Shown piece by piece: positions 1 through 64,000 of a DNA stretch of 64,000 nucleotides. Source of the DNA: Lachnospiraceae bacterium. Its GTDB lineage: Bacteria > Bacillota > Clostridia > Lachnospirales > Lachnospiraceae. The DNA is taken from NCBI GenBank assembly GCA_910573755.1, contig CAJTBO010000008.1, forward strand, positions 62,001 to 126,000, written 5' to 3'. Within the stretch, counting starts at the first letter, position 1; each line of letters opens with the position of its first letter. Below the pieces are notes generated by a model, which was not told where the DNA came from, made no database searches, and was given only the letters and a program-made list of their open reading frames with translations. The position numbers and the translations under genes are program-made.

Positions 1-35
1 GCCTTTTGAGATTGGTTAGGAAGGAGTGGGCGTGT

Positions 36-1442
36 ATGAAACTGAAAGGGACAATGGTTCTGGAACTGACGGATGGGGCCACGGGGGAGGTGGAGACGGT
101 CACGGAGGAAAATATGGTGACGGAGGCGGTGAATGATATTCTGGGGATGAACCCCATGGGGGTGTTTTATTCGGAGGAACGGCTGGCGGATGTGTTGTCG
201 TGGAATGATGTTTTGCTGCCGGTCTGCCCGAATATGGTAGGGGGGATTCTGCTTTTTTCCAAGGCGCTGGAGGAGGATGCGGGGCATATTTATGAGTTGT
301 CGGACAATCTGCCGGTGGCTTATGCTTCCAATAATGTGAATACTACGGCGAATGCGGCCAGGGGGAGTCTGAACCAGACGGAGAGCAAGGTTTTGGAGGA
401 TGGGTATAAGTTTGTGTGGGAGTTTACGCCGAGCCAGGGGAACGGGACGATTGCGGCGGTGGCGCTGACCAGCGCCCAGGGCGGGCAGAACGGGTACGGG
501 AGCCTGGTGGGGGATGGCAGCGCATTTCTGCAGATCAAGAAGCTGGATATCGGGGATCTGGGGAAGGCGAGGCAGGTTGTGTTGTTTGAAGCAGTGGAGA
601 TGGATTTTGAGAGGGATTTGCTGTATTCGATTTGTTTTGAGGATTCCAGTGTGAGGGTGCGGAAGGTGAGGCTGCCGGTTTTCAGTGTGGGGCTGAATGA
701 GAGGCTGGATGATTCTTCTTACAGGGTGCTGGAGGACCATGCGGTTTCGGTGGAGACATTTTTGTTTCTGGGGAGTTATACGCTGTATGGGGAGTTTCTG
801 GACGGGAAGGACGGGTATTGGTACGGGTTTTCCAATGAGGGCAATTCTTCCGGGAGCGCGAGGGTGCTTTGGGTGAGGATTTCCAAGGCGGATTATTCGG
901 TGACGGAGGGGGAGTGGACGCTTTCCAATGCCAGGCTGATGGCTGTGGGGGAGCGGGATATGAGCGGGAGTTATCCGGAGCGGAAGTGCCGGTGCTGTAT
1001 GAGGAATGGGTATCTGTATGTGCCGGCCTATGACAAGAAGGGGATTTATAAGATCAATGTGGCGAATACGGCGGATGTGTCGCTGATTGCTTTTGGGTTT
1101 ACTTCTAAGATGAAGCCGCTTTGTGAGTCGGGGACTTGTGAGCTGTTCTTGACTTTGGTTGGGGATTTGATTGTGGGCGGGGATTTTCAGGTGACGGCAG
1201 AGGATGTGGTTATCCATACCCAGGGGAGCGCGAGGCTGGGGAGCGCGGCTACGCCGCTGTTCCACTATAAGCAGTTTCTGGTGGGGTGGGGAGGCAGTTA
1301 TGGGAATGAGTACCGGCATATGTATCTGCTGACGCCTTATCTGGCTACGATCAATAATCTTTCTTCGGCGGTGGTGAAGGATGCGAATAAGACCATGAAG
1401 ATTACTTATACGCTGACGGAGGCTGCGAGTGGGGAGGGGTGA
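36..1442 (+). CDS. Phage tail/baseplate-type structural protein
   Basis: This 468-residue protein is probably a virion tail, fibre or baseplate component. I do not recognise a named family. The assignment rests on its position immediately upstream of a holin and a lysin, and on a Gly/Ser/Asn-rich, beta-looking composition with no membrane segment. The ATG at 36 is chosen over upstream codons because GGAAGGAG lies about 10 bases before it. Its N-terminus (MKLKGTMVLELTDGATGEVE) resembles tail-appendage proteins that open with a beta strand. Codon use is strongly biased to GGG, GCG and AGG, as in the following genes to 9304, so they appear to share one origin. It could instead be a host-range or surface protein of the element. 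Confidence 0.6.
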   Translation: MKLKGTMVLELTDGATGEVETVTEENMVTEAVNDILGMNPMGVFYSEERLADVLSWNDVLLPVCPNMVGGILLFSKALEEDAGHIYELSDNLPVAYASNNVNTTANAARGSLNQTESKVLEDGYKFVWEFTPSQGNGTIAAVALTSAQGGQNGYGSLVGDGSAFLQIKKLDIGDLGKARQVVLFEAVEMDFERDLLYSICFEDSSVRVRKVRLPVFSVGLNERLDDSSYRVLEDHAVSVETFLFLGSYTLYGEFLDGKDGYWYGFSNEGNSSGSARVLWVRISKADYSVTEGEWTLSNARLMAVGERDMSGSYPERKCRCCMRNGYLYVPAYDKKGIYKINVANTADVSLIAFGFTSKMKPLCESGTCELFLTLVGDLIVGGDFQVTAEDVVIHTQGSARLGSAATPLFHYKQFLVGWGGSYGNEYRHMYLLTPYLATINNLSSAVVKDANKTMKITYTLTEAASGEG

Positions 1443-1444
1443 GA

Positions 1445-1620
1445 AAGGTATGGAATGGCGGAGAATGATTGAGATAGGCGGGAACGGCATGGGACGGCAG
1501 GGATGAGCAGGGGATGGTTTGGGATATGGGAGAATGGTATGGAGTGCAGGGAAATGGGCTGAGGTGTGTGGGAATGGGATGAAATGTTAGGGAATGGTGT
1601 GCGGATATTGGGATTGGGAA
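1445..1620 (+). repeat. G-rich degenerate repeat between tail gene and holin
   Basis: The gap between the tail-type gene and the holin is filled by about a dozen imperfect repeats of a GGRATGG-like motif (for example ATGGAATGGCGG, GGGATGGTTTGGG, GAATGGGATG). Cytosine is nearly absent on the plus strand. Open frames run through it in both directions but look like composition artefacts. Its many GG runs could form G-quadruplex-like structure. No promoter or terminator is evident. Confidence 0.6.
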
Positions 1621-1688
1621 CAGGGCGGCGGCTTTTGGGAGCGGGCCGCTTTTTCCATAGAAAAATCAGAGAAAGCGAGGGATTTTGT

Positions 1689-2096
1689 ATGAAGGAGTTT
1701 GTGAGTGTGATAGAGTGCGGGTTTGCGGCTATGGGCGGATACCTGGGCTGGGCCATGGGAGGGTTTGACGGTTTTCTGTATGCCCTGGTGGTGTTTGTGG
1801 CGGTGGATTATGTGACGGGGCTGATGGCCGCGGCGGTGGAGAAGAGGTTGTCTAGCGGCGTGGGGTTCCGGGGGATTTTTAAGAAGATTGTGATTTTTTG
1901 TCTGGTGGCGCTGGGGCATATTTTGGACACGCATATTATTCAGAACGGGAGCGCGGTGCGGACGGCGGTGATTTTCTTTTATCTGTCCAATGAGGGGATT
2001 TCGATTCTGGAGAATGCGGCCAGGATTGGGCTGCCGGTGCCGGAGAAGCTGAAAGGGGTTCTGGCGCAGTTGCGTGAGGAAAAGGGGAAGGAGTAG
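1689..2096 (+). CDS. Phage holin (phi-LC3/Cph1-type, toxin secretion/lysis family)
   Basis: This 135-residue membrane protein is predicted to oligomerise in the cytoplasmic membrane and release the downstream lysin. It has hydrophobic segments near residues 10-27, 28-48, 62-80 and 90-108. The VDYVTGLMAA motif after the second segment and KKIVIFCLVALGHILD further on are typical of this holin family. The charged tail (QLREEKGKE) is also typical. The ATG at 1689 follows GAGGG. An open frame continues upstream to 1566, but through repeat-like sequence, so the shorter start is preferred. Its place between the tail-type gene and the amidase fits a lysis cassette. Confidence 0.85.
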   Translation: MKEFVSVIECGFAAMGGYLGWAMGGFDGFLYALVVFVAVDYVTGLMAAAVEKRLSSGVGFRGIFKKIVIFCLVALGHILDTHIIQNGSAVRTAVIFFYLSNEGISILENAARIGLPVPEKLKGVLAQLREEKGKE

Positions 2097-2159
2097 GAAA
2101 GTACGGAGGATAAGGGCGGGAAGTACAGAGGGAGATATTTTTTAGGGTTTTTGTGAGCG

Positions 2160-2189
2160 GGCATCAGTGTGAAAGCTGGTGCCTTTTTT
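2160..2189 (+). terminator. Hairpin-T terminator in the lysis cassette
   Basis: An 8-bp stem (GGCATCAG pairing with CTGGTGCC, one G-U pair) has an 8-base loop and is followed by six T. It lies between holin and lysin, so it could limit lysin transcription until read-through. Confidence 0.6.
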
Positions 2190-2247
2190 CGTGCAGTGAA
2201 TTGGAGAATGTTCCGGGCAGGGAACGGGAGAAGGAGAGTGATTTTGT

Positions 2248-3846
2248 ATGAAGCTGATTCAGAAGTTTTTAACGGAGTCCGGGTGTTACCGGGCGGGGAG
2301 GAAGATTGCGGTGAAGGGGCTGATGATCCATTCGGTGGGGTGTCCACAGCCGAAGGCTTCTGTGTTTATGAAGAATTGGGATAAGGCGGATGCGGGGGCT
2401 TGTGTCCATGCTATTGTGGAACCGGGAGGGGATGTGTACCAGCTTCTGCCTTGGGATTATAGGGGATGGCACTGCGGCGGCGACGGGAACGGGACGCATA
2501 TTGGGGTGGAGATGACGGAGCCTGCCACGATCCGGTATACGGGCGGTTCGGCCTGGACGGAGACCGGGGACGGGAGAGGCACGAGGGATCATGTGCTTGC
2601 CGCTTATGGGTATGCGGTGGAGCTGTTTGCTTATCTGTGCCAGATGTTTGGGCTGGACCCTCTGGCGGACGGGGTTGTGGTTTCCCATTCCGAGGGGCAT
2701 AGGAGGGGGATTGCAAGCAATCACGGGGACGTGGAGCATATCTGGAAGCGGTTTGGGCTGTCTATGGGGCAGTTTCGGAAGGATATCAGGGCGGCTATGG
2801 ACGGTGCGGAGACTGGGAATGACAGCGGCGGGGACGGCGGTTCTGGCGCGGGTGTTTCCGGGCTTACAAGGATTATGGGGAAGGCTGTGGCGACGGCGGA
2901 GCAGATGCGGGAGTATGTGAAGGGGAAGAATCCGGGGGTGGCGCAGTCGGTTTTGGATATGGTGCCGCTGTATCTGTCGGAAGGGGAGGCCGAGGGCGTG
3001 AGAGGGGATGTGGCTTTTGCCCAGTCGTGCCTGGAGACGGGGAATTTTACGTTTTCGGGTTCGGCGGTCTCTTTGGAGCAGAATAATTTTGCCGGGATGG
3101 GCGTGGTGAAAAACGGGGTGAAGGGGCTGTGTTTTAATACGGCGCTGCTTGGTATCCGGTGCCAGGTGCAGCATTTGAAAGCCTATGCCTGTACGGAGGA
3201 TTTGGTGAATGGGAATGTGGACCCGCGCTTTAGGTATGTGGCAAGGGGGTGTGCGCCTTATGTGGAGTGGCTGGGTGTCCAGGAGAATCCCCAGGGGAAA
3301 GGCTGGGCTGCGGGAGCCGGGTATGGGGAGAAGGTCCTGGGGATTTTGAGGGAGATTACCGGGGAGGCCGGGAGCGGCGGAAGCGGTTGCGGTGTGCCGG
3401 GGAATCCGGTGGAGCCTATGGCCGGGTTTGTGAAGGTGTTCTATAAGGGCAGGGACGGGGTGAATGTGCGGACTGCTCCCTGCATGGGGGACAATGTGGA
3501 CCAGGTGGTGTATGAGGGGATTTATACGGTTACGGGCATCAGCGCGGACAGGCGGTGGTACAGGCTGAAATCGGGGCTTTTTATCACGGCGGATGCGGAG
3601 TATGTGATGTTTATGGAGAGGCTGCCGGGGAAGTCTTCTTATCTGGTGCGGGTGGATATCCCGGATCTGAATATCCGTAAGGGGCCGGGGACGGATTTTG
3701 CCCGGACGGGACTGTTTACGGGTGTGGGTGTGTTTACGGTTGTGGAGGAAGCGGACGGGAAGGGAGCCGGGAAGTGGGGGCTTTTGAAGTCGTATAAGAG
3801 GGAGCGGAACGGGTGGATTTCGCTGGATTTTGTGACGAGGCTGTAA
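2248..3846 (+). CDS. Phage lysin: N-acetylmuramoyl-L-alanine amidase + glucosaminidase + SH3-like repeats
   Basis: This 532-residue endolysin should cut peptidoglycan at two bonds. Residues about 20-175 form an Amidase_2 domain: the IHSVGCPQP segment supplies the first zinc histidine, HIGVEMTEP the central strand, and VVSHSEGHRRGIASNHGD later ligands. Residues about 215-375 form a glucosaminidase (LYTAG-like) domain with a DVAFAQSCLETGNF catalytic-Glu region and NNFAGMGV. Residues about 395-532 hold two SH3-like wall-binding repeats (GVNVRTAPCMGDN, DLNIRKGPGTDFA). Gly/Ser linkers separate the domains (GNDSGGDGGSGAG; GEAGSGGSGCG). There is no signal peptide, consistent with export through the upstream holin. 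The ATG at 2248 follows GGAGAAGGAGAG. Two catalytic domains in one phage lysin make it relatively large. Confidence 0.9.
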   Translation: MKLIQKFLTESGCYRAGRKIAVKGLMIHSVGCPQPKASVFMKNWDKADAGACVHAIVEPGGDVYQLLPWDYRGWHCGGDGNGTHIGVEMTEPATIRYTGGSAWTETGDGRGTRDHVLAAYGYAVELFAYLCQMFGLDPLADGVVVSHSEGHRRGIASNHGDVEHIWKRFGLSMGQFRKDIRAAMDGAETGNDSGGDGGSGAGVSGLTRIMGKAVATAEQMREYVKGKNPGVAQSVLDMVPLYLSEGEAEGVRGDVAFAQSCLETGNFTFSGSAVSLEQNNFAGMGVVKNGVKGLCFNTALLGIRCQVQHLKAYACTEDLVNGNVDPRFRYVARGCAPYVEWLGVQENPQGKGWAAGAGYGEKVLGILREITGEAGSGGSGCGVPGNPVEPMAGFVKVFYKGRDGVNVRTAPCMGDNVDQVVYEGIYTVTGISADRRWYRLKSGLFITADAEYVMFMERLPGKSSYLVRVDIPDLNIRKGPGTDFARTGLFTGVGVFTVVEEADGKGAGKWGLLKSYKRERNGWISLDFVTRL

Positions 3847-4002
3847 GGGCGTTTTTGTTGAGGGCAGGGATGCCTTATTTTTTTGTCTTGCTATATGCTG
3901 CCGGAGGGCTGTTGGGGTCTGAGCAGCGCGTCGGCCGGGGGATTCCCCGGCGGTACATACCATGCCGTTGGTATGAATTTTGGAAAGGTAAGGGAATTGG
4001 TT

Positions 4003-4251
4003 ATGACGGTGATGGAGCTGGACGCGCTGAAAGACGTGGATGTGAGGACTGTGGAGAAGGAGGGGCTTGTGGATATCCGGGAGGTGGAGATTGACCGGAG
4101 CCTGCCGCTGGAGGAACGGAAGAGGGCTTATCTGGAGGCGGTGGGGAATCCTTATGCGGTGCGTGTGGGGGATATGAAGGTGAAGGTACGGTTTGCGGAG
4201 GACGGGGCCTCTTTTGAAGAGGCTTTTGAAAATATGCTGCGGAATGTTTAA
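4003..4251 (+). CDS. Small DUF6870-type protein upstream of the recombinases
   Basis: This 82-residue soluble acidic protein has the DUF6870 pattern as I remember it: an N-terminal L..VDVRTVE segment, VDIREVEIDRSLP, RKRAYLEAVGNPYAVRVGD and a C-terminal VKVRFA. The function is unknown. Members are common beside phage and conjugative-element genes in Clostridia. I place the start at 4003, preceded by AAGGGAATT. The frame stays open upstream to 3883, but that part has poor coding character. The 156 bases between the lysin and this start show no other gene. Confidence 0.6.
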   Translation: MTVMELDALKDVDVRTVEKEGLVDIREVEIDRSLPLEERKRAYLEAVGNPYAVRVGDMKVKVRFAEDGASFEEAFENMLRNV

Positions 4252-4270
4252 AATAACAGTGGATTTTTTT

Positions 4271-4323
4271 AGGCGGAGGCGCTATGATTGTCTTAGGGAC
4301 AAGTTAGTGCATCCGCCTTTTTG
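4271..4323 (+). terminator. Terminator-like long hairpin ahead of the recombinase operon
   Basis: AGGCGGAGGC at 4271 pairs imperfectly with the arm ending ATCCGCCT, followed by TTTTTG. The loop is about 27 bases. It probably separates late-gene transcription from the recombinase genes. Such a structure next to a serine recombinase could also lie near an attachment site, which I cannot locate. Confidence 0.5.
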
Positions 4324-4367
4324 ATTTTGCAGGTGATTCTGGCAGAAAACGAAAGGAGCGGGAGCAC

Positions 4368-6047
4368 ATGAAAAACAAACAATTCAAGAAGATCTATCAT
4401 GCCGCCATCTATGTCCGGTTATCAAAGGAGGATGGCGATGTTGCGGGCGCGTCTAAGGCGGAGAGCAACAGCATTTCTAATCAGAGAGAGTTAATCAGAG
4501 ATTTCCTGAAAGACAAAAAGGATATTGTGGTGGTGTCGGAACGGGTGGACGACGGGTACAGCGGTTCCAGTTTTGAGCGGCCTTCTTTCAAGCTGATGAT
4601 GGAGGATATCAAGAAGGGCGTTGTGGACTGCGTAGTGGTCAAGGATCTGTCCAGGTTCGGGCGGGAGTATATTGATTCCGGCAGATATATTGAGCGGCTG
4701 TTTCCGGCTATGGGAGTGCGCTTTATTGCGGTGAATGACCATTACGACAGTTTGAAAGGGGACGACCAGGGTGACGAGATCCTGGTTCCTTTTAAGAACT
4801 TGATCAATGACGCTTACTGTCGGGATATTTCGGTGAAGATTCGGAGCCATCTGGAAGTGAAGCGGAAGAACGGGGAGTTTATCGGCGCTTTTGCGCCTTA
4901 TGGCTATCAGAAGGACGGGGAGGACCATCACAGGCTTATGGTTGATACTTATGCGGCGGGGGTGGTGCAGGATATTTTCCGTATGAAGCTGCACGGCATG
5001 AGCCAGGATGCCATTGCCGGAAAGCTGAACAGGGACGGCATTCTTTCTCCGATGGAGTATAAGAACAGCATGGGAATCAATTTCCGGACGGTGTTTAGGG
5101 CGAAGGCGGCATCCGGGTGGAGCCCGGTGGCGGTGAGGCGTATCCTGGAAAATGAGGTCTATATCGGGAATCTAGTGCAGGGGCGGCAGTCCACGCCGAA
5201 CCATAAGGTGAAGAAATCTATACGGAAGGACAAAGAGGACTGGGTGAGGGTTGAGAAGAACCATGAGCCGGTGGTCAGCGAGAGGGATTTTGCGGTTGTC
5301 CAGAAACTGCTGGGGATGGATACGAGGACGGCGCCGGACAGGGAGAGCGTGTACCTGCTGTCAGGAGTTGCCGTTTGCGGGGACTGCGGGGCCCCGATGG
5401 TGCGGAAGGTGTCTTCGGTGAATGGGAAGAGGTATTGTTATTATATCTGCTCCGGGCATAAGGCGGGCGGGAATTGCAGTCCCCACCGGATTCCGGTGCA
5501 GGCGCTGGAAGATGCGGTGTTTGTCCTGTTGAAGAGGCAGATCGGGTGTGTCCTGGACTTGGAGAGGGTTCTGGATTATGCGGGGACAGTGCCGCTTAGG
5601 AACTTGGATGTACGGAAGCTGGAGGAACGGCGGGAGAAGCTGTCGGGAGAAACGGAGAGATGCCGGGAGCTGCGCCTGATGCTTTATGAGGATATGAAGG
5701 ACGGGGTAATCACGAAGGAGGATTATGTGGAGCTCCATGCCGCGTATGAGGCCAGGGGGAAGGAGGCGCAGGAGGCGGCCGGGAAGGCGGAAAGAGAGAT
5801 CAGAGCTGTCTTGGAAGGGGAAGAGGACAAGTACCGGTGGATCTCTTATTTTAAGGAGTATAAGGATATCGGGGAGCTGACCAGGAATGTGGTGGTGGCG
5901 CTGATTTCGGAAGTACGGGTGTATGACAGGGAGAATATTGAGGTTGTGTTCGATTTTGCGGACCAGTACCGTCAGGCGTTGGAATATCTGAAAGGCAGGG
6001 AGTGTCCAGGCCTGGAGGGAATGGCCACCGGAAGGGAGGCGGTCTGA
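4368..6047 (+). CDS. Large serine recombinase 1 of 3
   Basis: This 559-residue site-specific DNA recombinase cuts and rejoins DNA through a phosphoserine link. The N-terminal resolvase domain (about 10-160) contains YVRLSKED with the likely nucleophilic Ser, and the arginine motif KDLSRFGREY. The recombinase domain follows (about 175-300; APYGYQKD, GWSPVAVRRILENEVYIG). A zinc ribbon is visible at about 345-375 (CGDCG ... CSGH). After it comes a coiled coil (about 400-500; LEERREKLSGETERC). Key residues are present, so it should be active. AAAGGAGCGGG precedes the ATG. Recombinase 2 starts two bases after its stop, so they are co-transcribed. Confidence 0.95.
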   Translation: MKNKQFKKIYHAAIYVRLSKEDGDVAGASKAESNSISNQRELIRDFLKDKKDIVVVSERVDDGYSGSSFERPSFKLMMEDIKKGVVDCVVVKDLSRFGREYIDSGRYIERLFPAMGVRFIAVNDHYDSLKGDDQGDEILVPFKNLINDAYCRDISVKIRSHLEVKRKNGEFIGAFAPYGYQKDGEDHHRLMVDTYAAGVVQDIFRMKLHGMSQDAIAGKLNRDGILSPMEYKNSMGINFRTVFRAKAASGWSPVAVRRILENEVYIGNLVQGRQSTPNHKVKKSIRKDKEDWVRVEKNHEPVVSERDFAVVQKLLGMDTRTAPDRESVYLLSGVAVCGDCGAPMVRKVSSVNGKRYCYYICSGHKAGGNCSPHRIPVQALEDAVFVLLKRQIGCVLDLERVLDYAGTVPLRNLDVRKLEERREKLSGETERCRELRLMLYEDMKDGVITKEDYVELHAAYEARGKEAQEAAGKAEREIRAVLEGEEDKYRWISYFKEYKDIGELTRNVVVALISEVRVYDRENIEVVFDFADQYRQALEYLKGRECPGLEGMATGREAV

Positions 6048-6048
6048 T

Positions 6049-7752
6049 ATGGCAAGGAAGAGCAGGAAGAGACTGAATGGGGCTGTGCCTGTGAACGGGG
6101 CGGCCGGGAAAGCGGAGAAGGCTGTGCTGTTCCGGGCAGGGCTGTATGCGAGGCTTTCTTATGAGTCCGGGGTGAACCGGGAGCGGGGGACTATTGAGAC
6201 GCAGATGGAGCTTATGAGGATCTTTGTGGAGGGTGCGGAGGATATCGTGGTGCAGGAGACGTATTCGGACGCTTCTTTTACGGGGACCACGTTTGAGCGT
6301 CCGGGCTTCGAGCGTATGATGGGGGATATCCGGGACGGGAAGATCAACTGTGTCATTGTGAAGGATCTGTCCAGGCTTGGGAGGAATTATGTGGAGGCCG
6401 GCAATTATATTGAGCGGGTGTTCCCGTTTCTGGACGTGCGGTTTATTTCGGTCAATGACGGGTTTGATTCTTTCCGGAGCGGGACGGACTTGTCCATGCC
6501 TTTGAAGAATATCGTAAATGAGTATTATGCGAAGGATATTTCCCGGAAGGTGACTTCTGCCTTGAATACGGCGCGGGCGGAGGGGAAGTTTGTGATTAAG
6601 CTGGCTCCTTACGGTTATTTGAAATTTCCGGAGGATAAGCAGAGCCTGGTGGTGGACGGGGAGACGGCGGGGGTTGTGAAGCGTATCTTCCGGCTGTTCC
6701 TGGAGGGGAACGGCTATGGGAGGATCGCGGGAATCCTGAACGGGGAGGGCATCCCATGCCCGGAGGTTTACCGGAAGTCAAAGGGGCTTCCGGTGACGGG
6801 GCATAAGGGGTGTGTGGAATGGACCGGGATCGTGGTGAAGCGGCTGCTGTCGAATGAGTATTATACGGGGGATTCTGTCCATGGGAAGACCGGCGGGAAG
6901 CTGTTTGCGGGCGGTTCCGGCGGGGCGGAGGATTCTGCCGGATATGTGGTCAGGGATACCCATGAGGCGCTGGTCTCCAGGGCTGATTTTGACAGGGTGC
7001 AGGAGATGAAGGCGGAGCAGGCGCGGGTTTACAACGGGAAACGTGCGGAGGGCAGGCGCTGTGCGGCAGGGAGGAATAAGTTTAAAAAGAAGGTGGTGTG
7101 CAGTGATTGTGGGAAGACCATGTATCTGTTCCGGGCGGTATCGCAGGAGGGGGATAGGTTTTTTTATGGCTGCAGTTCCCATAACAGGAGCCGGAAGGTG
7201 TGCCCGTACCGGCATAAGGTCATGCTGGAGGATCTGGAGGCTGCGGTGTTCGGGGTTATCAGGAGCCATATGGATGCCTGCCTGGATACGGAGCGGCTGG
7301 TCCGGAAGCTGAATGCCGGGAGGCAGGGGACGGAGCGATACAGGCTGATGTCCAGGCAGGCGGACCGTATCAGGGAGCGGATTCGGCAGGACGCAGGGAA
7401 GAAGGCGGGGCTGTATGCGGATTTTGCGGAGCGGCTGATCGACGGGGAGGAATATGCGGCGCTATCGGAGCGGTATACGAAGGAGGCGGAGGCGCTTTCT
7501 GCGGAGCTGGAGAAACTGCTGGAAGAGCGGGAGAGGTACGCACGGGATTTCCATATAGAGGAAGGCTGGGAGAAGACGGTGCGTGGGTTCCTGGGGGAGA
7601 GGGAGCTGACCCAGGGGATGGTGGACGCATTTGTGACGAGGGTTTCGGTGGATAAGGACGGGGACTGTGAGGTGGTCCTGGCCTATGATGACATGCTTGC
7701 GGAGCTTTTGGAGGCCGTGAGGGAAAGGGAGGCGGAGAACGGTGAAGGTTGA
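6049..7752 (+). CDS. Large serine recombinase 2 of 3
   Basis: This 567-residue second recombinase of the operon has the full large-serine-recombinase layout. The resolvase domain starts at about residue 28 (GLYARLSYESG, KDLSRLGRNY). The recombinase domain (LAPYGYLKF, WTGIVVKRLLSNEYYTGD) covers about 180-290. The zinc ribbon is at about 350-385 (CSDCGKTMYL ... CSSH), and the coiled coil follows (SRQADRIRERIRQDAGKK). It starts two bases after the stop of recombinase 1 and overlaps recombinase 3 by 11 bases, so the three are probably translationally linked. The lysine-rich N-terminal extension (MARKSRKRLNG) is not found in the other two. It is clearly diverged from both neighbours, so it is not a recent duplication. 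Confidence 0.95.
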   Translation: MARKSRKRLNGAVPVNGAAGKAEKAVLFRAGLYARLSYESGVNRERGTIETQMELMRIFVEGAEDIVVQETYSDASFTGTTFERPGFERMMGDIRDGKINCVIVKDLSRLGRNYVEAGNYIERVFPFLDVRFISVNDGFDSFRSGTDLSMPLKNIVNEYYAKDISRKVTSALNTARAEGKFVIKLAPYGYLKFPEDKQSLVVDGETAGVVKRIFRLFLEGNGYGRIAGILNGEGIPCPEVYRKSKGLPVTGHKGCVEWTGIVVKRLLSNEYYTGDSVHGKTGGKLFAGGSGGAEDSAGYVVRDTHEALVSRADFDRVQEMKAEQARVYNGKRAEGRRCAAGRNKFKKKVVCSDCGKTMYLFRAVSQEGDRFFYGCSSHNRSRKVCPYRHKVMLEDLEAAVFGVIRSHMDACLDTERLVRKLNAGRQGTERYRLMSRQADRIRERIRQDAGKKAGLYADFAERLIDGEEYAALSERYTKEAEALSAELEKLLEERERYARDFHIEEGWEKTVRGFLGERELTQGMVDAFVTRVSVDKDGDCEVVLAYDDMLAELLEAVREREAENGEG

Positions 7753-9304
7753 TGTGGTGGCTAAATATATTCGGTTGTCGGATGAGGATGTGGATACTGG
7801 CAGGGGCGTGAAGCAGGAGAGCGACAGTGTTGTGTCCCAGAGGCGACTTCTGGACGGGTTTATTGATGGGGATGGGGAGCTTAGGAAGTGCCGGATCATT
7901 GAATTTTGTGATGACGGGTTCAGCGGGACTGATTTCCGGCGTCCCGGTTTTGCGGGTATGATGGAGGCGGTGAAGCAGGGCGAGGTGGGCTGTATCATTG
8001 TGAAGGACTTTTCCAGGCTGGGGAGGGATTATATTGAGGTTGGGAGTTATCTGGAACAGATATTTCCGTTGATGGAGGTGCGGTGTATTTCTGTGAATGA
8101 CCGTTATGACAGTGAGGGTGTGCTGGGGACTGCGGGCGGACTGAATGTGGCTTTTAAAAATCTGATCAATATGCTGTACAGCAGGGACCTGTCTAAGAAG
8201 ATACGGTCTGCGCAGATGGCGAGGGCGCGGAAAGGGGAGTATCTGGGCGGCTTTGCAAGGTATGGGTATGAGAAGTCCCTGGAGGACAAGCACCGGCTGG
8301 TGGTTGACCCGGAAGCGGCGGAGGTGGTACGGAAGATATTTACCATGGCGGCGGAAGGGATTACGATTTCCGGGATTGTGCGGTATCTGAATGATAATGG
8401 TGTGCTTACCTGTGTGGAGTATAAGCAGAGGAAGGACAGCAGGTATCAGCATCCGGGCGGCGGGGTGAAGAAGCTGTGGGGGACCCAGTCGGTGCGTTCC
8501 ATACTGTCGGATGAGACTTATATCGGGAAGGTGGTGTGGAACCGTTCGGAGAAGTCTATTACTACGGGGAAGAAGATGCTGTGGCATGACCGTTCGGAGT
8601 GGGTGGTTGTGGACGGGCAGCATGAGCCGCTGGTGTCGGAGGAACTGTTTGCCCTAGCGAATGAGAGGGCGAAGCCGAAGAAGCGGGACAGGAGCGGCGT
8701 GGATATGAGCGGCTTTAAGCGGGAGGTGCTGTTTGTATGCGGGTATTGCGGGCGGTCCATGGTGAAGAAGAACCATAAGTATTGCTGCCGTTACCGGACA
8801 TGCGGCTCTGATACGGAGTGCAGGAGGGCGGTGGAGGATATGGAAACGCTGGAAGGGAGCGTTATGGAGTATGTGCGGAAGACGGCGGAGGTGATGCTGG
8901 GCAATTCCGGGAGGAAGGACGTGGAAGCGGAGCGGGAGACGCTGGAGAAGAAGTTGGATGCTTTGCGGAAGGAGAAGGAGCGGCTTTCGGCGGAGAAGAT
9001 GTTTTTGTATGATAAGTATCGGTCCGGGGGTATGACACGGGAGCAGTTTAAGGCAAGGACGGGGAGTATGGGTGTGCGGGTTGAGGAAATTGGGAAGGAG
9101 ATGGGAGAAGCAGAGGATGGGATTGAGAGACTGAAAGGGTGCGGTTCCCGGGACGGGGAGACTGTGCTGGAAGGGATAGCGGCTCTGCGGGAGTTTGATA
9201 AGGGGGTGCTGCGGAAGGGGATTGAGAGGATCAGGGTGTTTGGAGAAGGGCGGATTGAGGTGGTTTGGAAGGGTGGGGATATGTTTGGCGGGGGAGATTT
9301 GTAA
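7742..9304 (+). CDS. Large serine recombinase 3 of 3
   Basis: This 520-residue third recombinase starts at a GTG inside the end of recombinase 2, with GGCGGAG upstream. The resolvase domain contains AKYIRLSDED (likely nucleophilic Ser) and KDFSRLGRDY. The recombinase domain carries FARYGYEKS and LWGTQSVRSILSDETYIG. A zinc ribbon (VCGYCGRSM ... YRTCG) is at about 335-360, then a coiled coil (LEKKLDALRKEKERLSAEK). All catalytic signatures are intact. It is the last gene with the GGG-rich codon use that marks the window from its first base, so the element boundary probably lies just downstream. The three proteins may act together at one site, or one may integrate while others excise. The sequence does not decide. 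Confidence 0.95.
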   Translation: MKVDVVAKYIRLSDEDVDTGRGVKQESDSVVSQRRLLDGFIDGDGELRKCRIIEFCDDGFSGTDFRRPGFAGMMEAVKQGEVGCIIVKDFSRLGRDYIEVGSYLEQIFPLMEVRCISVNDRYDSEGVLGTAGGLNVAFKNLINMLYSRDLSKKIRSAQMARARKGEYLGGFARYGYEKSLEDKHRLVVDPEAAEVVRKIFTMAAEGITISGIVRYLNDNGVLTCVEYKQRKDSRYQHPGGGVKKLWGTQSVRSILSDETYIGKVVWNRSEKSITTGKKMLWHDRSEWVVVDGQHEPLVSEELFALANERAKPKKRDRSGVDMSGFKREVLFVCGYCGRSMVKKNHKYCCRYRTCGSDTECRRAVEDMETLEGSVMEYVRKTAEVMLGNSGRKDVEAERETLEKKLDALRKEKERLSAEKMFLYDKYRSGGMTREQFKARTGSMGVRVEEIGKEMGEAEDGIERLKGCGSRDGETVLEGIAALREFDKGVLRKGIERIRVFGEGRIEVVWKGGDMFGGGDL

Positions 9305-9343
9305 AAATTGTTAGGAAGATTGACGGAGCCATGAGCGGGGTGC

Positions 9344-9372
9344 TTGTGGCTTTGTTGGTTTTGGGGTATAAT
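9344..9372 (+). promoter_or_regulatory. Promoter of the kinase module
   Basis: A perfect TATAAT at 9367-9372 is preceded, with a 17-base spacer, by a weak -35 TTGTGG at 9344-9349. It lies 40-98 bases ahead of the chosen kinase start, so the kinase need not depend on the recombinase operon. Confidence 0.6.
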
Positions 9373-9441
9373 AGCTGTGGATGCGAAAAATGTAATTGTT
9401 TTTGTCTGAAAAGAAGCTGGATTAAGGAGAGAGGTGAGACA

Positions 9442-10524
9442 GTGACAAAAACAGAATTGATAGATATGCTGGACGAATATAAGATGGGGTTATTGTCAAA
9501 AGCGACAGATGGGACGATTGACGATAAATATTATATCCAGACGAGAAACGCTTTGCTGGAAAACGTAAGTATTAAAGAACAGATTCCTAAATTTATAAGA
9601 AGCTGCAGGACAGCAGATGAATTTAGAAGATATATGCAGAATGAGTCCGGCAATTATGCGGGAAGAAGGACGTTGATTACGGATTCCATAAATCGTCTGA
9701 TTGAATATATAGAGGAACATTCTGATGAAGAAGCAGATCCGTTTTCACAGATAAAGCAGTATAAAAGAGTTGAACAGATAGGATATGGGGGCTTTGGCTC
9801 TGTTTTTAAATATCACAATGCTTGTTTGGATATGGATTTTGCTGTGAAGGTATATTCGCCTATTTTTGTATCATCGGATGAGCAGAGAGAGGGGGAGAGG
9901 CGCTTTTTCAGAGAGGCTAAAATGCTGTTTCAGTTAAATCATATGAATATTGTTAAAATATATGATGCGGGGAGGATTTCAGAAGGACCGTTTATAAGAA
10001 TGGAGTATATTGAGGGGTATGATTTGAATGGACTGCAGAAAAAGTATGGTATGTTAAGTTTTGAATATAGTGTAAAAGTAATAAAGCCTATTTTGAACGG
10101 ATTAAGATATGCCCATGGAAAGGGGATTATACATAGGGACTTAAAACCGAGCAATGTGGTGTTTTCAACGAGGGAGAAGATATTTAAGATTATTGATTTT
10201 GGAGTTAGCGCTTTTTTAGATACGGAAAATAATACAAAACTAACCAAGACGGGCGAAGCTGTGGCGGGCGGTGCTTTTATTGATCCCTTATTGCAGGAAA
10301 ATCCGAAATTGAGAGATTGCAGGAGTGATATATATTCCATAGGTGCAATCTGGTACTGGCTACTTTGTGGGAGAGCGCCCCATGGGAGCGACATGAGGAC
10401 ATATTTGAGCAATGCCGCTCCGGATTTATTAGATAAGCAGATTAATATTGTGATGAAGTGTCTGGCGGGAAATTTGGAGGACCGGTATGGGGATTGTGGA
10501 GAGTTGTTAGCAATAATTAGTTAA
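9442..10524 (+). CDS. Eukaryotic-like Ser/Thr protein kinase with helical N-terminal domain (candidate defence/moron gene)
   Basis: This 360-residue soluble kinase should phosphorylate Ser/Thr on an unknown target. The kinase domain (about 107-360) looks complete: glycine loop GYGGFGSV (114-121), ATP lysine K136 in AVK, likely helix-C Glu in FREAKML, catalytic HRD at 231-233 (HRDLKPSN), DFG at 252-254, and SDIYSIGAIWYWLLCG. There is no membrane segment or PASTA repeat, so this is not a PrkC-type wall sensor. Residues 1-105 are helical (LLSKATDGT, IPKFIRSCRTADEFRRYM, GRRTLI). This pattern resembles, from memory, N-terminal regions of abortive-infection-family proteins. The GTG start at 9442 follows AAGGAGAGAGGTGA. 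An ATG-containing extension to 9265 overlaps the recombinase and has poor coding character. Base composition is AT-richer than the recombinases. The partner gene starts 28 bases downstream. Confidence 0.85.
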   Translation: MTKTELIDMLDEYKMGLLSKATDGTIDDKYYIQTRNALLENVSIKEQIPKFIRSCRTADEFRRYMQNESGNYAGRRTLITDSINRLIEYIEEHSDEEADPFSQIKQYKRVEQIGYGGFGSVFKYHNACLDMDFAVKVYSPIFVSSDEQREGERRFFREAKMLFQLNHMNIVKIYDAGRISEGPFIRMEYIEGYDLNGLQKKYGMLSFEYSVKVIKPILNGLRYAHGKGIIHRDLKPSNVVFSTREKIFKIIDFGVSAFLDTENNTKLTKTGEAVAGGAFIDPLLQENPKLRDCRSDIYSIGAIWYWLLCGRAPHGSDMRTYLSNAAPDLLDKQINIVMKCLAGNLEDRYGDCGELLAIIS

Positions 10525-10552
10525 TGAAAAATATTAGAAAGAGGGTTGGAAT

Positions 10553-10975
10553 ATGCAGCAATATTTTATCACAGGAAATCAGTTTCAAAGACATATGTGG
10601 ACGAAGTTTGACCTTGACATCACTTCGGCATCAGTAAATATGTCAAATGTCAGAGGTAAAGAAAAGTTGGTATATGAATATGTAAGGGATATAGCGTCTC
10701 TTTTTCAGCCGATGCGATATGGCCTGCAAGATAATCCAATGGGGCTTTATTCGGACTATGAATCTTTTAAGAAACATTTTGTTAGGTATTGGAAAAATGC
10801 ATTAGATATTTCCAGAGCAGATTTGGATGAGGTTAGGAATATTTTTGATGATGTTTTATCCACTCAGGAGAGTTGCAAAAATCGGGCTGTCACATCAGTG
10901 TTTTTTGAAAACGGTAAAGCACTTACAATAGAAGATTGTTTAGAAGCAATCTATGAAGTATTGAAAATTGCATAA
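10553..10975 (+). CDS. Hypothetical 140-residue partner of the kinase
   Basis: I do not recognise this protein. It is soluble, mixed in character and aromatic-rich in the middle (ESFKKHFVRYWKNAL), with a helical C-terminus (TIEDCLEAIYEVLKIA). No catalytic motif, signal peptide or membrane segment is visible. It starts 28 bases after the kinase stop, with GAGGGTTGGA before its ATG, and shares the low-GC composition, so the two form a probable operon. It could be a substrate, antitoxin-like regulator or sensor for the kinase. That is inference from position only. Confidence 0.6.
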   Translation: MQQYFITGNQFQRHMWTKFDLDITSASVNMSNVRGKEKLVYEYVRDIASLFQPMRYGLQDNPMGLYSDYESFKKHFVRYWKNALDISRADLDEVRNIFDDVLSTQESCKNRAVTSVFFENGKALTIEDCLEAIYEVLKIA

Positions 10976-11034
10976 GGTAGTTTTGATGTAAAGAAAAAAG
11001 TTGAAAAATTTTTTGTCCTTTACTTGACACGGGC

Positions 11035-11078
11035 AGAGCCGATGAACTTGTGAAAAAAAATCACAGTTCGTTGGCTCT
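11035..11078 (+). terminator. Hairpin with A-rich loop after the kinase module
   Basis: An imperfect 18-bp inverted repeat (AGAGCCGATGAACTTGTGA against TCACAGTTCGTTGGCTCT) surrounds an A8 loop and is followed by ATTTTATTT. It can terminate the kinase operon. Its size and position beside mobilization remnants also allow a role as a transfer-origin hairpin. Confidence 0.55.
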
Positions 11079-11099
11079 ATTTTATTTCATAAGGTTTAA

Positions 11100-11346
11100 A
11101 GGCAAATCAAGATTTACTATAAATTCATCGGCTTTGTCGGTGAATTACATATCACACCCACGAAGCGGTGGACGGCGTTACCCGCTAAACACTGTACGGT
11201 GTGCGGTGTTGAATATGTCCCCGGCGCTGGAATATCAAAGTATTGTCCCGTTTGTGCTAAGAAGATACAGAGGGAGAAGTCAAACGAGAGCAAACGCAGG
11301 AGCAGGGAGAGAAAAAGGCAGGTATGTATTGAACTGTCCGTAAAAA
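11100..11346 (+). pseudogene. Remnant of a cysteine-rich (zinc-ribbon) mobilization-region protein
   Basis: One frame opened by a stop at 11097 reads FIGFVGELHITPTKRW, then HCTVCGVEYVPGAGISKYC and CAKKIQREKS with a basic tail. The CxxC...CxxC arrangement is a zinc ribbon of the kind annotated as cysteine-rich VLP protein in Lachnospiraceae mobilizable elements (recalled, not searched). There is no good start codon upstream in frame (only an internal GTG at 11199), so this looks like a decayed gene. It is followed directly by the relaxase-like fragment. Confidence 0.5.
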
Positions 11347-11757
11347 ATGACCGACTTGGAAAGACCAGCCGACACAAGGGAGGGCTGCAAGCACCGCTGT
11401 ACGGACGCAGCTATGGAATACTTCAAAGCGGAAGTCATGGAGATGTGCCACCGGGAAAACCTCTATCAGATTGACTTGCTGAACGGGAGCAAGAATCGCA
11501 TTACCGAACGTGAGTATTGGGCGAAACGGAAAGGACAAGCCGCACTGGATAAGGAGAACGCTTCCCAAACCGCCACAGGAGAGCCGCCCAAGCAGACCAA
11601 GTTTGAAACCGACAAGGAAAAATTACGGCGCACAATCCGCACAGCCCTGTCCTCTGCCGTTTCCTTTGAGGACTTTTCCGGGAAACTGCTACAACAGGGC
11701 GTACTGGAAGCACTCACCCAAAACGCAGGAAAAAGAATAGCGCAGTGTAAATGCTGA
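11347..11757 (+). pseudogene. Relaxase/mobilization protein remnant, internally deleted
   Basis: A 136-residue open frame contains stretches I associate with the C-terminal half of relaxases from Lachnospiraceae mobilizable elements: MEYFKAEVMEMCHREN, YQIDLLNGS, ITEREYWAKRKGQAALDKEN, TKFETDKEKLRRTIR and FEDFSGKLLQQG. The N-terminal HUH nuclease region is absent. After LLQQGV the sequence jumps to LEALTQNAGK, which suggests an internal deletion that joined two distant parts. It is non-functional as a nickase. Most of 11758-11912 is non-coding. Confidence 0.55.
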
Positions 11758-11912
11758 AAAGAGCGGACAGGCGGCGTGGATAGCATCCGGATCACGGAAT
11801 AAAATACATATGGACAATATATGATATTGCGTATATGATGGAAATGAGTTATAAAGGAAGTCATAAGATTGGCGGATATTATATAGTGGAAATATGAAGC
11901 GGAGAAAATGAC

Positions 11913-12422
11913 ATGACGGAATATCAGCATGTTTGTCACACTTTTAAACCTGTATATGATGTGAGATCAAAGATCCTGATCCTGGGGAGCCTTCCGTCGG
12001 TGAAGTCCCGGGAGCAGGGTTTTTATTACGGGCATCCCCGGAACCGGTTCTGGAAAGTGCTGGCGGAGGTATTGTCCTGCCGGATACCTGTTACGATAGA
12101 GGAGAAGAAAGACATGCTGCTCGCAAATCATATCGCCGTATGGGACGTGATCGAAAGCTGTGATATCATAGGCTCCAGCGACAGCAGCATTAAAAATGTG
12201 GTGCCTGCGGATATCGGGATCATATTATCGAAGGCGGAGATCGACAGGATATTCGCGAACGGTAAAAAGGCGGAGAGCCTCTATCGGAAATATATTTTTC
12301 CAAAGACAAAAATCCCGGTCACGGTACTGCCTTCCACCAGTCCGGCAAATGCGGCGTTTTCGTTTGAAAAATTAGCGGCGGCGTGGAAAGAAAAGATCGG
12401 CGGAGAGCCGGGAAAAAGCTGA
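11913..12422 (+). CDS. DNA-deoxyinosine (hypoxanthine) glycosylase, UDG superfamily
   Basis: This 169-residue enzyme should excise hypoxanthine, formed by adenine deamination, from DNA, starting base-excision repair in the cytoplasm. It shows the short uracil-glycosylase fold: ILILGSLPSVKSREQGFYYG near residues 20-40 (active-site loop), HPRNRFWKVL following, AVWDVIESC near 72, and the C-terminal LPSTSPANA loop (about 136-144) that enters the minor groove. Length is normal for the family. GGAGAAAATGAC precedes the ATG. It is the first ordinary chromosomal gene after the mobile patch and has a single-gene arrangement. The alternative is a related mismatch-specific uracil glycosylase. Confidence 0.85.
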   Translation: MTEYQHVCHTFKPVYDVRSKILILGSLPSVKSREQGFYYGHPRNRFWKVLAEVLSCRIPVTIEEKKDMLLANHIAVWDVIESCDIIGSSDSSIKNVVPADIGIILSKAEIDRIFANGKKAESLYRKYIFPKTKIPVTVLPSTSPANAAFSFEKLAAAWKEKIGGEPGKS

Positions 12423-12437
12423 ACCGTAAAAATTAAA

Positions 12438-12466
12438 TTGACCATAGATAGAGAATTCAGTATAAT
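12438..12466 (+). promoter_or_regulatory. Promoter of the alpha-galactosidase gene
   Basis: TTGACC at 12438 and TATAAT at 12461 are separated by 17 bases. The start codon follows 40 bases later. No clear catabolite-repression site is seen. Confidence 0.75.
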
Positions 12467-12505
12467 ACAAGCCATATCATATATCATATGTTGCAGGAGG
12501 AGAAA

Positions 12506-14704
12506 ATGGCGATTTATTATCAGGAGCAGAAAAAAATATTTCAGTTACATACAAAAAACAGCACTTATCTGATCGGCATTACGCCGGAGGGATATGTGGG
12601 GCATATCTATTACGGGGAGAGGCTTTCCGGAGAGGCGGATACCTATCTTCTGCGGATGGAGGAGACGCCTTTTACGCCTTCTGTGAACAAACGTGAAAAA
12701 ATGGGTTTTCTGGACAGTTTTCCGATGGAATATCCAACCGGCGGGATCGGGGATTACCGGGAGAGCTGTCTGGATGTGAGGAACGAAAAAGGGCAGATGG
12801 GATGTGAACTTTTTTATGTGTCCCATGAGATCTATGACGGGAAGAAAAAGCTTGAGCGCCTTCCGGCTTCCTTCGGGACGAAGGAGGAAGTGCAGACGCT
12901 GGAGATCACGCTGGAGGACAGGATTCTGGGTGTACAGGCGGTGCTCGCCTATTCTGTCTTTGAGAAGGAGGATGTGATCGCAAGAAGTGTTCGTATCATC
13001 AATCAGGGCCAGGAGGCATTAAGGCTGGAAAAGGTGTTCAGCGCCTGTCTCGATATGGATAACGAAGCGTTTGAGATGATCAGTTTATGCGGCGCATGGG
13101 CGAGAGAGAGGCATATTCAACAGGGGGCGCTGCGCTATGGAAAACAGGCGGTTTCCTCCCTGCGGGGAGAATCCAGCCATCAGGAGCATCCTTTTATGGC
13201 GCTTGTTACACCCGGTACGGACCAGCGGAAAGGAAAAGTTTACGCGATGCATTTTGTGTATTCCGGAAATTTTCTGGCGCAGGCGGAACTGACACAGTAT
13301 GACAGCGTGCGTATGGTGATGGGGATTCATGATGATCAGTTCGGCTGGATGCTTTCCTGCAAAGAAGCTTTTCAGGCGCCGGAGGTGATCCTGACTTATT
13401 CGGGGGAGGGGCTCGGGAAGATGAGCCGCAGTTTCCACGATTTTTACAGAAACCATATGATCCGGAGCAGCTACAATCATCAAAAGCGCCCGATCCTGAT
13501 CAACAACTGGGAGGCGACCTACTTTGACTTTGACAGCGAAAAGCTGCTTCAGATCGCGAGGGAGGCGAAAAACTGCGGGATCGAGATGCTTGTCATGGAT
13601 GACGGCTGGTTCGGAAAGAGAAATGTTGATGACAATTCTCTGGGTGACTGGATGGTCAATGAGGAAAAGATAAAGGGCGGCCTGAAAAAGCTGGTGGATC
13701 AGGTGAATGAGATCGGTCTGGAATTCGGAATCTGGTTTGAGCCGGAGATGATCTCGCCGGATTCCGATCTATACAGGGCGCATCCCGACTGGGCGCTTCA
13801 GATAGACAGGCGCGAAGGGACCATGTGCCGCAATCAGTATGTGCTGGATCTCTCCAGAGAGGAAGTTGTGGATCATGTATATGAAGCCGTGGCGAAAATA
13901 CTGCGCGGCGCCAATATCCGCTATGTGAAGTGGGATATGAACAGGCAGCTTTCCGATATGGGCAGCGTGTGTGCGGATGCGGCGCACCATCAGGAGTTGT
14001 TCCACCGCTATGTGCTGGGCTTATATGAACTGCAGGAGCGGCTTGTGACGGAGTTTCCCGGGCTGCTTTTAGAGAATTGTTCCGGCGGCGGGGCAAGGTT
14101 CGATCCGGGTATGCTCTATTACAGCCCCCAGATCTGGTGTTCCGACGATACAGACGCCATAGAACGGCTTGCCATTCAGGAGGGAACAGGGCTTGTTTAT
14201 CCGCTCTCCACGATGGGCGCCCATGTCAGCGACTGTCCGAATCATATCGTGGGGCGTATCACGCCTTTTGAGACAAGGGGGCATGTGGCGCTGGCGGGAA
14301 CCTTCGGTTATGAGCTGGATATTACAAAGATTCCCGAAGAACAGAGGCAGATGATCCGTGAGCAGACAAAGATGTACCATCAGTACAATGATCTTGTCAG
14401 AGAGGGAGACTATTACAGGATCGCTTCTTATCGGGAGAATCACAGGTTTGATGTCTGGGAGGCGGTTTCCAAAGACAAACGGGAGGTGCTGGTAACTTAT
14501 GTGCAGGTGCTGGCTGAGCCGAATAAGCGCAGCAGGAAGATCTATCTGGAGGGATTTGAGGAGAGCGGGATTTACCGCCTGAGGGGCACGGAACAGATGT
14601 ATTCCGGCGAGATGCTGATGCATGCGGGATTTCTGGTAGAGAGTGTGAAAGGGGATTTCGTGAGCCGCCTGTATCATTTCGTGAGGGAGGATCGGCGAAA
14701 GTAA
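12506..14704 (+). CDS. Alpha-galactosidase, glycoside hydrolase family 36
   Basis: This 732-residue cytoplasmic enzyme should release alpha-1,6-linked galactose from raffinose-family oligosaccharides and melibiose. The N-terminal beta-sandwich spans about 1-320. The catalytic barrel follows, with NNWEATYFDF, MDDGWFGKR, the nucleophile Asp in YVKWDMNRQ and the acid/base Asp in CSDDTDAIERL. The ENCSGGGARFD loop and a C-terminal beta domain are present, and the length matches GH36 enzymes. There is no signal peptide, so the substrate must be imported, but no sugar transporter is adjacent. ATG 12506 is preferred over the ATG at 12488 because CAGGAGG sits 5-6 bases ahead of it. The AraC-type gene downstream is on the same strand but separated by 182 bases. 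Confidence 0.95.
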   Translation: MAIYYQEQKKIFQLHTKNSTYLIGITPEGYVGHIYYGERLSGEADTYLLRMEETPFTPSVNKREKMGFLDSFPMEYPTGGIGDYRESCLDVRNEKGQMGCELFYVSHEIYDGKKKLERLPASFGTKEEVQTLEITLEDRILGVQAVLAYSVFEKEDVIARSVRIINQGQEALRLEKVFSACLDMDNEAFEMISLCGAWARERHIQQGALRYGKQAVSSLRGESSHQEHPFMALVTPGTDQRKGKVYAMHFVYSGNFLAQAELTQYDSVRMVMGIHDDQFGWMLSCKEAFQAPEVILTYSGEGLGKMSRSFHDFYRNHMIRSSYNHQKRPILINNWEATYFDFDSEKLLQIAREAKNCGIEMLVMDDGWFGKRNVDDNSLGDWMVNEEKIKGGLKKLVDQVNEIGLEFGIWFEPEMISPDSDLYRAHPDWALQIDRREGTMCRNQYVLDLSREEVVDHVYEAVAKILRGANIRYVKWDMNRQLSDMGSVCADAAHHQELFHRYVLGLYELQERLVTEFPGLLLENCSGGGARFDPGMLYYSPQIWCSDDTDAIERLAIQEGTGLVYPLSTMGAHVSDCPNHIVGRITPFETRGHVALAGTFGYELDITKIPEEQRQMIREQTKMYHQYNDLVREGDYYRIASYRENHRFDVWEAVSKDKREVLVTYVQVLAEPNKRSRKIYLEGFEESGIYRLRGTEQMYSGEMLMHAGFLVESVKGDFVSRLYHFVREDRRK

Positions 14705-14886
14705 GACGGAGGCCGTAAAAAAGCCTGTGACCTATACAAATACGGGGGAAGCGGTTTGTGCAGAGTCAAGTGCGAGTATTTCGGTTTCCGTATAAAACGG
14801 ATCATCTGACATCAAAAAGCACAAAATGTCAGGAGATGTCTTCCTGCTTCTGATAGGATAGAGCTACAGAACAGGAGGAAAAGAAG

Positions 14887-15768
14887 ATGGAATGGATCAA
14901 AGGGATTCAGCGGGCGCTTGATTATGTGGAGGCGCATCTGCAGGAAGAGATAGATTATGAAGCGGCGGCGAAGGAGGCCTGTTCGTCCGCCTTTCATTTT
15001 CAGAGAGTATTCCGGATCTTATGCGGCTTTTCGCTGGGGGATTATATCCGTATGAGGCGGCTTTCCCTGGCGGCGTCCGATCTGGCTGTCACATCGGATA
15101 AGGTGATAGACATTGCGCTGAAGTATGGCTATGATACGCCGGAAAGCTTTACCCGTGCTTTTACCCGTTTCCATGGTATCACGCCCACCGAAGCAAGGCG
15201 CGGAGGAACGGTCAGATCCTTTTCCCGCCTGTCTGTGAAACTCATTTTGACAGGAGGAAGCATGATGGATTACAGAATGGAAAGACTGGACGCATTCCGG
15301 GTGGTTTGCAAAAGGAAAACGGTGGAAAAACCTGAAGGGGAGGGACCGGCGGAAGAAATCTCCGCGTTTTGGGATACCTGCACGGCGGATGGCTCGATTC
15401 GGAAGCTGACCCGCTATTTTCCAAAGGAGCCGAGGCTGAAGGGGCTGCTTGGCATATGTTATTCAGCCGAAACGGAAGAGAACACGTTCCCCTACGGAAT
15501 CGGTGTGGAATATGACGGAAGAGAGGTGGAGGACGGTCTGGAGGTTATAGAGATACCGGCACATACTTATGCGGTATTTACCTGCAGGGGGAAGATGCCG
15601 GAAGCCTTCGCGAAGACCTACAGAAAGATCGTTACGGAGTTTTTTCCGCAGAATGACCGGTATGAGCATGTGCCGGAGATCGAACTGGAGGTATATCCTT
15701 CCGACAAGGTCAGCGATCCGGATTATGTCTGCGAGATATGGATCGCAGTGAAGGAGAGAAAGCAGTAA
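14887..15768 (+). CDS. AraC-family regulator with GyrI-like ligand-binding domain
   Basis: This 293-residue transcription factor has an N-terminal AraC DNA-binding domain (about 8-110) with two helix-turn-helices (ACSSAFHFQRVFRILCGFS; ALKYGYDTPESFTRAFTRF). A C-terminal GyrI/Rob-like effector domain (about 125-293) follows, ending with EYVCEIWIAVKERK-type sequence. This order (HTH first) is the SoxS/Rob-like layout that often senses drugs or small lipophilic molecules. AGGAGG precedes the ATG. A strong terminator follows at 15841. It is paralogous in layout to the gene at 19008. The target is unknown. Confidence 0.9.
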   Translation: MEWIKGIQRALDYVEAHLQEEIDYEAAAKEACSSAFHFQRVFRILCGFSLGDYIRMRRLSLAASDLAVTSDKVIDIALKYGYDTPESFTRAFTRFHGITPTEARRGGTVRSFSRLSVKLILTGGSMMDYRMERLDAFRVVCKRKTVEKPEGEGPAEEISAFWDTCTADGSIRKLTRYFPKEPRLKGLLGICYSAETEENTFPYGIGVEYDGREVEDGLEVIEIPAHTYAVFTCRGKMPEAFAKTYRKIVTEFFPQNDRYEHVPEIELEVYPSDKVSDPDYVCEIWIAVKERKQ

Positions 15769-15840
15769 ATACGGAGTATGCCGGACTTCCTTTTGATGAA
15801 GCGAAGGAATGGAAAGAGGAACGGGCAGTATAAACAGAAC

Positions 15841-15878
15841 ATCAGGCCGGGAATTTGGAAACAGGTTCCCGGCCTGAT
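15841..15878 (+). terminator. Perfect 13-bp hairpin terminator
   Basis: ATCAGGCCGGGAA and TTCCCGGCCTGAT form a perfect stem around a 12-base loop, followed by a short T run. It ends the AraC-type transcription unit. Confidence 0.8.
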
Positions 15879-16008
15879 TTCCTGCTATATAGGAAAGTTC
15901 ATCCTGTATGACAAAAACATCCGGAGTATACGGGCATTGATAATGCAACATTTGCTTCAGTGTACAAAGGATTACAATAAAAATGGACTGCCAACCTACA
16001 ACTTCTAC

Positions 16009-16028
16009 CGCTCTTCCAAAGAGCGGTA
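16009..16028. terminator. Short hairpin with T-rich flank in the left margin of the second accessory patch
   Basis: ACCGCTCTT-CCAA-AGAGCGGT is an 8-bp stem with tetraloop and TATTTCATTTTT after it. The rest of 15879-16414 holds no credible gene apart from the 22-base hairpin repeat at 16067. Confidence 0.5.
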
Positions 16029-16066
16029 TTTCATTTTTCTGAAATGTAATGATTACATGCTCCAGC

Positions 16067-16088
16067 TTCGAGCCAAGTTGGCCCGAAG
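16067..16088. repeat. Hairpin repeat, left copy (pair with 17544-17565)
   Basis: A 22-base imperfect palindrome (arms TTCGAGCC and GGCCCGAA around AAGTT) differs at only two positions from the copy at 17544-17565. The two copies bracket the DUF1016 nuclease gene. The second copy belongs to an oriT-like leader, so this one may mark the other end of an inserted segment. Confidence 0.6.
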
Positions 16089-16414
16089 GTTGATAAGCTG
16101 AATATGACACTGACATATTTGAATTCCAACCAAATATTCTTTTCCAGCTGGTAAAAATGATTAAAAAGGGAGTATGGCTGTTACGATTTGGCCATATAGA
16201 AGCCGTTTAGTTTCAAGCATTATCTGCGTGGTTTCCAAAGGCTGAGTATTTTTATACCTTTGCCTCTTGTTTTATGAAGTATTTCGTAACACTAAGGTAT
16301 TAAAATTTAAACTAAGCTGGTATAACATATTTTCTAAATGGAAAAATATATCTTCATCCTGAGCATATTCCATGATATAATTATCCCAACAGACTATCGG
16401 AACGAGGGAAATGT

Positions 16415-17422
16415 ATGGACGATTTAGCATTAAACTATCAAAGTGATTTTCATGCCATTCTGCAAATGATAGCAGATGCCCGCCGGAAAGCTGCCTATCA
16501 AGTGAATGCCACAATGATTGACCTTTATTGGGGAATTGGAGAATTTGTTTCCAATAAGGCCGTACAGGATGGCTGGGGACGTTCTACCGTAAAGGCACTT
16601 TCTGAATACATTCTGACGCAGGAACCAGGGATTAGAGGCTATTCCCCACAGAATATCTGGCGCATGAAGCAGTTCTTTGAAACTTATTGTGACAAGCCAG
16701 AGTTAGGAACTCTGCTAAGAGAAAATACATGGTCAAATAATTTGCATATCATGTCAAAGACAAAATCGGATGCAGAGAGATTATTCTATTTGAAGCTGGC
16801 CTCTCGGGAAAAGTATAAAGCAAAAGAACTGGAACGGCAGATTGACAGCGGATATTATGAGCGTTTAATGCTATCAGACGGTAGAGCGCCTTCTGCCATA
16901 TCCCATGCTGCGCCTGCGAACATAATCAGAGACATGTATATGTTGGAGTTTTTAGATCTGCCCGAGCCTTATAGGGAATATGATTTGAAAAAGGCCATTT
17001 TGAAGAACATGAAAAAATTTTTACTGGAAATTGGCAGGGATTTTATTTTTATGGGAGAAGAATATCATCTTCAAGTAGGAAAGAACGACTATTATACGGA
17101 TTTAATCTTTTTTCATAGGGAGCTACAATGCCTTGTTGCAATTGAGTTGAAAATTGATGATTTCAAACCGGAATACTTGGGAAAAATGCAGTTTTATCTT
17201 GAAGCGTTAGACCGGGATGTAAAGAAGCCCCACGAAAATCCCAGCGTTGGCATTATTCTTTGCAAGAGTAAGGACGAGGACGTTGTTGAATATGCCCTGA
17301 GCCGGAATATGAGTCCAACCATGATTTCCGAATATAGGACGAAACTAATCAGCAAGGAAATCTTACAAAAGAAACTTGAGGAATTAACGGAAATGGTGGA
17401 TGAGGATAAAAACTCTCAATGA
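16415..17422 (+). CDS. DUF1016/YhcG-family PD-(D/E)XK nuclease
   Basis: This 335-residue protein has the two-domain YhcG layout. An N-terminal DUF1016 helical DNA-binding region (about 10-150) shows YWGIGEFVSNK, GWGRSTVKALSEYI and GYSPQNIWRMKQFFETY. A C-terminal PD-(D/E)XK domain (about 185-320) shows FIFMGEEYHLQVG, the acidic YYTDLIFFH strand, VAIELKI (the ExK of the active site) and GKMQFYLEALD. Active-site residues are present. Family members occur on mobile elements and near restriction or retron-like defence loci; their exact role is unsettled. The first codon lies 32 bases after a region without genes, with GAGGGAA upstream. A terminator overlaps the stop. The gene is AT-richer than the core genes and is flanked by hairpin repeats. 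Confidence 0.88.
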   Translation: MDDLALNYQSDFHAILQMIADARRKAAYQVNATMIDLYWGIGEFVSNKAVQDGWGRSTVKALSEYILTQEPGIRGYSPQNIWRMKQFFETYCDKPELGTLLRENTWSNNLHIMSKTKSDAERLFYLKLASREKYKAKELERQIDSGYYERLMLSDGRAPSAISHAAPANIIRDMYMLEFLDLPEPYREYDLKKAILKNMKKFLLEIGRDFIFMGEEYHLQVGKNDYYTDLIFFHRELQCLVAIELKIDDFKPEYLGKMQFYLEALDRDVKKPHENPSVGIILCKSKDEDVVEYALSRNMSPTMISEYRTKLISKEILQKKLEELTEMVDEDKNSQ

Positions 17423-17435
17423 CGTTGAGAGTTTT
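17409..17435 (+). terminator. Terminator overlapping the end of the nuclease gene
   Basis: AAAACTCTCAA-TGACG-TTGAGAGTTTT is a perfect 11-bp stem, and the stop codon lies in the loop. A T run follows. Confidence 0.85.
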
Positions 17436-17465
17436 TCAAAAAATCAATTTATTATGTTAGTACAG

Positions 17466-17503
17466 AAATAGCAGGGGATTATAATGAGCCTCTGCTATTT
17501 TTA
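17466..17503 (+). terminator. Second hairpin-T structure behind the nuclease gene
   Basis: AAATAGCAGGGG pairs with CCTCTGCTATTT (one mismatch), followed by TT. It may be a back-up terminator or the margin of the next mobile fragment. Confidence 0.6.
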
Positions 17504-17543
17504 TAACCTCAAGCTAATATAAGGAGCAACGCGACGCTGACAT

Positions 17544-17680
17544 TTCGGGCCAAGTTAGCCCGAAGCCGGGTTTGGGGAGGCTCCCCAACAAGCAGATTTT
17601 TGCGTTCTGGCCGGAAGGCTGGAACGTCAAAAATAGCAACTGTGGCTACAGTTGCCCTGCTTGCCATTTAGCGGAACCTG
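17544..17680 (+). other. oriT-like hairpin cluster
   Basis: Three stem-loops follow one another. The first is the 22-base palindrome TTCGGGC...GCCCGAA at 17544. The second is GTTTGGGGAG-G-CTCCCCAAC near 17571. The third is GCAACTGT-GGCT-ACAGTTGC at 17636-17655. Similar leaders, as I recall, precede relaxase genes in Lachnospiraceae mobilizable elements, where the nick site lies. No relaxase is present here, so if it is an oriT it is an orphan that would need a protein supplied from elsewhere. Confidence 0.45.
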
Positions 17681-17693
17681 CGATAAACGCCGC

Positions 17694-17727
17694 AAAAACG
17701 GAGGCCCCTACTCGGAAACCTCCGTTT
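17694..17727 (-). terminator. Terminator of the XRE regulator gene
   Basis: On the minus strand AAACGGAGG and CCTCCGTTTTT form a 9-bp stem that spans the regulator's stop codon. Confidence 0.8.
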
Positions 17728-18073
17728 CTCTGGCTTTCTTCAAGCCTTCGGCTGTGGCTTTCATAACTACGAGTTCCTTCTCGTTCATGGAGTTCAGCAT
17801 TACATCAATAGACTTTCGGCAACTGCCCTCGCCCCTATGCCCTTCCGTGTAGAAAAACTGGTCTACGGATATATCGAACATTGTGACAAGCTGGAAGAAT
17901 AAATTAAAACTGGGGTGCTGCCCCTTATTTTCAATGCTCATAATCGTGCGATCAGTCTTTCCGACTAACTCCGCAAGGTAGGCCTGCGTCCAGCCCCGTT
18001 CCTCTCGGGCCTGCTTGATAGCCAGCCCTAAACCGTGAAAATCAAATCGTCTTTCATCTTGGTTCATTCTCAT
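17708..18073 (-). CDS. XRE-family transcriptional regulator
   Basis: This 121-residue DNA-binding protein has a Cro/CI-type helix-turn-helix at about residues 14-70 (GLAIKQAREERGWTQAYLAE, TDRTIMSIENKGQHPSFN). A C-terminal tail (KELVVMKATAEGLKKARE) may dimerise. Proteins of this type usually repress mobility genes of small Lachnospiraceae elements. The gene lies next to the oriT-like cluster and reads away from the DUF5131 pseudogene. ATG codons occur at 18073 and 18067; I list the longer form. Confidence 0.85.
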   Translation of the reverse strand: MRMNQDERRFDFHGLGLAIKQAREERGWTQAYLAELVGKTDRTIMSIENKGQHPSFNLFFQLVTMFDISVDQFFYTEGHRGEGSCRKSIDVMLNSMNEKELVVMKATAEGLKKARETEVSE

Positions 18074-18221
18074 ATCACCCTATATCATTGTACATTTCGG
18101 GTTGACTTATGAAAATGTAATGAAATTTGATATTATGTAGTGTTTTATTTCTTATTCACATAGTTGCACTTTTATCTAAATCCGTATAAAATTATATAGA
18201 ATAGTAGATTGGAGGATAAAA

Positions 18222-18928
18222 ATGGCGATATGGAATCCTTGGCGTGGCTGTCATCGTTACAGTACAGGCTGCAAATTTTGCTACATACATAAGGGAGATT
18301 ATAAAAAGGGGATTGACACAAACATTATTAAGCAAACCGAAAAATTTTATGACCCTATTGAAAAAACAAAAATGGAACTTACAAAATAAAATCGGGGCAA
18401 ATGGTTTATGTATGTTTTTCATCAGACTTCTTGATAGAGGACGCAGATAAATGGCGTACTGAATGCTGGGAAATGATACGGGAACGCTCCGACTTACATT
18501 TTCTCTTTCTGACAAAAAGAATTGAAAGATTTTTGGATTGTGTTCCGCATGATTGGGAAAGTGGGTACGAAAATGTTACGGTTGGCTGTACGGTTGAAAA
18601 TCAAGAAAATGCCGATTACCGATTAGACATTTTTTCCAGCCTTCCTATTAGGCATAAAAATATTATTTGCCAGCCATTGATTGAGAACGTCAATCTCTCT
18701 GCATATTTGCACGATATAGAATTAGTTGTTGTCGGCGGAGAATCTGATAAAAACGCAAGGCCGCTTGACTATGACTGGGTATTACAGATCCGGGAGCAAT
18801 GTATTTTCCATAATGTACACTTTGAGTTTAGGCAATGCGGTACACACTTTATCAAAGATGATAAATTATATACATTAAAAGTCCGTGATTTATGCAATCA
18901 AGCAAAAAAAGCAAATATAAACTTCTGA
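18222..18928 (+). pseudogene. Frameshifted DUF5131 (phage Gp37/Gp68-like) gene
   Basis: The first frame reads MAIWNPWRGCHRYSTGCKFC and continues to a stop after MELTK. The rest of the family pattern (MVYVCFSSDFLIEDADKW, MIRERSDLHFLFLTKRI, VTVGCTVENQENADYR, VVVGGESDKNARPLDYDW, QCGTHF) continues in the next frame to 18928. One missing A in the A5 run at 18368-18372 accounts for the shift: with six A the reading becomes ...KTKNGTYKIKSGQMVYV. The cysteine pattern CX6CX2C is intact. The gene is therefore a single-base pseudogene, a phase-variable homopolymer gene, or a sequencing error. DUF5131 function is unknown, although its cysteines suggest an iron-sulfur or radical-SAM-like site. Confidence 0.8.
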
Positions 18929-19007
18929 CACTCTCTTTTTTGTGCATGAAAAGAGAGGAAATAATCAATCCAAAGAAATATAATTGTCACCGGAAAGGAG
19001 TAAAAAA

Positions 19008-19856
19008 ATGGAATGGATAGAAAACCTGAATAAAACAATTTCTTATATTGAGGAACACCTTGCAGAAGAAATAAGTTATGATGAACTTGCGCGCATAGCA
19101 TGTTGCTCTACATACCACTTTCAAAGAATGTTTGCATATATGGCAGGTATTCCGCTTTCGGAATATATCCGTCGCAGGCGAATGTCTTTAGCCGCTATTG
19201 ACCTGCAAAGCGGAACTGAAAAAATTATTGATATTGGTATGAAATATGGGTATTCTTCCCCGACTGCATTTAATAGGGCATTTCAAAATGTGCATGGCAT
19301 AGCGCCATCAATGGCAAAGAAAGGAGGCGTTCCTATGAAGTCTTATTCCCCTATCAGCTTTAAAATAACTGTAAAAGGAGTAGAGGAATTGAATTATCGC
19401 ATTGAAGAAAAAGTAGCCTTTCGCATTGTGGGAGTATCTCATCCGCTGGATAAGGAAATAGAAAACAATTTCGCAGCCGTACCGCAAATGTGGCAAAATG
19501 CAGCTGTAAACGGCACATTAGAAAAAATTGCACCGATTATGAATAATCAGCCTATGGGTGTCTTGGGTGTAAGCGTGTGCAATGACGAAGAGGACTGGCA
19601 ATATTTTATAGCGGTATCTTCCTCCGCTGAAATCGACAATTCCTTAGATGAATATGTTGTTCCTGCTTGTACATGGGCTATTTTTAGCGGAACTGGTACA
19701 GGGATATCCATTCAAGAATTGGAACAACGCATCATAACAGAATGGCTTCCAACCTCTGGATTTGAATTTGCCAATGCTCCTGATATAGAGGTTTATCTAA
19801 ACCCTGACCCTAATAATACGCAATATGAAGTTTGGCTGCCAATCAGAAAAATATGA
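19008..19856 (+). CDS. AraC-family regulator with GyrI-like domain (second copy)
   Basis: This 282-residue protein has the same layout as the gene at 14887. The AraC DNA-binding domain covers about 5-105 (IACCSTYHFQRMFAYMAGIP; GMKYGYSSPTAFNRAFQNV). A GyrI-like effector domain covers about 120-282 (GVLGVSVCN, TWAIFSGTG, EVYLNPDPNN, YEVWLPIRK). ATG 19008 follows GGAAAGGAG. The TTG at 18984 lies inside that ribosome binding site region and is rejected. Codon use is AT-richer than in the 14887 paralogue, so it probably arrived separately. The next gene starts nine bases after its stop, so the two form an operon. Confidence 0.9.
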   Translation: MEWIENLNKTISYIEEHLAEEISYDELARIACCSTYHFQRMFAYMAGIPLSEYIRRRRMSLAAIDLQSGTEKIIDIGMKYGYSSPTAFNRAFQNVHGIAPSMAKKGGVPMKSYSPISFKITVKGVEELNYRIEEKVAFRIVGVSHPLDKEIENNFAAVPQMWQNAAVNGTLEKIAPIMNNQPMGVLGVSVCNDEEDWQYFIAVSSSAEIDNSLDEYVVPACTWAIFSGTGTGISIQELEQRIITEWLPTSGFEFANAPDIEVYLNPDPNNTQYEVWLPIRKI

Positions 19857-19865
19857 GGTTGCAAC

Positions 19866-20333
19866 ATGATAGACAAAAATTATGATGAATTTTTAGAGAC
19901 TACCGGTGCAAGCAGAAATCTTGTAGAAGATATAAATAATTTTCTTCTGGATAGCAACTGCAAACGTGAAACCAAAACAGCTAAAAGCGGTTTTACTGTT
20001 TCCTATCTTTTTCGGGATACAAAAAAGACATTAGCTACTTTCGTTTGCAGAAAAACGGGAATAAAGATTAGAATTTTCCCACAGCATCTTAATGAGTACA
20101 TGGGGTTTTTAGATACGCTTCCGGCAAAGATGAAAAAAGAAATTGCAAAAGCGTCTGTCTGCAAACGCCTTGTGAATCCTAATGACTGCAATCCTAAATG
20201 TGTTATGGGATATGACTTCATTATGGATAAGGAACGCTATCAAAAATGTAGATATATGGCGTTCATGCCTTCTATAACCGAAGAAAGCACACCTTATATC
20301 AAAAGATTTTTACAAAATGAACTGTTACAGTAA
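19866..20333 (+). CDS. Conserved-looking hypothetical protein co-transcribed with the AraC regulator
   Basis: I do not recognise this 155-residue soluble protein. It has a central LATFVCRKTGIKIRIFPQHL core and a cysteine-bearing segment (CKRLVNPNDCNPKCVMGYDF, about residues 99-118) followed by KCRYMAF. The four closely spaced cysteines could bind a metal. It starts nine bases after the AraC stop and shares its composition. It may be the regulator's target or a ligand-handling partner. No signal peptide or membrane segment is seen. Confidence 0.6.
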   Translation: MIDKNYDEFLETTGASRNLVEDINNFLLDSNCKRETKTAKSGFTVSYLFRDTKKTLATFVCRKTGIKIRIFPQHLNEYMGFLDTLPAKMKKEIAKASVCKRLVNPNDCNPKCVMGYDFIMDKERYQKCRYMAFMPSITEESTPYIKRFLQNELLQ

Positions 20334-20623
20334 AATGATAAAACCGCCCAGCGGAAAATAAAAAAAGCCGTTGTTCGGCGGCAAAGTTTTCATGCGCCCG
20401 ACAGAATAAAGATAGCCTAATGGCGGTTTTGAATAAAATCAAAGCCGCCGTTTTTCTTTGCGAAAAATCGAATATATGGAGGGTGTGTTAAAGTCACCCT
20501 TTTACTTTGTCTTTTTACACTTATATGGAAATATCCGGATGTTTTGTTTTTTTATAACGCGAAAAACAGACATATTACAGCGATATGGAAAACGGAAAGA
20601 ATCGCATAAAGGAGGAGCGTAAA
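20334..20623. other. Intergenic region with accessory-patch debris
   Basis: No gene is evident. It contains inverted GCGGTTTT/AAAACCGC-type segments (20340-20370 and 20420-20455), a hairpin AGGGTG-TGTTAAAGT-CACCCT followed by TTTT near 20480-20505, and the ribosome binding site GGAGG of the next gene. It is probably the right margin of the second mobile patch. Confidence 0.4.
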
Positions 20624-21085
20624 ATGAACTTAAACAAAAAAAGCATGAAAAAGAGGATGACGGCAGTCATAGCCGTGCTGATCTGTCTGGCAGGCCTTGC
20701 GGCATGCGGTGCCGGAACGGGAGAGGAGCCGGCGGCGGAAAGCGTACCGGAGGAAGGGACGACAGGGGAAGATTTTTTGGAGGAAGCGCCTGTTTCAGAA
20801 GCGGATTCTGTCTCGGAAGAAGATCCCGTTTTAAAAGACAGGATTCCCATGGTGATGGTTGACGGTACACTCTATCTGGATACAGGGGAGGAAAGCACCG
20901 TCACGGCGCGCTGCGGGACGATGGACGGGGAGATCATATCCGCGGTGGATGCCTCTGAAATACCATCTGAAGAAGGCCAGTCCAACTTCGGAACCGGATA
21001 CGGCTGGCAGTACGGAGAGGGAGATACGATTGAGATTTATATGAACGGGAAATGGGCGGTGTTCAGGGCGCAGGAGGAATCATGA
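20624..21085 (+). CDS. Predicted small lipoprotein
   Basis: This 153-residue protein begins with a lipoprotein signal (basic start, hydrophobic stretch VIAVLICLAGLAAC) with the lipobox Cys near residue 26. A Glu/Ser-rich spacer (about 28-70) follows, then a small folded part with YLDTGEESTVTARCG and TGYGWQYGEGDTIEIYMNGK. It should be anchored on the outer face of the membrane. No family is recognised. AAAGGAGGAGCG precedes the ATG. It ends 208 bases before the two-component genes and just upstream of their predicted Pho box, so co-regulation with them is not shown. Confidence 0.75.
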   Translation: MNLNKKSMKKRMTAVIAVLICLAGLAACGAGTGEEPAAESVPEEGTTGEDFLEEAPVSEADSVSEEDPVLKDRIPMVMVDGTLYLDTGEESTVTARCGTMDGEIISAVDASEIPSEEGQSNFGTGYGWQYGEGDTIEIYMNGKWAVFRAQEES

Positions 21086-21115
21086 CGCTGTAGCGCGAAT
21101 CATCCGCCCGTGGGA

Positions 21116-21156
21116 TTTTACATAAATTTTACAAAAAACTCCTTTCGCATTTTACA
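21116..21156 (+). promoter_or_regulatory. Putative Pho box upstream of the two-component operon
   Basis: TTTTACA occurs at 21116, 21127 and 21150, with start-to-start distances of 11 and 23 bases, i.e. on one helical face. The same spacing recurs at 23328-23368. PhoP-type regulators of Firmicutes bind TT(A/T)ACA repeats at about 11-base period, so autoregulation is likely. Confidence 0.7.
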
Positions 21157-21292
21157 AACGATGCGTATACTTTTTGGCATGTAAGTCCATGATGAATTAA
21201 AATGGATAAAAGTGCTTGCGGTCTGTCAGAAAGGTCTTTATACTGATGATTGTGATTTTTGTGTCAGGTGTGCATCAAAGGGAGGAATTGTG

Positions 21293-21967
21293 TTGATCTG
21301 GTGTGTGGAAGATGATGAGAGCATTCGGGATATAGAAACTTATTCTCTGCAGATGACCGGTTTTACGGCGAGGGGATTTGAGGACGGCGGTTCTTTTTTG
21401 GAGGCGCTGAAGGAGGAAAAGCCGGATCTGGTCATTCTGGATATCATGCTGCCGGGGACGGACGGCGTGGAACTTCTGCGGAGACTGAAGGAGGATCAGG
21501 ATACGGCGGATATACCGGTGATCATGGCGACCGCCAAAGGCGCGGAACATGAAAAGGTGAGAAGTCTGGACATCGGAGCGGACGATTATCTGGTTAAGCC
21601 CTTCGGTATGATGGAAATGATATCCAGAGTAAAGGCGGTGCTGCGCAGATGCAAAAAAGCGGAGAGCGCCGCGCTGCTGAAGGCCGGCGGTATTTTGTTA
21701 AATATACAGGAGCGGACCGTATTTGCGGATGAAAAGCGGGTTGAGCTGACTCTGAAGGAATTCGAACTGCTCCGCCTGTTTTTGGAAAAACCGGGGGTTG
21801 TGTACTCCAGGGAGCAGCTGTTTCTGCGGGTATGGGGGGAAACTTTTGCAGGGGAGACGAGAACGCTGGATATGCATATACGGACACTCAGGCAGAAGCT
21901 GGATGCATGCGGCGGTATGATCGAAACGGTCAGAGGCGTGGGATACCGTCTGGAGGATAAGCGATGA
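21293..21967 (+). CDS. PhoP-like response regulator (OmpR/PhoB family)
   Basis: This 224-residue regulator has a receiver domain (about 1-120) with acidic pair EDD near 5-7, phosphoacceptor Asp in LVILDIMLPGTDG and Lys in DYLVKPFG. A winged-helix domain follows (about 128-222; LTLKEFELLRLF, YSREQLFLRVWG, TRTLDMHIRTLRQKLD, VRGVGYRL). The TTG start at 21293 sits behind GGAGGAATTG; the longer open frame upstream has no site. The stop overlaps the kinase start by four bases. The adjacent Na/Pi transporter and the shared TTTTACA boxes point to phosphate-starvation control. Confidence 0.9.
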   Translation: MIWCVEDDESIRDIETYSLQMTGFTARGFEDGGSFLEALKEEKPDLVILDIMLPGTDGVELLRRLKEDQDTADIPVIMATAKGAEHEKVRSLDIGADDYLVKPFGMMEMISRVKAVLRRCKKAESAALLKAGGILLNIQERTVFADEKRVELTLKEFELLRLFLEKPGVVYSREQLFLRVWGETFAGETRTLDMHIRTLRQKLDACGGMIETVRGVGYRLEDKR

Positions 21968-23310
21968 GCAGAAAAATATTCCGGAATATCCTGTTCACTT
22001 CCATCGTGGTCTTATTGTCCGGTATGATTTTTATATTTGGAGGATTTTACCATTACTTTGACGACAGACAGGAGGAAAATCTGAAGAAGGAACTGAATAC
22101 CATAGTATCCGGTCTGGAAAGATTCGGAATGGATTATCTTATGCAGACGGATTTCGGCGTTTACCGCATCACCCTGATCTCCCCGGAAGGGGAGGTTGTC
22201 TATGATACGCAGGCGGATGAGAAAACGATGGTGAATCACGGGGGCAGAGAAGAAATTCAAGAAGCCCGGGAAAAGGGAACAGGCGGGAGTGTCCGTTATT
22301 CCTCTACATTGTTGGAAAAGACGGTCTACTATGCGGAGAGAATGGAGGACGGGTCAGTGCTCAGGATATCCCAGACGAGCATCACTCTGGGTGCCATCGT
22401 TCTGGGCATGCAGCAGCCCGTCATGCTTGTTTTGATGATCGCCCTTGTCTTATCGGCGGTACTGGCGCTGCGCTTGTCGGAAAATATCGTGAAACCGATC
22501 AACCGGCTGAATCTGGAGGAGCCCCTTGCCAATGAGGTGTATGAGGAACTGGAGCCCTTGCTCAAAAGGATCGATAAACAGAATCATGAACTGAAAAGGG
22601 CGTATACGCTGGCGCAGCAGGACCGGATCGAATTTACGGCGAATGTTACCCATGAATTAAAGACGCCGCTGCAGTCCATTATGGGAACGGCGGAACTGAT
22701 CGAAAACGGGCTGATCAGACAGGAGGATCTGCCCGGCTTTGCATCCCGGATGCGGCAGGAAGCGGCAAGGATGGTCACGCTGGTGGAGGATATCATAAAG
22801 TTGTCCCAGCTGGATGAGGGAGACACCCTGCCTCTGGAGAGCGTGAATCTGTATGAGGTGGCACAGGAGGTGCGCTCCATGCTGGAGGAGGCCGCAAAAA
22901 AGAAGCAGATCGTACTGCGGCTTGACGGAACGGGTGTAATGGTGACAGGGGTGTACCGCCTTCTGATGGAGGTGCTGTATAATCTCTGCGACAACGCCAT
23001 TAAATATAACCGGAACGGCGGCACTGTGAGTATAGAGACAGGGGAGGAGGGTCCGTGGGCGAAGATCACGGTCAGGGACACGGGGATCGGTATCCCTCCG
23101 GAGGACCAGTGCCATGTTTTCGAGCGGTTTTACCGGGTGGATAAGAGCCGGTCCAAAAGTTCCGGCGGCACGGGGCTGGGGCTTTCCATTGTCAAACATG
23201 CGGTGCAGTACCATAACGGCGAGATAAAACTGAAGAGCAGGCCCGGAGAAGGCACGGAGATCACAGTGCTTTTGCAGAAACGGCTGTCTCTTTTGGGCGG
23301 CAGTATTTAA
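21964..23310 (+). CDS. PhoR-like sensor histidine kinase
   Basis: This 448-residue membrane kinase has a first membrane helix (about 8-28), an extracytoplasmic sensor part (about 30-145) and a second helix (about 146-168). The H box follows (FTANVTHELKTPLQSIMGTA; His near 230). The ATPase domain has N box NLCDNAIKYNRNGG, G1 DTGIGIPPEDQ and G2 GTGLGLSIVK. It should autophosphorylate and pass phosphate to the regulator encoded just upstream (ATGA overlap). A complete HAMP or PAS domain is not obvious between helix two and the H box. The size is slightly shorter than PhoR proteins that carry PAS. Confidence 0.9.
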   Translation: MSRKIFRNILFTSIVVLLSGMIFIFGGFYHYFDDRQEENLKKELNTIVSGLERFGMDYLMQTDFGVYRITLISPEGEVVYDTQADEKTMVNHGGREEIQEAREKGTGGSVRYSSTLLEKTVYYAERMEDGSVLRISQTSITLGAIVLGMQQPVMLVLMIALVLSAVLALRLSENIVKPINRLNLEEPLANEVYEELEPLLKRIDKQNHELKRAYTLAQQDRIEFTANVTHELKTPLQSIMGTAELIENGLIRQEDLPGFASRMRQEAARMVTLVEDIIKLSQLDEGDTLPLESVNLYEVAQEVRSMLEEAAKKKQIVLRLDGTGVMVTGVYRLLMEVLYNLCDNAIKYNRNGGTVSIETGEEGPWAKITVRDTGIGIPPEDQCHVFERFYRVDKSRSKSSGGTGLGLSIVKHAVQYHNGEIKLKSRPGEGTEITVLLQKRLSLLGGSI

Positions 23311-23327
23311 AAATGCGTCGGCATATT

Positions 23328-23368
23328 TTTTACATGAATTTTACAAATATATGGTCTATAACTTTACA
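23328..23368 (+). promoter_or_regulatory. Putative Pho box upstream of the Na/Pi cotransporter
   Basis: TTTTACA at 23328 and 23339 and CTTTACA at 23362 repeat the 11/23-base spacing seen at 21116-21156. The flanks are also alike (TTTTACATGAATTTTACAAA here, TTTTACATAAATTTTACAAA there). This strongly suggests one regulator acts at both sites. Confidence 0.75.
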
Positions 23369-23424
23369 TTCCTTCTGTATGATAGATAGTAGCATGAGTT
23401 GCGTCATACAGGAGGATTTTATTT

Positions 23425-24474
23425 ATGAATATATTTTCAATAGTTATGTTGCTTGGCGGACTGGCATTATTTCTGTTTGGAATGGACTTTATGGGAAAAA
23501 ATCTGTCGAAAGCGGCAGGCGGAAAACTGGAGCGTATTTTAGGACGGCTGACGGCTGATCCGTTCAGGGCAGTCCTTCTGGGCGCCTCTGTGACGGCGGT
23601 GATCCAGTCCTCATCCGCCACAACGGTCATGGTGGTGGGATTTGTCAATTCCGGCATCATGACACTGCATCAGGCGGTGGGGGTGATCATGGGCGCCAAC
23701 ATCGGCACTACGGTAACATCCTGGGTATTGTCTTTGGCAGGCATCGAGAGCAGCAATATGTTTGTCAAAATGCTGAAACCGGATTCCTTTGCGCCGGTAT
23801 TGGGACTGATCGGCGTGGGGCTGTACCTGTTTGCGAAGAAGAGAAAAAGAAAGAATATCGGCGGTATCCTGATCGGATTTGCCATTTTGATGACGGGCAT
23901 GGAAGCTATGAGCGGGGCAGTGGCGCCGTTAAAGGAAATTCCCGCGTTCACAAACCTGTTTGTCATGTTTTCCAATCCTGTTATGGGGATGCTTTTAGGA
24001 GCGCTGCTGACGGCGGTGATCCAGAGTTCCTCGGCGTCGGTGGGCATTCTGCAGGCGTTGTGTGCGACCGGGGCGGTATCCTACTCCTGCGCCATTCCGA
24101 TCATTATGGGACAAAACATCGGCACCTGCGCAACGGCGATGATCTCCGCGGCGAGAAGCGGCAGGAACGCCAAAAGGGCGGCGTTTATCCACCTGTATTT
24201 CAACCTGATCGGTACGATATTATTTATGGGTGTGTTTTATGCGGTGCATACGGTGTTCCCCTTCGATTTTATGGAAAACAGCGCGGACGCTGCCGGGATC
24301 GCGGCGGTACACAGTATATTTAATATAGTGACCATGCTGGCGCTGTTCCCCTTTAGCAGCGGTCTTGAGAGGCTCGCCTGCCTGACGGTAAAGGATGCGA
24401 AAATGCAGGAAGCGGGCGGAAGCTGGCAGGATATCGCGGCGATGCGCCGGGGGAAGATCGGGATGAAGATGTAA
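23425..24474 (+). CDS. Na/Pi cotransporter family protein (NptA/YjbB-type)
   Basis: This 349-residue multi-helix membrane protein should import or export phosphate with sodium. Both inverted family repeats are present: GASVTAVIQSSSATTVMVVG (about 53-72) and LLTAVIQSSSASVGILQALC (about 192-211). Each carries the QSSS motif that forms the substrate site. Glycine-rich helices start at residue 5 (IVMLLGGLALFLFGMDFMGK). The C-terminal PhoU-like domain found in many homologues is absent, so this is the short form. GGAGG precedes the ATG. Its promoter holds a TTTTACA triplet, linking it to the upstream two-component system. Confidence 0.92.
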   Translation: MNIFSIVMLLGGLALFLFGMDFMGKNLSKAAGGKLERILGRLTADPFRAVLLGASVTAVIQSSSATTVMVVGFVNSGIMTLHQAVGVIMGANIGTTVTSWVLSLAGIESSNMFVKMLKPDSFAPVLGLIGVGLYLFAKKRKRKNIGGILIGFAILMTGMEAMSGAVAPLKEIPAFTNLFVMFSNPVMGMLLGALLTAVIQSSSASVGILQALCATGAVSYSCAIPIIMGQNIGTCATAMISAARSGRNAKRAAFIHLYFNLIGTILFMGVFYAVHTVFPFDFMENSADAAGIAAVHSIFNIVTMLALFPFSSGLERLACLTVKDAKMQEAGGSWQDIAAMRRGKIGMKM

Positions 24475-24517
24475 GCGGCGCTCTATTTCGGCCGGCAGCA
24501 AATACGGTAAAACAAAT

Positions 24518-24610
24518 TAAAGTCGCTGTGCGGCGGCACTAAAGAGTAAAGCCGCTTCGGCATACATTCATGAGAGAAACATTTATTTGAAAAGGCATTC
24601 ATGAAAGCCT
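24518..24610 (+). repeat. Dispersed structured repeat, copy 1
   Basis: This block matches the reverse complement of 36507-36601 over roughly 90 bases. Shared pieces are AAGTCGCTG, CGGCACTAAAG, GTAAAG, CTTCGGC, ATGAGAGAAAC and CATGAAAG. It lies in a convergent gap, so it is not a promoter of either neighbour. It could be a non-coding RNA, a bidirectional terminator or a MITE/REP-type repeat. Confidence 0.65.
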
Positions 24611-24700
24611 GGCCGGACTATTTATAACTATAGTTTACAAAAGAAGTGTTCAGAAAACGGATAAGAAAACAGTTAAGATTTTGTCAAGATTTTTCCGGGA

Positions 24701-25375
24701 TCAGACAAAACCCGATGCCCATACGGCCTCGATATATTCCCTGCCGCCGATATCCCGCAGCTTTTTCCTGAGATTGCTGATATGGGTTTTCAGGGAGTGC
24801 TCCGTGCAGTCCGGCGTATCCTCGCTGATACGCTCCAGCAGAGTGGATTTCGCGATGATCTGGGCGGGATGCAGCATCAGCATTTTTAATATGGCAAACT
24901 CCGTCCGTGTGAGCCGGATCTCTCCTGAGATCTTTTCCGGGGCATCCTGCGCCGGGAGAGAGACGACATGGGTCAGCGTGTCAAGCCGCAGGCCCTCAAA
25001 GGAGAGCACGCCGCCGGCGCCGGGCTGTCTTTTTCGCAGCGCCGCCGTGATCCTTGCGAGGAGTTCTTTCATCTCAAAGGGTTTTGTCACATAATCGGAG
25101 GCGCCCTCCAACAGCAGATTTACCTTGCTGTCAAGATCCGCCTTTGCACTGAGGACGATAACGGGAAATTCCCTGATACGGGGCAGCACCTCTTCGCCGG
25201 AGAGGCCGGGCAGCATCAGATCCAGCAGGACAAGGTCCGGCGCGGCGGAAGTAAGCACAAGAAGCGCCTCCGTTCCGGAGTAGGCGCGCAGAACCAGATA
25301 TCCTTCTTTTGTCAGGACTTCTTCCAGCATATTGCCGATATAGATATCGTCATCGACGATCAGGATCTGTTTCAT
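24701..25375 (-). CDS. Orphan OmpR-family response regulator
   Basis: This 224-residue regulator has a receiver domain (about 1-118) with VDDD at 7-10, phosphoacceptor Asp in LVLLDLMLPGLSG and Lys in DYVTKPFE. A winged helix follows (about 130-222; LTRTEFAILKMLMLHP, HSLKTHISNLRKKL). The ATG at 25375 gives a start typical of the family (MKQILIVDDD). The frame stays open to 25744 but only inside the MATE gene. It overlaps the end of the MATE gene by four bases, so it is translated from the same message. No histidine kinase is encoded nearby, so its partner must be elsewhere. Confidence 0.9.
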   Translation of the reverse strand: MKQILIVDDDIYIGNMLEEVLTKEGYLVLRAYSGTEALLVLTSAAPDLVLLDLMLPGLSGEEVLPRIREFPVIVLSAKADLDSKVNLLLEGASDYVTKPFEMKELLARITAALRKRQPGAGGVLSFEGLRLDTLTHVVSLPAQDAPEKISGEIRLTRTEFAILKMLMLHPAQIIAKSTLLERISEDTPDCTEHSLKTHISNLRKKLRDIGGREYIEAVWASGFV

Positions 25376-26709
25376 ACCGCACCCCGCTTTTGTATCATGA
25401 AATAGTGATATATCCCTGTCGCATCCGCCAGAAACCATCCGATCGGAATCGCCCACCAGATACCGCTGACGCCGATGGCGGGAACGGGAGATAACAGGTA
25501 GGCGAGCAGTACCCTTGTCCCCAGTGAGATAATGGTCAGCACAAGGGACATGCCAGGGCGGTTGACGGCGCGGTAAAGGCCGTAGAGCATAAACAGCGTG
25601 CCGATGCCGAAATAGAAAATCCCTACAATGCGCAGATAGGACATGCCCACGGCAAGCACTTCTGTCTCCTCCGGTTTGATAAACAGTAAAAGGAGCTGTC
25701 TGGCAAATACCACCACAAGGATGGAGACGATCAGGGAAAAACATACCACGCAGCGGGCGGCGGACCGGATGCCCCGCCGGATTCTGTCCACCTTTTTCGC
25801 GCCGTAGTTCTGGGCGATAAAGGTGGAAAAAGCATTGCCGAAATCCTGCAGCGGCATATAGGCGAAGGCGTCGATCTTCACGGCGGCGGCAAAGGCAGCC
25901 ATTACGATACTGCCGAAGCTGTTGACCAGCCCCTGCACCATTAAGATACCGAGATTCATCACGGACTGCTGCAGACAGGTCAGAAAGGAGGCGTTGGTGA
26001 TCTCCTTCAGCGCCGCGGCGGAAAAATGCCGGTTCTGTTTTTCAATCCGCATAAAGGGACATTTCAGCATGCAGTATACCATAATGCCGATGCCGGAAAA
26101 CCACTGTGCCAGAATCGTCGCAAAGGCGGCCCCGGCCACGCCCCGGTTGCAGGAAAGGATAAAATATAAGTCAAGAACAATATTGATGACAGCGGATATC
26201 CCGAGAAAAACAAGGGGCACAAGGGAATTGCCCAGTGCGCGCAGGACAGCAGCGAAATAGTTATAGAAAAAAGTGGCGCCGATGCCGAAAAAGATCACCC
26301 ACAGATATTCCCGCATCAGGGCATAAGTATCGGCGGGAACAGAGAGCAGCGCCATAATGGTGTCCAGAAAACAAAATACGATCACATTGATGACAACAGC
26401 GAGAACTGCGATCAGAAAGAAAGAAACATACAGATCCTGCTGCAGTTTTTCCTGATTTTTTTCACCGTATCGTATGGAGAACATGGCGCCGCTGCCCATG
26501 CACATCCCCAGCAGGATGGAGGTCAGGAAAGTCATCAGCGTGTAGGAACTCCCCACCGCCGCGAGGGCGGTCGTCCCCAGATATTTCCCGACGATCAGCG
26601 TATCCACCACATTGTAAAGCTGCTGCAGCATATTGCCGCAGATCATGGGAAAAGCAAACAGCAGCATGTTTTTGGTAATAGGTCCTTCGGACAGGTCGAT
26701 TTGTGCCAT
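25372..26709 (-). CDS. MATE-family efflux transporter
   Basis: This 445-residue protein has 12 predicted membrane helices in two six-helix bundles. It should export drugs or metabolites in exchange for Na+ or H+. Family signatures are an N-terminal PITKNMLLFAFPMICGNML, the LYNVVDTLIVGKYLG segment, and the matching second-half segment FGNAFSTFIAQNYGAKK near residue 275. Length and topology are normal. It lies 22 bases after the 4Fe-4S protein gene on the minus strand and overlaps the response regulator, forming the middle of a five-gene redox operon. Its substrate is unknown; the context suggests redox-active or toxic compounds. Confidence 0.92.
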   Translation of the reverse strand: MAQIDLSEGPITKNMLLFAFPMICGNMLQQLYNVVDTLIVGKYLGTTALAAVGSSYTLMTFLTSILLGMCMGSGAMFSIRYGEKNQEKLQQDLYVSFFLIAVLAVVINVIVFCFLDTIMALLSVPADTYALMREYLWVIFFGIGATFFYNYFAAVLRALGNSLVPLVFLGISAVINIVLDLYFILSCNRGVAGAAFATILAQWFSGIGIMVYCMLKCPFMRIEKQNRHFSAAALKEITNASFLTCLQQSVMNLGILMVQGLVNSFGSIVMAAFAAAVKIDAFAYMPLQDFGNAFSTFIAQNYGAKKVDRIRRGIRSAARCVVCFSLIVSILVVVFARQLLLLFIKPEETEVLAVGMSYLRIVGIFYFGIGTLFMLYGLYRAVNRPGMSLVLTIISLGTRVLLAYLLSPVPAIGVSGIWWAIPIGWFLADATGIYHYFMIQKRGAV

Positions 26710-26731
26710 AACTTATAATCCTTTGTATATT

Positions 26732-27589
26732 TTATATATTATCTGAATATTTTTTCTCTGGTTCGGGGATGTCATGTTTCAAGCCAAAGGAAAGCGCGCA
26801 CTGATGACAGTCTTTCCTGCATTCGCCGCACTGGATGCATTCCGCGTCCCCGACCTTCTTTACATCCATCCTGCAATGCCGGACGCAGAGCCCGCAGTCG
26901 TTGCATTTTTCCGGATCGATCCGCATACCGAACAGGGACATTTTATGAAAAAGTCCGTAAAATGCGCCCAGCGGACAGAAAAACCGGCAGAAGGACCGGA
27001 AAATGAAAACCGCGGAGACAAGCAGGATAACGAGAAGCAGCGCTTTCCACTGAAAAAGCCTGCCCGCAAGCTGCCGCAGGCTTTCGTTTTTTAGCAGAAG
27101 GGGAAAGCCGCCCTCCAGTGTTCCGGCAGGACAGATGTACTTGCAGAACCCGGGGGTGAGAAATACCAGCGGGATCAGGATCACAAAGACTGCCAGTATC
27201 ACATATTTCAGACGGGAGAGCCGCCTTGTCCAGACATTCTTTTGCAGTTTTTTCGTGGGAATCTTATAGAGCAGTTCCTGCACCAGCCCGAAAGGACACA
27301 AAAAGCCGCAGATGAGTCTGCCGAGCAGAATGCCGAAGAGCAGAAGCATTCCCAGCATATAATAAGGAAAACGGTATTTTGAGGACAAAAGCGCGCTCTG
27401 CAGAGAGCCCAGAGGGCAGGAGAAGACAGCCCCCGGACAGGAGTAGCAGTTCAGCCCCGGTATACATATGCTTTTTAAGTTTCCCTGATAGATCGTGCCC
27501 TTCGCAAAACCCGTGAGATTACAATTATAAAGAACGGCGCAGATGATCTGGATCCATCTCCGCTTTAATGTTTTCCATCTTGTTTTCAT
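26732..27589 (-). CDS. Membrane 4Fe-4S protein (NapH/YccM-like)
   Basis: This 285-residue polytopic protein has about five membrane helices (residues about 15-35, 75-100, 130-155, 190-210 and nearby). Two cysteine clusters resemble NapH-type electron carriers: CGFLCPFGLVQE and CKYICPAGTLEG. A C-terminal ferredoxin-like pair follows (CNDCGLCVRHCRMD; CIQCGECRKDCHQC), each able to hold a 4Fe-4S cluster. It probably moves electrons across or along the membrane. ATG 27589 overlaps the stop of the CXXC peptide gene (ATGA); a GTG 15 bases earlier is less likely. Co-location with TlpA suggests supply of reducing power to an extracytoplasmic thiol protein. Confidence 0.88.
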   Translation of the reverse strand: MKTRWKTLKRRWIQIICAVLYNCNLTGFAKGTIYQGNLKSICIPGLNCYSCPGAVFSCPLGSLQSALLSSKYRFPYYMLGMLLLFGILLGRLICGFLCPFGLVQELLYKIPTKKLQKNVWTRRLSRLKYVILAVFVILIPLVFLTPGFCKYICPAGTLEGGFPLLLKNESLRQLAGRLFQWKALLLVILLVSAVFIFRSFCRFFCPLGAFYGLFHKMSLFGMRIDPEKCNDCGLCVRHCRMDVKKVGDAECIQCGECRKDCHQCALSFGLKHDIPEPEKKYSDNI

Positions 27590-27759
27590 CCGATTCCGAT
27601 ACACTCATAGCAGATGCGGACCGCTTTATTCCAGATATCCGCGGGGCCGTTCTGAAAAAGCCCAAGAATAAGCAGTAAAACCGCCGCTGCCAGTACACTC
27701 CCTCTTATGATTTTTGTTGTTTTGTTCATATCTGTTTTTTGTTCCGATCCGGTTTTCAT
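27586..27759 (-). CDS. CD1871A-type CXXC-motif membrane peptide
   Basis: This 57-residue protein has one membrane helix (about 19-36, SVLAAAVLLLILGLF) and a C-terminal ICYECIGIG, the CXXC signature of the CD1871A family. The cysteines would sit next to the membrane and may exchange thiols with the TlpA lipoprotein or receive electrons from the 4Fe-4S protein. The stop overlaps the next start. The ATG at 27759 has AGGAGG 14 bases upstream, which is long; the ATG at 27729 has no clear site. The gene is easy to miss because it is shorter than usual cut-offs. Confidence 0.85.
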   Translation of the reverse strand: MKTGSEQKTDMNKTTKIIRGSVLAAAVLLLILGLFQNGPADIWNKAVRICYECIGIG

Positions 27760-27791
27760 ACTGTTGATGGCTGCCTCCTGTTTTTGCCGGT

Positions 27792-28400
27792 TCAGGGCGT
27801 ATCCTCCGCTATGGCATCGATAGCACCCTTATATTCCTGATACTGGGTATCCGCGTCCGCGGCGCCCACGTAAATCTGCCGGATGATGCCGTCCTTGTCG
27901 ATCACAAGGGTATAGGGAATACCCTGGGAGGGATATTTCATAATGATGGAACCCTCCGTATCACAGGCAACCGGAAAGGTATAGCCGTTTTCTTCAAGAA
28001 AGGCGTCTACGATCTCTGTATCCTCCATACAGTTGACTGCCAAAAGGGCAAGGTCCTCTCCGTATTCCTCCTGCAGTTTCTCAAAAGCCGGCATCTCCCT
28101 GACGCAGGGGCCGCACCAGGTCGCCCAGAAATTTAACAGTACGATCTTCCCCTGCTGTGCAGAAAGGGAAAACTCTGTCCCGTCCGCTAAAGAGGCGGTG
28201 AAGTCCGGCGCGGTATCTCCCACATTCAATATGCCGTAAGAGTACGGGTCTTCTTCTGCCGGCAGATCATCTTCCGCCTGAACCGGCGTATCGGGCTGCG
28301 GCTGCGTTTTTTCTTCCGGGGAGCCGCAGGCGGTAAGAAAGCCGAGCAATAGAAACTGGGAAATAAAAAGTAATAGGTGTCTGTGTTTTATCGTGTTCAA
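27792..28400 (-). CDS. TlpA-family thiol-disulfide lipoprotein
   Basis: This 202-residue protein has a lipoprotein signal with lipobox LTAC near residue 25. An acidic/Pro linker follows, then a thioredoxin-fold domain (about 55-200). The active site is [14 protein letters not shown] with the CGPC pair, and the cis-Pro segment [12 protein letters not shown] is typical of TlpA/ResA. It should reduce or isomerise disulfides outside the membrane. The TTG start at 28400 follows AAGGAGGAATTCA. It is the first gene of the minus-strand operon that continues with the CXXC peptide, 4Fe-4S protein, MATE exporter and response regulator. Confidence 0.92.
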
Positions 28401-28477
28401 ATGAATTCCTCCTTGACAATTATAATATCCTGTCTACTACTATATCAGATTTTCGGAAAAGTCCCAAGCATTTTTCC

Positions 28478-28506
28478 TTGCTTTTTGCAGGTATTTTTAG
28501 TATGAT
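28478..28506 (+). promoter_or_regulatory. Promoter of the plsX operon
   Basis: TTGCTT at 28478 and TATGAT at 28501 have a 17-base spacer and lie about 110 bases before plsX. It would drive plsX, acpP and possibly rnc-smc. No FapR-like operator is recognised. Confidence 0.6.
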
Positions 28507-28618
28507 GAAAAATACGGAATATTTGAGGATATGAAAGAAACAGGGCGGTCCGGCTGAGTCTGCGGAAGTCTGCGCAGGGGATGGCGGAGCCGGTTTTCAT
28601 GAAGGAGAGAGCGGGAGT

Positions 28619-29644
28619 ATGGCGGAATATATTAAAGTGGCAGTGGATGCGATGGGCGGCGACAACGCGCCCTTTGAGATCGTAAAAGGCGCGGTTGACG
28701 CGGTCAATGAAAATAAAAAGGTGAAAGTATACCTGGTCGGGAAAGAGGACGCGGTGAAGGCGGAACTGGCAAAGTATACTTATGAGAAAGACCGGGTGGA
28801 GGTGGTACATGCCTCCGAGGTGATCGAGACGGCGGAGCCGCCTGTTATGGCGATCCGCAGGAAAAAGGATTCCTCCCTTGTAAAGGCAATGACGATGGTG
28901 AAGGAAGGAGTCTGCGACGCCTTTGTTTCCGCAGGCAGCACCGGGGCGACGCTGGTGGGCGGCCAGCTGATTGTGGGAAGGCTGAAGGGAATCGAGAGGC
29001 CCCCTCTGGCGCCCATGATCCCTACGGAAAGGGGAGCCTCCCTTTTGATCGACTGCGGCGCCAATGTGGATGCGAGGCCTTCCATGCTGGTGCAGTTTGC
29101 TAAAATGGGTTCCATCTATATGGAGAATGTCTGCGGCATTAAAAATCCGAAGGTCGGCATCGTCAATATCGGCGCGGAGGAGGAAAAGGGAAACGCGCTT
29201 GTGAAGGAAACCTTTCCGCTTTTGAAAAACTGTCCCGATATCAATTTTATCGGCAGCGTGGAGGCGAGGGATATTCCTGCCGGAGAAGCGGATGTGGTTG
29301 TCTGCGAGGCTTTTGTGGGCAATGTGGTATTGAAGATGTATGAAGGCGTCGGTTATTCCCTGCTGAAGAAGGTGAAAAGAGGCCTGATGGGAAGCCTGCG
29401 CACAAAGTTCGGCGCGCTTCTGATCAAGCCGGCGCTGAAGGAGGTGCTGAAGGAGTTTGATCTGGAGCAGTATGGCGGTGCGCCTCTTCTGGGATTAAAA
29501 GGACTTGTGGTAAAGACCCACGGCAGCGCGAAATCGGGGGAAGTGAAAAATTCCGTGCTGCAGTGCGTAACGTTTAAGGAGCAGAGGATCAACGAACAGA
29601 TAAAAGCCAGACTTTGTGAACGGGATGAGACGGAAATTTCCTGA
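28619..29644 (+). CDS. plsX: Phosphate acyltransferase PlsX
   Basis: This 341-residue enzyme makes acyl-phosphate from acyl-ACP, feeding PlsY in membrane phospholipid synthesis. It starts with VAVDAMGGDNAP, the family hallmark, and has GSTGATLVGG, APMIPTERG, IDCGANVDARP and CEAFVGNVVLKMYEG. The length is typical (about 330-345). It acts at the inner membrane face as a soluble dimer. GGAGAGAGCGGGAGT precedes the ATG. The acyl carrier protein gene, its substrate carrier, follows 39 bases later in the same operon. Confidence 0.97.
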   Translation: MAEYIKVAVDAMGGDNAPFEIVKGAVDAVNENKKVKVYLVGKEDAVKAELAKYTYEKDRVEVVHASEVIETAEPPVMAIRRKKDSSLVKAMTMVKEGVCDAFVSAGSTGATLVGGQLIVGRLKGIERPPLAPMIPTERGASLLIDCGANVDARPSMLVQFAKMGSIYMENVCGIKNPKVGIVNIGAEEEKGNALVKETFPLLKNCPDINFIGSVEARDIPAGEADVVVCEAFVGNVVLKMYEGVGYSLLKKVKRGLMGSLRTKFGALLIKPALKEVLKEFDLEQYGGAPLLGLKGLVVKTHGSAKSGEVKNSVLQCVTFKEQRINEQIKARLCERDETEIS

Positions 29645-29683
29645 TATATTATCTATATTTCCAAAAGATACGGGGGCAGGAGA

Positions 29684-29911
29684 ATGGAATTTGAAAAAGT
29701 GTGTAAGAGTATTGCGGAAGTGTTGAGCGTAGATCCTGCGGAGATCACGCCGGAGACTACTTTTCTGGAGGATCTGGGAGCGGATTCCCTTGATATCTAT
29801 CAGATTGTCATGAAGATTGAGGAAGCCTTTGAGATCCGGATTCAGGAAAAAGACGTGGAAAATATCAGAACCGTGGCGGAAGCGATGGAGCTGATCACAA
29901 ACAGACGCTGA
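29684..29911 (+). CDS. acpP: Acyl carrier protein
   Basis: This 75-residue acidic protein carries growing fatty acids on a phosphopantetheine arm attached to the Ser of the GADSLDIYQIV motif (about residue 36). The four-helix pattern is clear (VCKSIAEVLSVDPAEIT; KIEEAFEIRIQEKD). The spacing from plsX and the classical plsX-acp order support its role in fatty acid synthesis rather than a secondary-metabolite pathway. Before its ATG lies GGGGGCAGGAGA. Confidence 0.93.
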   Translation: MEFEKVCKSIAEVLSVDPAEITPETTFLEDLGADSLDIYQIVMKIEEAFEIRIQEKDVENIRTVAEAMELITNRR

Positions 29912-29926
29912 TAAGCAAAAAGCAGA

Positions 29927-29947
29927 AAAGCCCTTACAGAGGGCTTT
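29927..29947 (+). terminator. Hairpin after acpP
   Basis: AAAGCCC-TTACAGA-GGGCTTT is a 7-bp stem followed by CTGTGTG rather than a T run. It is more likely a partial terminator or processing site that lowers rnc-smc expression relative to acpP. Confidence 0.55.
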
Positions 29948-30059
29948 CTGTGTGATAGGAAAAACGGCGGACGGATACCGGAAGGACGCGGCGGGATGCA
30001 GGGAAAACATGGAGAATGAGATGCCTTTGCGTGTGAGGGGCATGCAGAAAGAGGAAGAG

Positions 30060-30752
30060 ATGACGGAAGGAAAGTATTCCATAGAAAGACTGGAAGAAAA
30101 GATAGATTATATATTTCAGAATAAAGATCTGATCAGGCAGGCGCTGACCCACAGTTCCTACGCCAATGAGAGGAAGATCAACAGAATAAAAGATTACGAG
30201 CGGATCGAATTTTTAGGGGATGCGGTGCTGGAGATGGTCTCCAGCGAATTTCTCTATAACAATCATGAGGAGATGTCGGAGGGACAGCTTACCAGAAGAA
30301 GGGCGGCGATGGTGTGCGAGCCCTCTCTCGCGTCCTGTGCCCGGGATCTGGGGCTGGACCATTATATTCTGCTGGGAAAGGGCGAGGAGATGACCGGCGG
30401 AAGGGCGAGGGATTCCATTGTTTCGGATGTGATGGAGGCGCTGATCGGCGCCGTCTATCTGGACGGCGGTTTTGAGCAGGCGCGGGCGTTTATCCGTCGT
30501 TTTGTGCTGTTGGATCTGGAGGACAAGGCGCTCTTTTATGACGCCAAGTCGATCCTGCAGGAAGAGGTGCAGAAAGAGGGAAAAGACCTCCGCTATGTGC
30601 TGACGGGGGAGAGCGGGCCCGAGCATGACAAGTCCTTTTTTGTGGAAGTGTATCAGGGGGATATGCTTCTCGGGAAAGGCAGCGGCCACAATAAAAAGGC
30701 TGCGCAGCAGCAGGCGGCGTACAAAGCGCTCCTGCGCCTGAAAAAGAAGTGA
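30060..30752 (+). CDS. rnc: Ribonuclease III
   Basis: This 230-residue double-strand RNA endonuclease matures rRNA and processes other transcripts. The catalytic domain (about 1-155) has the signature ERIEFLGDAVLEMVSSEFLY, with metal-binding Glu/Asp, and DVMEALIGAVYLDGG. A double-strand RNA-binding domain follows (about 160-228; KSILQEEVQKEG, GKGSGHNKKAAQQQAAYKAL). Several in-frame ATGs lie upstream (30009, 30042); 30060 gives a normal length and has GAGGAAGAG before it. smc starts 15 bases after the stop, a conserved rnc-smc order in Firmicutes. Confidence 0.96.
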   Translation: MTEGKYSIERLEEKIDYIFQNKDLIRQALTHSSYANERKINRIKDYERIEFLGDAVLEMVSSEFLYNNHEEMSEGQLTRRRAAMVCEPSLASCARDLGLDHYILLGKGEEMTGGRARDSIVSDVMEALIGAVYLDGGFEQARAFIRRFVLLDLEDKALFYDAKSILQEEVQKEGKDLRYVLTGESGPEHDKSFFVEVYQGDMLLGKGSGHNKKAAQQQAAYKALLRLKKK

Positions 30753-30766
30753 GGACAGATTAATAT

Positions 30767-33700
30767 ATGTATTTAAAAAGTATAGAAGTACAGGGCTTTA
30801 AGTCCTTTGCCAATAAAATTACCTTTAAATTCCACAACGGCATTACCGGCATTGTGGGGCCGAACGGCTCCGGCAAAAGCAACGTGGCGGATGCGGTGCG
30901 CTGGGTGCTGGGGGAACAGAAGGTAAAACAGCTTCGGGGCGCGTCCATGCAGGACGTTATTTTTTCCGGTACGGAGATGAGGAAGCCTTTGGGCTATGCC
31001 TATGTGGCGATCACACTGGATAACAGAGACCGTCAGCTTTCCATTGATTTTGAGGAAGTGACCGTGGCAAGGCGGCTTTACCGTTCCGGGGAAAGCGAAT
31101 ATATGATCAACAACAGTCCCTGCCGTTTGAAAGACGTGTATGAACTGTTTTACGATACCGGCATCGGCAAGGAAGGCTATTCCATCATCGGACAGGGCCA
31201 GATCGACAAGATCCTGAGCGGTAAGCCCGAGGAGCGACGGGAACTTTTTGACGAGGCGGCAGGTATCGTCAAGTTTAAGAGAAGAAAAGCAGCTTCCGTA
31301 AAGAAACTGGAAAGCGAGCAGCAAAATCTCCTGCGTGTCAGCGATATTCTGGCGGAGCTGGAAAAACAGACCGGCCCTTTGGAGAGACAGTCCGAGAAGG
31401 CGAGGATCTATTTAAAGAAAAAAGAGGAACTGAAAACGCTGGATGTCAATATGTTCCTTCTGGACAACAGGCAGGTCAACGAACAGCTTGTGAAGGTGGA
31501 GGAGAATTATCGGACGGCGAGCCGGGACCTTGCACAGACCACCGAAAAGTATGAGCATATCAAAACGGAATACGAAGAGATACAGCAGGAAGTGGAGCGG
31601 CTCGGCGCAGAGATCGAAAAAGCCCATGCGGAGCTGACGGATACTTCCGCGATCCGGGGAAAACTGGAGGGGGAGATCGGTATCCTGAGAGAGCAGATCC
31701 ATTCCGTGGAGGGAAACAAGGAGCATCTTTTAAACCGGCTTGCGGCGGTGGAGGCGGATATTGCGGAAAAATCTTCCGACAAGTCCGGCATTATGACACA
31801 GAAAGCCTCCATCGACGAGCAGGTGGCAAAGCTGGAGACGGCGCGGGATGAGGCACGGGAGCGTCTCGAAGAAGTGCAGGCGCAGATGGAGCAGCTGAAT
31901 ACGGAGATCGAAAATGCCAAGAATGTTATTATGCAGGCGCTGAACGACAGGGCGGACACCAGATCCCGGATGGAGCGTTTTGACACGATGCTGGAGCAGA
32001 CCCAGATCCGAAAGGCGGAGCTGACAAGCCGGCTGGTGCGGGTAAAATCGGACGAGGCGGAAGCGGATCAGCTTGTGGCCGAACTGGAGGATCAGTTTGA
32101 GGAGACGAACAAAAAGGTCACACAGCTGAATGAAAAACAGGCGGCGGCGGAAAAGCGCCTTTTGGAGATCAAGGGCCTTTTGACGGAAGATAACAGGGTA
32201 TTGCAGGAGACAAAGGAGAAATACCATCAGGAAAAGTCCAGGCTGGATGCGCTGAATAACCTGACCGAGCGCTATGAGGGATACGGCGGCTCCGTCAAAA
32301 TGGTGATGGAGCAGAAAAAGACCGAAAAGGGCATCGTCGGCGTTGTGGCGGATATCATCAAAGTGGAGAAAAAATATGAGACCGCCATTGAGACGGCGCT
32401 TGGCGGCAATATCCAGAATATTGTAACGGAGGAGGAAGATACGGCAAAACGCATGATCGCGTTTTTGAAAAAGCATAAATACGGCAGGGCGACTTTTCTG
32501 CCCCTGACCAGTATCAGGCATCCGCAGGAATTTAAAAATCAGGATGTGTTAAAGGAAGCCGGTGTGATCGGCATGGCGGATAAACTGGTGCGCATCGACG
32601 AAAAATACCGTAATGTGGCAAAGGCGATGCTGGGGCGGATCGTCGTGGTGGATGATGTGAATCATGCGCTGGCGATCGCGAAAAAATATGCCTACGGCGT
32701 CCGGATGGTGACGCTGGAGGGAGAACTCCTCGTGCCCGGCGGCGCTATTTCCGGCGGAGCCTTTAAAAACAACAGCAATCTGCTGGGCAGACGGCGGGAA
32801 CTGGAAGAGCTGGGAAAGAAAGTAAAGGAACTGTCCGAGAAGACGGAAAGCCTGGAGCGGGAGATCCAGAATATCAGGGAGGAGCGGAATAAACTCCGGG
32901 TACAGTCGGAGACGCTGCGGGTGACGCTGCAGAATGCTTTTATCGAGCAGAACACGATCCGCCTGAATCTGGAGGCGGCAAAGGAAAAGAAGGAGGAGAC
33001 AGCAAACGGTTTCGGGGACTTAAAGACGGAAGAGGCGCAGATCGAGGAAACATTTAAGGAGATCGAAACCGGAAAAGAGGAGATCCGGAAAAAGCTGCAG
33101 GCTTCGGAAGCTTTAGAGCAGGAGGAGAACGCAAAGATCGGGGCCTGCCAGAAAAAGCTGGAGGAGCTGCGCACGCTGGAGAGCGACTATGCGGCAAAGG
33201 CTGCCGAATGGGATGTGGAAGTGGAGAAGATGCTCCAGAAACAGGAATTCGGCCAGCAGAATGTGGACAGGATCGACGCAGAGATCGAGCGGCACCGGAA
33301 GGAAAAACAGGAGATCGAGGAGAGCATGGCGGCAGGCGCCGAGGAGGCGGAGCGCAAGCGCCACAATATCGAGGAGATCCGGCTGACCATCGAGGCTTCT
33401 CAGAAAGCCCAGAGCGATGCGGAGAAAAAGCTGCAGGAGGATACGCAGCAAAGAGAACTGTTATCGGAGAAACAGAAGACCTTCTTCGACAGGCGGGAAG
33501 AGCTTTCCGGGCAGATGACAGGGCTGGATAAGGAGGTTTATCGTCTGAACGCCCAGAAGGAAAAGCTGGAGGAGTCCATTGAAACGCAGATCAATTATAT
33601 GTGGAACGAGTATGAGATCACGCTTTCGGACGCGGCTTCGCTGCGGAAGGAGGAGTTGACGGATCTGGCGGAGATGAAGCGGGATATCGCGGCTTTGAAG

Positions 33701-34327
33701 GATCAGATCAAAAAGCTGGGCGATGTCAATGTGAATGCCATCGAGGACTATAAAAATATTATGGAACGATATACGTTCCTGAAGGGGCAGCACGACGATC
33801 TGATCGAGGCGGAGAAAACGCTGGAACATATCATCACGGAACTGGATACGGCGATGCGCAGGCAGTTTCAGGAGAAGTTCAAGGAGATTGCCGGGGAATT
33901 TGACAAGGTGTTTAAGGAGCTCTTTGGCGGCGGTAAGGGTACGCTGGAGCTGATGGAGGATGAGGATATCCTGGAGGCCGGCATCCGGATCATTGCCCAG
34001 CCGCCGGGGAAAAAGCTGCAGAATATGATGCAGCTCTCCGGCGGGGAGAAGGCGCTGACGGCGATTGCGCTTTTGTTTGCGATCCAGAATCTGAAGCCTT
34101 CGCCGTTCTGTCTGCTGGATGAGATCGAGGCGGCGCTGGATGAGAATAATGTGACGCGGTTTGCAAACTATTTACATAAACTGACGAAGAATACGCAGTT
34201 TATTGTGATCACCCACAGAAGAGGAACGATGGAGAAGGCGGATCAGCTTTATGGTATTACGATGCAGGAAAAAGGGGTGTCGGCGCTGGTCAGTGTGGAT
34301 CTGATCGATAAGGAGCTGGACGACTGA
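30767..34327 (+). CDS. smc: Chromosome segregation protein SMC
   Basis: This 1186-residue SMC ATPase compacts and segregates the chromosome together with ScpA/ScpB. Head parts are the Walker A GPNGSGKSN (about 32-40), the C motif LSGGEKALTAIALLFA (about 1092-1107) and Walker B FCLLDEIEAALDENN. Two long coiled coils (about 165-500 and 670-1020) surround the hinge (about 515-660; YEGYGGSVKMVMEQ, GIVGVVADII, GGAISGG). The length is typical. It shares the fork with rnc upstream and ftsY downstream, although two unusual small genes separate it from ftsY here. The sequence shows no frameshift. Confidence 0.97.
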   Translation: MYLKSIEVQGFKSFANKITFKFHNGITGIVGPNGSGKSNVADAVRWVLGEQKVKQLRGASMQDVIFSGTEMRKPLGYAYVAITLDNRDRQLSIDFEEVTVARRLYRSGESEYMINNSPCRLKDVYELFYDTGIGKEGYSIIGQGQIDKILSGKPEERRELFDEAAGIVKFKRRKAASVKKLESEQQNLLRVSDILAELEKQTGPLERQSEKARIYLKKKEELKTLDVNMFLLDNRQVNEQLVKVEENYRTASRDLAQTTEKYEHIKTEYEEIQQEVERLGAEIEKAHAELTDTSAIRGKLEGEIGILREQIHSVEGNKEHLLNRLAAVEADIAEKSSDKSGIMTQKASIDEQVAKLETARDEARERLEEVQAQMEQLNTEIENAKNVIMQALNDRADTRSRMERFDTMLEQTQIRKAELTSRLVRVKSDEAEADQLVAELEDQFEETNKKVTQLNEKQAAAEKRLLEIKGLLTEDNRVLQETKEKYHQEKSRLDALNNLTERYEGYGGSVKMVMEQKKTEKGIVGVVADIIKVEKKYETAIETALGGNIQNIVTEEEDTAKRMIAFLKKHKYGRATFLPLTSIRHPQEFKNQDVLKEAGVIGMADKLVRIDEKYRNVAKAMLGRIVVVDDVNHALAIAKKYAYGVRMVTLEGELLVPGGAISGGAFKNNSNLLGRRRELEELGKKVKELSEKTESLEREIQNIREERNKLRVQSETLRVTLQNAFIEQNTIRLNLEAAKEKKEETANGFGDLKTEEAQIEETFKEIETGKEEIRKKLQASEALEQEENAKIGACQKKLEELRTLESDYAAKAAEWDVEVEKMLQKQEFGQQNVDRIDAEIERHRKEKQEIEESMAAGAEEAERKRHNIEEIRLTIEASQKAQSDAEKKLQEDTQQRELLSEKQKTFFDRREELSGQMTGLDKEVYRLNAQKEKLEESIETQINYMWNEYEITLSDAASLRKEELTDLAEMKRDIAALKDQIKKLGDVNVNAIEDYKNIMERYTFLKGQHDDLIEAEKTLEHIITELDTAMRRQFQEKFKEIAGEFDKVFKELFGGGKGTLELMEDEDILEAGIRIIAQPPGKKLQNMMQLSGGEKALTAIALLFAIQNLKPSPFCLLDEIEAALDENNVTRFANYLHKLTKNTQFIVITHRRGTMEKADQLYGITMQEKGVSALVSVDLIDKELDD

Positions 34328-34450
34328 GGGTTTGATGACAGCGGGGGGAGCATCCGGCGGGTGGATTCGCGGGATGCATGACAGGCTGTACGGAAGAAGG
34401 TGTGGAAACAGACTGTTATTGCCCGATATGATGGATGAGGGAAGAAAGTT

Positions 34451-34702
34451 ATGCTGGAATTTAAATATGATACACAGTTGCTGATAGAGGGTAATGATCT
34501 GGACGAGGATGCCGTAACAGATTATTTTAATACGCATTTTGAGGGTGACTGTCTTCTGGCGGTGGGAGATGAGGAACTGATCAAGATTCATTTTCACACA
34601 AATGAGCCGTGGAAGGTGTTGGAATACTGCGCTTCGCTTGGAGAGATTTATGATATTGTGATCGAGGATATGGACAGGCAGGCGAGAGGATTGAAAGGAT
34701 AA
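34451..34702 (+). CDS. Small DAK2/YloV-like C-terminal-domain protein
   Basis: This 83-residue protein matches one module of YloV/FakA-type proteins (fatty acid kinase/DAK2-related): YDTQLLIEGNDLDEDAVTDY, CLLAVGDEELIKIHFHTN and EPWKVLEYCASLGEIYDI. It lacks the ATP-binding DAK2 domain, so it cannot be a kinase on its own, despite names such as kinase to dihydroxyacetone kinase given to homologues. A stand-alone copy beside smc/ftsY seems common in Lachnospiraceae (recalled). The ATG follows GAGGGAAGAAAGTT. Its function is unknown. Confidence 0.8.
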   Translation: MLEFKYDTQLLIEGNDLDEDAVTDYFNTHFEGDCLLAVGDEELIKIHFHTNEPWKVLEYCASLGEIYDIVIEDMDRQARGLKG

Positions 34703-34708
34703 TGATCG

Positions 34709-35461
34709 ATGGCTAAAAAAATCATTGGTACAGACGGGCAGGCGGACCAAAGAAGAAAAAGCCATAGTATTGTGCTGAGGGCCGTTCTTTTATGTGCCGG
34801 ACTGGTTCTGGCCGGATGCGGAACGCAGGAGGACGGGCAGGCGGAAAGCCGGCAGGAAGAACAGATGAAGGGACAATCCGAAGAACGATCCGATGAAAAG
34901 CCGGAGGGACAGCCGGAAGAAAAGCCGGAAGGACAGAGCGAAGGCCGGTTGGAGGATCAGGCGGGAGAATCGGGGGCGCCGGTTTTTGAAATTTCTCCGA
35001 AGCTGCTGGAATACAGGGGCATGACATATGGGGAGTTTCAGGAAGAAAGCGGCAGAGAAGCGGAGTTTCTGCATGGGACATTCTATTTTGCATTGCCGGA
35101 GGAACTGGATGTCTGCGTTGTTTTTTCAGGGGAATATGATGAAGAGGCGGCAGGGGCTGTTTTGACGGATGAGGCGGAATGTATCCGGCTGGAAGGCAGG
35201 CTTGGGGAGCTGCTGAGCGGATTTGACGGTGAGATGGAGACGGAAGAGTTTGCGGCAGGGTTTGTTCCGGCAGGAGAGAGTGCGCCGGCATATCATGAGG
35301 AAGAGGGAGCCGGAACGGCTTACTATGTGGCGGATCATTATCTTGCAGTGGAGATCGACAGTGACGGGGATTCGAAGGATGACGCCGTGCTGGAAATATC
35401 TTTGGATGCGTCTGATGAGATATCGCCTGATTCCTATGCGTGGATCAGGTGGGATGATTAA
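34709..35461 (+). CDS. Predicted lipoprotein with low-complexity EKPEGQ-type repeats
   Basis: This 250-residue protein has a lipoprotein signal (AVLLCAGLVLAGC, lipobox Cys near residue 36). A charged low-complexity spacer follows (about 38-88), made of imperfect repeats such as EKPEGQPEEKPEGQSEG. A folded C-terminal domain (about 90-250) contains YRGMTYGEFQEESG, FYFALPEELDVCVVFSG and VADHYLAVEIDSDGDSKDD; the last looks like a calcium-binding-type acidic loop. It should be attached outside the membrane. No family is recognised. It begins seven bases after the YloV-like gene and ends 23 bases before ftsY, so it is in the same operon, an unexpected place for an exported protein. Confidence 0.75.
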   Translation: MAKKIIGTDGQADQRRKSHSIVLRAVLLCAGLVLAGCGTQEDGQAESRQEEQMKGQSEERSDEKPEGQPEEKPEGQSEGRLEDQAGESGAPVFEISPKLLEYRGMTYGEFQEESGREAEFLHGTFYFALPEELDVCVVFSGEYDEEAAGAVLTDEAECIRLEGRLGELLSGFDGEMETEEFAAGFVPAGESAPAYHEEEGAGTAYYVADHYLAVEIDSDGDSKDDAVLEISLDASDEISPDSYAWIRWDD

Positions 35462-35484
35462 AAAGCAAAAAAGGAGAAGGTGCT

Positions 35485-36432
35485 GTGAGTGAGGAAAAAA
35501 AGGGCTTTTTCAGCCGGCTGAAGGAAGGGCTTTCCAAAACAAGGAATAATATCGTCTATGGGATCGACGGCGTTTTTAACGGCTTTTCCAACATTGATGA
35601 GGATTTTTATGAGGAGTTGGAAGAGATCCTGATCATGGGGGATGTGGGTATCAGGGCGACGGATGCGATCCTCGAAAAACTGCGGATGCAGGTGCGGGAA
35701 TACCATATCAAGGAGCCTTCTGCCTGTAAGGAGTTTCTGATCCGGAATATACGGGAGCAGATGGACGCGCCGGATACGGCGTATGATTTTGAACACAAAT
35801 CCTCGGTGCTCTTTGTGATCGGCGTCAACGGGGTGGGTAAGACCACTTCCGTCGGAAAGCTTGCCGGCGATTTAAAGCGGCAGGGGAAAAAGGTGATCAT
35901 CGGTGCCTGCGATACGTTCCGTGCGGCAGCGGGGGAACAGCTTGCGGAGTGGGCAAACCGCGCCGGTGTGGAACTGGTAGGCGGTAAAGAGGGAGCAGAT
36001 CCGGCATCTGTATTATTTGACGCGGTATCCGCGGCGAAAGCAAGGCATGCGGATGTATTGATCTGTGATACGGCGGGCAGGCTCCACAATAAAAAGAATC
36101 TGATGGAAGAGTTAAAGAAGATGAACCGCATCATCGAGAGGGAGTTCCCGGATGCCCATCGGGAAAATCTGATCGTACTGGATGCCACGACGGGGCAGAA
36201 TGCGCTGCAGCAGGCAAGAGAATTCGGTTCGGTGGCGGATCTGACCGGCATTATCCTGACAAAGATGGACGGCACCGCAAAGGGTGGTATTGCGATAGCC
36301 ATCCAGTCGGAACTGCAGGTGCCGGTAAAATATATCGGTGTGGGCGAAAAACTGGAAGATCTGCAGAAGTTTGATGCGGAGGCTTTTGTGAACGCATTAT
36401 TTGATGCGGAACAGGAATTGAAACTGGAATAG
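35485..36432 (+). CDS. ftsY: Signal recognition particle receptor FtsY
   Basis: This 315-residue GTPase docks ribosome-SRP complexes at the membrane for co-translational insertion. It has an N domain (about 1-100) and a G domain with G1 GVNGVGKTTSVGKLA (about 112-126), DTFRAAAGEQL, G3 DTAGRLHNKKNLM, G4 TKMDGTAKGG and the closing GVGEKLEDLQKFD. The acidic A domain of longer FtsY proteins is minimal. The GTG start at 35485 follows AAAAAAGGAGAAGG. It closes the rnc-smc-ftsY cluster. Confidence 0.96.
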   Translation: MSEEKKGFFSRLKEGLSKTRNNIVYGIDGVFNGFSNIDEDFYEELEEILIMGDVGIRATDAILEKLRMQVREYHIKEPSACKEFLIRNIREQMDAPDTAYDFEHKSSVLFVIGVNGVGKTTSVGKLAGDLKRQGKKVIIGACDTFRAAAGEQLAEWANRAGVELVGGKEGADPASVLFDAVSAAKARHADVLICDTAGRLHNKKNLMEELKKMNRIIEREFPDAHRENLIVLDATTGQNALQQAREFGSVADLTGIILTKMDGTAKGGIAIAIQSELQVPVKYIGVGEKLEDLQKFDAEAFVNALFDAEQELKLE

Positions 36433-36483
36433 TTCAGCTGAAAAATGTTGAGTAATCATTGGAAAATACATTTTAGCGGGACA

Positions 36484-36601
36484 GTAAAGCCGCAAAGGCG
36501 CACGAAAGGAACTTTCATGAGCTCCCTTTCGAATGAAAGTTTCTCTCATCAAGTGTGAGCCGAAGTGACTTTACCCTTTAGTGCCGTCGCGCAGCGACTT
36601 A
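36484..36601 (-). repeat. Dispersed structured repeat, copy 2 (inverted relative to copy 1)
   Basis: On the minus strand this matches 24518-24610 for about 90 bases, then extends by a further arm. The ends are complementary: GTAAAG...GGC at 36484 pairs with GCC...CTTTAC ending near 36575. An inner hairpin (GAAAGGAACTTTC / GAATGAAAGTTTC) is also present. It occupies most of the ftsY-ilvA gap, so it may act in the leader of ilvA. No T-box features are seen. Confidence 0.65.
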
Positions 36602-36618
36602 GAATAGGAGGTACAGTG

Positions 36619-37830
36619 ATGTTAACGTTGGAAAAATTTGAGGAGGCCTGCGAGGAGGTTAAGAAAGTCACACTGGAGACGAAGCTGATCTACAGCGACT
36701 TTTTGAGTAAGCAGAGCGGCAACAGGGTCTATCTGAAGCCGGAGAACATGCAGTTCACAGGGGCGTATAAAGTCCGGGGGGCATATTATAAACTGAGCAC
36801 GCTGACCGAGGAGGAGCGGCAGAAAGGGCTGATCACGGCTTCCGCGGGAAACCATGCCCAGGGGGTTGCCTATGCGGCGCAGTGCTACGGGGTGAAGGCG
36901 GTGATCGTGATGCCGACGACGACGCCCCTGATCAAAGTAAACCGCACAAAGGGCTATGGCGCGGAAGTGATCCTGCACGGGGACGTGTATGACGAAGCCT
37001 GCGCTCATGCGCTGAAGCTGGCGGAGGAGAAGGGCTATACTTTTGTGCATCCCTTTGATGATCTGGCGGTGGCAACAGGGCAGGGCACGATCGCGATGGA
37101 GATCGTGAAGGAACTGCCGCTTGTGGATATTATTCTGGTTCCGATCGGAGGCGGCGGTCTGGCGACAGGCGTATCCACGCTGGCAAAGTTATTGAATCCG
37201 AAGATTCAGGTGATCGGTGTGGAGCCCGCAGGCGCCGCCTGTATGCAGGAATCCCTGAAAGAAAATAAAGTGACGACGCTGGAGAGCGTATCCACCATTG
37301 CCGACGGTACGGCGGTGAAGACACCGGGGGAGAAGATATTCCCTTATGTCCGGAAAAATCTGGACGGCATTATTACCGTGGAGGATGAAGAACTGGTGGT
37401 TTCGTTCCTGGATATGGTGGAAAACCATAAGATGGTGATCGAGAATTCAGGACTTTTGACAGTGGCGGCGATCAAGCATCTGGACTGTAAGGACCGGAGA
37501 GTGGTCTCCATTTTGAGCGGCGGCAATATGGATGTGATCACCATGTCTTCCGTGGTACAGCAGGGATTGATCTTCAGGGACAGGATATTTACCGTGTCCG
37601 TGCTTCTGCCGGATAAACCGGGCGAACTCTGCCGGGTGGCGGGCATTATTGCGGAGGAAAACGGCAATGTCATTAAGCTGGAACATAACCAGTTTGTCAC
37701 AACGAACCGGAATGCGGCGGTGGAACTGCGGATCACGATGGAAGCATTTGGAACGGAACATAAGAATAAAATCATTGATGCGTTGAAAGATAAAGGATAT
37801 CAGCCGAAAGTCACGACGACGAATATTTAA
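36619..37830 (+). CDS. ilvA: Threonine ammonia-lyase (threonine dehydratase)
   Basis: This 403-residue PLP enzyme turns L-threonine into 2-oxobutanoate and ammonia, the first step towards isoleucine or a catabolic route to propionate. The PLP lysine is in MQFTGAYKVRGAYYKL (about residue 50), the asparagine of ASAGNHAQG binds the cofactor, and GGGGLATG holds the phosphate. Residues about 330-403 form a single ACT domain (FTVSVLLPDKPGELCRVAG). One short ACT domain fits the catabolic or YgeX-type form rather than the long two-ACT biosynthetic enzyme. The ATG at 36619 follows AGGAGG; a longer frame begins inside the upstream repeat and is rejected. Confidence 0.93.
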   Translation: MLTLEKFEEACEEVKKVTLETKLIYSDFLSKQSGNRVYLKPENMQFTGAYKVRGAYYKLSTLTEEERQKGLITASAGNHAQGVAYAAQCYGVKAVIVMPTTTPLIKVNRTKGYGAEVILHGDVYDEACAHALKLAEEKGYTFVHPFDDLAVATGQGTIAMEIVKELPLVDIILVPIGGGGLATGVSTLAKLLNPKIQVIGVEPAGAACMQESLKENKVTTLESVSTIADGTAVKTPGEKIFPYVRKNLDGIITVEDEELVVSFLDMVENHKMVIENSGLLTVAAIKHLDCKDRRVVSILSGGNMDVITMSSVVQQGLIFRDRIFTVSVLLPDKPGELCRVAGIIAEENGNVIKLEHNQFVTTNRNAAVELRITMEAFGTEHKNKIIDALKDKGYQPKVTTTNI

Positions 37831-37839
37831 AACCGGCGC

Positions 37840-38766
37840 ATGGAGGCAGCGGAACAGAAAGGAACGAAAACGGGCATGGTAGAAAAGGTGCAGAAAAATC
37901 TGGAACAGAAGAAGGTTTGGAAACTGATCTGGGATTATTTGATGATCACGATCTTTTCTTTCACCTATGCGGCGGGAATCAGTCTGTTTCTGGATCCCAA
38001 CAAGCTGGCGCCGGGCGGCGTCAGCGGTATTTCCATTATGCTCAGCCGGATTACGCCGATTCCTACGGGTACCTGGATCTTGTTGCTGAATATACCGATT
38101 CTGGGGCTGGGACTTTGGAAATTCGGTCTCAAATTTCTGATTTCTACGGTGTATTGTACAATAGTCAGTTCCGCTTTTACCAATATGCTGGCGGGATTTG
38201 GCGCACTGACGACAGATAAGGTGCTGGCGGCGGCGGCGGGAGCCGCGCTGATGGCGGTTTCGATGGGAATGATCCTGAAGGCGGGGGCAACCACAGGGGG
38301 CGTTGATATTATTGTCAAGGTACTGCGGCTGAGATACCGGCATTTGAAAACCGGTAATCTGTACCTGATCATGGATGCGATCGTTGTCACATTGTCCGGT
38401 ATTATGTTCCATAATCTGGAGATTGCCCTGTATGCGGCGGTGGCGATTTTTATAAGTTCCGTTGTGCTGGATACGGTGCTGTACGGAAAGGACGGAGCGA
38501 AGATGATCTATATCATCAGCGATCACCCGGACCGGATCACAGACCGGCTTTTGGAAGATCTGGACATCGGTGTTACGAGCCTGAAAGGCGAGGGTGCGTA
38601 CAGCGGGAAGGAAAAGAAGGTGCTGATGTGCGTGATGCGGAAGCCTTTAGCGCCGAAGGCCCAGCAGATCGTAAAGGAAGAAGATCCGGAGGCATTTATG
38701 ATCGTTTCGGATGCCACGGAGATATTCGGGGAGGGGTATAAGAGTTATTTCAGTGAAAGATTATAG
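37840..38766 (+). CDS. YitT-family membrane protein (DUF2179)
   Basis: This 308-residue protein has five or six membrane helices in its first 200 residues (WDYLMITIFSFTYAAGISL; LAPGGVSGISIMLSRI; GATTGGVDIIVKVL). A C-terminal cytosolic DUF2179 domain (about 215-305) contains YIISDHPDRITDRLLEDL and DPEAFMIVSDATEIFGEGY. The transport substrate is not known for the family. It starts 10 bases after ilvA, so it is probably co-transcribed. No clear ribosome binding site precedes ATG 37840; the ATG at 37876 is an alternative start. Confidence 0.9.
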   Translation: MEAAEQKGTKTGMVEKVQKNLEQKKVWKLIWDYLMITIFSFTYAAGISLFLDPNKLAPGGVSGISIMLSRITPIPTGTWILLLNIPILGLGLWKFGLKFLISTVYCTIVSSAFTNMLAGFGALTTDKVLAAAAGAALMAVSMGMILKAGATTGGVDIIVKVLRLRYRHLKTGNLYLIMDAIVVTLSGIMFHNLEIALYAAVAIFISSVVLDTVLYGKDGAKMIYIISDHPDRITDRLLEDLDIGVTSLKGEGAYSGKEKKVLMCVMRKPLAPKAQQIVKEEDPEAFMIVSDATEIFGEGYKSYFSERL

Positions 38767-38785
38767 CAGAGAGACAGGTTGTTTT

Positions 38786-38834
38786 GTGTAAAATGTCGAA
38801 AATTCTTGACACAGTTTTACACTCCTTGTATAAT
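38786..38834 (+). promoter_or_regulatory. Consensus promoter with overlapping inverted repeat before the DUF819 gene
   Basis: TTGACA at 38806 and TATAAT at 38829 are both perfect and 17 bases apart. GTGTAAAA at 38786 and TTTTACAC at 38815 form an 8-bp inverted repeat around the -35 box. That is a likely operator for a repressor that would otherwise leave this promoter very strong. Confidence 0.8.
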
Positions 38835-38903
38835 TAAACAGATTTATTGTTTATTTTACAAAAGCATTATCTGTATTATTGCACAAATGGAGGGAATGGA
38901 GAT

Positions 38904-40088
38904 ATGATTACAAACGGCTTTACCTACATCGCGTTTCTGATGTGCCTGGCAGGCGGCCTGCTTGCGTTGGAGAAGTACACCAAGTGGAAGGTGTTCAATT
39001 ATGTTCCGCCCCTGGTGTGGATCTATGTACTGAATATGATTTTCTGTACGATCGGAATGTATGATTCGGAAGGTTGTTCCGCGGCTTTCGGGGTGCTGAA
39101 GAACAATCTGCTTTATGCCATGATTTTTGTTATGCTGCTGCGCTGTGATATCCGGAAGATGGCAAAACTCGGCGGAAGGATGGTGGCGATCTTCCTGGGA
39201 GGATCACTTTCCATTATGCTGGGATTTATCATTACCTTTGTGCTGTTTAAAGGCGCGCTGGGCGGCGGCGAGACGATCTGGGGCGCTATGGCGGCTCTGG
39301 GGGCTTCCTGGATCGGCGGTTCTGCCAACATGGCGGCAATGGAAGCGGCGTTTACGATCGATCCGGGCGCATACGGCTGCGCTCTGGCTGTGGATACGGT
39401 TTATTATTCCGTGTGGATCGCGCTTTTGCTGATTATGGTTCGTTACGCAAATAAATGGGATAAATCCGTGAAAGCGGATACATCCAAACTGCAGGAGGTT
39501 GCGGATGCAGCCAACGCGGAAATCGAAAAAGAGAAAAAGCACGCTACAGGGGCAGACTGGATATTCCTGATCGGTTTATCCCTGATCGTATCGGCTCTGG
39601 CGCAGATGGTCGGAACAGCCGGAAATACCGCTTTAAAGAGCATCGGTCTGGGTATGTTCGACAAGGGAACGCTGACGACAGTGTTCGTGACGATCCTCGG
39701 TCTGGTCTGTGCACTCAGCCCGCTGGGCAAGCTGCCGGCAGTGGAAGAACTTTCCAATATTTACCTGTATGCGGTTGTGTCCCTGCTGGCATCTACGGCT
39801 ACACTGGTAGATCTGGTGAGCGCGCCTCTGTGGATCGTGGCAGGCCTTGTGGTCATGATCATCCATATTGTGGTAATGTATCTGCTTTCCAAACTGTTCC
39901 ACTGGGATTGCTGTATGGTGTCCACCGCGTCGCTGGCGAATATCGGCGGCAGTGCTTCCGCACCGATCGTGGCATCCGCCTATAATCCTTCTTACGCGGG
40001 CATCGGTGTATTGATGGGTGTTCTGGGAGCGGCAGTGGGTAACTTCTGCGGCCTGGCTATGGGGTATATCATGCAAATGCTGATCTAA
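38904..40088 (+). CDS. DUF819-family membrane protein (YjcL-like)
   Basis: This 394-residue protein has about ten to twelve helices and belongs to the DUF819 predicted transporter family. Typical parts are the GASWIGGSANMAAM segment near residue 140 and ASLANIGGSASAPIVASAYN near 355, each in a half of an inverted repeat. A basic/acidic cytosolic loop (about 190-220; KADTSKLQEVADAANAEIEK) separates the halves. The substrate is unknown. ATG 38904 follows GGAGGGAATGGAGA. It has its own strong promoter and a terminator-like hairpin after it, so it is a single-gene unit. Confidence 0.88.
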   Translation: MITNGFTYIAFLMCLAGGLLALEKYTKWKVFNYVPPLVWIYVLNMIFCTIGMYDSEGCSAAFGVLKNNLLYAMIFVMLLRCDIRKMAKLGGRMVAIFLGGSLSIMLGFIITFVLFKGALGGGETIWGAMAALGASWIGGSANMAAMEAAFTIDPGAYGCALAVDTVYYSVWIALLLIMVRYANKWDKSVKADTSKLQEVADAANAEIEKEKKHATGADWIFLIGLSLIVSALAQMVGTAGNTALKSIGLGMFDKGTLTTVFVTILGLVCALSPLGKLPAVEELSNIYLYAVVSLLASTATLVDLVSAPLWIVAGLVVMIIHIVVMYLLSKLFHWDCCMVSTASLANIGGSASAPIVASAYNPSYAGIGVLMGVLGAAVGNFCGLAMGYIMQMLI

Positions 40089-40160
40089 AGAGAGATGCCG
40101 CAGGCTTTTTGACGTACAGCGTGTCTGATGATTATATTACATAGTATAATAGGATAAGCC

Positions 40161-40192
40161 GGTTCTTCGTCTATGAAAATGGACGGAGAACC
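40161..40192 (+). terminator. Terminator after the DUF819 gene
   Basis: GGTTCTTCGTC pairs with GACGGAGAACC (one mismatch) around a 10-base loop, then TTGTCTTTT. Confidence 0.65.
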
Positions 40193-40293
40193 TTGTCTTT
40201 TCCCGGCATAGGGGCCTCCGGCAAAGCCTGCGGCATTTGACCGGTATAAGCCTGCTGACGGATCTCATTATTTTGCGGAAGGAGGAGCGTGTC

Positions 40294-41703
40294 ATGCATA
40301 TAAATGATACCTTTCGATATTTGAATATAGGACTGCCGGAGGATATCCTGCGCCGGAAACTGTACGGCGATTTTGAGGGGGCCCTGCGGCTGATTGACAG
40401 GCGGCTTGGAGAGGATCTGTTACCGGAGGAAATGCGGTTTTGCCTGACGGCGCAGAGGGAGATGATGCTGCGCATGCCGGAGGATTATCCCTATACAAAA
40501 CAGGAGGCGCTGGAGGCGGTGCGGGAGCATATTCCGGATTTTACGGAAGAGGAATTTGAAAACAGGGTGGATGCAGGGAAGATAGGCTGGATCTATTTAA
40601 ACGGGGAAATGCGCTTTTTTGACCGTTTCTTTTCCAGTATGTGCAAGTCGGAACCGGCATTTGCGCTGCGGGCAGGCGTGAAGCTTCCCGGTGTGGAGAG
40701 CGCGGGGAAGGGGTCTTCCGGTGAGGCAAGGCTGGACCGCAGTGCAAGGCTGATGCGGGAGAACGGGAAGATCAGTAACCGGATCAGGATCAGGGCAAGC
40801 CTGCGCATAAAGGAGGAAGTCTTTGAGCCCGGAATGTTTGTGAGAGCGCATCTGCCGATTCCGGCGGCATGTGAGCAGCAGAGTGACATTGTCATAGAAA
40901 AGGTATTTCCGGAGGGCGGGAAGATTTCGCCGGAGGAGGCGCCCCAGCGGACGATTTGCTGGGAGAGGGTGCTTACGGAAAATCAGGAGTTTGTTGTGGA
41001 ATATTCCTATGTGCATACGGCAAAGTATCATGACACGGTCCGCATGCAGGAGGAAGGGCTTGCGGAAAAGTGTAAACAGCCGGACTTTTTCACGGAGGAA
41101 GAGGCGCCGCATATCGTGTTTACGCCCTATATCAGGAAGCTGGCGGGGAGGCTTACAGAAGGGGTTATCGATCCGATTGAAAAGGCGCGGCGGTTTTATG
41201 ATCATATTACACTGCATATGAAGTACAGTTTTATGCCGGCTTATTTCGGCATGGAGAATATTGCGGAGAATTGTGCGAAGAGTTTTACCGGCGACTGCGG
41301 TGTGTTTGCGCTTTTGTTTCTGACATTGTGCCGCTGTGCGGGGATTCCTGCCTGCTGGCAGAGCGGACTGACGGCGGAGCCTGATTTCTGCGGAGCCCAC
41401 GACTGGGTGCGGTTTTATGCGGAACCTTACGGATGGCTGTATGCCGATCCTTCCTATGGTACCGGCGCGGTGCGGACGGAGAATGAGGAGAGACGGAAAT
41501 TTTATTTCGGAAATCTGGACGCCTACCGCATGGTGGCAAACCGGGCTTTTCAGGCTCCTTTTACGATTGAGAAGGAGCATTGGCGGGCAGATCCTTATGA
41601 TAACCAGCTCGGGGAGATAGAGACGGCGGGCTGCGGGCTGCGCTTCAGCGAATATGAGCGGAGGAAAGAAGTGCTGCTGTGTGAGGAAATAAGAGAGGAG
41701 TAA
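40294..41703 (+). CDS. Transglutaminase-like (cysteine protease-fold) protein
   Basis: This 469-residue protein has no signal peptide. Residues about 330-420 form a transglutaminase-like core with the three catalytic elements: Cys in FTGDCGVFALLFLTLC, His in GAHDWVRFYAEPYG and Asp in LYADPSYGTGAV. An N-terminal part (about 1-110) is helical, and the middle (about 150-260) looks beta-rich (RIRASLRIKEEVFEPGMF), similar to transglutaminase-like proteins that start with a beta domain. The likely role is peptide-bond or amide chemistry on proteins, but the substrate is unknown. ATG 40294 follows GGAGGAGCGTG. The open frame continues upstream to 40237 without a start site. Confidence 0.8.
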   Translation: MHINDTFRYLNIGLPEDILRRKLYGDFEGALRLIDRRLGEDLLPEEMRFCLTAQREMMLRMPEDYPYTKQEALEAVREHIPDFTEEEFENRVDAGKIGWIYLNGEMRFFDRFFSSMCKSEPAFALRAGVKLPGVESAGKGSSGEARLDRSARLMRENGKISNRIRIRASLRIKEEVFEPGMFVRAHLPIPAACEQQSDIVIEKVFPEGGKISPEEAPQRTICWERVLTENQEFVVEYSYVHTAKYHDTVRMQEEGLAEKCKQPDFFTEEEAPHIVFTPYIRKLAGRLTEGVIDPIEKARRFYDHITLHMKYSFMPAYFGMENIAENCAKSFTGDCGVFALLFLTLCRCAGIPACWQSGLTAEPDFCGAHDWVRFYAEPYGWLYADPSYGTGAVRTENEERRKFYFGNLDAYRMVANRAFQAPFTIEKEHWRADPYDNQLGEIETAGCGLRFSEYERRKEVLLCEEIREE

Positions 41704-41746
41704 AGCTTTTTGGATGAATGGAACTGAAAATGCGGGATGTGTGTAG

Positions 41747-41902
41747 AGCGAGGAGGAACAGTTTGAAAATATTGCGGCTGTTTTTAATACCGGCGATCAT
41801 ATGTGCCTTACCGGCGGAAAAATCGATAAAGCCGTCAGCACGGACAAAAAGCTGAAAAAGAGTATCAGGAAAATGGAAAATAAAAAAGGAGATCAGTTAT
41901 GA
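41747..41902 (+). pseudogene. Possible C-terminal gene fragment before the epimerase
   Basis: A frame entered after a stop at 41744 reads SEEEQFENIAAVFNTGDHMC and then LTGGKIDKAVSTDKKLKKSI, with good codon use. It ends at a TGA that overlaps the epimerase start. It has no start codon except an internal ATG, so it may be the remnant tail of a deleted gene. A second frame could encode a 31-residue signal-like peptide from TTG 41762. Neither is convincing as an expressed gene. Confidence 0.25.
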
Positions 41903-42993
41903 AGATTACAGAGATTAAACTGGGGATATTATCAGTGCCGCTCCGGGTGCCTTTTAAAACAGCGCTGCGTACCGTAAACAGCGTGGAGGATGTGATCGTG
42001 GAGATCCATACCGATACGGGGGCTGTGGGTTACGGAGAAGCGCCGCCGACGGGCGCCGTCACCGGCGATACAACGGGGGCGATCACCGGCGCGATCCGGG
42101 ATCATATCGCCAAAACGCTGATCGGCAGGGAGATAGATGATTTTGAGGATCTTTGCATTGCGCTGGATAAGTGTATTGTGAAAAACAGCAGTGCAAAGGC
42201 GGCGGTGGATATGGCGCTCTGGGATCTGTACGGACAGCTTTACCGTATTCCGGTGTACAAACTGATGGGCGGCGCCCGCAAGACCATAACCACCGATATT
42301 ACGATCAGCGTGAACGAGCCAGACGAGATGGTGCGGGATGCGCGGAATGCTATAGAGAGAGGGTATGACTGCCTGAAGGTGAAGGTGGGGAAAGAGCCGG
42401 AAAAGGATATTGCACGGCTTTCGGCGATCCGCGGGGCGGTGCCGAAGGAGACCTGTATCCGGATCGATGCCAACCAGGGCTGGACGCCGAAGGAGGCGGT
42501 GCGTATTTTAAACGGTATGCAGGAGAAAGGGCTGGATATTGAATTTGTGGAACAGCCTGTAAAAGCCCGTGATTTTGACGGGCTGAAATATGTTACGGAG
42601 AGATCCTATGTGCCGGTGCTGGCGGATGAGAGTGTCTTTTCCGCGGAGGATGCGCTGAAGATCATGCAGATGAGGGCGGCGGATCTGGTCAACATCAAGC
42701 TGATGAAATGCGGCGGCCTTTACAATGGATTAAAGATCGCGTCCGTGGCGGAGGTTTACGGTGTGGAATGTATGATCGGCTGTATGCTGGAGGCGAAGAT
42801 CAGCGTCAATGCGGCGGTGCACCTTGCCTGCGCGAAACAGATCATCACAAAGATCGATCTGGACGGCCCGGTGCTCTGCAGTGAAGATCCCGTTCTGGGC
42901 GGCGCTGTTTTTGATGAAAAGATCATTACGGTCTCCGATGAGCCGGGACTTGGCATCAGGGGGATGGAAGAGGGAAGGCTGCGGTATATTTAA
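41899..42993 (+). CDS. Dipeptide epimerase (enolase superfamily, L-Ala-D/L-Glu epimerase-like)
   Basis: This 364-residue enzyme inverts a stereocentre of a dipeptide, probably L-Ala-D-Glu from peptidoglycan turnover, so that peptidases can use it. The capping domain (about 1-125) precedes the barrel. The KxK base motif is in CLKVKVGKEPE. Metal ligands are in RIDANQGW, FVEQP and LADESVF, and the second base lysine is in NIKLMKCGG. The length matches family members. The metallopeptidase PepD is encoded downstream on the opposite strand, which fits a role in dipeptide recycling. Specificity cannot be read from sequence alone. Confidence 0.9.
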   Translation: MKITEIKLGILSVPLRVPFKTALRTVNSVEDVIVEIHTDTGAVGYGEAPPTGAVTGDTTGAITGAIRDHIAKTLIGREIDDFEDLCIALDKCIVKNSSAKAAVDMALWDLYGQLYRIPVYKLMGGARKTITTDITISVNEPDEMVRDARNAIERGYDCLKVKVGKEPEKDIARLSAIRGAVPKETCIRIDANQGWTPKEAVRILNGMQEKGLDIEFVEQPVKARDFDGLKYVTERSYVPVLADESVFSAEDALKIMQMRAADLVNIKLMKCGGLYNGLKIASVAEVYGVECMIGCMLEAKISVNAAVHLACAKQIITKIDLDGPVLCSEDPVLGGAVFDEKIITVSDEPGLGIRGMEEGRLRYI

Positions 42994-43011
42994 GAAACAG
43001 TCTGAGCAGAA

Positions 43012-43047
43012 AAGACCGGCTGGCCAAATGGAAGGGCAGCCGGTCTT
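43012..43047 (+). terminator. Terminator after the dipeptide epimerase
   Basis: AAGACCGGCTG and CAGCCGGTCTT form a perfect 11-bp stem with a 14-base loop, followed by a weak T run. The rest of 43048-43238 holds nothing recognisable. Confidence 0.75.
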
Positions 43048-43238
43048 GTTATCCTGTATGGCAGCGGCTGAAAGTTGATTTTGCCGGGCTGCAGTCACAT
43101 TGCTATGTTTCTGTTTTCAATTGTTGCAGAAATGCTCCGGAAGCCCTTGAGAGAATCTGATATTTCTTTCAGGCAATGAAAACTTACATATTTAACCTGA
43201 CACCCCCTGGATTGGTTTTCATGATCCCTGCCGCTTTT

Positions 43239-44690
43239 TTAACGGGCGGCAAGGATTGCCTTTAAGTATTCCCACACCCGGGCGATGGAAGAGATGCTCA
43301 CATGCTCGTTAGGCGTGTGGATGTCGAACAGGTTCGGTCCGAAGGAGATGCAGTCAAGGCCATCCAGTTTCCCGGAAAAGATGCCGCATTCGAGACCGGC
43401 ATGCATCAATTCGATCTTTGGCTCATAGCCATACTGCTGTTTAAAGATATCCACACACAGATCCCGCAGTCCGGAGGTTCTGGCGTAAGGCCAGGCGGGA
43501 TAATCGCCCTGAAAGTCCGCTGATCCGCCGAGCTGCCCTGCGAGAAGGGTTACTTTTCGGGAGATCATTTCTTTGGCGGAGGCGACGGAACTGCGCACGG
43601 AATGTCTGAGGATCAGTTCATCGTCACTTAGTTCTGCAACGCCCATATTGATGGAGGTTTCCACCAGCCCCGGAAGATCCATGCTCATTGCCTGCACGCC
43701 GTTTGGCATCAGGTTCAGCGCGGTGAGCACCCGCAGCAGGGAATCTTTGTCAAGTACGGAACATTCTCCGGTCCTGCCGGCTGTAAGCCCGAGACGGATA
43801 TCCGGGTCGGCTTTGCCGTATTCCGCTTGCATACAGTCATGAAATTTTTCTATCGTCATTTTTAAAGCGGCTTCCTCGTCCGGCGGGATCAAAATCGCGG
43901 CAGAGCCGCTTTTGGGAATGACGTTTTCTTTTACGCCGGCGTTTAGAGCAGCCAGATCATAGGGCATATGTTCTTTCAGGAGCATCAGAAAACGTCCCAG
44001 CAGTACCGCCGCATTGGCGCGTCCTTTGTCGATCTCCATACCGGAATGGCCGCCCGCAAGACCGGTAAGTTCCAATGTGCAAAAAAGCCCGGTGCGGCGG
44101 GTGCGTTTCACAGGTATATGGCAGCATGTACGCCTGCCGCCGGCGCATCCTGCGGTCAGAATGCCTTCCACCTCGGAGTCGATATTTAACATACGGCGCG
44201 CCCGGCAGGAAGAGAGGTCCATGGCGGAGGCGCCGAGAAGCCCGACCTCTTCACATACCGTGAGAACCACTTCCACCCGGGGATGCGGGATGCCGCCGTC
44301 TTTTGCATCCAAAATCGCCAGCGCGTAGGCAACCGCAATCCCGTTGTCCCCGCCCAGTGTTGTGCCGTCGGCGCGGATATAGTCGCCGTCAATATATACC
44401 CGGGGCCCTTCTTTTTCCAGATCGATCTCGCAGCCCTCTGCTTTGTCCCCGACCATATCCAGATGTCCCTGGATGATCACGGCTTCCGCATCTTCATACC
44501 CCGGCGCAGCCTCAGCGATGATGAGCACGTTGCCCATTTCATCCTGCGTGCATTCATAACCTCTTTCTTTGGCAAATCTGACACAGTAGTCACTCAATTC
44601 CTTTTCATGATGTGAAGTGTGCGGAATGCCGCAGATTTCTTCAAAATACTTAAAAACCGGTTCCGGTTTCAGCCCTGATAATGCGCCCAT
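43239..44690 (-). CDS. pepD: Aminoacyl-histidine dipeptidase PepD (M20 family)
   Basis: This 483-residue zinc peptidase cleaves Xaa-His and other dipeptides in the cytoplasm. Metal ligands are visible: VIIQGHLDMVGDKAEG (His and Asp), TLGGDNGIAVAYALAI (bridging Asp) and VCEEVGLLGASAMDL (catalytic Glu pair). The C-terminal HTPNEHVSISSIARVWEYLK contains the last His. A dimerisation lid domain sits at about 205-390. The length is typical. A GTATAC-type palindrome lies 24-39 bases upstream of the start. The gene converges on the dipeptide epimerase. Confidence 0.93.
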   Translation of the reverse strand: MGALSGLKPEPVFKYFEEICGIPHTSHHEKELSDYCVRFAKERGYECTQDEMGNVLIIAEAAPGYEDAEAVIIQGHLDMVGDKAEGCEIDLEKEGPRVYIDGDYIRADGTTLGGDNGIAVAYALAILDAKDGGIPHPRVEVVLTVCEEVGLLGASAMDLSSCRARRMLNIDSEVEGILTAGCAGGRRTCCHIPVKRTRRTGLFCTLELTGLAGGHSGMEIDKGRANAAVLLGRFLMLLKEHMPYDLAALNAGVKENVIPKSGSAAILIPPDEEAALKMTIEKFHDCMQAEYGKADPDIRLGLTAGRTGECSVLDKDSLLRVLTALNLMPNGVQAMSMDLPGLVETSINMGVAELSDDELILRHSVRSSVASAKEMISRKVTLLAGQLGGSADFQGDYPAWPYARTSGLRDLCVDIFKQQYGYEPKIELMHAGLECGIFSGKLDGLDCISFGPNLFDIHTPNEHVSISSIARVWEYLKAILAAR

Positions 44691-44713
44691 AGTGTATCCC
44701 CCTGTTTTTCCTT

Positions 44714-44729
44714 AATTGTATATACAATT
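44714..44729. promoter_or_regulatory. 16-bp perfect palindrome upstream of pepD
   Basis: AATTGTATATACAATT is a perfect palindrome 24 bases before the pepD start. TGTATATACA is the core bound by several GntR/HutC-type repressors, so an operator is likely; the protein is not in the window. Confidence 0.55.
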
Positions 44730-44948
44730 TGTATCTGACAAGATTTTACAGGGGTTTTAGAGGTTTGTCAAATGTAAGCGGCTGCGGAGGGGAAAAACAG
44801 GGATATTTCAGAAAAAAGGCAATGGCTGGAGAGAGTACAATTTCGCAGAACGCTTTACAAATAGGAATAAATCATGTAGAATGTGAATAGTAATAAACAA
44901 AGCCTATACCGGATGGTGTGGGCTTTCTATAAAAGAGAAAGTGGTGCT

Positions 44949-45638
44949 ATGGAATATAAAAGAATTGATGAAAATACAATACGCTGTATTGTGACGGAAG
45001 AGGATATGGAAAGTTTCGGGCTGAATCTGGACGAGTTTTTAAGCCATTCCGGCAGATCGGACGAATTTTTACAGTACATAGTTTCGGAAGCAAGAGACGA
45101 GTTGGGATACCAGAACGACAAGGGGATCGTTTCCATGCGGCTGGAGGTGCTGAGTGATCGGCGCATCAGCCTTACTTTCGGCAGCGGCAATGAAAAGGAG
45201 ATCCGGGAACAGGTCTTAAAATATCTGAAGGAACTGGCGGAGAGCCGGATCGCGCAGGAGATCGGAAAGCTGCTGGATAATAAGCAGAAGGAAGCCGCAC
45301 CGGCAGATAAAGGACAAAACCTGCCTCAGACTGCGAAGGAGGAAAAGAAGGAAGCATACAGAATGTACTGCTTTACATCCATCGGGGATGTAATGTCTTA
45401 TTGCCGTGCGATAGGATTAAAGCAGCCGATCAGGAGCCATCTGTATAAGGAAAAAGAGAATTATTATCTGATCGTGGACAGATACCGGATCTCGGAGTTC
45501 CATTTTAACCTGCTTACGGCAGTAGCTTTTGATTATGCGAGAGTTCTGGTGGACTCGGATCATTTGTATGACCATCTGCGGGAACATGGCGAGCTTCTGA
45601 TCGGGGACCGGGCGATCGGCACGCTGAGGAAAATATAA
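44949..45638 (+). CDS. mecA: Adaptor protein MecA
   Basis: This 229-residue adaptor brings substrates to the ClpC unfoldase and activates it. The N-terminal substrate-binding domain (about 1-105) starts MEYKRIDENTIRCIVTEEDM, typical of MecA. An acidic/Lys linker (about 110-145) is followed by the C-terminal ClpC-binding domain (about 150-229; YCFTSIGDVMSYCRAIG, SHLYKEKENYYLIVD, EHGELLIGDRAI). ATG 44949 matches the family start; a GTG-started extension to 44883 is unlikely. It has its own unit with a terminator at 45680. Confidence 0.93.
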   Translation: MEYKRIDENTIRCIVTEEDMESFGLNLDEFLSHSGRSDEFLQYIVSEARDELGYQNDKGIVSMRLEVLSDRRISLTFGSGNEKEIREQVLKYLKELAESRIAQEIGKLLDNKQKEAAPADKGQNLPQTAKEEKKEAYRMYCFTSIGDVMSYCRAIGLKQPIRSHLYKEKENYYLIVDRYRISEFHFNLLTAVAFDYARVLVDSDHLYDHLREHGELLIGDRAIGTLRKI

Positions 45639-45679
45639 AACAGGGCAGGAAGATCAGACCATGTATTTTCCTGATGGAT

Positions 45680-45715
45680 AAAGGCGAAACAGCAATTCTG
45701 GCTTTTCGCCTTTTT
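45680..45715 (+). terminator. Terminator after mecA
   Basis: AAAGGCGAAA pairs with TTTCGCCTTT around a 14-base loop and is followed by TT. It is a clear intrinsic terminator. Confidence 0.85.
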
Positions 45716-45769
45716 GTACGAAAGCGGATATGAAGGGCAAAAAGAAATGCGGGTTGAGCGGAGCAAAAG

Positions 45770-46123
45770 ATGAAGAAGAATAAAGAGAGATTACAGTGCA
45801 TACATGCGACTAAAATGATACCGGCGTTTATTTTGAGGGAGTTATCCTGCAGGGAACTGGAACGGTTTATGGAGCATATGGAAGAATGCGAAAACTGTAA
45901 AGAAGAGCTTTCCATACAGTTTCTCGTGGAAGTCGGATTAAACAGTCTGGAGGCGGGAAATACTTTTGATTTACAGGAAGAGTTGAATACGGCATTGGAG
46001 GAAGCGAGGAAAAAAGTGAAGATATATCGTTTTTTCCACCATGGCCTGTTCATACTGGAATGTATCGGCATAGCCGCTGTTTTGCTGCTGGCGGTGCTGT
46101 TTGTTCTGAATTTTGCAGGTTAG
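45770..46123 (+). CDS. Anti-sigma-like zinc-finger membrane protein
   Basis: This 117-residue protein has an N-terminal zf-HC2-like region (about 8-48) with CIHATKMIPAFILRELSCRE and HMEECENCKEEL. The latter matches the HxxxCxxC zinc motif of anti-sigma factors. One membrane helix lies near the C-terminus (about 94-114, IAAVLLLAVLFVLNF). No sigma factor is adjacent, so regulation of a sigma factor is inferred only from the domain. It precedes polA by 80 bases, and a 13-base repeat (TGAATTTTGCAGG) is shared between its end and the polA leader. Confidence 0.7.
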   Translation: MKKNKERLQCIHATKMIPAFILRELSCRELERFMEHMEECENCKEELSIQFLVEVGLNSLEAGNTFDLQEELNTALEEARKKVKIYRFFHHGLFILECIGIAAVLLLAVLFVLNFAG

Positions 46124-46202
46124 GAGGCGTGCGGCTGCGGGACAGAGACGGATGGACAGTATGGCAGATCTGTTTTGAATTTTGCAGGCCGGGAGGAGAA
46201 TC

Positions 46203-48917
46203 ATGGCGAAGAAACTGGTTTTAATAGACGGACACAGTATTTTAAACAGGGCGTTTTACGGACTGCCCGATCTGACAAATGCACAGGGACAGCATACGGG
46301 AGGAGTATACGGTTTTATGACGATCATGCTTAAGGTGCTGGGGGAGGAAAACGCGGATTATCTGGCGGTGGCTTTCGATGTACATGCCCCTACTTTCCGG
46401 CATGAACTGTACGCAGAGTATAAAGGCACAAGAAAACCGATGCCGGAGGAACTCAGGGAGCAGGTGCCTCTGATCAAGGAAGTACTTCAGGCAATGGGAA
46501 TTTTGACCATAGAAAAACCGGGACTTGAGGCGGACGATATTCTCGGAACGCTGGCAAAGCGGGGGGAAAAGGACGGGCTGGAGGTTTCTTTGATCTCCGG
46601 TGACCGGGATCTTCTGCAGATTGCCAGCGAACATATCAAGATCCGGATCCCGAAGACAAAGGGCGGCAGAACGGAAGTCGAGGATTATTACGCGAAGGAT
46701 GTTAAGGCGGCATACCAGGTGACGCCGCAGCAGTTTATCGAATTAAAGGCGCTGATGGGGGATACGGCGGACAATATTCCGGGCGTGCCCAAAGTAGGAC
46801 AAAAGACAGCGACGGATCTGATGGTGTCTTACGGCTCCATCAAAAATATCTATGCGCATCTGGAAGAGATCTCCAAGAAAAGTATCCGGGAGTCTCTGGC
46901 ACAGCACCGCGATCTGGCGGAGTTGAGTTTAAAGCTTGCAGCGATCAATACGGAAGGGGAGTTTCCGTTTGCCTATGAGGATGCGGCGCTGGGCGATCTG
47001 TATACGGATGAAGCCTATGAACTGTTTCAGAGGCTGGCTTTTAAAAACCTGCTGGATCGGTTTGATAAGGAAAAGGGAAAAAAGGAGATTGCCTGCCGGG
47101 AACTGAAAAAGGAACAGGAACTGGATCGTTTTCTGAAAAAGGCGGAGGAAAAGAAACTGGTATCTCTGGCTTTTTATCCGGCAGAGAAACAGGCGCTGAA
47201 AGAGAACGAACAGCTCAGCCTGTTTGTTTCGCAGGAACAGCCGCAGAATGCTTTGCTCTGCGCGGCGCTTTTTGTGCCCGGGGAGGAGGCGGCGTTTATC
47301 AGTTTCGGGGATGCGGAGGAAAAGAACCGCCAGGGGATCACGACGGAGAGGTTTTTGGGGAAACTGCGGGCGCTCTGTAAAAAGGATGTCGCGCTTGCGG
47401 GATTTCAGATGAAGGATTACTATGCTTATCTGGGAGAAGAGGTAAAGACGGAGAAGCTGTTTGATGTGCTGATCGCCGCCTATCTTCTGAATCCTTTGAA
47501 AAGCGATTATCAGATAGAGGATATAGCGGGGGAACATCTGGGAAGCGGAACGGCATCCTACGGTCAGCTTTTCGGAAAAAAGAAAGCGGCGGAAGCTTTT
47601 GCAGACCAGAGAGAGGATTTTGTGCAGTATCTCTGCGGCTGCGCGGGTATTCTGGCGGAAAGTAAACCTGTGCTGGAAGAAAAACTGAAAAAAACCGGAC
47701 AGTATAATCTGTTTCGGGAGATCGAGATGCCCTTATCGAGAGTGCTGTATCATATGGAGCAGGAGGGGGTGCTGGTAAAACCGCAGGAATTAAAGGAATA
47801 CGGGGATGCGCTGACAGGCAGGATCTCGGAACTGGAGGAGTCCATCTGGGAGAAGGCGGGCGTGCATTTTAATATCAATTCGCCCAAACAACTCGGGGAA
47901 GTGCTGTTTGGCACGATGCAGCTTCCCGGCGGCAAGAAGACAAAGACAGGGTATTCCACGGCGGCGGATGTGCTGGAAAAGCTGGCGCCGGAGCATCCGA
48001 TCGTCAGCGAGATTTTGGAGTACCGGACGCTCACAAAACTGAAATCCACTTATGCGGACGGGCTGGCGGCGTATATCGGGGAGGATAACAGGATTCATAC
48101 GACTTTTAACCAGACGATCACGGCTACCGGGCGGATCAGTTCCACGGAACCGAACCTGCAGAATATTCCGATGCGGATGGAACTGGGGCGGCGTATCCGT
48201 AAAGTGTTTGTGCCCAAAGAGGGGTTTGTGCTGATGGATGCGGATTATTCCCAGATAGAACTGAGGGTGCTGGCTTCCATGTCCGGGGATCAGCAGTTGA
48301 TCGAAGCTTATCAGCAGGATGCGGATATCCACAGGATCACGGCGTCCAAAGTGTTCCATGTGCCGCAGGATGAGGTGACTTCTCTGCAGAGACGGAACGC
48401 GAAGGCTGTAAATTTCGGTATTGTATACGGCATCAGTTCCTTCGGGCTGAGCCAGGATCTGAGCATTTCCAAAAAGGAAGCGGCGGAGTATATTGAGAAG
48501 TATTTTGAGACTTATCCCGGGATCAAGGCATTTCTGGATGAGTGTGTGCAGAGCGCCAGGGAAAAGGGGTATTCTGTCACGATGCTGGGCAGGCGGAGGC
48601 CTGTGCCGGAACTTTCTTCGGATAACTTTATGCAGCGCTCTTTTGGGGAGCGGGTGGCGATGAACGCGCCGATTCAGGGAACGGCTGCGGATATCATTAA
48701 GATCGCTATGGTGCGGGTGGATGAAAGACTGCGGAAGGAAGGGTTTCGCTCACGGCTGATTCTGCAGGTGCATGATGAACTGTTAGTGGAAACCGCCATG
48801 GAGGAGATTGAACAGGTGCGGGAGATCTTAAGTGCGCAAATGCGTCAGGCGGCGAAGCTGTCGGTGGAACTGGAGATTGATCTGAGCTATGGGGATAACT
48901 GGTATGACGCGCATTGA
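46203..48917 (+). CDS. polA: DNA polymerase I
   Basis: This 904-residue polymerase removes primers and fills gaps in replication and repair. The 5' flap nuclease covers about 1-290 (IDGHSILNRAFYG, GLEADDILGTLAKRG, GDTADNIPGVPKVGQKTA). The middle 3'-5' exonuclease-like domain (about 305-490) lacks the DxE catalytic residues, as in Bacillus-type enzymes, so proofreading is absent. The polymerase domain (about 500-904) has motif A DADYSQIELRVLA, motif B RRNAKAVNFGIVYG and motif C QVHDELLVE. ATG 46203 follows GGGAGGAGAATC. The SdpI-like gene starts 15 bases later. Confidence 0.97.
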   Translation: MAKKLVLIDGHSILNRAFYGLPDLTNAQGQHTGGVYGFMTIMLKVLGEENADYLAVAFDVHAPTFRHELYAEYKGTRKPMPEELREQVPLIKEVLQAMGILTIEKPGLEADDILGTLAKRGEKDGLEVSLISGDRDLLQIASEHIKIRIPKTKGGRTEVEDYYAKDVKAAYQVTPQQFIELKALMGDTADNIPGVPKVGQKTATDLMVSYGSIKNIYAHLEEISKKSIRESLAQHRDLAELSLKLAAINTEGEFPFAYEDAALGDLYTDEAYELFQRLAFKNLLDRFDKEKGKKEIACRELKKEQELDRFLKKAEEKKLVSLAFYPAEKQALKENEQLSLFVSQEQPQNALLCAALFVPGEEAAFISFGDAEEKNRQGITTERFLGKLRALCKKDVALAGFQMKDYYAYLGEEVKTEKLFDVLIAAYLLNPLKSDYQIEDIAGEHLGSGTASYGQLFGKKKAAEAFADQREDFVQYLCGCAGILAESKPVLEEKLKKTGQYNLFREIEMPLSRVLYHMEQEGVLVKPQELKEYGDALTGRISELEESIWEKAGVHFNINSPKQLGEVLFGTMQLPGGKKTKTGYSTAADVLEKLAPEHPIVSEILEYRTLTKLKSTYADGLAAYIGEDNRIHTTFNQTITATGRISSTEPNLQNIPMRMELGRRIRKVFVPKEGFVLMDADYSQIELRVLASMSGDQQLIEAYQQDADIHRITASKVFHVPQDEVTSLQRRNAKAVNFGIVYGISSFGLSQDLSISKKEAAEYIEKYFETYPGIKAFLDECVQSAREKGYSVTMLGRRRPVPELSSDNFMQRSFGERVAMNAPIQGTAADIIKIAMVRVDERLRKEGFRSRLILQVHDELLVETAMEEIEQVREILSAQMRQAAKLSVELEIDLSYGDNWYDAH

Positions 48918-48931
48918 GGAGGTGCCGGAGA

Positions 48932-49312
48932 ATGTGGTTCTGGTGGTTTATGTTTGTCTGTGACATGCTGATACCTGTGACTTTCATCATCTGCGGAAAG
49001 ATGATGCAGAGACAGGCGTCTGAGAAGATGAGCGGGAGGGCGGGGTACCGCACAAAGTGCTCGATGAGAAATGCGGAAACATGGAAGTTCGCGAATGAAC
49101 ATTGCGGGCGGCTGTGGTGGAGAATCGGCTGGTGTATGCTGCCGCTGTCCGCTCTTGTGCATCTTCCGTTTATCCACAGTTCCACAGGTACGATTGGATC
49201 GATGGGCGGAATCCTCTGTGCGATACAGACATTGGCTTTGATTGTATCTATTATACCGACAGAGGCCGCATTGAGAAAGACGTTTACGGAGAACGGGGAG
49301 AGAATTGGATAA
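48932..49312 (+). CDS. SdpI-like small membrane protein
   Basis: This 126-residue protein has three predicted membrane segments (about 2-22, 62-82 and 90-112). It carries the SdpI-family central pattern GYRTKCSMRNAETWKFANEHCGRLWWRIG. SdpI-type proteins provide immunity to the Bacillus toxin SdpC or act as general membrane proteins. Here no toxin gene is near, so immunity is speculative. The ATG at 48932 follows GAGGAGGTGCCGG, and it lies in the polA unit. Confidence 0.75.
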   Translation: MWFWWFMFVCDMLIPVTFIICGKMMQRQASEKMSGRAGYRTKCSMRNAETWKFANEHCGRLWWRIGWCMLPLSALVHLPFIHSSTGTIGSMGGILCAIQTLALIVSIIPTEAALRKTFTENGERIG

Positions 49313-49471
49313 ATAGGTTGAACTGATAAAGGAAGCAGGGGATTGGAAGAAAGACAGCGGAAGCTGGTCCGGGTGATATTTTTATGATTCCTCTGTTTTT
49401 GCTATCGGACTGGGATTTTGAAGAACTTTTGAGCCGGCTTTCCGGGAGTATTGGATAAAAAGGGACATATC

Positions 49472-49942
49472 ATGAGAAGAAAAGACAGAGAGATAAAAGA
49501 ATTTGACGGGATTGTCAATGTGATAAAAAAATGTGATGTATGCCGTGTGGCATTAAATGATGACGGATATCCTTATATTGTTCCGCTTAATTTCGGTATG
49601 AAAGCGGAGGGCGGGCAGATCATTCTCTACTTTCACGGCGCAGGTGAAGGAAAAAAGTATGAACTGATAAGAAAGGATAACAGGGCGGGCTTCGAGATGG
49701 ACTGCTCCCATAAGCTTATTGCGGACAAAGAAGCGTGCAGCTGTACGATGCAGTATGAGAGCGTTGCCGGCAGAGGAAGGATAGAGATCGTGCCGGAGGA
49801 GGAGAAATATGATGCCCTGCGCGCGCTGATGAAACAATACCATGAAGAGGATTTTTCCTTTCCGGGGGAAGCGGTAAAAGGTACGACGGTTATGAAGCTT
49901 ATTGTGGAACAGGTGAGCGGAAAGAGGAATATAAGGCGGTAA
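49472..49942 (+). CDS. Pyridoxamine 5'-phosphate oxidase-fold protein (NimA-like)
   Basis: This 156-residue flavin-fold protein begins with MRRKDREIKEFDGIVNVIKK. It then has CDVCRVALNDDGYPYIVPLNFG and IILYFHGAGEGKKYELIRKD, the pattern of NimA-related flavin reductases. GRGRIEIVPEEEKYDAL and HEEDFSFPGEAVKGTTVMKL complete the domain. It likely binds FMN and reduces an unknown substrate; nitroimidazole reduction is a known activity in relatives. ATG 49472 has AAAGGGAC ahead of it; a TTG at 49451 is an alternative. Confidence 0.85.
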   Translation: MRRKDREIKEFDGIVNVIKKCDVCRVALNDDGYPYIVPLNFGMKAEGGQIILYFHGAGEGKKYELIRKDNRAGFEMDCSHKLIADKEACSCTMQYESVAGRGRIEIVPEEEKYDALRALMKQYHEEDFSFPGEAVKGTTVMKLIVEQVSGKRNIRR

Positions 49943-50176
49943 TAGCCGATATAGAGGGGATGGATTTTGGATATACAATCGGATATTGAAATATTTTCAA
50001 TACAGGCTATGGAAGCATTTGCAAAATGAAATTGTATTTCCGGAGAAAAAACAATTGATATTTTTCATCATTATCAGATTAAAAAAAATGATGATGCGGC
50101 ATTTGAAAAGGTTGAGGTTAGCGGGGAGAAAACAGACCAAAGCAGTGTTCTGTGAGAAAATAAAAGGGTGATCCGG

Positions 50177-50656
50177 ATGAAAAAAGCAGAGATAAAAACA
50201 AACGCCATGCGGCTTTTAGAGCAGAAAAAGATTCCCTATACGGTTCACAATTATGTGGATTCCGGAGTGATCAGCGGTATGGAGGTGGCACAGGTGCTGG
50301 GAGAGGACCCGGATGTGGTCTTTAAGACGCTGGTTACCGTGGGAAAATCAGGGGAGCACTATGTTTTTGTGGTGCCTGTGAGCAGGGAACTGGATCTGAA
50401 GAAAGCGGCACAGGCGGCGGGAGAGAAAAGCATCAGTATGATAAAGTCAAAGGATCTGCTGGATCTTACCGGTTACATCCATGGCGGCTGTTCTCCTGTA
50501 GGCATGAAAAAGTTTTTCAGGACGTTTGTTGACAGCAGTGCGGAAAAAACGGAGACGATCATGGTCAGCGGAGGAAAAGTCGGCTATCAGATTGAGATTG
50601 CGCCGGCGGAACTGGCGAAAGTGATACGGTTTTCGTTTGCGGATATTGCGGAATGA
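50177..50656 (+). CDS. YbaK/ProX-type aminoacyl-tRNA deacylase (Cys-tRNA(Pro) deacylase-like)
   Basis: This 159-residue cytosolic protein should hydrolyse mischarged tRNA, usually Cys-tRNA(Pro). Family motifs are IPYTVHNYVDSG near residue 18, VFKTLVTVGKSGEHYVFVVP (the catalytic Lys region), DLTGYIHGGCSPVGMKKFFR and the C-terminal VSGGKVGYQIEIAP. The length is normal. The start is ATG 50177, with GTG 50168 as an alternative. A 226-base leader after the previous gene shows an AT-rich stretch but no other gene. Confidence 0.92.
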   Translation: MKKAEIKTNAMRLLEQKKIPYTVHNYVDSGVISGMEVAQVLGEDPDVVFKTLVTVGKSGEHYVFVVPVSRELDLKKAAQAAGEKSISMIKSKDLLDLTGYIHGGCSPVGMKKFFRTFVDSSAEKTETIMVSGGKVGYQIEIAPAELAKVIRFSFADIAE

Positions 50657-50753
50657 ACAGCGTAAGCAGCATAAAGGAGTTTCCTGCGGAAAGCGGCGCT
50701 AACATTGAAAGATATATTTTATATTAAATTAAAAATGGAAAGAAGAAATACAG

Positions 50754-51359
50754 ATGAAGACAATCGGCATTACCGGCGGAGTGGGCAGCGGGAAATCGGA
50801 AATTTTATATTATATCAGAGGTCATTATCCCTGCGAGATCGTTCTGGCGGATGATCTGGCAAAGGAACTGCAGGAACCGGGGGCGTTATGCTATACGGCT
50901 TTGGTGGAACTTTTAGGGGCGGATGTTGTCGGGGAGGACGGCAGGATACGGAAAGCGGCGATGGCGGATAAAATATTCGGAAACAGTGCGCTGCTTGAAA
51001 AAATAAACGCTTTGATCCATCCGGCGGTTGTCGCGGAAATTCTGCGCCGGAGAGACCTGGCGGAAAAAAATGAAAAAATAAAACTGTTTTTTGTGGAAGC
51101 GGCATTGCTAATTGAGAACGGATTCGATAAAATATGTGATGAGATGTGGTATATTTATGCAGAGGAGGGCATCCGGCGGGCGCGCCTTAAAGCATCCCGC
51201 GGATACAGTGAAGAGAAGATAACCGCCATAATGGAGAAACAGCTTCCGGAAAGTATATTCCGGAAAACCTGTCAGGTGGTGATCGACAACAGCGCGTCTC
51301 TTCCGGAAAGCATCAGACAGATCGATCAGGTATTGGAGGCTTATCAGTGGCAAAAGTGA
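50754..51359 (+). CDS. coaE: Dephospho-CoA kinase
   Basis: This 201-residue enzyme makes the last step of coenzyme A synthesis, phosphorylating dephospho-CoA with ATP. The P loop GITGGVGSGKSE is at about 4-15, followed by VLADDLAKELQEPG, IHPAVVAEI, EAALLIENGFDKICDEMWYI and the lid RGYSEEKITAIMEKQ. It overlaps the start of the FtsA-like gene by 13 bases, indicating translational coupling. GGAAAGAAG lies ahead of the ATG. Confidence 0.94.
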   Translation: MKTIGITGGVGSGKSEILYYIRGHYPCEIVLADDLAKELQEPGALCYTALVELLGADVVGEDGRIRKAAMADKIFGNSALLEKINALIHPAVVAEILRRRDLAEKNEKIKLFFVEAALLIENGFDKICDEMWYIYAEEGIRRARLKASRGYSEEKITAIMEKQLPESIFRKTCQVVIDNSASLPESIRQIDQVLEAYQWQK

Positions 51360-53491
51360 AAAAGATATCGGGAAAGACGGTTTTCGGGCTGGATATAGGA
51401 ACCAGAAGTATTGTCGGGACAGTGGGCTATAAAAAGGGCGATGAGTTTTACTGTATCGCCCAGCGGGTCAAAGAGCATGAGACAAGATCCATGCTGGACG
51501 GGCAGATCCATGACATCGGGCAGGTGGGGCAGACCATCACGGAAGTGAAGGAGGAACTGGAAGAGGCTGTTGGAATGGAGCTTACCGAAGTCTGCATTGC
51601 TGCGGCAGGGCGTGTCCTTCGGACAGCTACGGTACACAGTGACCTGGAGTTTTCGGAAAGCAGAGAAGTGACTGTGGAGGATGTCTACAACCTGAAATCC
51701 ATGGCGATCGAGAAGGCCTACGAGGAATTTACTTCGGAGGAGGATGCCGCCATGTCCTTTTACTGTGTGGGAAATTCCGTGATCCGTTATTATATGAATA
51801 ACTATCCCATCGGCAATCCCGAGGGGCACAAGGCGTCCGTGATCGGCGCAGACCTGATCGCCACCTTTTTGCCGGAGGATGTTATCGACGGGCTTTATAA
51901 AGCGGTGGAGATCGCAGGACTCCGGGTGGCAAGCCTGACGCTGGAGCCTATCGCCGCGATCCAGGTCGCCATTCCGAAGAATTACAGGATGCTGAACCTG
52001 GCGCTTGTGGATGTGGGAGCGGGGACTTCCGATATCTGCATCACGAATGACGGCAGTATCATTGCCTACGGTATGATCCCGCTGGCAGGGGATTCCCTGA
52101 CGGAAGTGATCGCGAAGGAATGCCTTGTGGATTTCGCGGGAGCGGAAGCGATCAAGAAGCAGATCGGCGAAAAGGAAGAGGTGGAGTACGAAGATATTAT
52201 GGGGCTTCCCCAGACCATGAAAAGCGCGGACCTGCTTCATGTGCTTGAGCCTTATATCAACAGGCTGGCGGACGAGGCGGCGGAAAAAATACTGGAACTG
52301 AACGGAGACAAGCCTGTCAGCGCCGTGTTTGTAGTCGGCGGCGGCGGGAAGATACCCGGTTATACGGATAAACTGGCGGAAAAGATCGGTATTCAGAGCC
52401 AGCGTTCTGCGCTCCGGGGAAAAGAAGTGATGGGGAATATCATTTTTTCGGAAGAGGTCGAAAAGGATTCCACACTTGTGACACCCCTCGGGATCTGTCT
52501 GAATTATTATGAACAGAACAATAATTTTATTGTTGTGACATTTAACGAGAAAAGGATCAAGCTGTATGATAATGATAAGCTTTCCGTGGTGGATGCAGCC
52601 ATGCAGGCGGATTTTTCCAATGAACTGCTGTTTCCGCGCCGCGGGAAGGAGCTTCGTTTTACGGTGAATAAGAAGGCAAGGACTGTAAAGGGACAGCTCG
52701 GAGAGGCGGCAGTTATCAGGATCGGCGGGCGGGAAGCCAACATTTATGCGCCGATCCATGAAAATGACGTGATCCGGGTAAAGGAATCCACGGAAGGGGC
52801 GCCGGGCAGCATGGTGATCGGTTCCCTGCCGGAATTTCGGGATATCATATCGGTTCAGGTGCAGGAAAAACGTCTGGATGTGCCGAAATATGCCCGGGTG
52901 AACGGTTCCTATCAGCTGGCATCCTACAGCATTCAGCAGGGAGACGATATTGAAGTGCTGGATTACTGTACGGTGGGACAGCTTCTTGAGTTTATGGATA
53001 TTCTGCTGCCGGAGGATAAGGTGATTCTGGTAAACCATAAGCCGGCGGACCGGGAGACAAGGGTTTATGAGAATTATCTGGTAAGTTTTGCGGAGAAATC
53101 CGAACTCGAGGCGGCGGAGGCGGAAAAACTCCGGGCGCTGAGAGAGGCGGAAGAGGAAAGACGCCGGAATCTGTATGAGAGGGCAGGTGTGCAGGATTTT
53201 TATGAGGACGTGGAACCGGAGAAGGAAGAGGATGAAGAAGAGAAGGAAGCGGATACCGCTGCGACGGAACCCGTAAAAGAACCTCTTTCCATTTCCATTA
53301 CCGTCATGGTGAACGGCGCGCCGGTGATACTTACCGGAAAGCGGGAGTATGTTTTTGTAGACGTATTCAACTTTATAGATTTTGATCTTTCCACCGCGAA
53401 GGGAGTCCTTGTGACGACAGTGAACGGCGCGGCGGCACAGTATATGCAGCCTTTAAAGGCCGGGGATGTGCTGGAGATATACTGGAAATAG
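51347..53491 (+). CDS. Long FtsA-like (actin-fold) ATPase
   Basis: This 714-residue protein has an N-terminal FtsA/PilM-type actin fold (about 8-375): phosphate 1 GLDIGTRSIVGTVG, the 1C-like insertion (ELTEVCIAAAGRVLRTA), phosphate 2 LALVDVGAGTSDICI and VVGGGGKIPGYTDKLAE. Classical FtsA is about 420 residues. Here a second half (about 380-714) is added, with beta-rich segments, a Glu-rich coiled region (about 585-640) and a final small beta domain (VNGAPVILTGKREYVFVDVF). No C-terminal amphipathic FtsA helix is visible. It may organise cell-wall or division machinery, but neighbours (coaE, a metallohydrolase) do not tell. The GTG start follows GGAGG and overlaps coaE. Confidence 0.85.
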   Translation: MAKVKKISGKTVFGLDIGTRSIVGTVGYKKGDEFYCIAQRVKEHETRSMLDGQIHDIGQVGQTITEVKEELEEAVGMELTEVCIAAAGRVLRTATVHSDLEFSESREVTVEDVYNLKSMAIEKAYEEFTSEEDAAMSFYCVGNSVIRYYMNNYPIGNPEGHKASVIGADLIATFLPEDVIDGLYKAVEIAGLRVASLTLEPIAAIQVAIPKNYRMLNLALVDVGAGTSDICITNDGSIIAYGMIPLAGDSLTEVIAKECLVDFAGAEAIKKQIGEKEEVEYEDIMGLPQTMKSADLLHVLEPYINRLADEAAEKILELNGDKPVSAVFVVGGGGKIPGYTDKLAEKIGIQSQRSALRGKEVMGNIIFSEEVEKDSTLVTPLGICLNYYEQNNNFIVVTFNEKRIKLYDNDKLSVVDAAMQADFSNELLFPRRGKELRFTVNKKARTVKGQLGEAAVIRIGGREANIYAPIHENDVIRVKESTEGAPGSMVIGSLPEFRDIISVQVQEKRLDVPKYARVNGSYQLASYSIQQGDDIEVLDYCTVGQLLEFMDILLPEDKVILVNHKPADRETRVYENYLVSFAEKSELEAAEAEKLRALREAEEERRRNLYERAGVQDFYEDVEPEKEEDEEEKEADTAATEPVKEPLSISITVMVNGAPVILTGKREYVFVDVFNFIDFDLSTAKGVLVTTVNGAAAQYMQPLKAGDVLEIYWK

Positions 53492-53533
53492 GGAAATTCT
53501 GAGAATGTGACAGAAAAGATGAGAAAGGACGGC

Positions 53534-53602
53534 GTGCACTGCAGTGGTGTATGCGGAACTGGAAAAACAGTGTGCACTGCAGTGGTGCATGCGGAACTGG
53601 AA
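53534..53602 (+). repeat. Two 31-base direct repeats containing a palindrome
   Basis: The unit GTGCACTGCAGTGGTGTATG... at 53534-53564 recurs at 53572-53602 with one change. Its centre CACTGCAGTG is a perfect palindrome. The pair lies between the FtsA-like gene and the metallohydrolase gene. It is either a recent tandem duplication or two operator sites. Confidence 0.8.
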
Positions 53603-53613
53603 TAGGAAAACAA

Positions 53614-54414
53614 ATGAGAATGTGCAGTATTGCCAGCGGGAGCAGCGGCAATTGTATTTACGCCGGATCTGATACCACCCATATTCTGATCGATACGGGT
53701 ATCAGTAAAAAGCGGACGGAGGAAGGGCTTGCGGGGCTGGAGTTGTCTCTGCGGGATATAGACGGTATTTTTATCACCCATGAACATGCGGACCATATAC
53801 AGGGGCTGGGCGTGATTTCGCGGAAGTATCAGATACCTGTTTATTGTACCGAGGGGACAAAGCGGGCGATATTATCAGACAAACGGATAGGGGACATGGA
53901 TGAGGCGCTGTTTCAGACGGTGCGGCCGGATCAGAAATATTCGGTAAAGGATATGGTCATTACGCCGATCAGGATCAGCCATGATGCGGCGGAGCCGACG
54001 GCTTTTAAAATCAGCCACGGGAGACAAAGAGGCGCCGTGGTGACGGATCTGGGCGTCTACAACGATTATATCGTGGAACATTTAAAGGATCTGGATATTT
54101 TATATCTGGAAGCCAATCATGATGTGAATATGCTGCAGGTTGGGCCATATCCTTATCCCTTGAAGCAGAGGATACTGGGGGAGCGGGGGCATCTTTCCAA
54201 CGAAGCTTCGGGGCAGCTTCTCTGCAGGATTTTACATGATCACATAAAGGCGATTGTGCTTTCCCATTTAAGCAAGGAAAACAACCTGCCGGAGCTTGCC
54301 TATGAGACGGTGCGGACGGAAGTGACGATGTCGGAACTGCCCTATAAGGGCGGAGATTTTCCTCTGTATGTGGCAAAAAGGAGCGAACTTTCGGAGGTAA
54401 TCTGTATTTCATAA
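53614..54414 (+). CDS. Metallo-beta-lactamase-fold hydrolase (YycJ/WalJ-type)
   Basis: This 266-residue hydrolase has the MBL metal motif FITHEHADHIQGL, with ligands H-x-H-x-D-H. Other parts are IASGSSGNCIYAG at the start, IRISHDAAEPTAFKISHG, GAVVTDLGVYNDYIVEHL, EANHDVNMLQVGPYP and VLSHLSKENNLPELA. This pattern belongs to the YycJ subfamily, often in the WalRK operon and linked to nuclease activity. No walR/walK is present here. ATG 53614 begins right after the second 31-base repeat. The longer frame is open to 53551 but runs through that repeat. Confidence 0.9.
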   Translation: MRMCSIASGSSGNCIYAGSDTTHILIDTGISKKRTEEGLAGLELSLRDIDGIFITHEHADHIQGLGVISRKYQIPVYCTEGTKRAILSDKRIGDMDEALFQTVRPDQKYSVKDMVITPIRISHDAAEPTAFKISHGRQRGAVVTDLGVYNDYIVEHLKDLDILYLEANHDVNMLQVGPYPYPLKQRILGERGHLSNEASGQLLCRILHDHIKAIVLSHLSKENNLPELAYETVRTEVTMSELPYKGGDFPLYVAKRSELSEVICIS

Positions 54415-54457
54415 CGGGAAGGGCAGCTGAATCCCGAAATATTACAAAGGAAAAAAG

Positions 54458-55354
54458 ATGAATCTCGAGACAGAATTAAAAGAAAAACTGGTATGTCTGG
54501 CGGAGTGCCGGATCGATCCGGAAACCTGGAGTGATTGGTGGAAAGTTCATGCCGGAGAAGTTAAAAAAATGGTTTCCTGCAGCGATTTCAGATATTTGGA
54601 TCGTGTGCCTGGCCGGTATGGATCATATAGCTATATGGTAAAATGCCAGCAGGGGGCGGAAAGATATCTGACGAAGGCAGAGATACCTTTTTGTCATTCG
54701 GATATTTATTCCAGGAGAGCGGATGAGGAATGCAGGCTTTATAACGAAGAGTTGGAACAGAAGCGCATTGCGGAGCAGGAGGAAGAGCAGAAGCGGCAGG
54801 AAATGAAAAGGCGTGAGATAGAAAAACTTTCCGGCTGTCACATTTTGGTCGGCGGTAAGTCTACAGGGATCAGGACACTGCCGCTTGGCGCGGAGAATGC
54901 GGAGATTATAAAGCTGCTGATTGAATGGACAGAACTTCTGGCAAAAGAAAAGTACAGGGAAGCGTTTGAAATGTTCCAGCATTACAATCATGAACTGGAT
55001 TGGACGCCGGAACTGCTGGAATCCGCCGTGTACGGTTATGGATGCCCGGGCTATACGAGAGAGGAAGCAGAAAGGGAGTTTGGCTCAAGCGACTATAAAA
55101 TAACTTCGCTTCTGGAAAATCCCGAGAAGGATGAAATTTTGATGCAGATTGATATCGAGTATGGTATTTTATCAGAGAAGGATGCAGAGATGCGATGCCT
55201 TACTGGGACGGATTATGAGAATATCATAGGGGACATCCATTATTCTGATGTGCCGTTAAACGGTGAGCGGAGTGATCTGACAGCAATATTTTATATCAAA
55301 AGGGTGGATACGGAAAATATAACGCTGTCTTTTTATGATCTGCATGTTATGTGA
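54458..55354 (+). CDS. Hypothetical soluble protein in an immunity-like cluster
   Basis: I do not recognise this 298-residue protein. It starts with a helical segment (LETELKEKLVCLAECRIDPE). A Glu/Arg-rich coiled stretch follows (about 92-130; LEQKRIAEQEEEQKRQEMKR). The C-terminal domain (about 140-298) is acidic, with HYNHELDWTPELLESAV, YTREEAEREFGSSDYKITSL and DYENIIGDIHYSDVPLNGER. The last half resembles immunity-type proteins found downstream of polymorphic toxins in layout only. No signal peptide or membrane segment is seen. The DUF6881 gene follows after 21 bases, so the two are probably expressed together. Confidence 0.6.
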   Translation: MNLETELKEKLVCLAECRIDPETWSDWWKVHAGEVKKMVSCSDFRYLDRVPGRYGSYSYMVKCQQGAERYLTKAEIPFCHSDIYSRRADEECRLYNEELEQKRIAEQEEEQKRQEMKRREIEKLSGCHILVGGKSTGIRTLPLGAENAEIIKLLIEWTELLAKEKYREAFEMFQHYNHELDWTPELLESAVYGYGCPGYTREEAEREFGSSDYKITSLLENPEKDEILMQIDIEYGILSEKDAEMRCLTGTDYENIIGDIHYSDVPLNGERSDLTAIFYIKRVDTENITLSFYDLHVM

Positions 55355-55375
55355 CGGCGTGTCTGGTGAGGTATT

Positions 55376-55690
55376 GTGGAATACATAAAATTGTGGTGGA
55401 AACATGAATTTGACAACGAACCTGCGATCATTCTTTATGAGGTAGATTCAGGTAATGAGCGGCTGGCGGTCAGATCTGTTGATATTTATAAAGACGGAAG
55501 CACTAAAAATATAAATGATCTTTATGAAGAAGCCATAGAGATAACGCCGATTCCTACAGTGGAAGAGTTTAATGCCCATATATGGGGAGAGGAATTTCTG
55601 GCATCTCCGATAAGCAGGCAGGAGTTTGAAAAAATATGGGAGGATCATTTTTACCGGGAGGAACAAAAGCAGGAAAATGGCGGAATGTAA
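55376..55690 (+). CDS. DUF6881-type (immunity-like) protein
   Basis: This 104-residue protein has the DUF6881 pattern: an N-terminal MEYIKLWWKHEFDNEPAIIL, RLAVRSVDIYKDGS, the PIPTVEEFNAH region and ISRQEFEKIWE at the end. DUF6881 proteins are frequent among toxin-immunity loci (recalled). No cognate toxin is encoded in the window, so it may be an orphan immunity gene. The GTG at 55376 follows GGTGAGGTATT. Confidence 0.75.
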   Translation: MEYIKLWWKHEFDNEPAIILYEVDSGNERLAVRSVDIYKDGSTKNINDLYEEAIEITPIPTVEEFNAHIWGEEFLASPISRQEFEKIWEDHFYREEQKQENGGM

Positions 55691-55793
55691 GGAGTGATAG
55701 AAATGTCAGGTGTACAGATTTATCAGAGGATAAAATATAATATATTAACTATAAAGTAATAAGTAAAACAGAGCAAAAGCGAGGAGAAATATT

Positions 55794-56066
55794 ATGAAAA
55801 AGACGATCATTACGGTGGTAGGAAAAGACACTGTTGGTATTATCGCGAAGGTTTGTACCTATCTGGCGGAAAACGGAATCAATATTCTGGATATTTCCCA
55901 GACCATCGTGCAGGGATATTTTAATATGATGATGATAGTGGATACCGCCAAAGCTTCCAAGAGATCGGCGGAAATCTCAGAGGAATTGAAGGAACTTGGC
56001 GTGGAGATCGGCGTAGTCATCAAATGCCAGAAGGAAGAGATTTTCGATATGATGCACAGGATCTGA
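55794..56066 (+). CDS. ACT-domain protein (UPF0237 type)
   Basis: This 90-residue single-domain protein starts KKTIITVVGKDTVGIIAKVC and has ILDISQTIVQGYFNMMMIVD, the standard pattern of stand-alone ACT regulators. It probably binds an amino acid. It precedes the PFL-family gene by 68 bases, a pairing that recurs in many Firmicutes, so it may control that protein. GAGGAGAAATATT precedes the ATG. Confidence 0.92.
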   Translation: MKKTIITVVGKDTVGIIAKVCTYLAENGINILDISQTIVQGYFNMMMIVDTAKASKRSAEISEELKELGVEIGVVIKCQKEEIFDMMHRI

Positions 56067-56134
56067 GAATAAATAACAGCGGCATATACGGCAGGACCGC
56101 TGCAGAAGCGGAATGATGAAAGGAATTTCGGGAT

Positions 56135-57499
56135 ATGATCAATTTTTTTGAAGTGGCAGAAACCAATGAAATGATAGATAAAGAAAATCTGGATGTCCGC
56201 ACGATCACGCTGGGCATCTCTCTTTTGGACTGTATCGACGCAGATCTGGAGAAATGTAAGGAAAAGATCTATCAGAAGATCAAAAAGGCAGCCGGTAATC
56301 TGGTGGCGACCGGGGAAGAGATTTCGAGAGAATTCGGAATCCCGATCGTGAATAAAAGGATATCCCTCACGCCGATCGCACTGGCAGGAGGCGCCTGCTG
56401 CCGGACGCCGGAGGATTTTGTATCCATAGCGAAGGTGCTGGATCAGGCGGCGCATGAGGTCGGCGTAAACTTTATCGGCGGTTATTCCGCCCTTGTGGCA
56501 AAAGGGATGACAAAAGCGGATCAACTCCTGATGGAATCCATCCCCGAAGCGCTTGCCTGTACGGAACGGGTGTGCAGCAGCGTCAATCTGGGTTCCACCC
56601 GCACCGGCATCAATATGGATGCGGTGCGGATGATGGGCGGTATCATCAAAAAAGCCGCGGAACTGACGAAAGAGAGAGATTCCATGGGCTGTACGAAGCT
56701 GGTGGTATTCTGCAACGCGCCGGATGACAATCCGTTTATGGCTGGAGCGTTTCACGGTGTGACGGAGGCGGACCAGATCATAAATGTCGGTGTAAGCGGC
56801 CCCGGCGTTGTAAAGACTGCACTGGAAAAAGTGCGGGGCGAGAACTTTGAAGTGCTCTGTGAGACGATCAAAAAGACAGCCTTTAAAGTGACGAGAGTGG
56901 GACAGCTTGTGGCAAAGGAGGCATCGAGACGTATGCAGGTGCCTTTCGGCATTGTGGATCTGTCGCTGGCTCCTACACCGGCTATCGGGGATTCTGTGGC
57001 GGATATTCTCTGCGAGATCGGTCTGGAGAGAGCGGGAGCACCGGGGACGACGGCTGCCCTTGCACTGCTCAATGATCAGGTGAAAAAGGGCGGTGTGATG
57101 GCTTCCTCTTATGTGGGCGGTCTTTCCGGTGCTTTTATCCCGGTCAGTGAGGATCAGGGGATGATCGATGCGGTGCAGGCGGGAGCGCTGACGCTGGAAA
57201 AACTGGAAGCAATGACCTGTGTCTGTTCCGTGGGGCTGGATATGATCGCTGTTCCGGGCGATACAAAGGAAACGACCATTGCAGGTATTATTGCGGATGA
57301 GATGGCAATCGGCATGATAAACCAGAAGACCACCGCGGTCAGGATCATTCCGGTGATCGGTAAAGGGGTCGGAGAGAATGTGGAGTTCGGCGGGCTGCTC
57401 GGGCATGCACCGATCATGCCGGTAAATTCCTTCGGGTGTGATCGTTTTGTGAACAGAGGCGGCAGGATACCTGCGCCGATCCACAGTTTTAAAAATTAA
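56135..57499 (+). CDS. PFL-family protein (UPF0210/DUF711)
   Basis: This 454-residue cytosolic protein belongs to the PFL-like UPF0210 family, whose reaction is not established. Recognisable pieces are [13 protein letters not shown] at about 26, [59 protein letters not shown] and [20 protein letters not shown] near the end. The length is normal. It is encoded just after an ACT-domain protein, and the two probably form an operon. The start at ATG 56135 has GAAAGGAATTTCGGG upstream. Confidence 0.93.
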
Positions 57500-57601
57500 C
57501 GGGATTTTTAGGATGTGAGCGGGAAAAATAATTAAACCGGATAAGTACGCTCAATATAACCTGATTGATAAAATAAATGAAGCTGGAAACCGGAGAACTT
57601 T

Positions 57602-57774
57602 ATGGGATCAGGCAACACCAAGCCGACCGCCGAGAGGAAAACGCTCAATCAGCGGTATCTTGCATTGAAAGAGGAAGTGAAAGAAGCGGAGAAAATCAGA
57701 AAGAGCGTTTACGGTACTTGCGGCAGGAACAGCGGGAACAGCAAACCCGCAGAAAACAGGATATGGAGCGGTAA
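57602..57774 (+). pseudogene. Relaxase C-terminal remnant with frameshift
   Basis: One frame reads TAERKTLNQRYLALKEEVKE and AEKIRKSVYG. The next continues LRQEQREQQTRRKQDMER to a stop at 57774. Together they match the C-terminus of Lachnospiraceae-element relaxases as I remember it (...KSVYSILRQEQREQQ...). A one-base deletion or two-base insertion lies between about 57700 and 57725. Only the tail remains, so it cannot nick DNA. A terminator follows directly. Confidence 0.6.
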
Positions 57775-57777
57775 CAG

Positions 57778-57826
57778 ACAGGGCGGCGGGATAGTCAATG
57801 CCTATCACCACCGCCCTGTTTTTGTT
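57778..57826 (+). terminator. Terminator of the relaxase remnant
   Basis: ACAGGGCGG pairs with CCGCCCTGT around a 24-base loop and is followed by TTTTTGTTTTTT. It is a strong intrinsic terminator, and on the opposite strand could end the 57855 gene's transcription. Confidence 0.8.
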
Positions 57827-57854
57827 TTTTATCAGCCCGACAAATTGAAATCTG

Positions 57855-58061
57855 TCAACTCATCTTATTAAAAATAACCGTTTGTTCTTTTATTGATATT
57901 TTTCCTACTTGATAGCCGTACTCTGTAAGTTCCTTTTTGTATTTTAGAAAAGAGTGGTCTATCGGTATCCCTGCAATATTCTGTATTTCTTCAAAACTCA
58001 ATTTAAAAGACTGACTTCCGTTATTTTTCACGTATTCCCATAAAGCGCCGTATTTGCCCAT
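57855..58061 (-). CDS. Small conserved-looking protein (DUF7662-like)
   Basis: This 68-residue soluble protein reads YGALWEYVKNNGSQSFKLSF, EEIQNIAGIPIDHSFLKYKK and a basic C-terminus. Its LSFEEIQNIAGIPI stretch resembles the EI..ILGF.LP pattern of DUF7662-like small proteins of mobile elements. AAAAGGAGCAAAACACA precedes the ATG. It is part of the third mobilization scar, opposite to the relaxase remnant. Its function is unknown. Confidence 0.7.
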   Translation of the reverse strand: MGKYGALWEYVKNNGSQSFKLSFEEIQNIAGIPIDHSFLKYKKELTEYGYQVGKISIKEQTVIFNKMS

Positions 58062-58097
58062 TGTGTTTTGCTCCTTTTAAATCCCGGTTTACCAGTT

Positions 58098-58202
58098 TGT
58101 ACCGGGGAGAATTATACCATAGCCAATTACGAAAAACAATCCCCGTTCTATGTCCGTTCCGACTATCCGGACCGTCTGCACTGCTTCGGCGGCTATTGGT
58201 AG
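58098..58202 (+). pseudogene. Fragment of an unidentified mobile-element gene
   Basis: An open stretch reads TGENYTIANYEKQSPFYVRS, then DYPDRLHCFGGYW and stop. It has coding character and lies beside the relaxase scar. It has no start codon and an upstream inverted repeat (CCCGGT/ACCGGG at 58083-58105), so it is a broken piece rather than a full gene. Confidence 0.35.
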
Positions 58203-58344
58203 GTTTTGCGGTGGTGAGAGATATTTAACTCTCTTTTCGGAATTGTGTACCTATAGAAAATGAGCTTATAAACAGATATTGCAAGCAGTAGACATATATT
58301 TTATAATCAAATAAATAAATCGGGATTGATAGGAGGCACTGTGC

Positions 58345-58788
58345 ATGAGAAAAATATTAGAAATCCCCCCAATAAATGAAAATGACATAGACAAGGTTTC
58401 AAAAGTAATTGATATTATCGCAAATAATTTAGACAAGGATTGTACAAACCAATTGAATGAATTACAAAGTCTGACCGGGAAGTCCCATTCGGTAGAAGAA
58501 TTTGCGGAGTATTGGGGGTGGACTGATTTGGATAGTCTGGTAAGAATCACATTAATGCCAGAACCGCCATGTGTGAGCGATTTGGACAGATCAGAATTAG
58601 AAATAATCATAGGAATTATAAAGGAAGCTTTTCTATCTGGGGAGGACGATAAAGGAGAATATTACATCGAATTACTGCAAAAATCCATGTCAGTACCAGA
58701 TGTAATGGACTGCATAATATCAGGTCAGGATGTGAAAGCTATCGCGGACAAAATATTATCGGCTAAAAATAATGTAATTTTTTTGTAG
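58345..58788 (+). CDS. Hypothetical small acidic protein
   Basis: I do not recognise this 147-residue protein. It is largely helical (INENDIDKVSKVIDIIANNL; SELEIIIGIIKEAFLSGED), with SHSVEEFAEYWGWTDLDSLV in the middle. No signal peptide or membrane segment is seen. AGGAGGCAC precedes the ATG. The helical, acidic character and position next to a mobile scar would suit an immunity protein, but nothing in the sequence proves that. It is AT-richer than the core genes. Confidence 0.6.
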   Translation: MRKILEIPPINENDIDKVSKVIDIIANNLDKDCTNQLNELQSLTGKSHSVEEFAEYWGWTDLDSLVRITLMPEPPCVSDLDRSELEIIIGIIKEAFLSGEDDKGEYYIELLQKSMSVPDVMDCIISGQDVKAIADKILSAKNNVIFL

Positions 58789-59129
58789 AGGAGAGTAAGA
58801 TAACTCCAAGTTTTAAGCAATGGGAACACATTTCCGAAAAGGGAGATATTTAAAAACAAAATACAACAATTATTAAATTCCTTGAAATATATGAAATTTC
58901 AATTCCGGTTTGAAAAGTTGTCGGGTGGGTGTAAATCAGTGATCCTGTGTGAAATATGCATTGTTCTTCAAATTTTAAGCAGTAGGTACTAATAAATCCA
59001 TAGACAGAAGGAAAAAATATAAGGCAGCAAGTGCCGGATGCAGAAATGTGTCCGGTATTTATGTGTTCGTAAACCGAAACAGAGAGAATGCACTTGACAG
59101 AATGGGTTTTAATTGTTATATTTAAATCG
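58789..59129. other. AT-rich intergenic stretch
   Basis: No gene, terminator or promoter is convincing in these 341 bases. The reading frames seen on the minus strand arise from the heptamer array just downstream. Confidence 0.4.
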
Positions 59130-59241
59130 TAAGTAGTAAGTAATAAGTGATAAGTGATAAGTGATAAGTGATAAGTGATAAGTGATAAGTGATAAGTGAT
59201 AAGTGATGAGTGATAAGCGGTGAGTGATAAGCAGTAAGCGG
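59130..59241. repeat. Heptamer tandem array, 16 units of TAAGTGA
   Basis: The array is exactly 112 bases. Units 3-11 (59144-59206) are perfect TAAGTGA; outer units are variants (TAAGTAG, TAAGTAA, TGAGTGA, TAAGCGG, TAAGCAG). It lies 236 bases upstream of the next gene. The graded divergence at the edges and identity in the centre point to repeated slippage or unequal exchange. Confidence 0.95.
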
Positions 59242-59476
59242 AAAACTCAAATAGATATATCATGAGTAATGAGCAGAAGAGGGGGAGCGAAAGGCAATAA
59301 GATCAGCAAAGAACAAAACTGTAAGTCACAAAAAGAAAGCAGGAAAACAAGAAAGCAAAAAACGAAAAATGATTGAAATATTCAATCCGCAGGTTTGTGT
59401 CCGCGCGGCATTCGCGAACCTGTGATCAGACTTCGAAGCAGTAGACCGGGTCAAAAGCCGCGCAGAAAAGAGGGAA
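59242..59476. other. Leader between heptamer array and hypothetical gene
   Basis: It has a purine-rich part (AGCAGAAGAGGGGGAGCG) and a hairpin-like CAGGTT...AACCTG element around 59391-59423. No protein gene is evident. Confidence 0.4.
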
Positions 59477-60493
59477 ATGATGAAAAAAGAGTATACTTTA
59501 TCTCAGCAGTTTGCGGCAGTCAGTCTGGACGGCCTTTCCTGTAACCACCATTCAACGGCGAAATATGCGGCGGCGCGCGGTATCGCGGCGGCAAAATTTC
59601 TGGAAGAGTTACTGCTCAGGGAGGAAGATATGCCTGCGGGGCAGACTTTTCAGAAGAAACTGGAGGAAGGAATCGCGGCGGTAAAATGCATGAAAAAGAA
59701 AGAGATGGATGCGGTGGAAAAGGAGACGGCGGATATGCTGCTTGTCGATGGCGGGATGGAGATCGTGCCGGACCTGTTGGGCTGTGATATGAATTATGAT
59801 ACAGCCGGTGTCTCAATGAAGTCATACCGCAGCGACAGGGAGGTATATCTGTCTGTTGTGGAGAGCGTGCGTGCCGAAATACTGGAAGATGGCCCGGTGA
59901 CAATGGAATGTGTCTGCCTTTTGTGGCTGATCCGGGAGAGCGGGTGTATGCATGATATTTTTTCGGTGCGGGAGCAGGAACAGATTCAGGAGAGAATGAT
60001 GGCGCTCTGTGTGAAAGAAGACCAGAAGAGAATGGTGGCACTCTGCGCAAAAGAAGATCAGGACAGGGAAAATACGGCGGCGGAAGATGGCGGAGAATAC
60101 AGCGGGCAGGAATTGACAGAGGCGGATTATATCAGTATGATATGGAAGCAGGAGTTCCATAAAAGCAGTGAACAGATGATAAAATCCGTCCTGAAAGGAA
60201 AGAGGGCCCTTTTTAAAAATCCGTATCTGGAAGGCATCAATCTGCTGTTTCCCTTTTTAGACAGGCGGCAGGCGATTTTTGTGGACTTTGTGGTATTCGG
60301 GACAAAGGTGAAAGACAGACGGCAGGCTATGATAGATTATCTGTCGGAGCGAGGGCACCTGGTGGAGGAAATAAAAAACGGGACTGAGACGCTTCTGCGG
60401 ATAGATAATGCCTGTTACCGCGTCTGGCCGAAGACGGTACAGGTGTGGAAGGTTCCGGTTCAGGGAGCCAGCCTGGTTCCCGTTTATCGATAG
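59477..60493 (+). CDS. Hypothetical protein with internal 12-residue duplication
   Basis: This 338-residue soluble protein is not recognised. The N-terminus (SQQFAAVSLDGLSCNHHSTA, KYAAARGIAAAKFLEELL) and the charged middle are helical. A 12-residue block RMMALCVKEDQK is followed at once by RMVALCAKEDQD (about residues 173-196); the 36-base DNA units lie at 59993-60028 and 60029-60064. The C-terminal part has NPYLEGINLLFPFLDRRQAI and ETLLRIDNACYRVWPKTVQV. There is no signal peptide. The GAGGGAA site precedes the ATG. It lies 13 bases before the MerR-like gene, so they form an operon. Confidence 0.65.
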   Translation: MMKKEYTLSQQFAAVSLDGLSCNHHSTAKYAAARGIAAAKFLEELLLREEDMPAGQTFQKKLEEGIAAVKCMKKKEMDAVEKETADMLLVDGGMEIVPDLLGCDMNYDTAGVSMKSYRSDREVYLSVVESVRAEILEDGPVTMECVCLLWLIRESGCMHDIFSVREQEQIQERMMALCVKEDQKRMVALCAKEDQDRENTAAEDGGEYSGQELTEADYISMIWKQEFHKSSEQMIKSVLKGKRALFKNPYLEGINLLFPFLDRRQAIFVDFVVFGTKVKDRRQAMIDYLSERGHLVEEIKNGTETLLRIDNACYRVWPKTVQVWKVPVQGASLVPVYR

Positions 60494-60506
60494 AAAGAGA
60501 AACGCT

Positions 60507-60770
60507 ATGTCAAGACAAAGAACAATGGAGAAAATTCTCGCATCCGAGTATGTGACGATCGGGGAACTGGCGAGGCTGACAGGCTGCAGGTACAGTACGC
60601 TGAAGTTTTACACGGAAGAAGGCATGCTGCCCTTTGAGCAGGCGGAACAGAATCTGACAAGAAGGTACCGGCAGAGCGAGAGCGTGAAGCGGGTGGAATG
60701 GATACGTGCCCAGCGGGAGACGGGAAAGACCATACCTGAGATCAGAAAGATGTTGGAAGCCGGTCTGTAA
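60507..60770 (+). CDS. MerR-type HTH regulator, small
   Basis: This 87-residue DNA-binding protein has a MerR-like winged helix-turn-helix (about 10-80): YVTIGELARLTGCRYSTLKF, then YTEEGMLPFEQAEQNLTRRY and RRYRQSESVKRVEWIRAQRE. The effector-binding C-terminal half of larger MerR proteins is missing, so it is a stand-alone HTH. It converges with tmcAL (stops three bases apart). Its likely partner is the upstream hypothetical. Confidence 0.8.
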   Translation: MSRQRTMEKILASEYVTIGELARLTGCRYSTLKFYTEEGMLPFEQAEQNLTRRYRQSESVKRVEWIRAQRETGKTIPEIRKMLEAGL

Positions 60771-60773
60771 TGG

Positions 60774-62111
60774 TTACAGAAGAACTATATGCTGTTGATA
60801 TTCGCTTCCGGGCTGACCGCCGGGCAGAGCCGCCCGGTACAGTTCGGAAGCTTTTATTGTCTGCCTAAGCTGAAAAAGCGCTGCGGGCGACAGATAGGAG
60901 GGGGCGTCCGCCAGCTTGGAGACAAGAGGGATGGATGCATTTTTTTTGAGCAGGGAAAGAAGGGGCTTCGCCTCTTTGCGAAAACCCAGTATCCGGGCAA
61001 AAAGAGCAAGTCCCAGTTTTTTTTCCGAAGAGACGGTATCCTCTGTCAGATGCAGCAGGATATGCAGAAGTGCCCGGCTGATTCCGGTGGAAGTCAGATG
61101 CCTGGCTTTCAGGACGGCGCAGAGTTCTGCAACGGAAGAACATTGCCCGAAAAGACGAAGCAGCCGTCCGGAGAATTCCGGCGTGACATCCTGATAACGG
61201 GAAAGCATTTCGGCATCGGCGTACTGCAGCGTATGATACAGCGGCAGAAAGAAATCCTCAAAGGTTACATACTGCCTTTGCCGCAGAGCGTCCAGATAAA
61301 GGGCGCGGCAGGCGGCGGGAACGTAATCTTTGAGCAGCGCATCTGTTTTTTCCGGAGAGGAGAGAAACGCGTTCCGCAGTCCCGAAGCGGAGGCATATGC
61401 AGGAGCGGATGCGGAACCGGAAAGATTTATCGTTTCATGATATCCGGCGCCGCTCCGTTTCAGGGTGACGGGTATCATGGAAGAGTGCAGCCGGTGCAGG
61501 GCTTTCATATATTCGGTGCCGAGAATATTGTTTGGGGCATCCAGAAGGGAGAGGACGCCGGAAATTTCATCCGGCGACAGAGAGATATCACTGTGCTGCA
61601 CAGGTTCCTGCGCCAGAGTATTATCGTCGGAAAATGTATTCCGTGCCGCGTCCTTTGAGAGAAAAGCCGATAACGCTTCATATCTGGCTTTCGGGAAGTT
61701 CATACCCTTTTTCAGAAAATCCTGCAGCAAATGCCGATAGGGCGCAGGCTCTTCGGAGAGCAGCGCCCCGGCAAGCTGAAAAGTACGGATATCTCCGCTC
61801 TCGCTGCCGAATCCGAGATGGGTAACGCAATGCAGCCGATCGAGCAGGGAAACTGCGCCGAGTGCAAAATATTCCGCGCTGCCCGTGGAAACGGAAAGAG
61901 GAAGTTCTAACACAAGATCGGCTCCGCATAAAAGGGCGGCTCTTGTGCGGAGATATTTTGAAAAAAAGGCAGGTTCCCCCCTTTGCACATAATCTCCGCT
62001 CATCACCACAACACAAAATGCCGCACCGGTTTCCAGACGCAGCCGGCGGATCAGATAGGCGTGTCCCGTATGAAGCGGATTAAATTCCGCAATAATTCCC
62101 AAAATATTCAT
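60774..62111 (-). CDS. tmcAL: tRNA(Met) cytidine acetate ligase TmcAL
   Basis: This 445-residue protein (YlbM/DUF795) uses acetate and ATP to acetylate the wobble C34 of elongator tRNA(Met). The nucleotidyltransferase motif is at the very start: MNILGIIAEFNPLHTGHAYL, with HxGH. VVVMSGDYVQRGEPAFFSK and GADLVLELPLSVSTGSAEYF follow. NILGTEYMKALHRL and SASGLRNAF continue the catalytic half, and a helical C-terminal half runs to 445. The length is normal for the family. The minus-strand gene converges with the MerR-like gene and is followed by little else. Confidence 0.93.
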   Translation of the reverse strand: MNILGIIAEFNPLHTGHAYLIRRLRLETGAAFCVVVMSGDYVQRGEPAFFSKYLRTRAALLCGADLVLELPLSVSTGSAEYFALGAVSLLDRLHCVTHLGFGSESGDIRTFQLAGALLSEEPAPYRHLLQDFLKKGMNFPKARYEALSAFLSKDAARNTFSDDNTLAQEPVQHSDISLSPDEISGVLSLLDAPNNILGTEYMKALHRLHSSMIPVTLKRSGAGYHETINLSGSASAPAYASASGLRNAFLSSPEKTDALLKDYVPAACRALYLDALRQRQYVTFEDFFLPLYHTLQYADAEMLSRYQDVTPEFSGRLLRLFGQCSSVAELCAVLKARHLTSTGISRALLHILLHLTEDTVSSEKKLGLALFARILGFRKEAKPLLSLLKKNASIPLVSKLADAPSYLSPAALFQLRQTIKASELYRAALPGGQPGSEYQQHIVLL

Positions 62112-62274
62112 GAGCTCTTATATTCCTTTGTTTTTGCGCTGCCTGAAGGCGCTTTGTTTACATAAATATTATGTCAATATATCCTGATGAAATATATCAG
62201 TTAGTTTTTGGCGACATTTGATGATTTGATTTCTTATATTTTCTGATGGCTGATTATGTTATATTTACATAATG

Positions 62275-63399
62275 TTATGCGGACATGCCCTGCTTCAGCA
62301 TATCGATCAGTTCCCTTCTTGAATCTTCAGTCCGCTTGTCCGTGATGCCTTCCAGTATATTTTTCACTAATATTTTTGTATCTTCCGTTGTATCTGTCAG
62401 ACTGTCTTTCAATCTTTGGAAATATTTTTTCTTTAACAGGGTTCTCACGATTGCCTCAGAGCCGCAATGATATCCTTTTTCCGGTATATCATGCAGATGT
62501 TCCAACAGAATGCGGATACCGTCGGGTTTTTGTGCGGCTGCCGCATAAATCGAAGCCTCACACAGATATTCCATCGCCGTTGAAGTGCCGGGAGGGGAAG
62601 GAACCTTCACGCTGTCATCAAACAGTCGAAATACTTCTTTTAAGAGCGATAGATCCTTTATGCGCCAGGGCTGTGAGAAAGCCGCTGCATAGATCTGAAA
62701 ATCTTCCGAGAAATTTTTGGCTTCCCCGTGATAGTTTTGCAGGGCATTTCCGTAAAATACATTTTGTAAAAAAGAAAGCTGTTCTGTAAATGACCGGTCG
62801 GTAAATGCCCTGACTTTGGGGCTTCGGTACCATTCCTTTACCTCGTCTGCCCGGTTTATTGTAAATGTGCCGCAGCGTTCACCGGAAAAGACAAAGTTTT
62901 CTTTCGATTCATACATATCCTTACCGATATAGATCGGAGTGCTGTATTTGATTTTCACACAATTTCGTTTTACTTCCCGCACAATTTTTTTGAAGAGCAT
63001 ACCGGAGAATTCGGTTTCAAGATTTCTGGCAATATGCACATAATAATCAAAGGTCAGATCCTCATGTTTCCGCATGCCCTTCAGCATGACGCTGTTTTTG
63101 TTTTCCGGATAGATAACACGGTATCTTTCGATATCATCCCTGTCTTTTAAAGCCTGCCGGTATCTGACCATGGCCTGATTTTTCGGCGTGATCAGATAGA
63201 ACGGCTGGATAAGATGGGCGGCATGGCAGTCATCCGCGATCTCGTTAATGGTGTCGAATTCCATTTTGGGCATTTCGCTTTTACAGGCTTCTTTGTCTGC
63301 CTGTGTTGCGCAGTATTTGATATCGTATTCCTGCTCCACCGCAGCAAAAATAATGCACAGGTCTTTTTTTGACGCAAAAAAGTAAATAGTATCGATCAT
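62275..63399 (-). CDS. Large hypothetical protein
   Basis: I do not recognise this 374-residue soluble protein. It begins MIDTIYFFASKKDLCIIFAA and has AHLIQPFYLITPKNQAMVRY and HEDLTFDYYVHIARNLETEF. The C-terminal region (about 225-374) is helical, with repeated-looking short helices (LLKEVFRLFDDSVK, YLCEASIYAAAAQKPDG, ILLEHLHDI), perhaps an ankyrin- or TPR-like solenoid. No signal peptide is seen. The ATG at 63399 is preferred over 63405 because AGGAG lies 8 bases ahead of it. An inverted repeat lies at 63543-63578. Confidence 0.65.
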   Translation of the reverse strand: MIDTIYFFASKKDLCIIFAAVEQEYDIKYCATQADKEACKSEMPKMEFDTINEIADDCHAAHLIQPFYLITPKNQAMVRYRQALKDRDDIERYRVIYPENKNSVMLKGMRKHEDLTFDYYVHIARNLETEFSGMLFKKIVREVKRNCVKIKYSTPIYIGKDMYESKENFVFSGERCGTFTINRADEVKEWYRSPKVRAFTDRSFTEQLSFLQNVFYGNALQNYHGEAKNFSEDFQIYAAAFSQPWRIKDLSLLKEVFRLFDDSVKVPSPPGTSTAMEYLCEASIYAAAAQKPDGIRILLEHLHDIPEKGYHCGSEAIVRTLLKKKYFQRLKDSLTDTTEDTKILVKNILEGITDKRTEDSRRELIDMLKQGMSA

Positions 63400-63542
63400 G
63401 GGCATGTCTCCTCTACAATGCAGCCGGATCGGGACGCGCGGCGCCTGTTTTCAGCTTTTCCTTCAATCCGGTTCATTATAAACGATTTCAGACAGAAATA
63501 CAATGTGACAGTCCACCGAAGAAGGAACAGTGTTATTTTTCG

Positions 63543-63578
63543 GTTACTATTCACGGCCCTGGAGCCGCTCATAGTAAC
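63543..63578. repeat. Inverted repeat in the divergent gap
   Basis: GTTACTAT and ATAGTAAC form a perfect 8-bp stem around a 20-base loop, with more pairing possible outside. It lies between two divergent genes and may be an operator or a small RNA/terminator structure. Confidence 0.6.
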
Positions 63579-63832
63579 GATTCGGGGCGATATCGAAAGT
63601 TTTGCTGCGGGGGAATCGCTCCGAATTTGAATCATGTTCTCACGGAACTGTTATAATACAATGCGGAAAAAGGGGCGGAACCCTTTTCTTTTTTACGAAA
63701 TGTGGTACAATATCACGTAGACAAAGAGCAGTGCCTGTACTTTCCGGCACAAGGTATAACAGGTACGTGAAGGGATAAACAGTGTTTTTGGTGCCGGGCG
63801 CTGCGAAGCAGAGGGAGATCGAAGGAGACAAC

Positions 63833-64000
63833 ATGGGTAAGATTCGTGACAGTCAGAAAAAAATAGCGGTCATCAATGATCTGTCCGGTTTCGGCAGGTG
63901 TTCCATCGCAGTGGAACTGCCGATTATTTCTGCGATGAAGATACAGTGCTGTTTTGTGCCGACTGCTGTTTTTTCCAATCATACAGGTTTTCAATCTTTC
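63833..64000 (+). CDS. Pyridoxamine/pyridoxal kinase (PfkB family), 5' part only
   Basis: The first 56 residues run to the window edge. They read KIAVINDLSGFGRCSIAVEL, PIISAMKIQCCFVPTAVFSN and HTGFQS, the standard N-terminus of PdxY/PdxK-type kinases, which phosphorylate vitamin B6 forms for PLP salvage. The motif NDLSGFGRCS and the SNHTGF loop belong to the substrate site. GGAGACAAC precedes the ATG. The 427 bases upstream hold the inverted repeat at 63543 and a TACAAT -10-like box at 63706, but no other gene. Confidence 0.9.
   Translation, partial: MGKIRDSQKKIAVINDLSGFGRCSIAVELPIISAMKIQCCFVPTAVFSNHTGFQSF

Follow-up and report, generated by a model that had tools for sequence, protein, structure and literature searches.

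The gene of a serine/threonine kinase and that of a 140-residue protein lie at the right end of a prophage, as its last cargo genes, in the 64,000-nucleotide stretch of Lachnospiraceae DNA analysed here (the window). The pair is interpreted, with somewhat less than even confidence, as lysogenic-conversion cargo that would shield the lysogen from other phages by means of an abortive-infection kinase. It is real, conserved and mobile, and a role in defence is more likely than anything else. The defence role suggested in the original prediction has gained good indirect support, from the Abi-type front domain of the kinase and from the restriction contexts in which relatives are found, and the strict partnership of the two genes has not. 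What is new is the small partner, which is without description in the open-licence literature and the family collections searched; fusions of an Abi-type front domain to a kinase have already been described. The features are listed in Table 1.

Table 1. Features of the window around the kinase and its small partner
Feature	Position	Strand	Basis
Prophage holin	1566..2096	+	Pfam PF05105, E 3.5e-44
Prophage lysin (amidase + glucosaminidase)	2248..3846	+	Pfam
Large serine recombinase/integrase 1	4368..6047	+	Pfam; phrog_95 integrase, E 3.8e-98
Large serine recombinase/integrase 2	6049..7752	+	Pfam; phrog_95, E 2.3e-86
Large serine recombinase/integrase 3	7742..9304	+	Pfam; phrog_95, E 3.9e-77
Possible -10 box TATAAT of a weak promoter	9367..9372	+	Seen in sequence
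Ser/Thr kinase gene (GTG start, 360 aa)	9442..10524	+	Pfam Pkinase, motifs, dN/dS
N-terminal domain of the kinase, residues 1-101	9442..9744	+	tblastn; alignment with L033-L036; phrog_23253
Small partner gene (140 aa)	10553..10975	+	17 related loci; dN/dS 0.13-0.17
Conserved right-end sequence CTTTACTTGACACGGGCAGA, probable attR side	11018..11037	+	Right ends of 15 loci compared with the window

The kinase

The kinase gene encodes a complete Hanks-type kinase, as had been predicted. Its product matches Pkinase (PF00069) in Pfam with E 2.5e-38 and 132.4 bits, for a cut-off of 31.7, the best stretch being residues 107-318, and the catalytic motifs are complete (glycine loop GYGGFGSV at 114, AVK at 134, HRDLKPSN at 231 and DFG at 252). 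The start had to be corrected, as it does not lie near 9344. The open frame extends back to 9265, and since the aligned relatives begin at the codon matching GTG 9442, this codon, with the ribosome-binding-like AGGAGAGAGGTGAGACA in front of it, is the most likely start.

The kinase scores 132.9 bits with the model of the MADS kinase MAD6 (NF047741), for which the cut-off is 460, and 52 bits with that of BREX PglW (NF033442), for which it is 990. Many PD-T4-6 models of PADLOC match it (best 5e-52), and those among the best 25 of the 35 matches all begin at residue 94 or beyond, so that they rest on the kinase domain. Neither Abi_C (PF14355, at E up to 1) nor AbiJ_NTD was found in the protein with Pfam.

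The best NCBIfam model is that of the PASTA kinases, reached with 176 of 450 bits and therefore far under its cut-off, and the best solved relatives are PknB/StkP-type kinases; both would suit a housekeeping or developmental signalling kinase that merely has an unrelated neighbour. Such a function is very improbable, because the small gene is patchy (4 of 397 family genomes, own genome included), the front domain is present in only 5 of the 397, and the neighbourhoods of the pair differ between loci. Moreover, other kinases, with frames of 734-847 aa that match the kinase domain only, occur elsewhere in 8 of the 17 partner-bearing genomes; these are guessed to be of the PASTA type.

The Abi-type front domain

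The N-terminal part, which had been thought to resemble abortive-infection proteins, is indeed homologous to their front domain. Residues 1-101 match 13 plasmid records (tblastn, E up to 1; best 8e-12), nine of which are annotated as abortive infection family protein, and a Pseudomonas relative used as the query matches the domain in 18 plasmid records. When four of the plasmid proteins were run through Pfam, three were found to carry Abi_C and one a CAP12/Pycsar-type TIR domain; Abi_C was thereby confirmed in all three annotated abortive infection family relatives that were run. The slot behind the front domain is occupied by Abi_C or a TIR-type domain in the plasmid proteins and by the kinase in the window protein. 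Over the approximately 100 residues of the domain, the window protein is 28-34% identical to the three aligned Abi_C (PF14355) proteins, from which it differs in having a protein kinase and no detectable Abi_C as its C-terminal domain, and 24% identical to the CAP12/Pycsar-type TIR protein (PF10137; PADLOC PDC-S35) in L036, where TIR takes the place of the kinase. Positions invariant across nine sequences include A21-T22-x-G24, D27, Y31, R35, P49, R56, F61, Y72 and R75.

No Pfam or PADLOC model covers the front domain. It is matched by phrog_23253 (253 aa, unknown function) with E 1.1e-6; viral contigs and phage records hold no relatives of it. The best solved structure is 8eoz (C3HR3_4r, a designed protein), with a summed E of 1.7e-4 to which no stretch contributes significantly by itself. 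The domain is present in 2 of 378 phylum genomes, own genome included, and four of the five family genomes that have it also have the small gene. The fifth (G112) holds a distant relative (L032/L060) in which AbiJ_NTD3 (E 5.8e-50), the front domain and a kinase are joined in one chain. This 532-aa protein is encoded at L060:5764-7362, a PDC-S32/AbiJ_NTD4 gene follows 3 nt later, and a REase_I gene lies farther upstream.

Regions were fetched for 17 of the 18 front-domain plasmid records, the remaining one, BYT-5, being a repeat of BYT-1; three of the 17 (L049, L053 and L054) are without any annotation. A methylase/helicase pair stands directly beside the front-domain gene, on the opposite strand, in one of the 17 (L035), and the protein encoded there carries Abi_C. 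A recombinase gene adjoins the front-domain gene in three (L034, L048 and L055). At L061:6159-6963 (G843) the front domain and a part that looks like Abi_C by eye are found in two frames behind a type III pair. The front-domain frame begins 35 nt after this Mod-Res pair, and PADLOC finds nothing in the first part of the protein, which is the front domain.

The architecture type of the window kinase is already known, as passages of the HEPN survey (PMC3710099) describe AbiJ-NTD domains fused to several effectors, protein kinases included. The common trait is a protein kinase preceded by an N-terminal domain of the Abi type, and the relative of G112 unites three domains, AbiJ_NTD3 and the front domain being followed by the kinase. 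The window protein differs from these fusions in that it has no AbiJ_NTD match in Pfam and is accompanied by a small partner.

The small partner protein

NCBIfam, PADLOC and PHROGs contain nothing that matches the small protein; its best Pfam match is insignificant (E 0.07), the best solved structure gives E 0.21, and no relatives were found among viral contigs, plasmids and phages. Titles, abstract starts and passages of the open-licence literature contain no recognisable description of the front domain or of the small partner.

An origin of the small protein from aspartate carbamoyltransferase was considered and rejected. Profile searches gave such matches in three genomes (E 5e-5 to 2.5e-3), and hhalign gives a probability of 88% over 42 columns; the protein in L023 is an aspartate carbamoyltransferase, as confirmed through its solved relatives. 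The carbamoyl-phosphate motif of the enzyme is STRTR. The 42-column similarity stops before this motif, and a frame of L027, a dipeptidase by eye and not a carbamoyltransferase, scores alike (1.3e-3, as against 3.6e-4 to 1.6e-3). The likeness may at most be taken as a weak lead.

The pair as a unit

The small frame lies 28 bases past the kinase stop, as originally stated, and the gap is 24-41 nt in the eight pairs measured among the ten intact ones. The two proteins are probably made from the same transcript. The kinase gene (38.6% GC) and the small gene (35.0%) are, again in agreement with the prediction, AT-richer than the three recombinase genes that precede them (54.0, 58.1 and 55.3%). Both genes are under purifying selection and are more than chance open reading frames, as follows from the low dN/dS at dS >0.4: 0.05-0.08 for the kinase (four comparisons; a fifth, with L017, is saturated) and 0.13-0.17 for the small gene (seven comparisons). 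In closer pairs, where dS is small and changes are few, dN/dS is scattered from 0.08 to 0.25. The divergence of the kinase parallels that of the small protein (r 0.94, 28 pairs from eight loci), which linkage alone would also bring about.

The promoter that the pair was supposed to have of its own does not rise above chance. The TATAAT -10 box is perfect, the -35 element TTGTGG (9344-9349) matches in three of six positions, and a consensus scan did not list this site among the seven promoter-like sites of 9200-11250, where 6.3 are expected. L005-L008, L010 and L012 retain TATAAT, which is not at that place in L014-L017. The DNA upstream of the pair in L009 is unrelated to the window.

Location at the prophage right end

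Genes for a phage portal, capsid and tape measure are found before the window (G000:C8:44000-62000), ahead of the holin, the lysin and the three integrases. A prophage thus ends on the right with the pair as its last cargo, which makes the predicted cargo position behind recombinases more specific. The sequence CTTTACTTGACACGGGCAGA or a variant of it is common to L005-L015, after which the flanks soon diverge, and is absent from L016-L019; judged from this comparison, it is probably the attachment side of the element.

Several further observations were made in this region. Identity between locus L006 and the window is 86% over 2553-3552 and 99.8-100% per 500-base step from about 4050 to 11052, so that the jump falls between 3552 and 4053 (comparison of 2553-11084); this suggests that the end with integrases, kinase and small gene was recently exchanged as a unit. 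Loci L005 and L010, whose upstream flanks differ, both pass into window sequence within integrase gene 2, at almost identical points (L005:3965 and L010:3963; window 6517). A hairpin-like GAGCCGATGAAC...GGCTC at 11033-11100, similar in form to two further places in the same genome (L041, L043), may be the integration target. A DUF6870 protein gene lies at 3883-4251, between the lysin and the integrases, and has a diverged copy (37%) in L008 at 552-788; a gene of the YhcG/DUF1016 PDDEXK nuclease family (Pfam E 1.6e-56) is found at 16415-17422.

The integrase trio, whole or in part, precedes the pair in six of 18 loci (the window, L005-L008 and L010); the upstream DNA of L011 and L013 is too short to be judged. 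This location would also suit a regulatory function, in which the kinase, by phosphorylating regulators of the host or the phage, holds the prophage or its neighbours silent. The precedent is the kinase-kinase-phosphatase module KKP. According to passages of PMC11341870, the kinase of this prophage module is restrained by a partner and can protect against phage, and silencing is exerted through MvaU, so that one module does both. The logic proposed here is likewise that of a Ser/Thr kinase carried by a prophage and held back by a partner. The window differs from it in having one kinase, no phosphatase found and a partner without family match; neither a second kinase nor a PP2C phosphatase is present among the neighbouring proteins scanned. 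With the pairs of L016 and L017 moreover lying among restriction genes and lacking the integrase trio, prophage regulation is decidedly unlikely.

Distribution and one-sided gene loss

A scan of genome contigs yielded 17 loci related to the small protein, or 18 with the window, and 15 of the 17 are labelled Lachnospiraceae, Acetatifactor, Clostridium, Clostridiaceae or Clostridia. An intact kinase stands directly before the small gene in 10 of the 18 (the window, L005, L006, L007, L010, L012 and L014-L017), the window, L005 and L006 being nearly identical here and thus not independent; in L013 the kinase is cut by the contig end. The kinase is broken and the small gene intact in L008 and L009, and L011, L018 and L019 have no kinase, which makes five of the 18 partner loci with a broken or missing kinase. 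The last two loci, L020 and L021, contain only fragments of the partner, without kinase. No close kinase relative lacking the small partner was found in the 397 family genomes; these are the sample for that comparison, as the other genomes viewed had been chosen for holding the partner.

The pair recurs as a unit at different places, among them a type III restriction locus and a type I one. The two observations that the original prediction named as support, Abi-type homology of the N-terminus and recurrence of the pair in other contexts, have thereby both been made. Strict partnership is not supported, because there are also loci in which the small gene has no intact kinase beside it. Loss of the kinase with retention of the small gene fits an antitoxin. 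The observation that bears on a two-gene toxin-antitoxin system, with one toxic gene and another that neutralises it, is this one-sided loss. Together with the mobile position and the tight two-gene arrangement, the pattern would be explained by an addiction cassette through which the prophage is maintained in its host, any phage protection being a by-product; this is quite unlikely, given a front domain that points to defence proteins.

Restriction and BREX neighbourhoods

Family searches covered the neighbours of L011 and L016-L019 and two genes of L005, the other loci being represented by lists of open reading frames. Restriction or BREX genes adjoin four of the five partner loci scanned in this way, a proportion biased by the choice of L011 and L016-L019 after their open reading frame starts had been read. 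For a rough yardstick, PF01555 methylases give 1 to 8 matches per genome (seven genomes). In L017 the order is type III methylase, type III nuclease, kinase and small gene, with a Schlafen/HATPase protein and a RES protein further on; in L016 the kinase and the small gene are followed by HsdR, HsdM and HsdS of a type I system. The small gene of L018 comes after BrxP, BrxC, PglZ, BrxL and a DndA/SspA-like cysteine desulfurase, and that of L019 lies between a series of a UvrD/PDDEXK protein, an N6_N4 methylase and a ResIII/TnsA-like protein and, on the other side, an FRG protein. In L011 a DDE transposase was found.

The SOS-box-like GAACTTGCGTTC is found about 60 nt upstream of the kinase-free small gene at L018:7914 and L019:7929; GAAC-N4-GTTC sites number five in all the sequence scanned.

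The free-standing copies with GAACTTGCGTTC in L018 and L019 fit an independent role of the small protein. It might be the main component, a free-standing defence accessory of several systems such as restriction and BREX, with the kinase as an optional add-on that modifies the small protein or is read by it. Its presence without kinase after a BREX and after a methylase/helicase locus, and its integrity in loci with a broken kinase (L008, L009) or none (L011), would be accounted for in this way. The idea is nevertheless doubtful: an intact kinase lies directly in front in more than half of the loci, the two proteins diverge in parallel (with the reservation on linkage made above), and L018 and L019 are interrelated and may count as one event.

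Proposed mode of action

The interpretation as a defence cargo carried by the prophage is built on several lines of evidence: the front domain common to Abi_C proteins and the CAP12/Pycsar-type TIR protein; the position after prophage lysis genes and integrases; the joint occurrence of kinase and small gene in the type III (L017) and type I (L016) restriction loci; the front domain behind the type III Mod-Res pair (L061) and beside the methylase/helicase pair (L035); the distant relative with AbiJ_NTD3 beside PDC-S32 and near REase_I; and purifying selection on both genes, the short gap, the patchy distribution and the one-sided loss. Against it speak the plasmid proteins with the front domain, most of which are not beside restriction genes (they are in 1 of 17 regions), the small protein that survives conserved without kinase in L018 and L019, as a pure antitoxin need not, and viral contigs and phage records without relatives of either the small protein or the front domain.

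In the proposed sequence of events, the front domain would receive a cue, which may be something made by the phage, or else a restriction system that is blocked or overwhelmed. The cue would release the Hanks kinase domain, whose motifs are present and whose activity is presumed, and the kinase would then phosphorylate host proteins and stop growth or phage development, by analogy with KKP and Stk2. Stk2 of staphylococci is a eukaryotic-like kinase that acts in phage defence, and by this description it is akin to the window kinase, a eukaryotic-like kinase proposed to act against phage. The small protein would hold the kinase in check or couple it to the sensor, a role suggested by the adjacency of the genes and by which of the two gets lost, the loss pattern being the one basis for the role as such. 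A passage of PMC10853773 proposes kinases as co-effectors on DndF.

A bolder arrangement, which is unlikely, would be a plug-in suicide arm for restriction or BREX. The small protein would read the state of the resident complex, the front domain would carry interchangeable killers (kinase, TIR or Abi_C) that fire when restriction fails, and temperate phages would spread the arm from lysogen to lysogen.

If the interpretation as a prophage-borne defence cargo is true, phosphorylation would join the effectors that are attached to one Abi-type front domain without a Pfam model. The small gene would serve as a marker, present in few holders (4 of 397 family genomes) and partly next to restriction or BREX loci. 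The domain-swap series of kinase, TIR and Abi_C behind one front domain would make directly testable what this domain senses.
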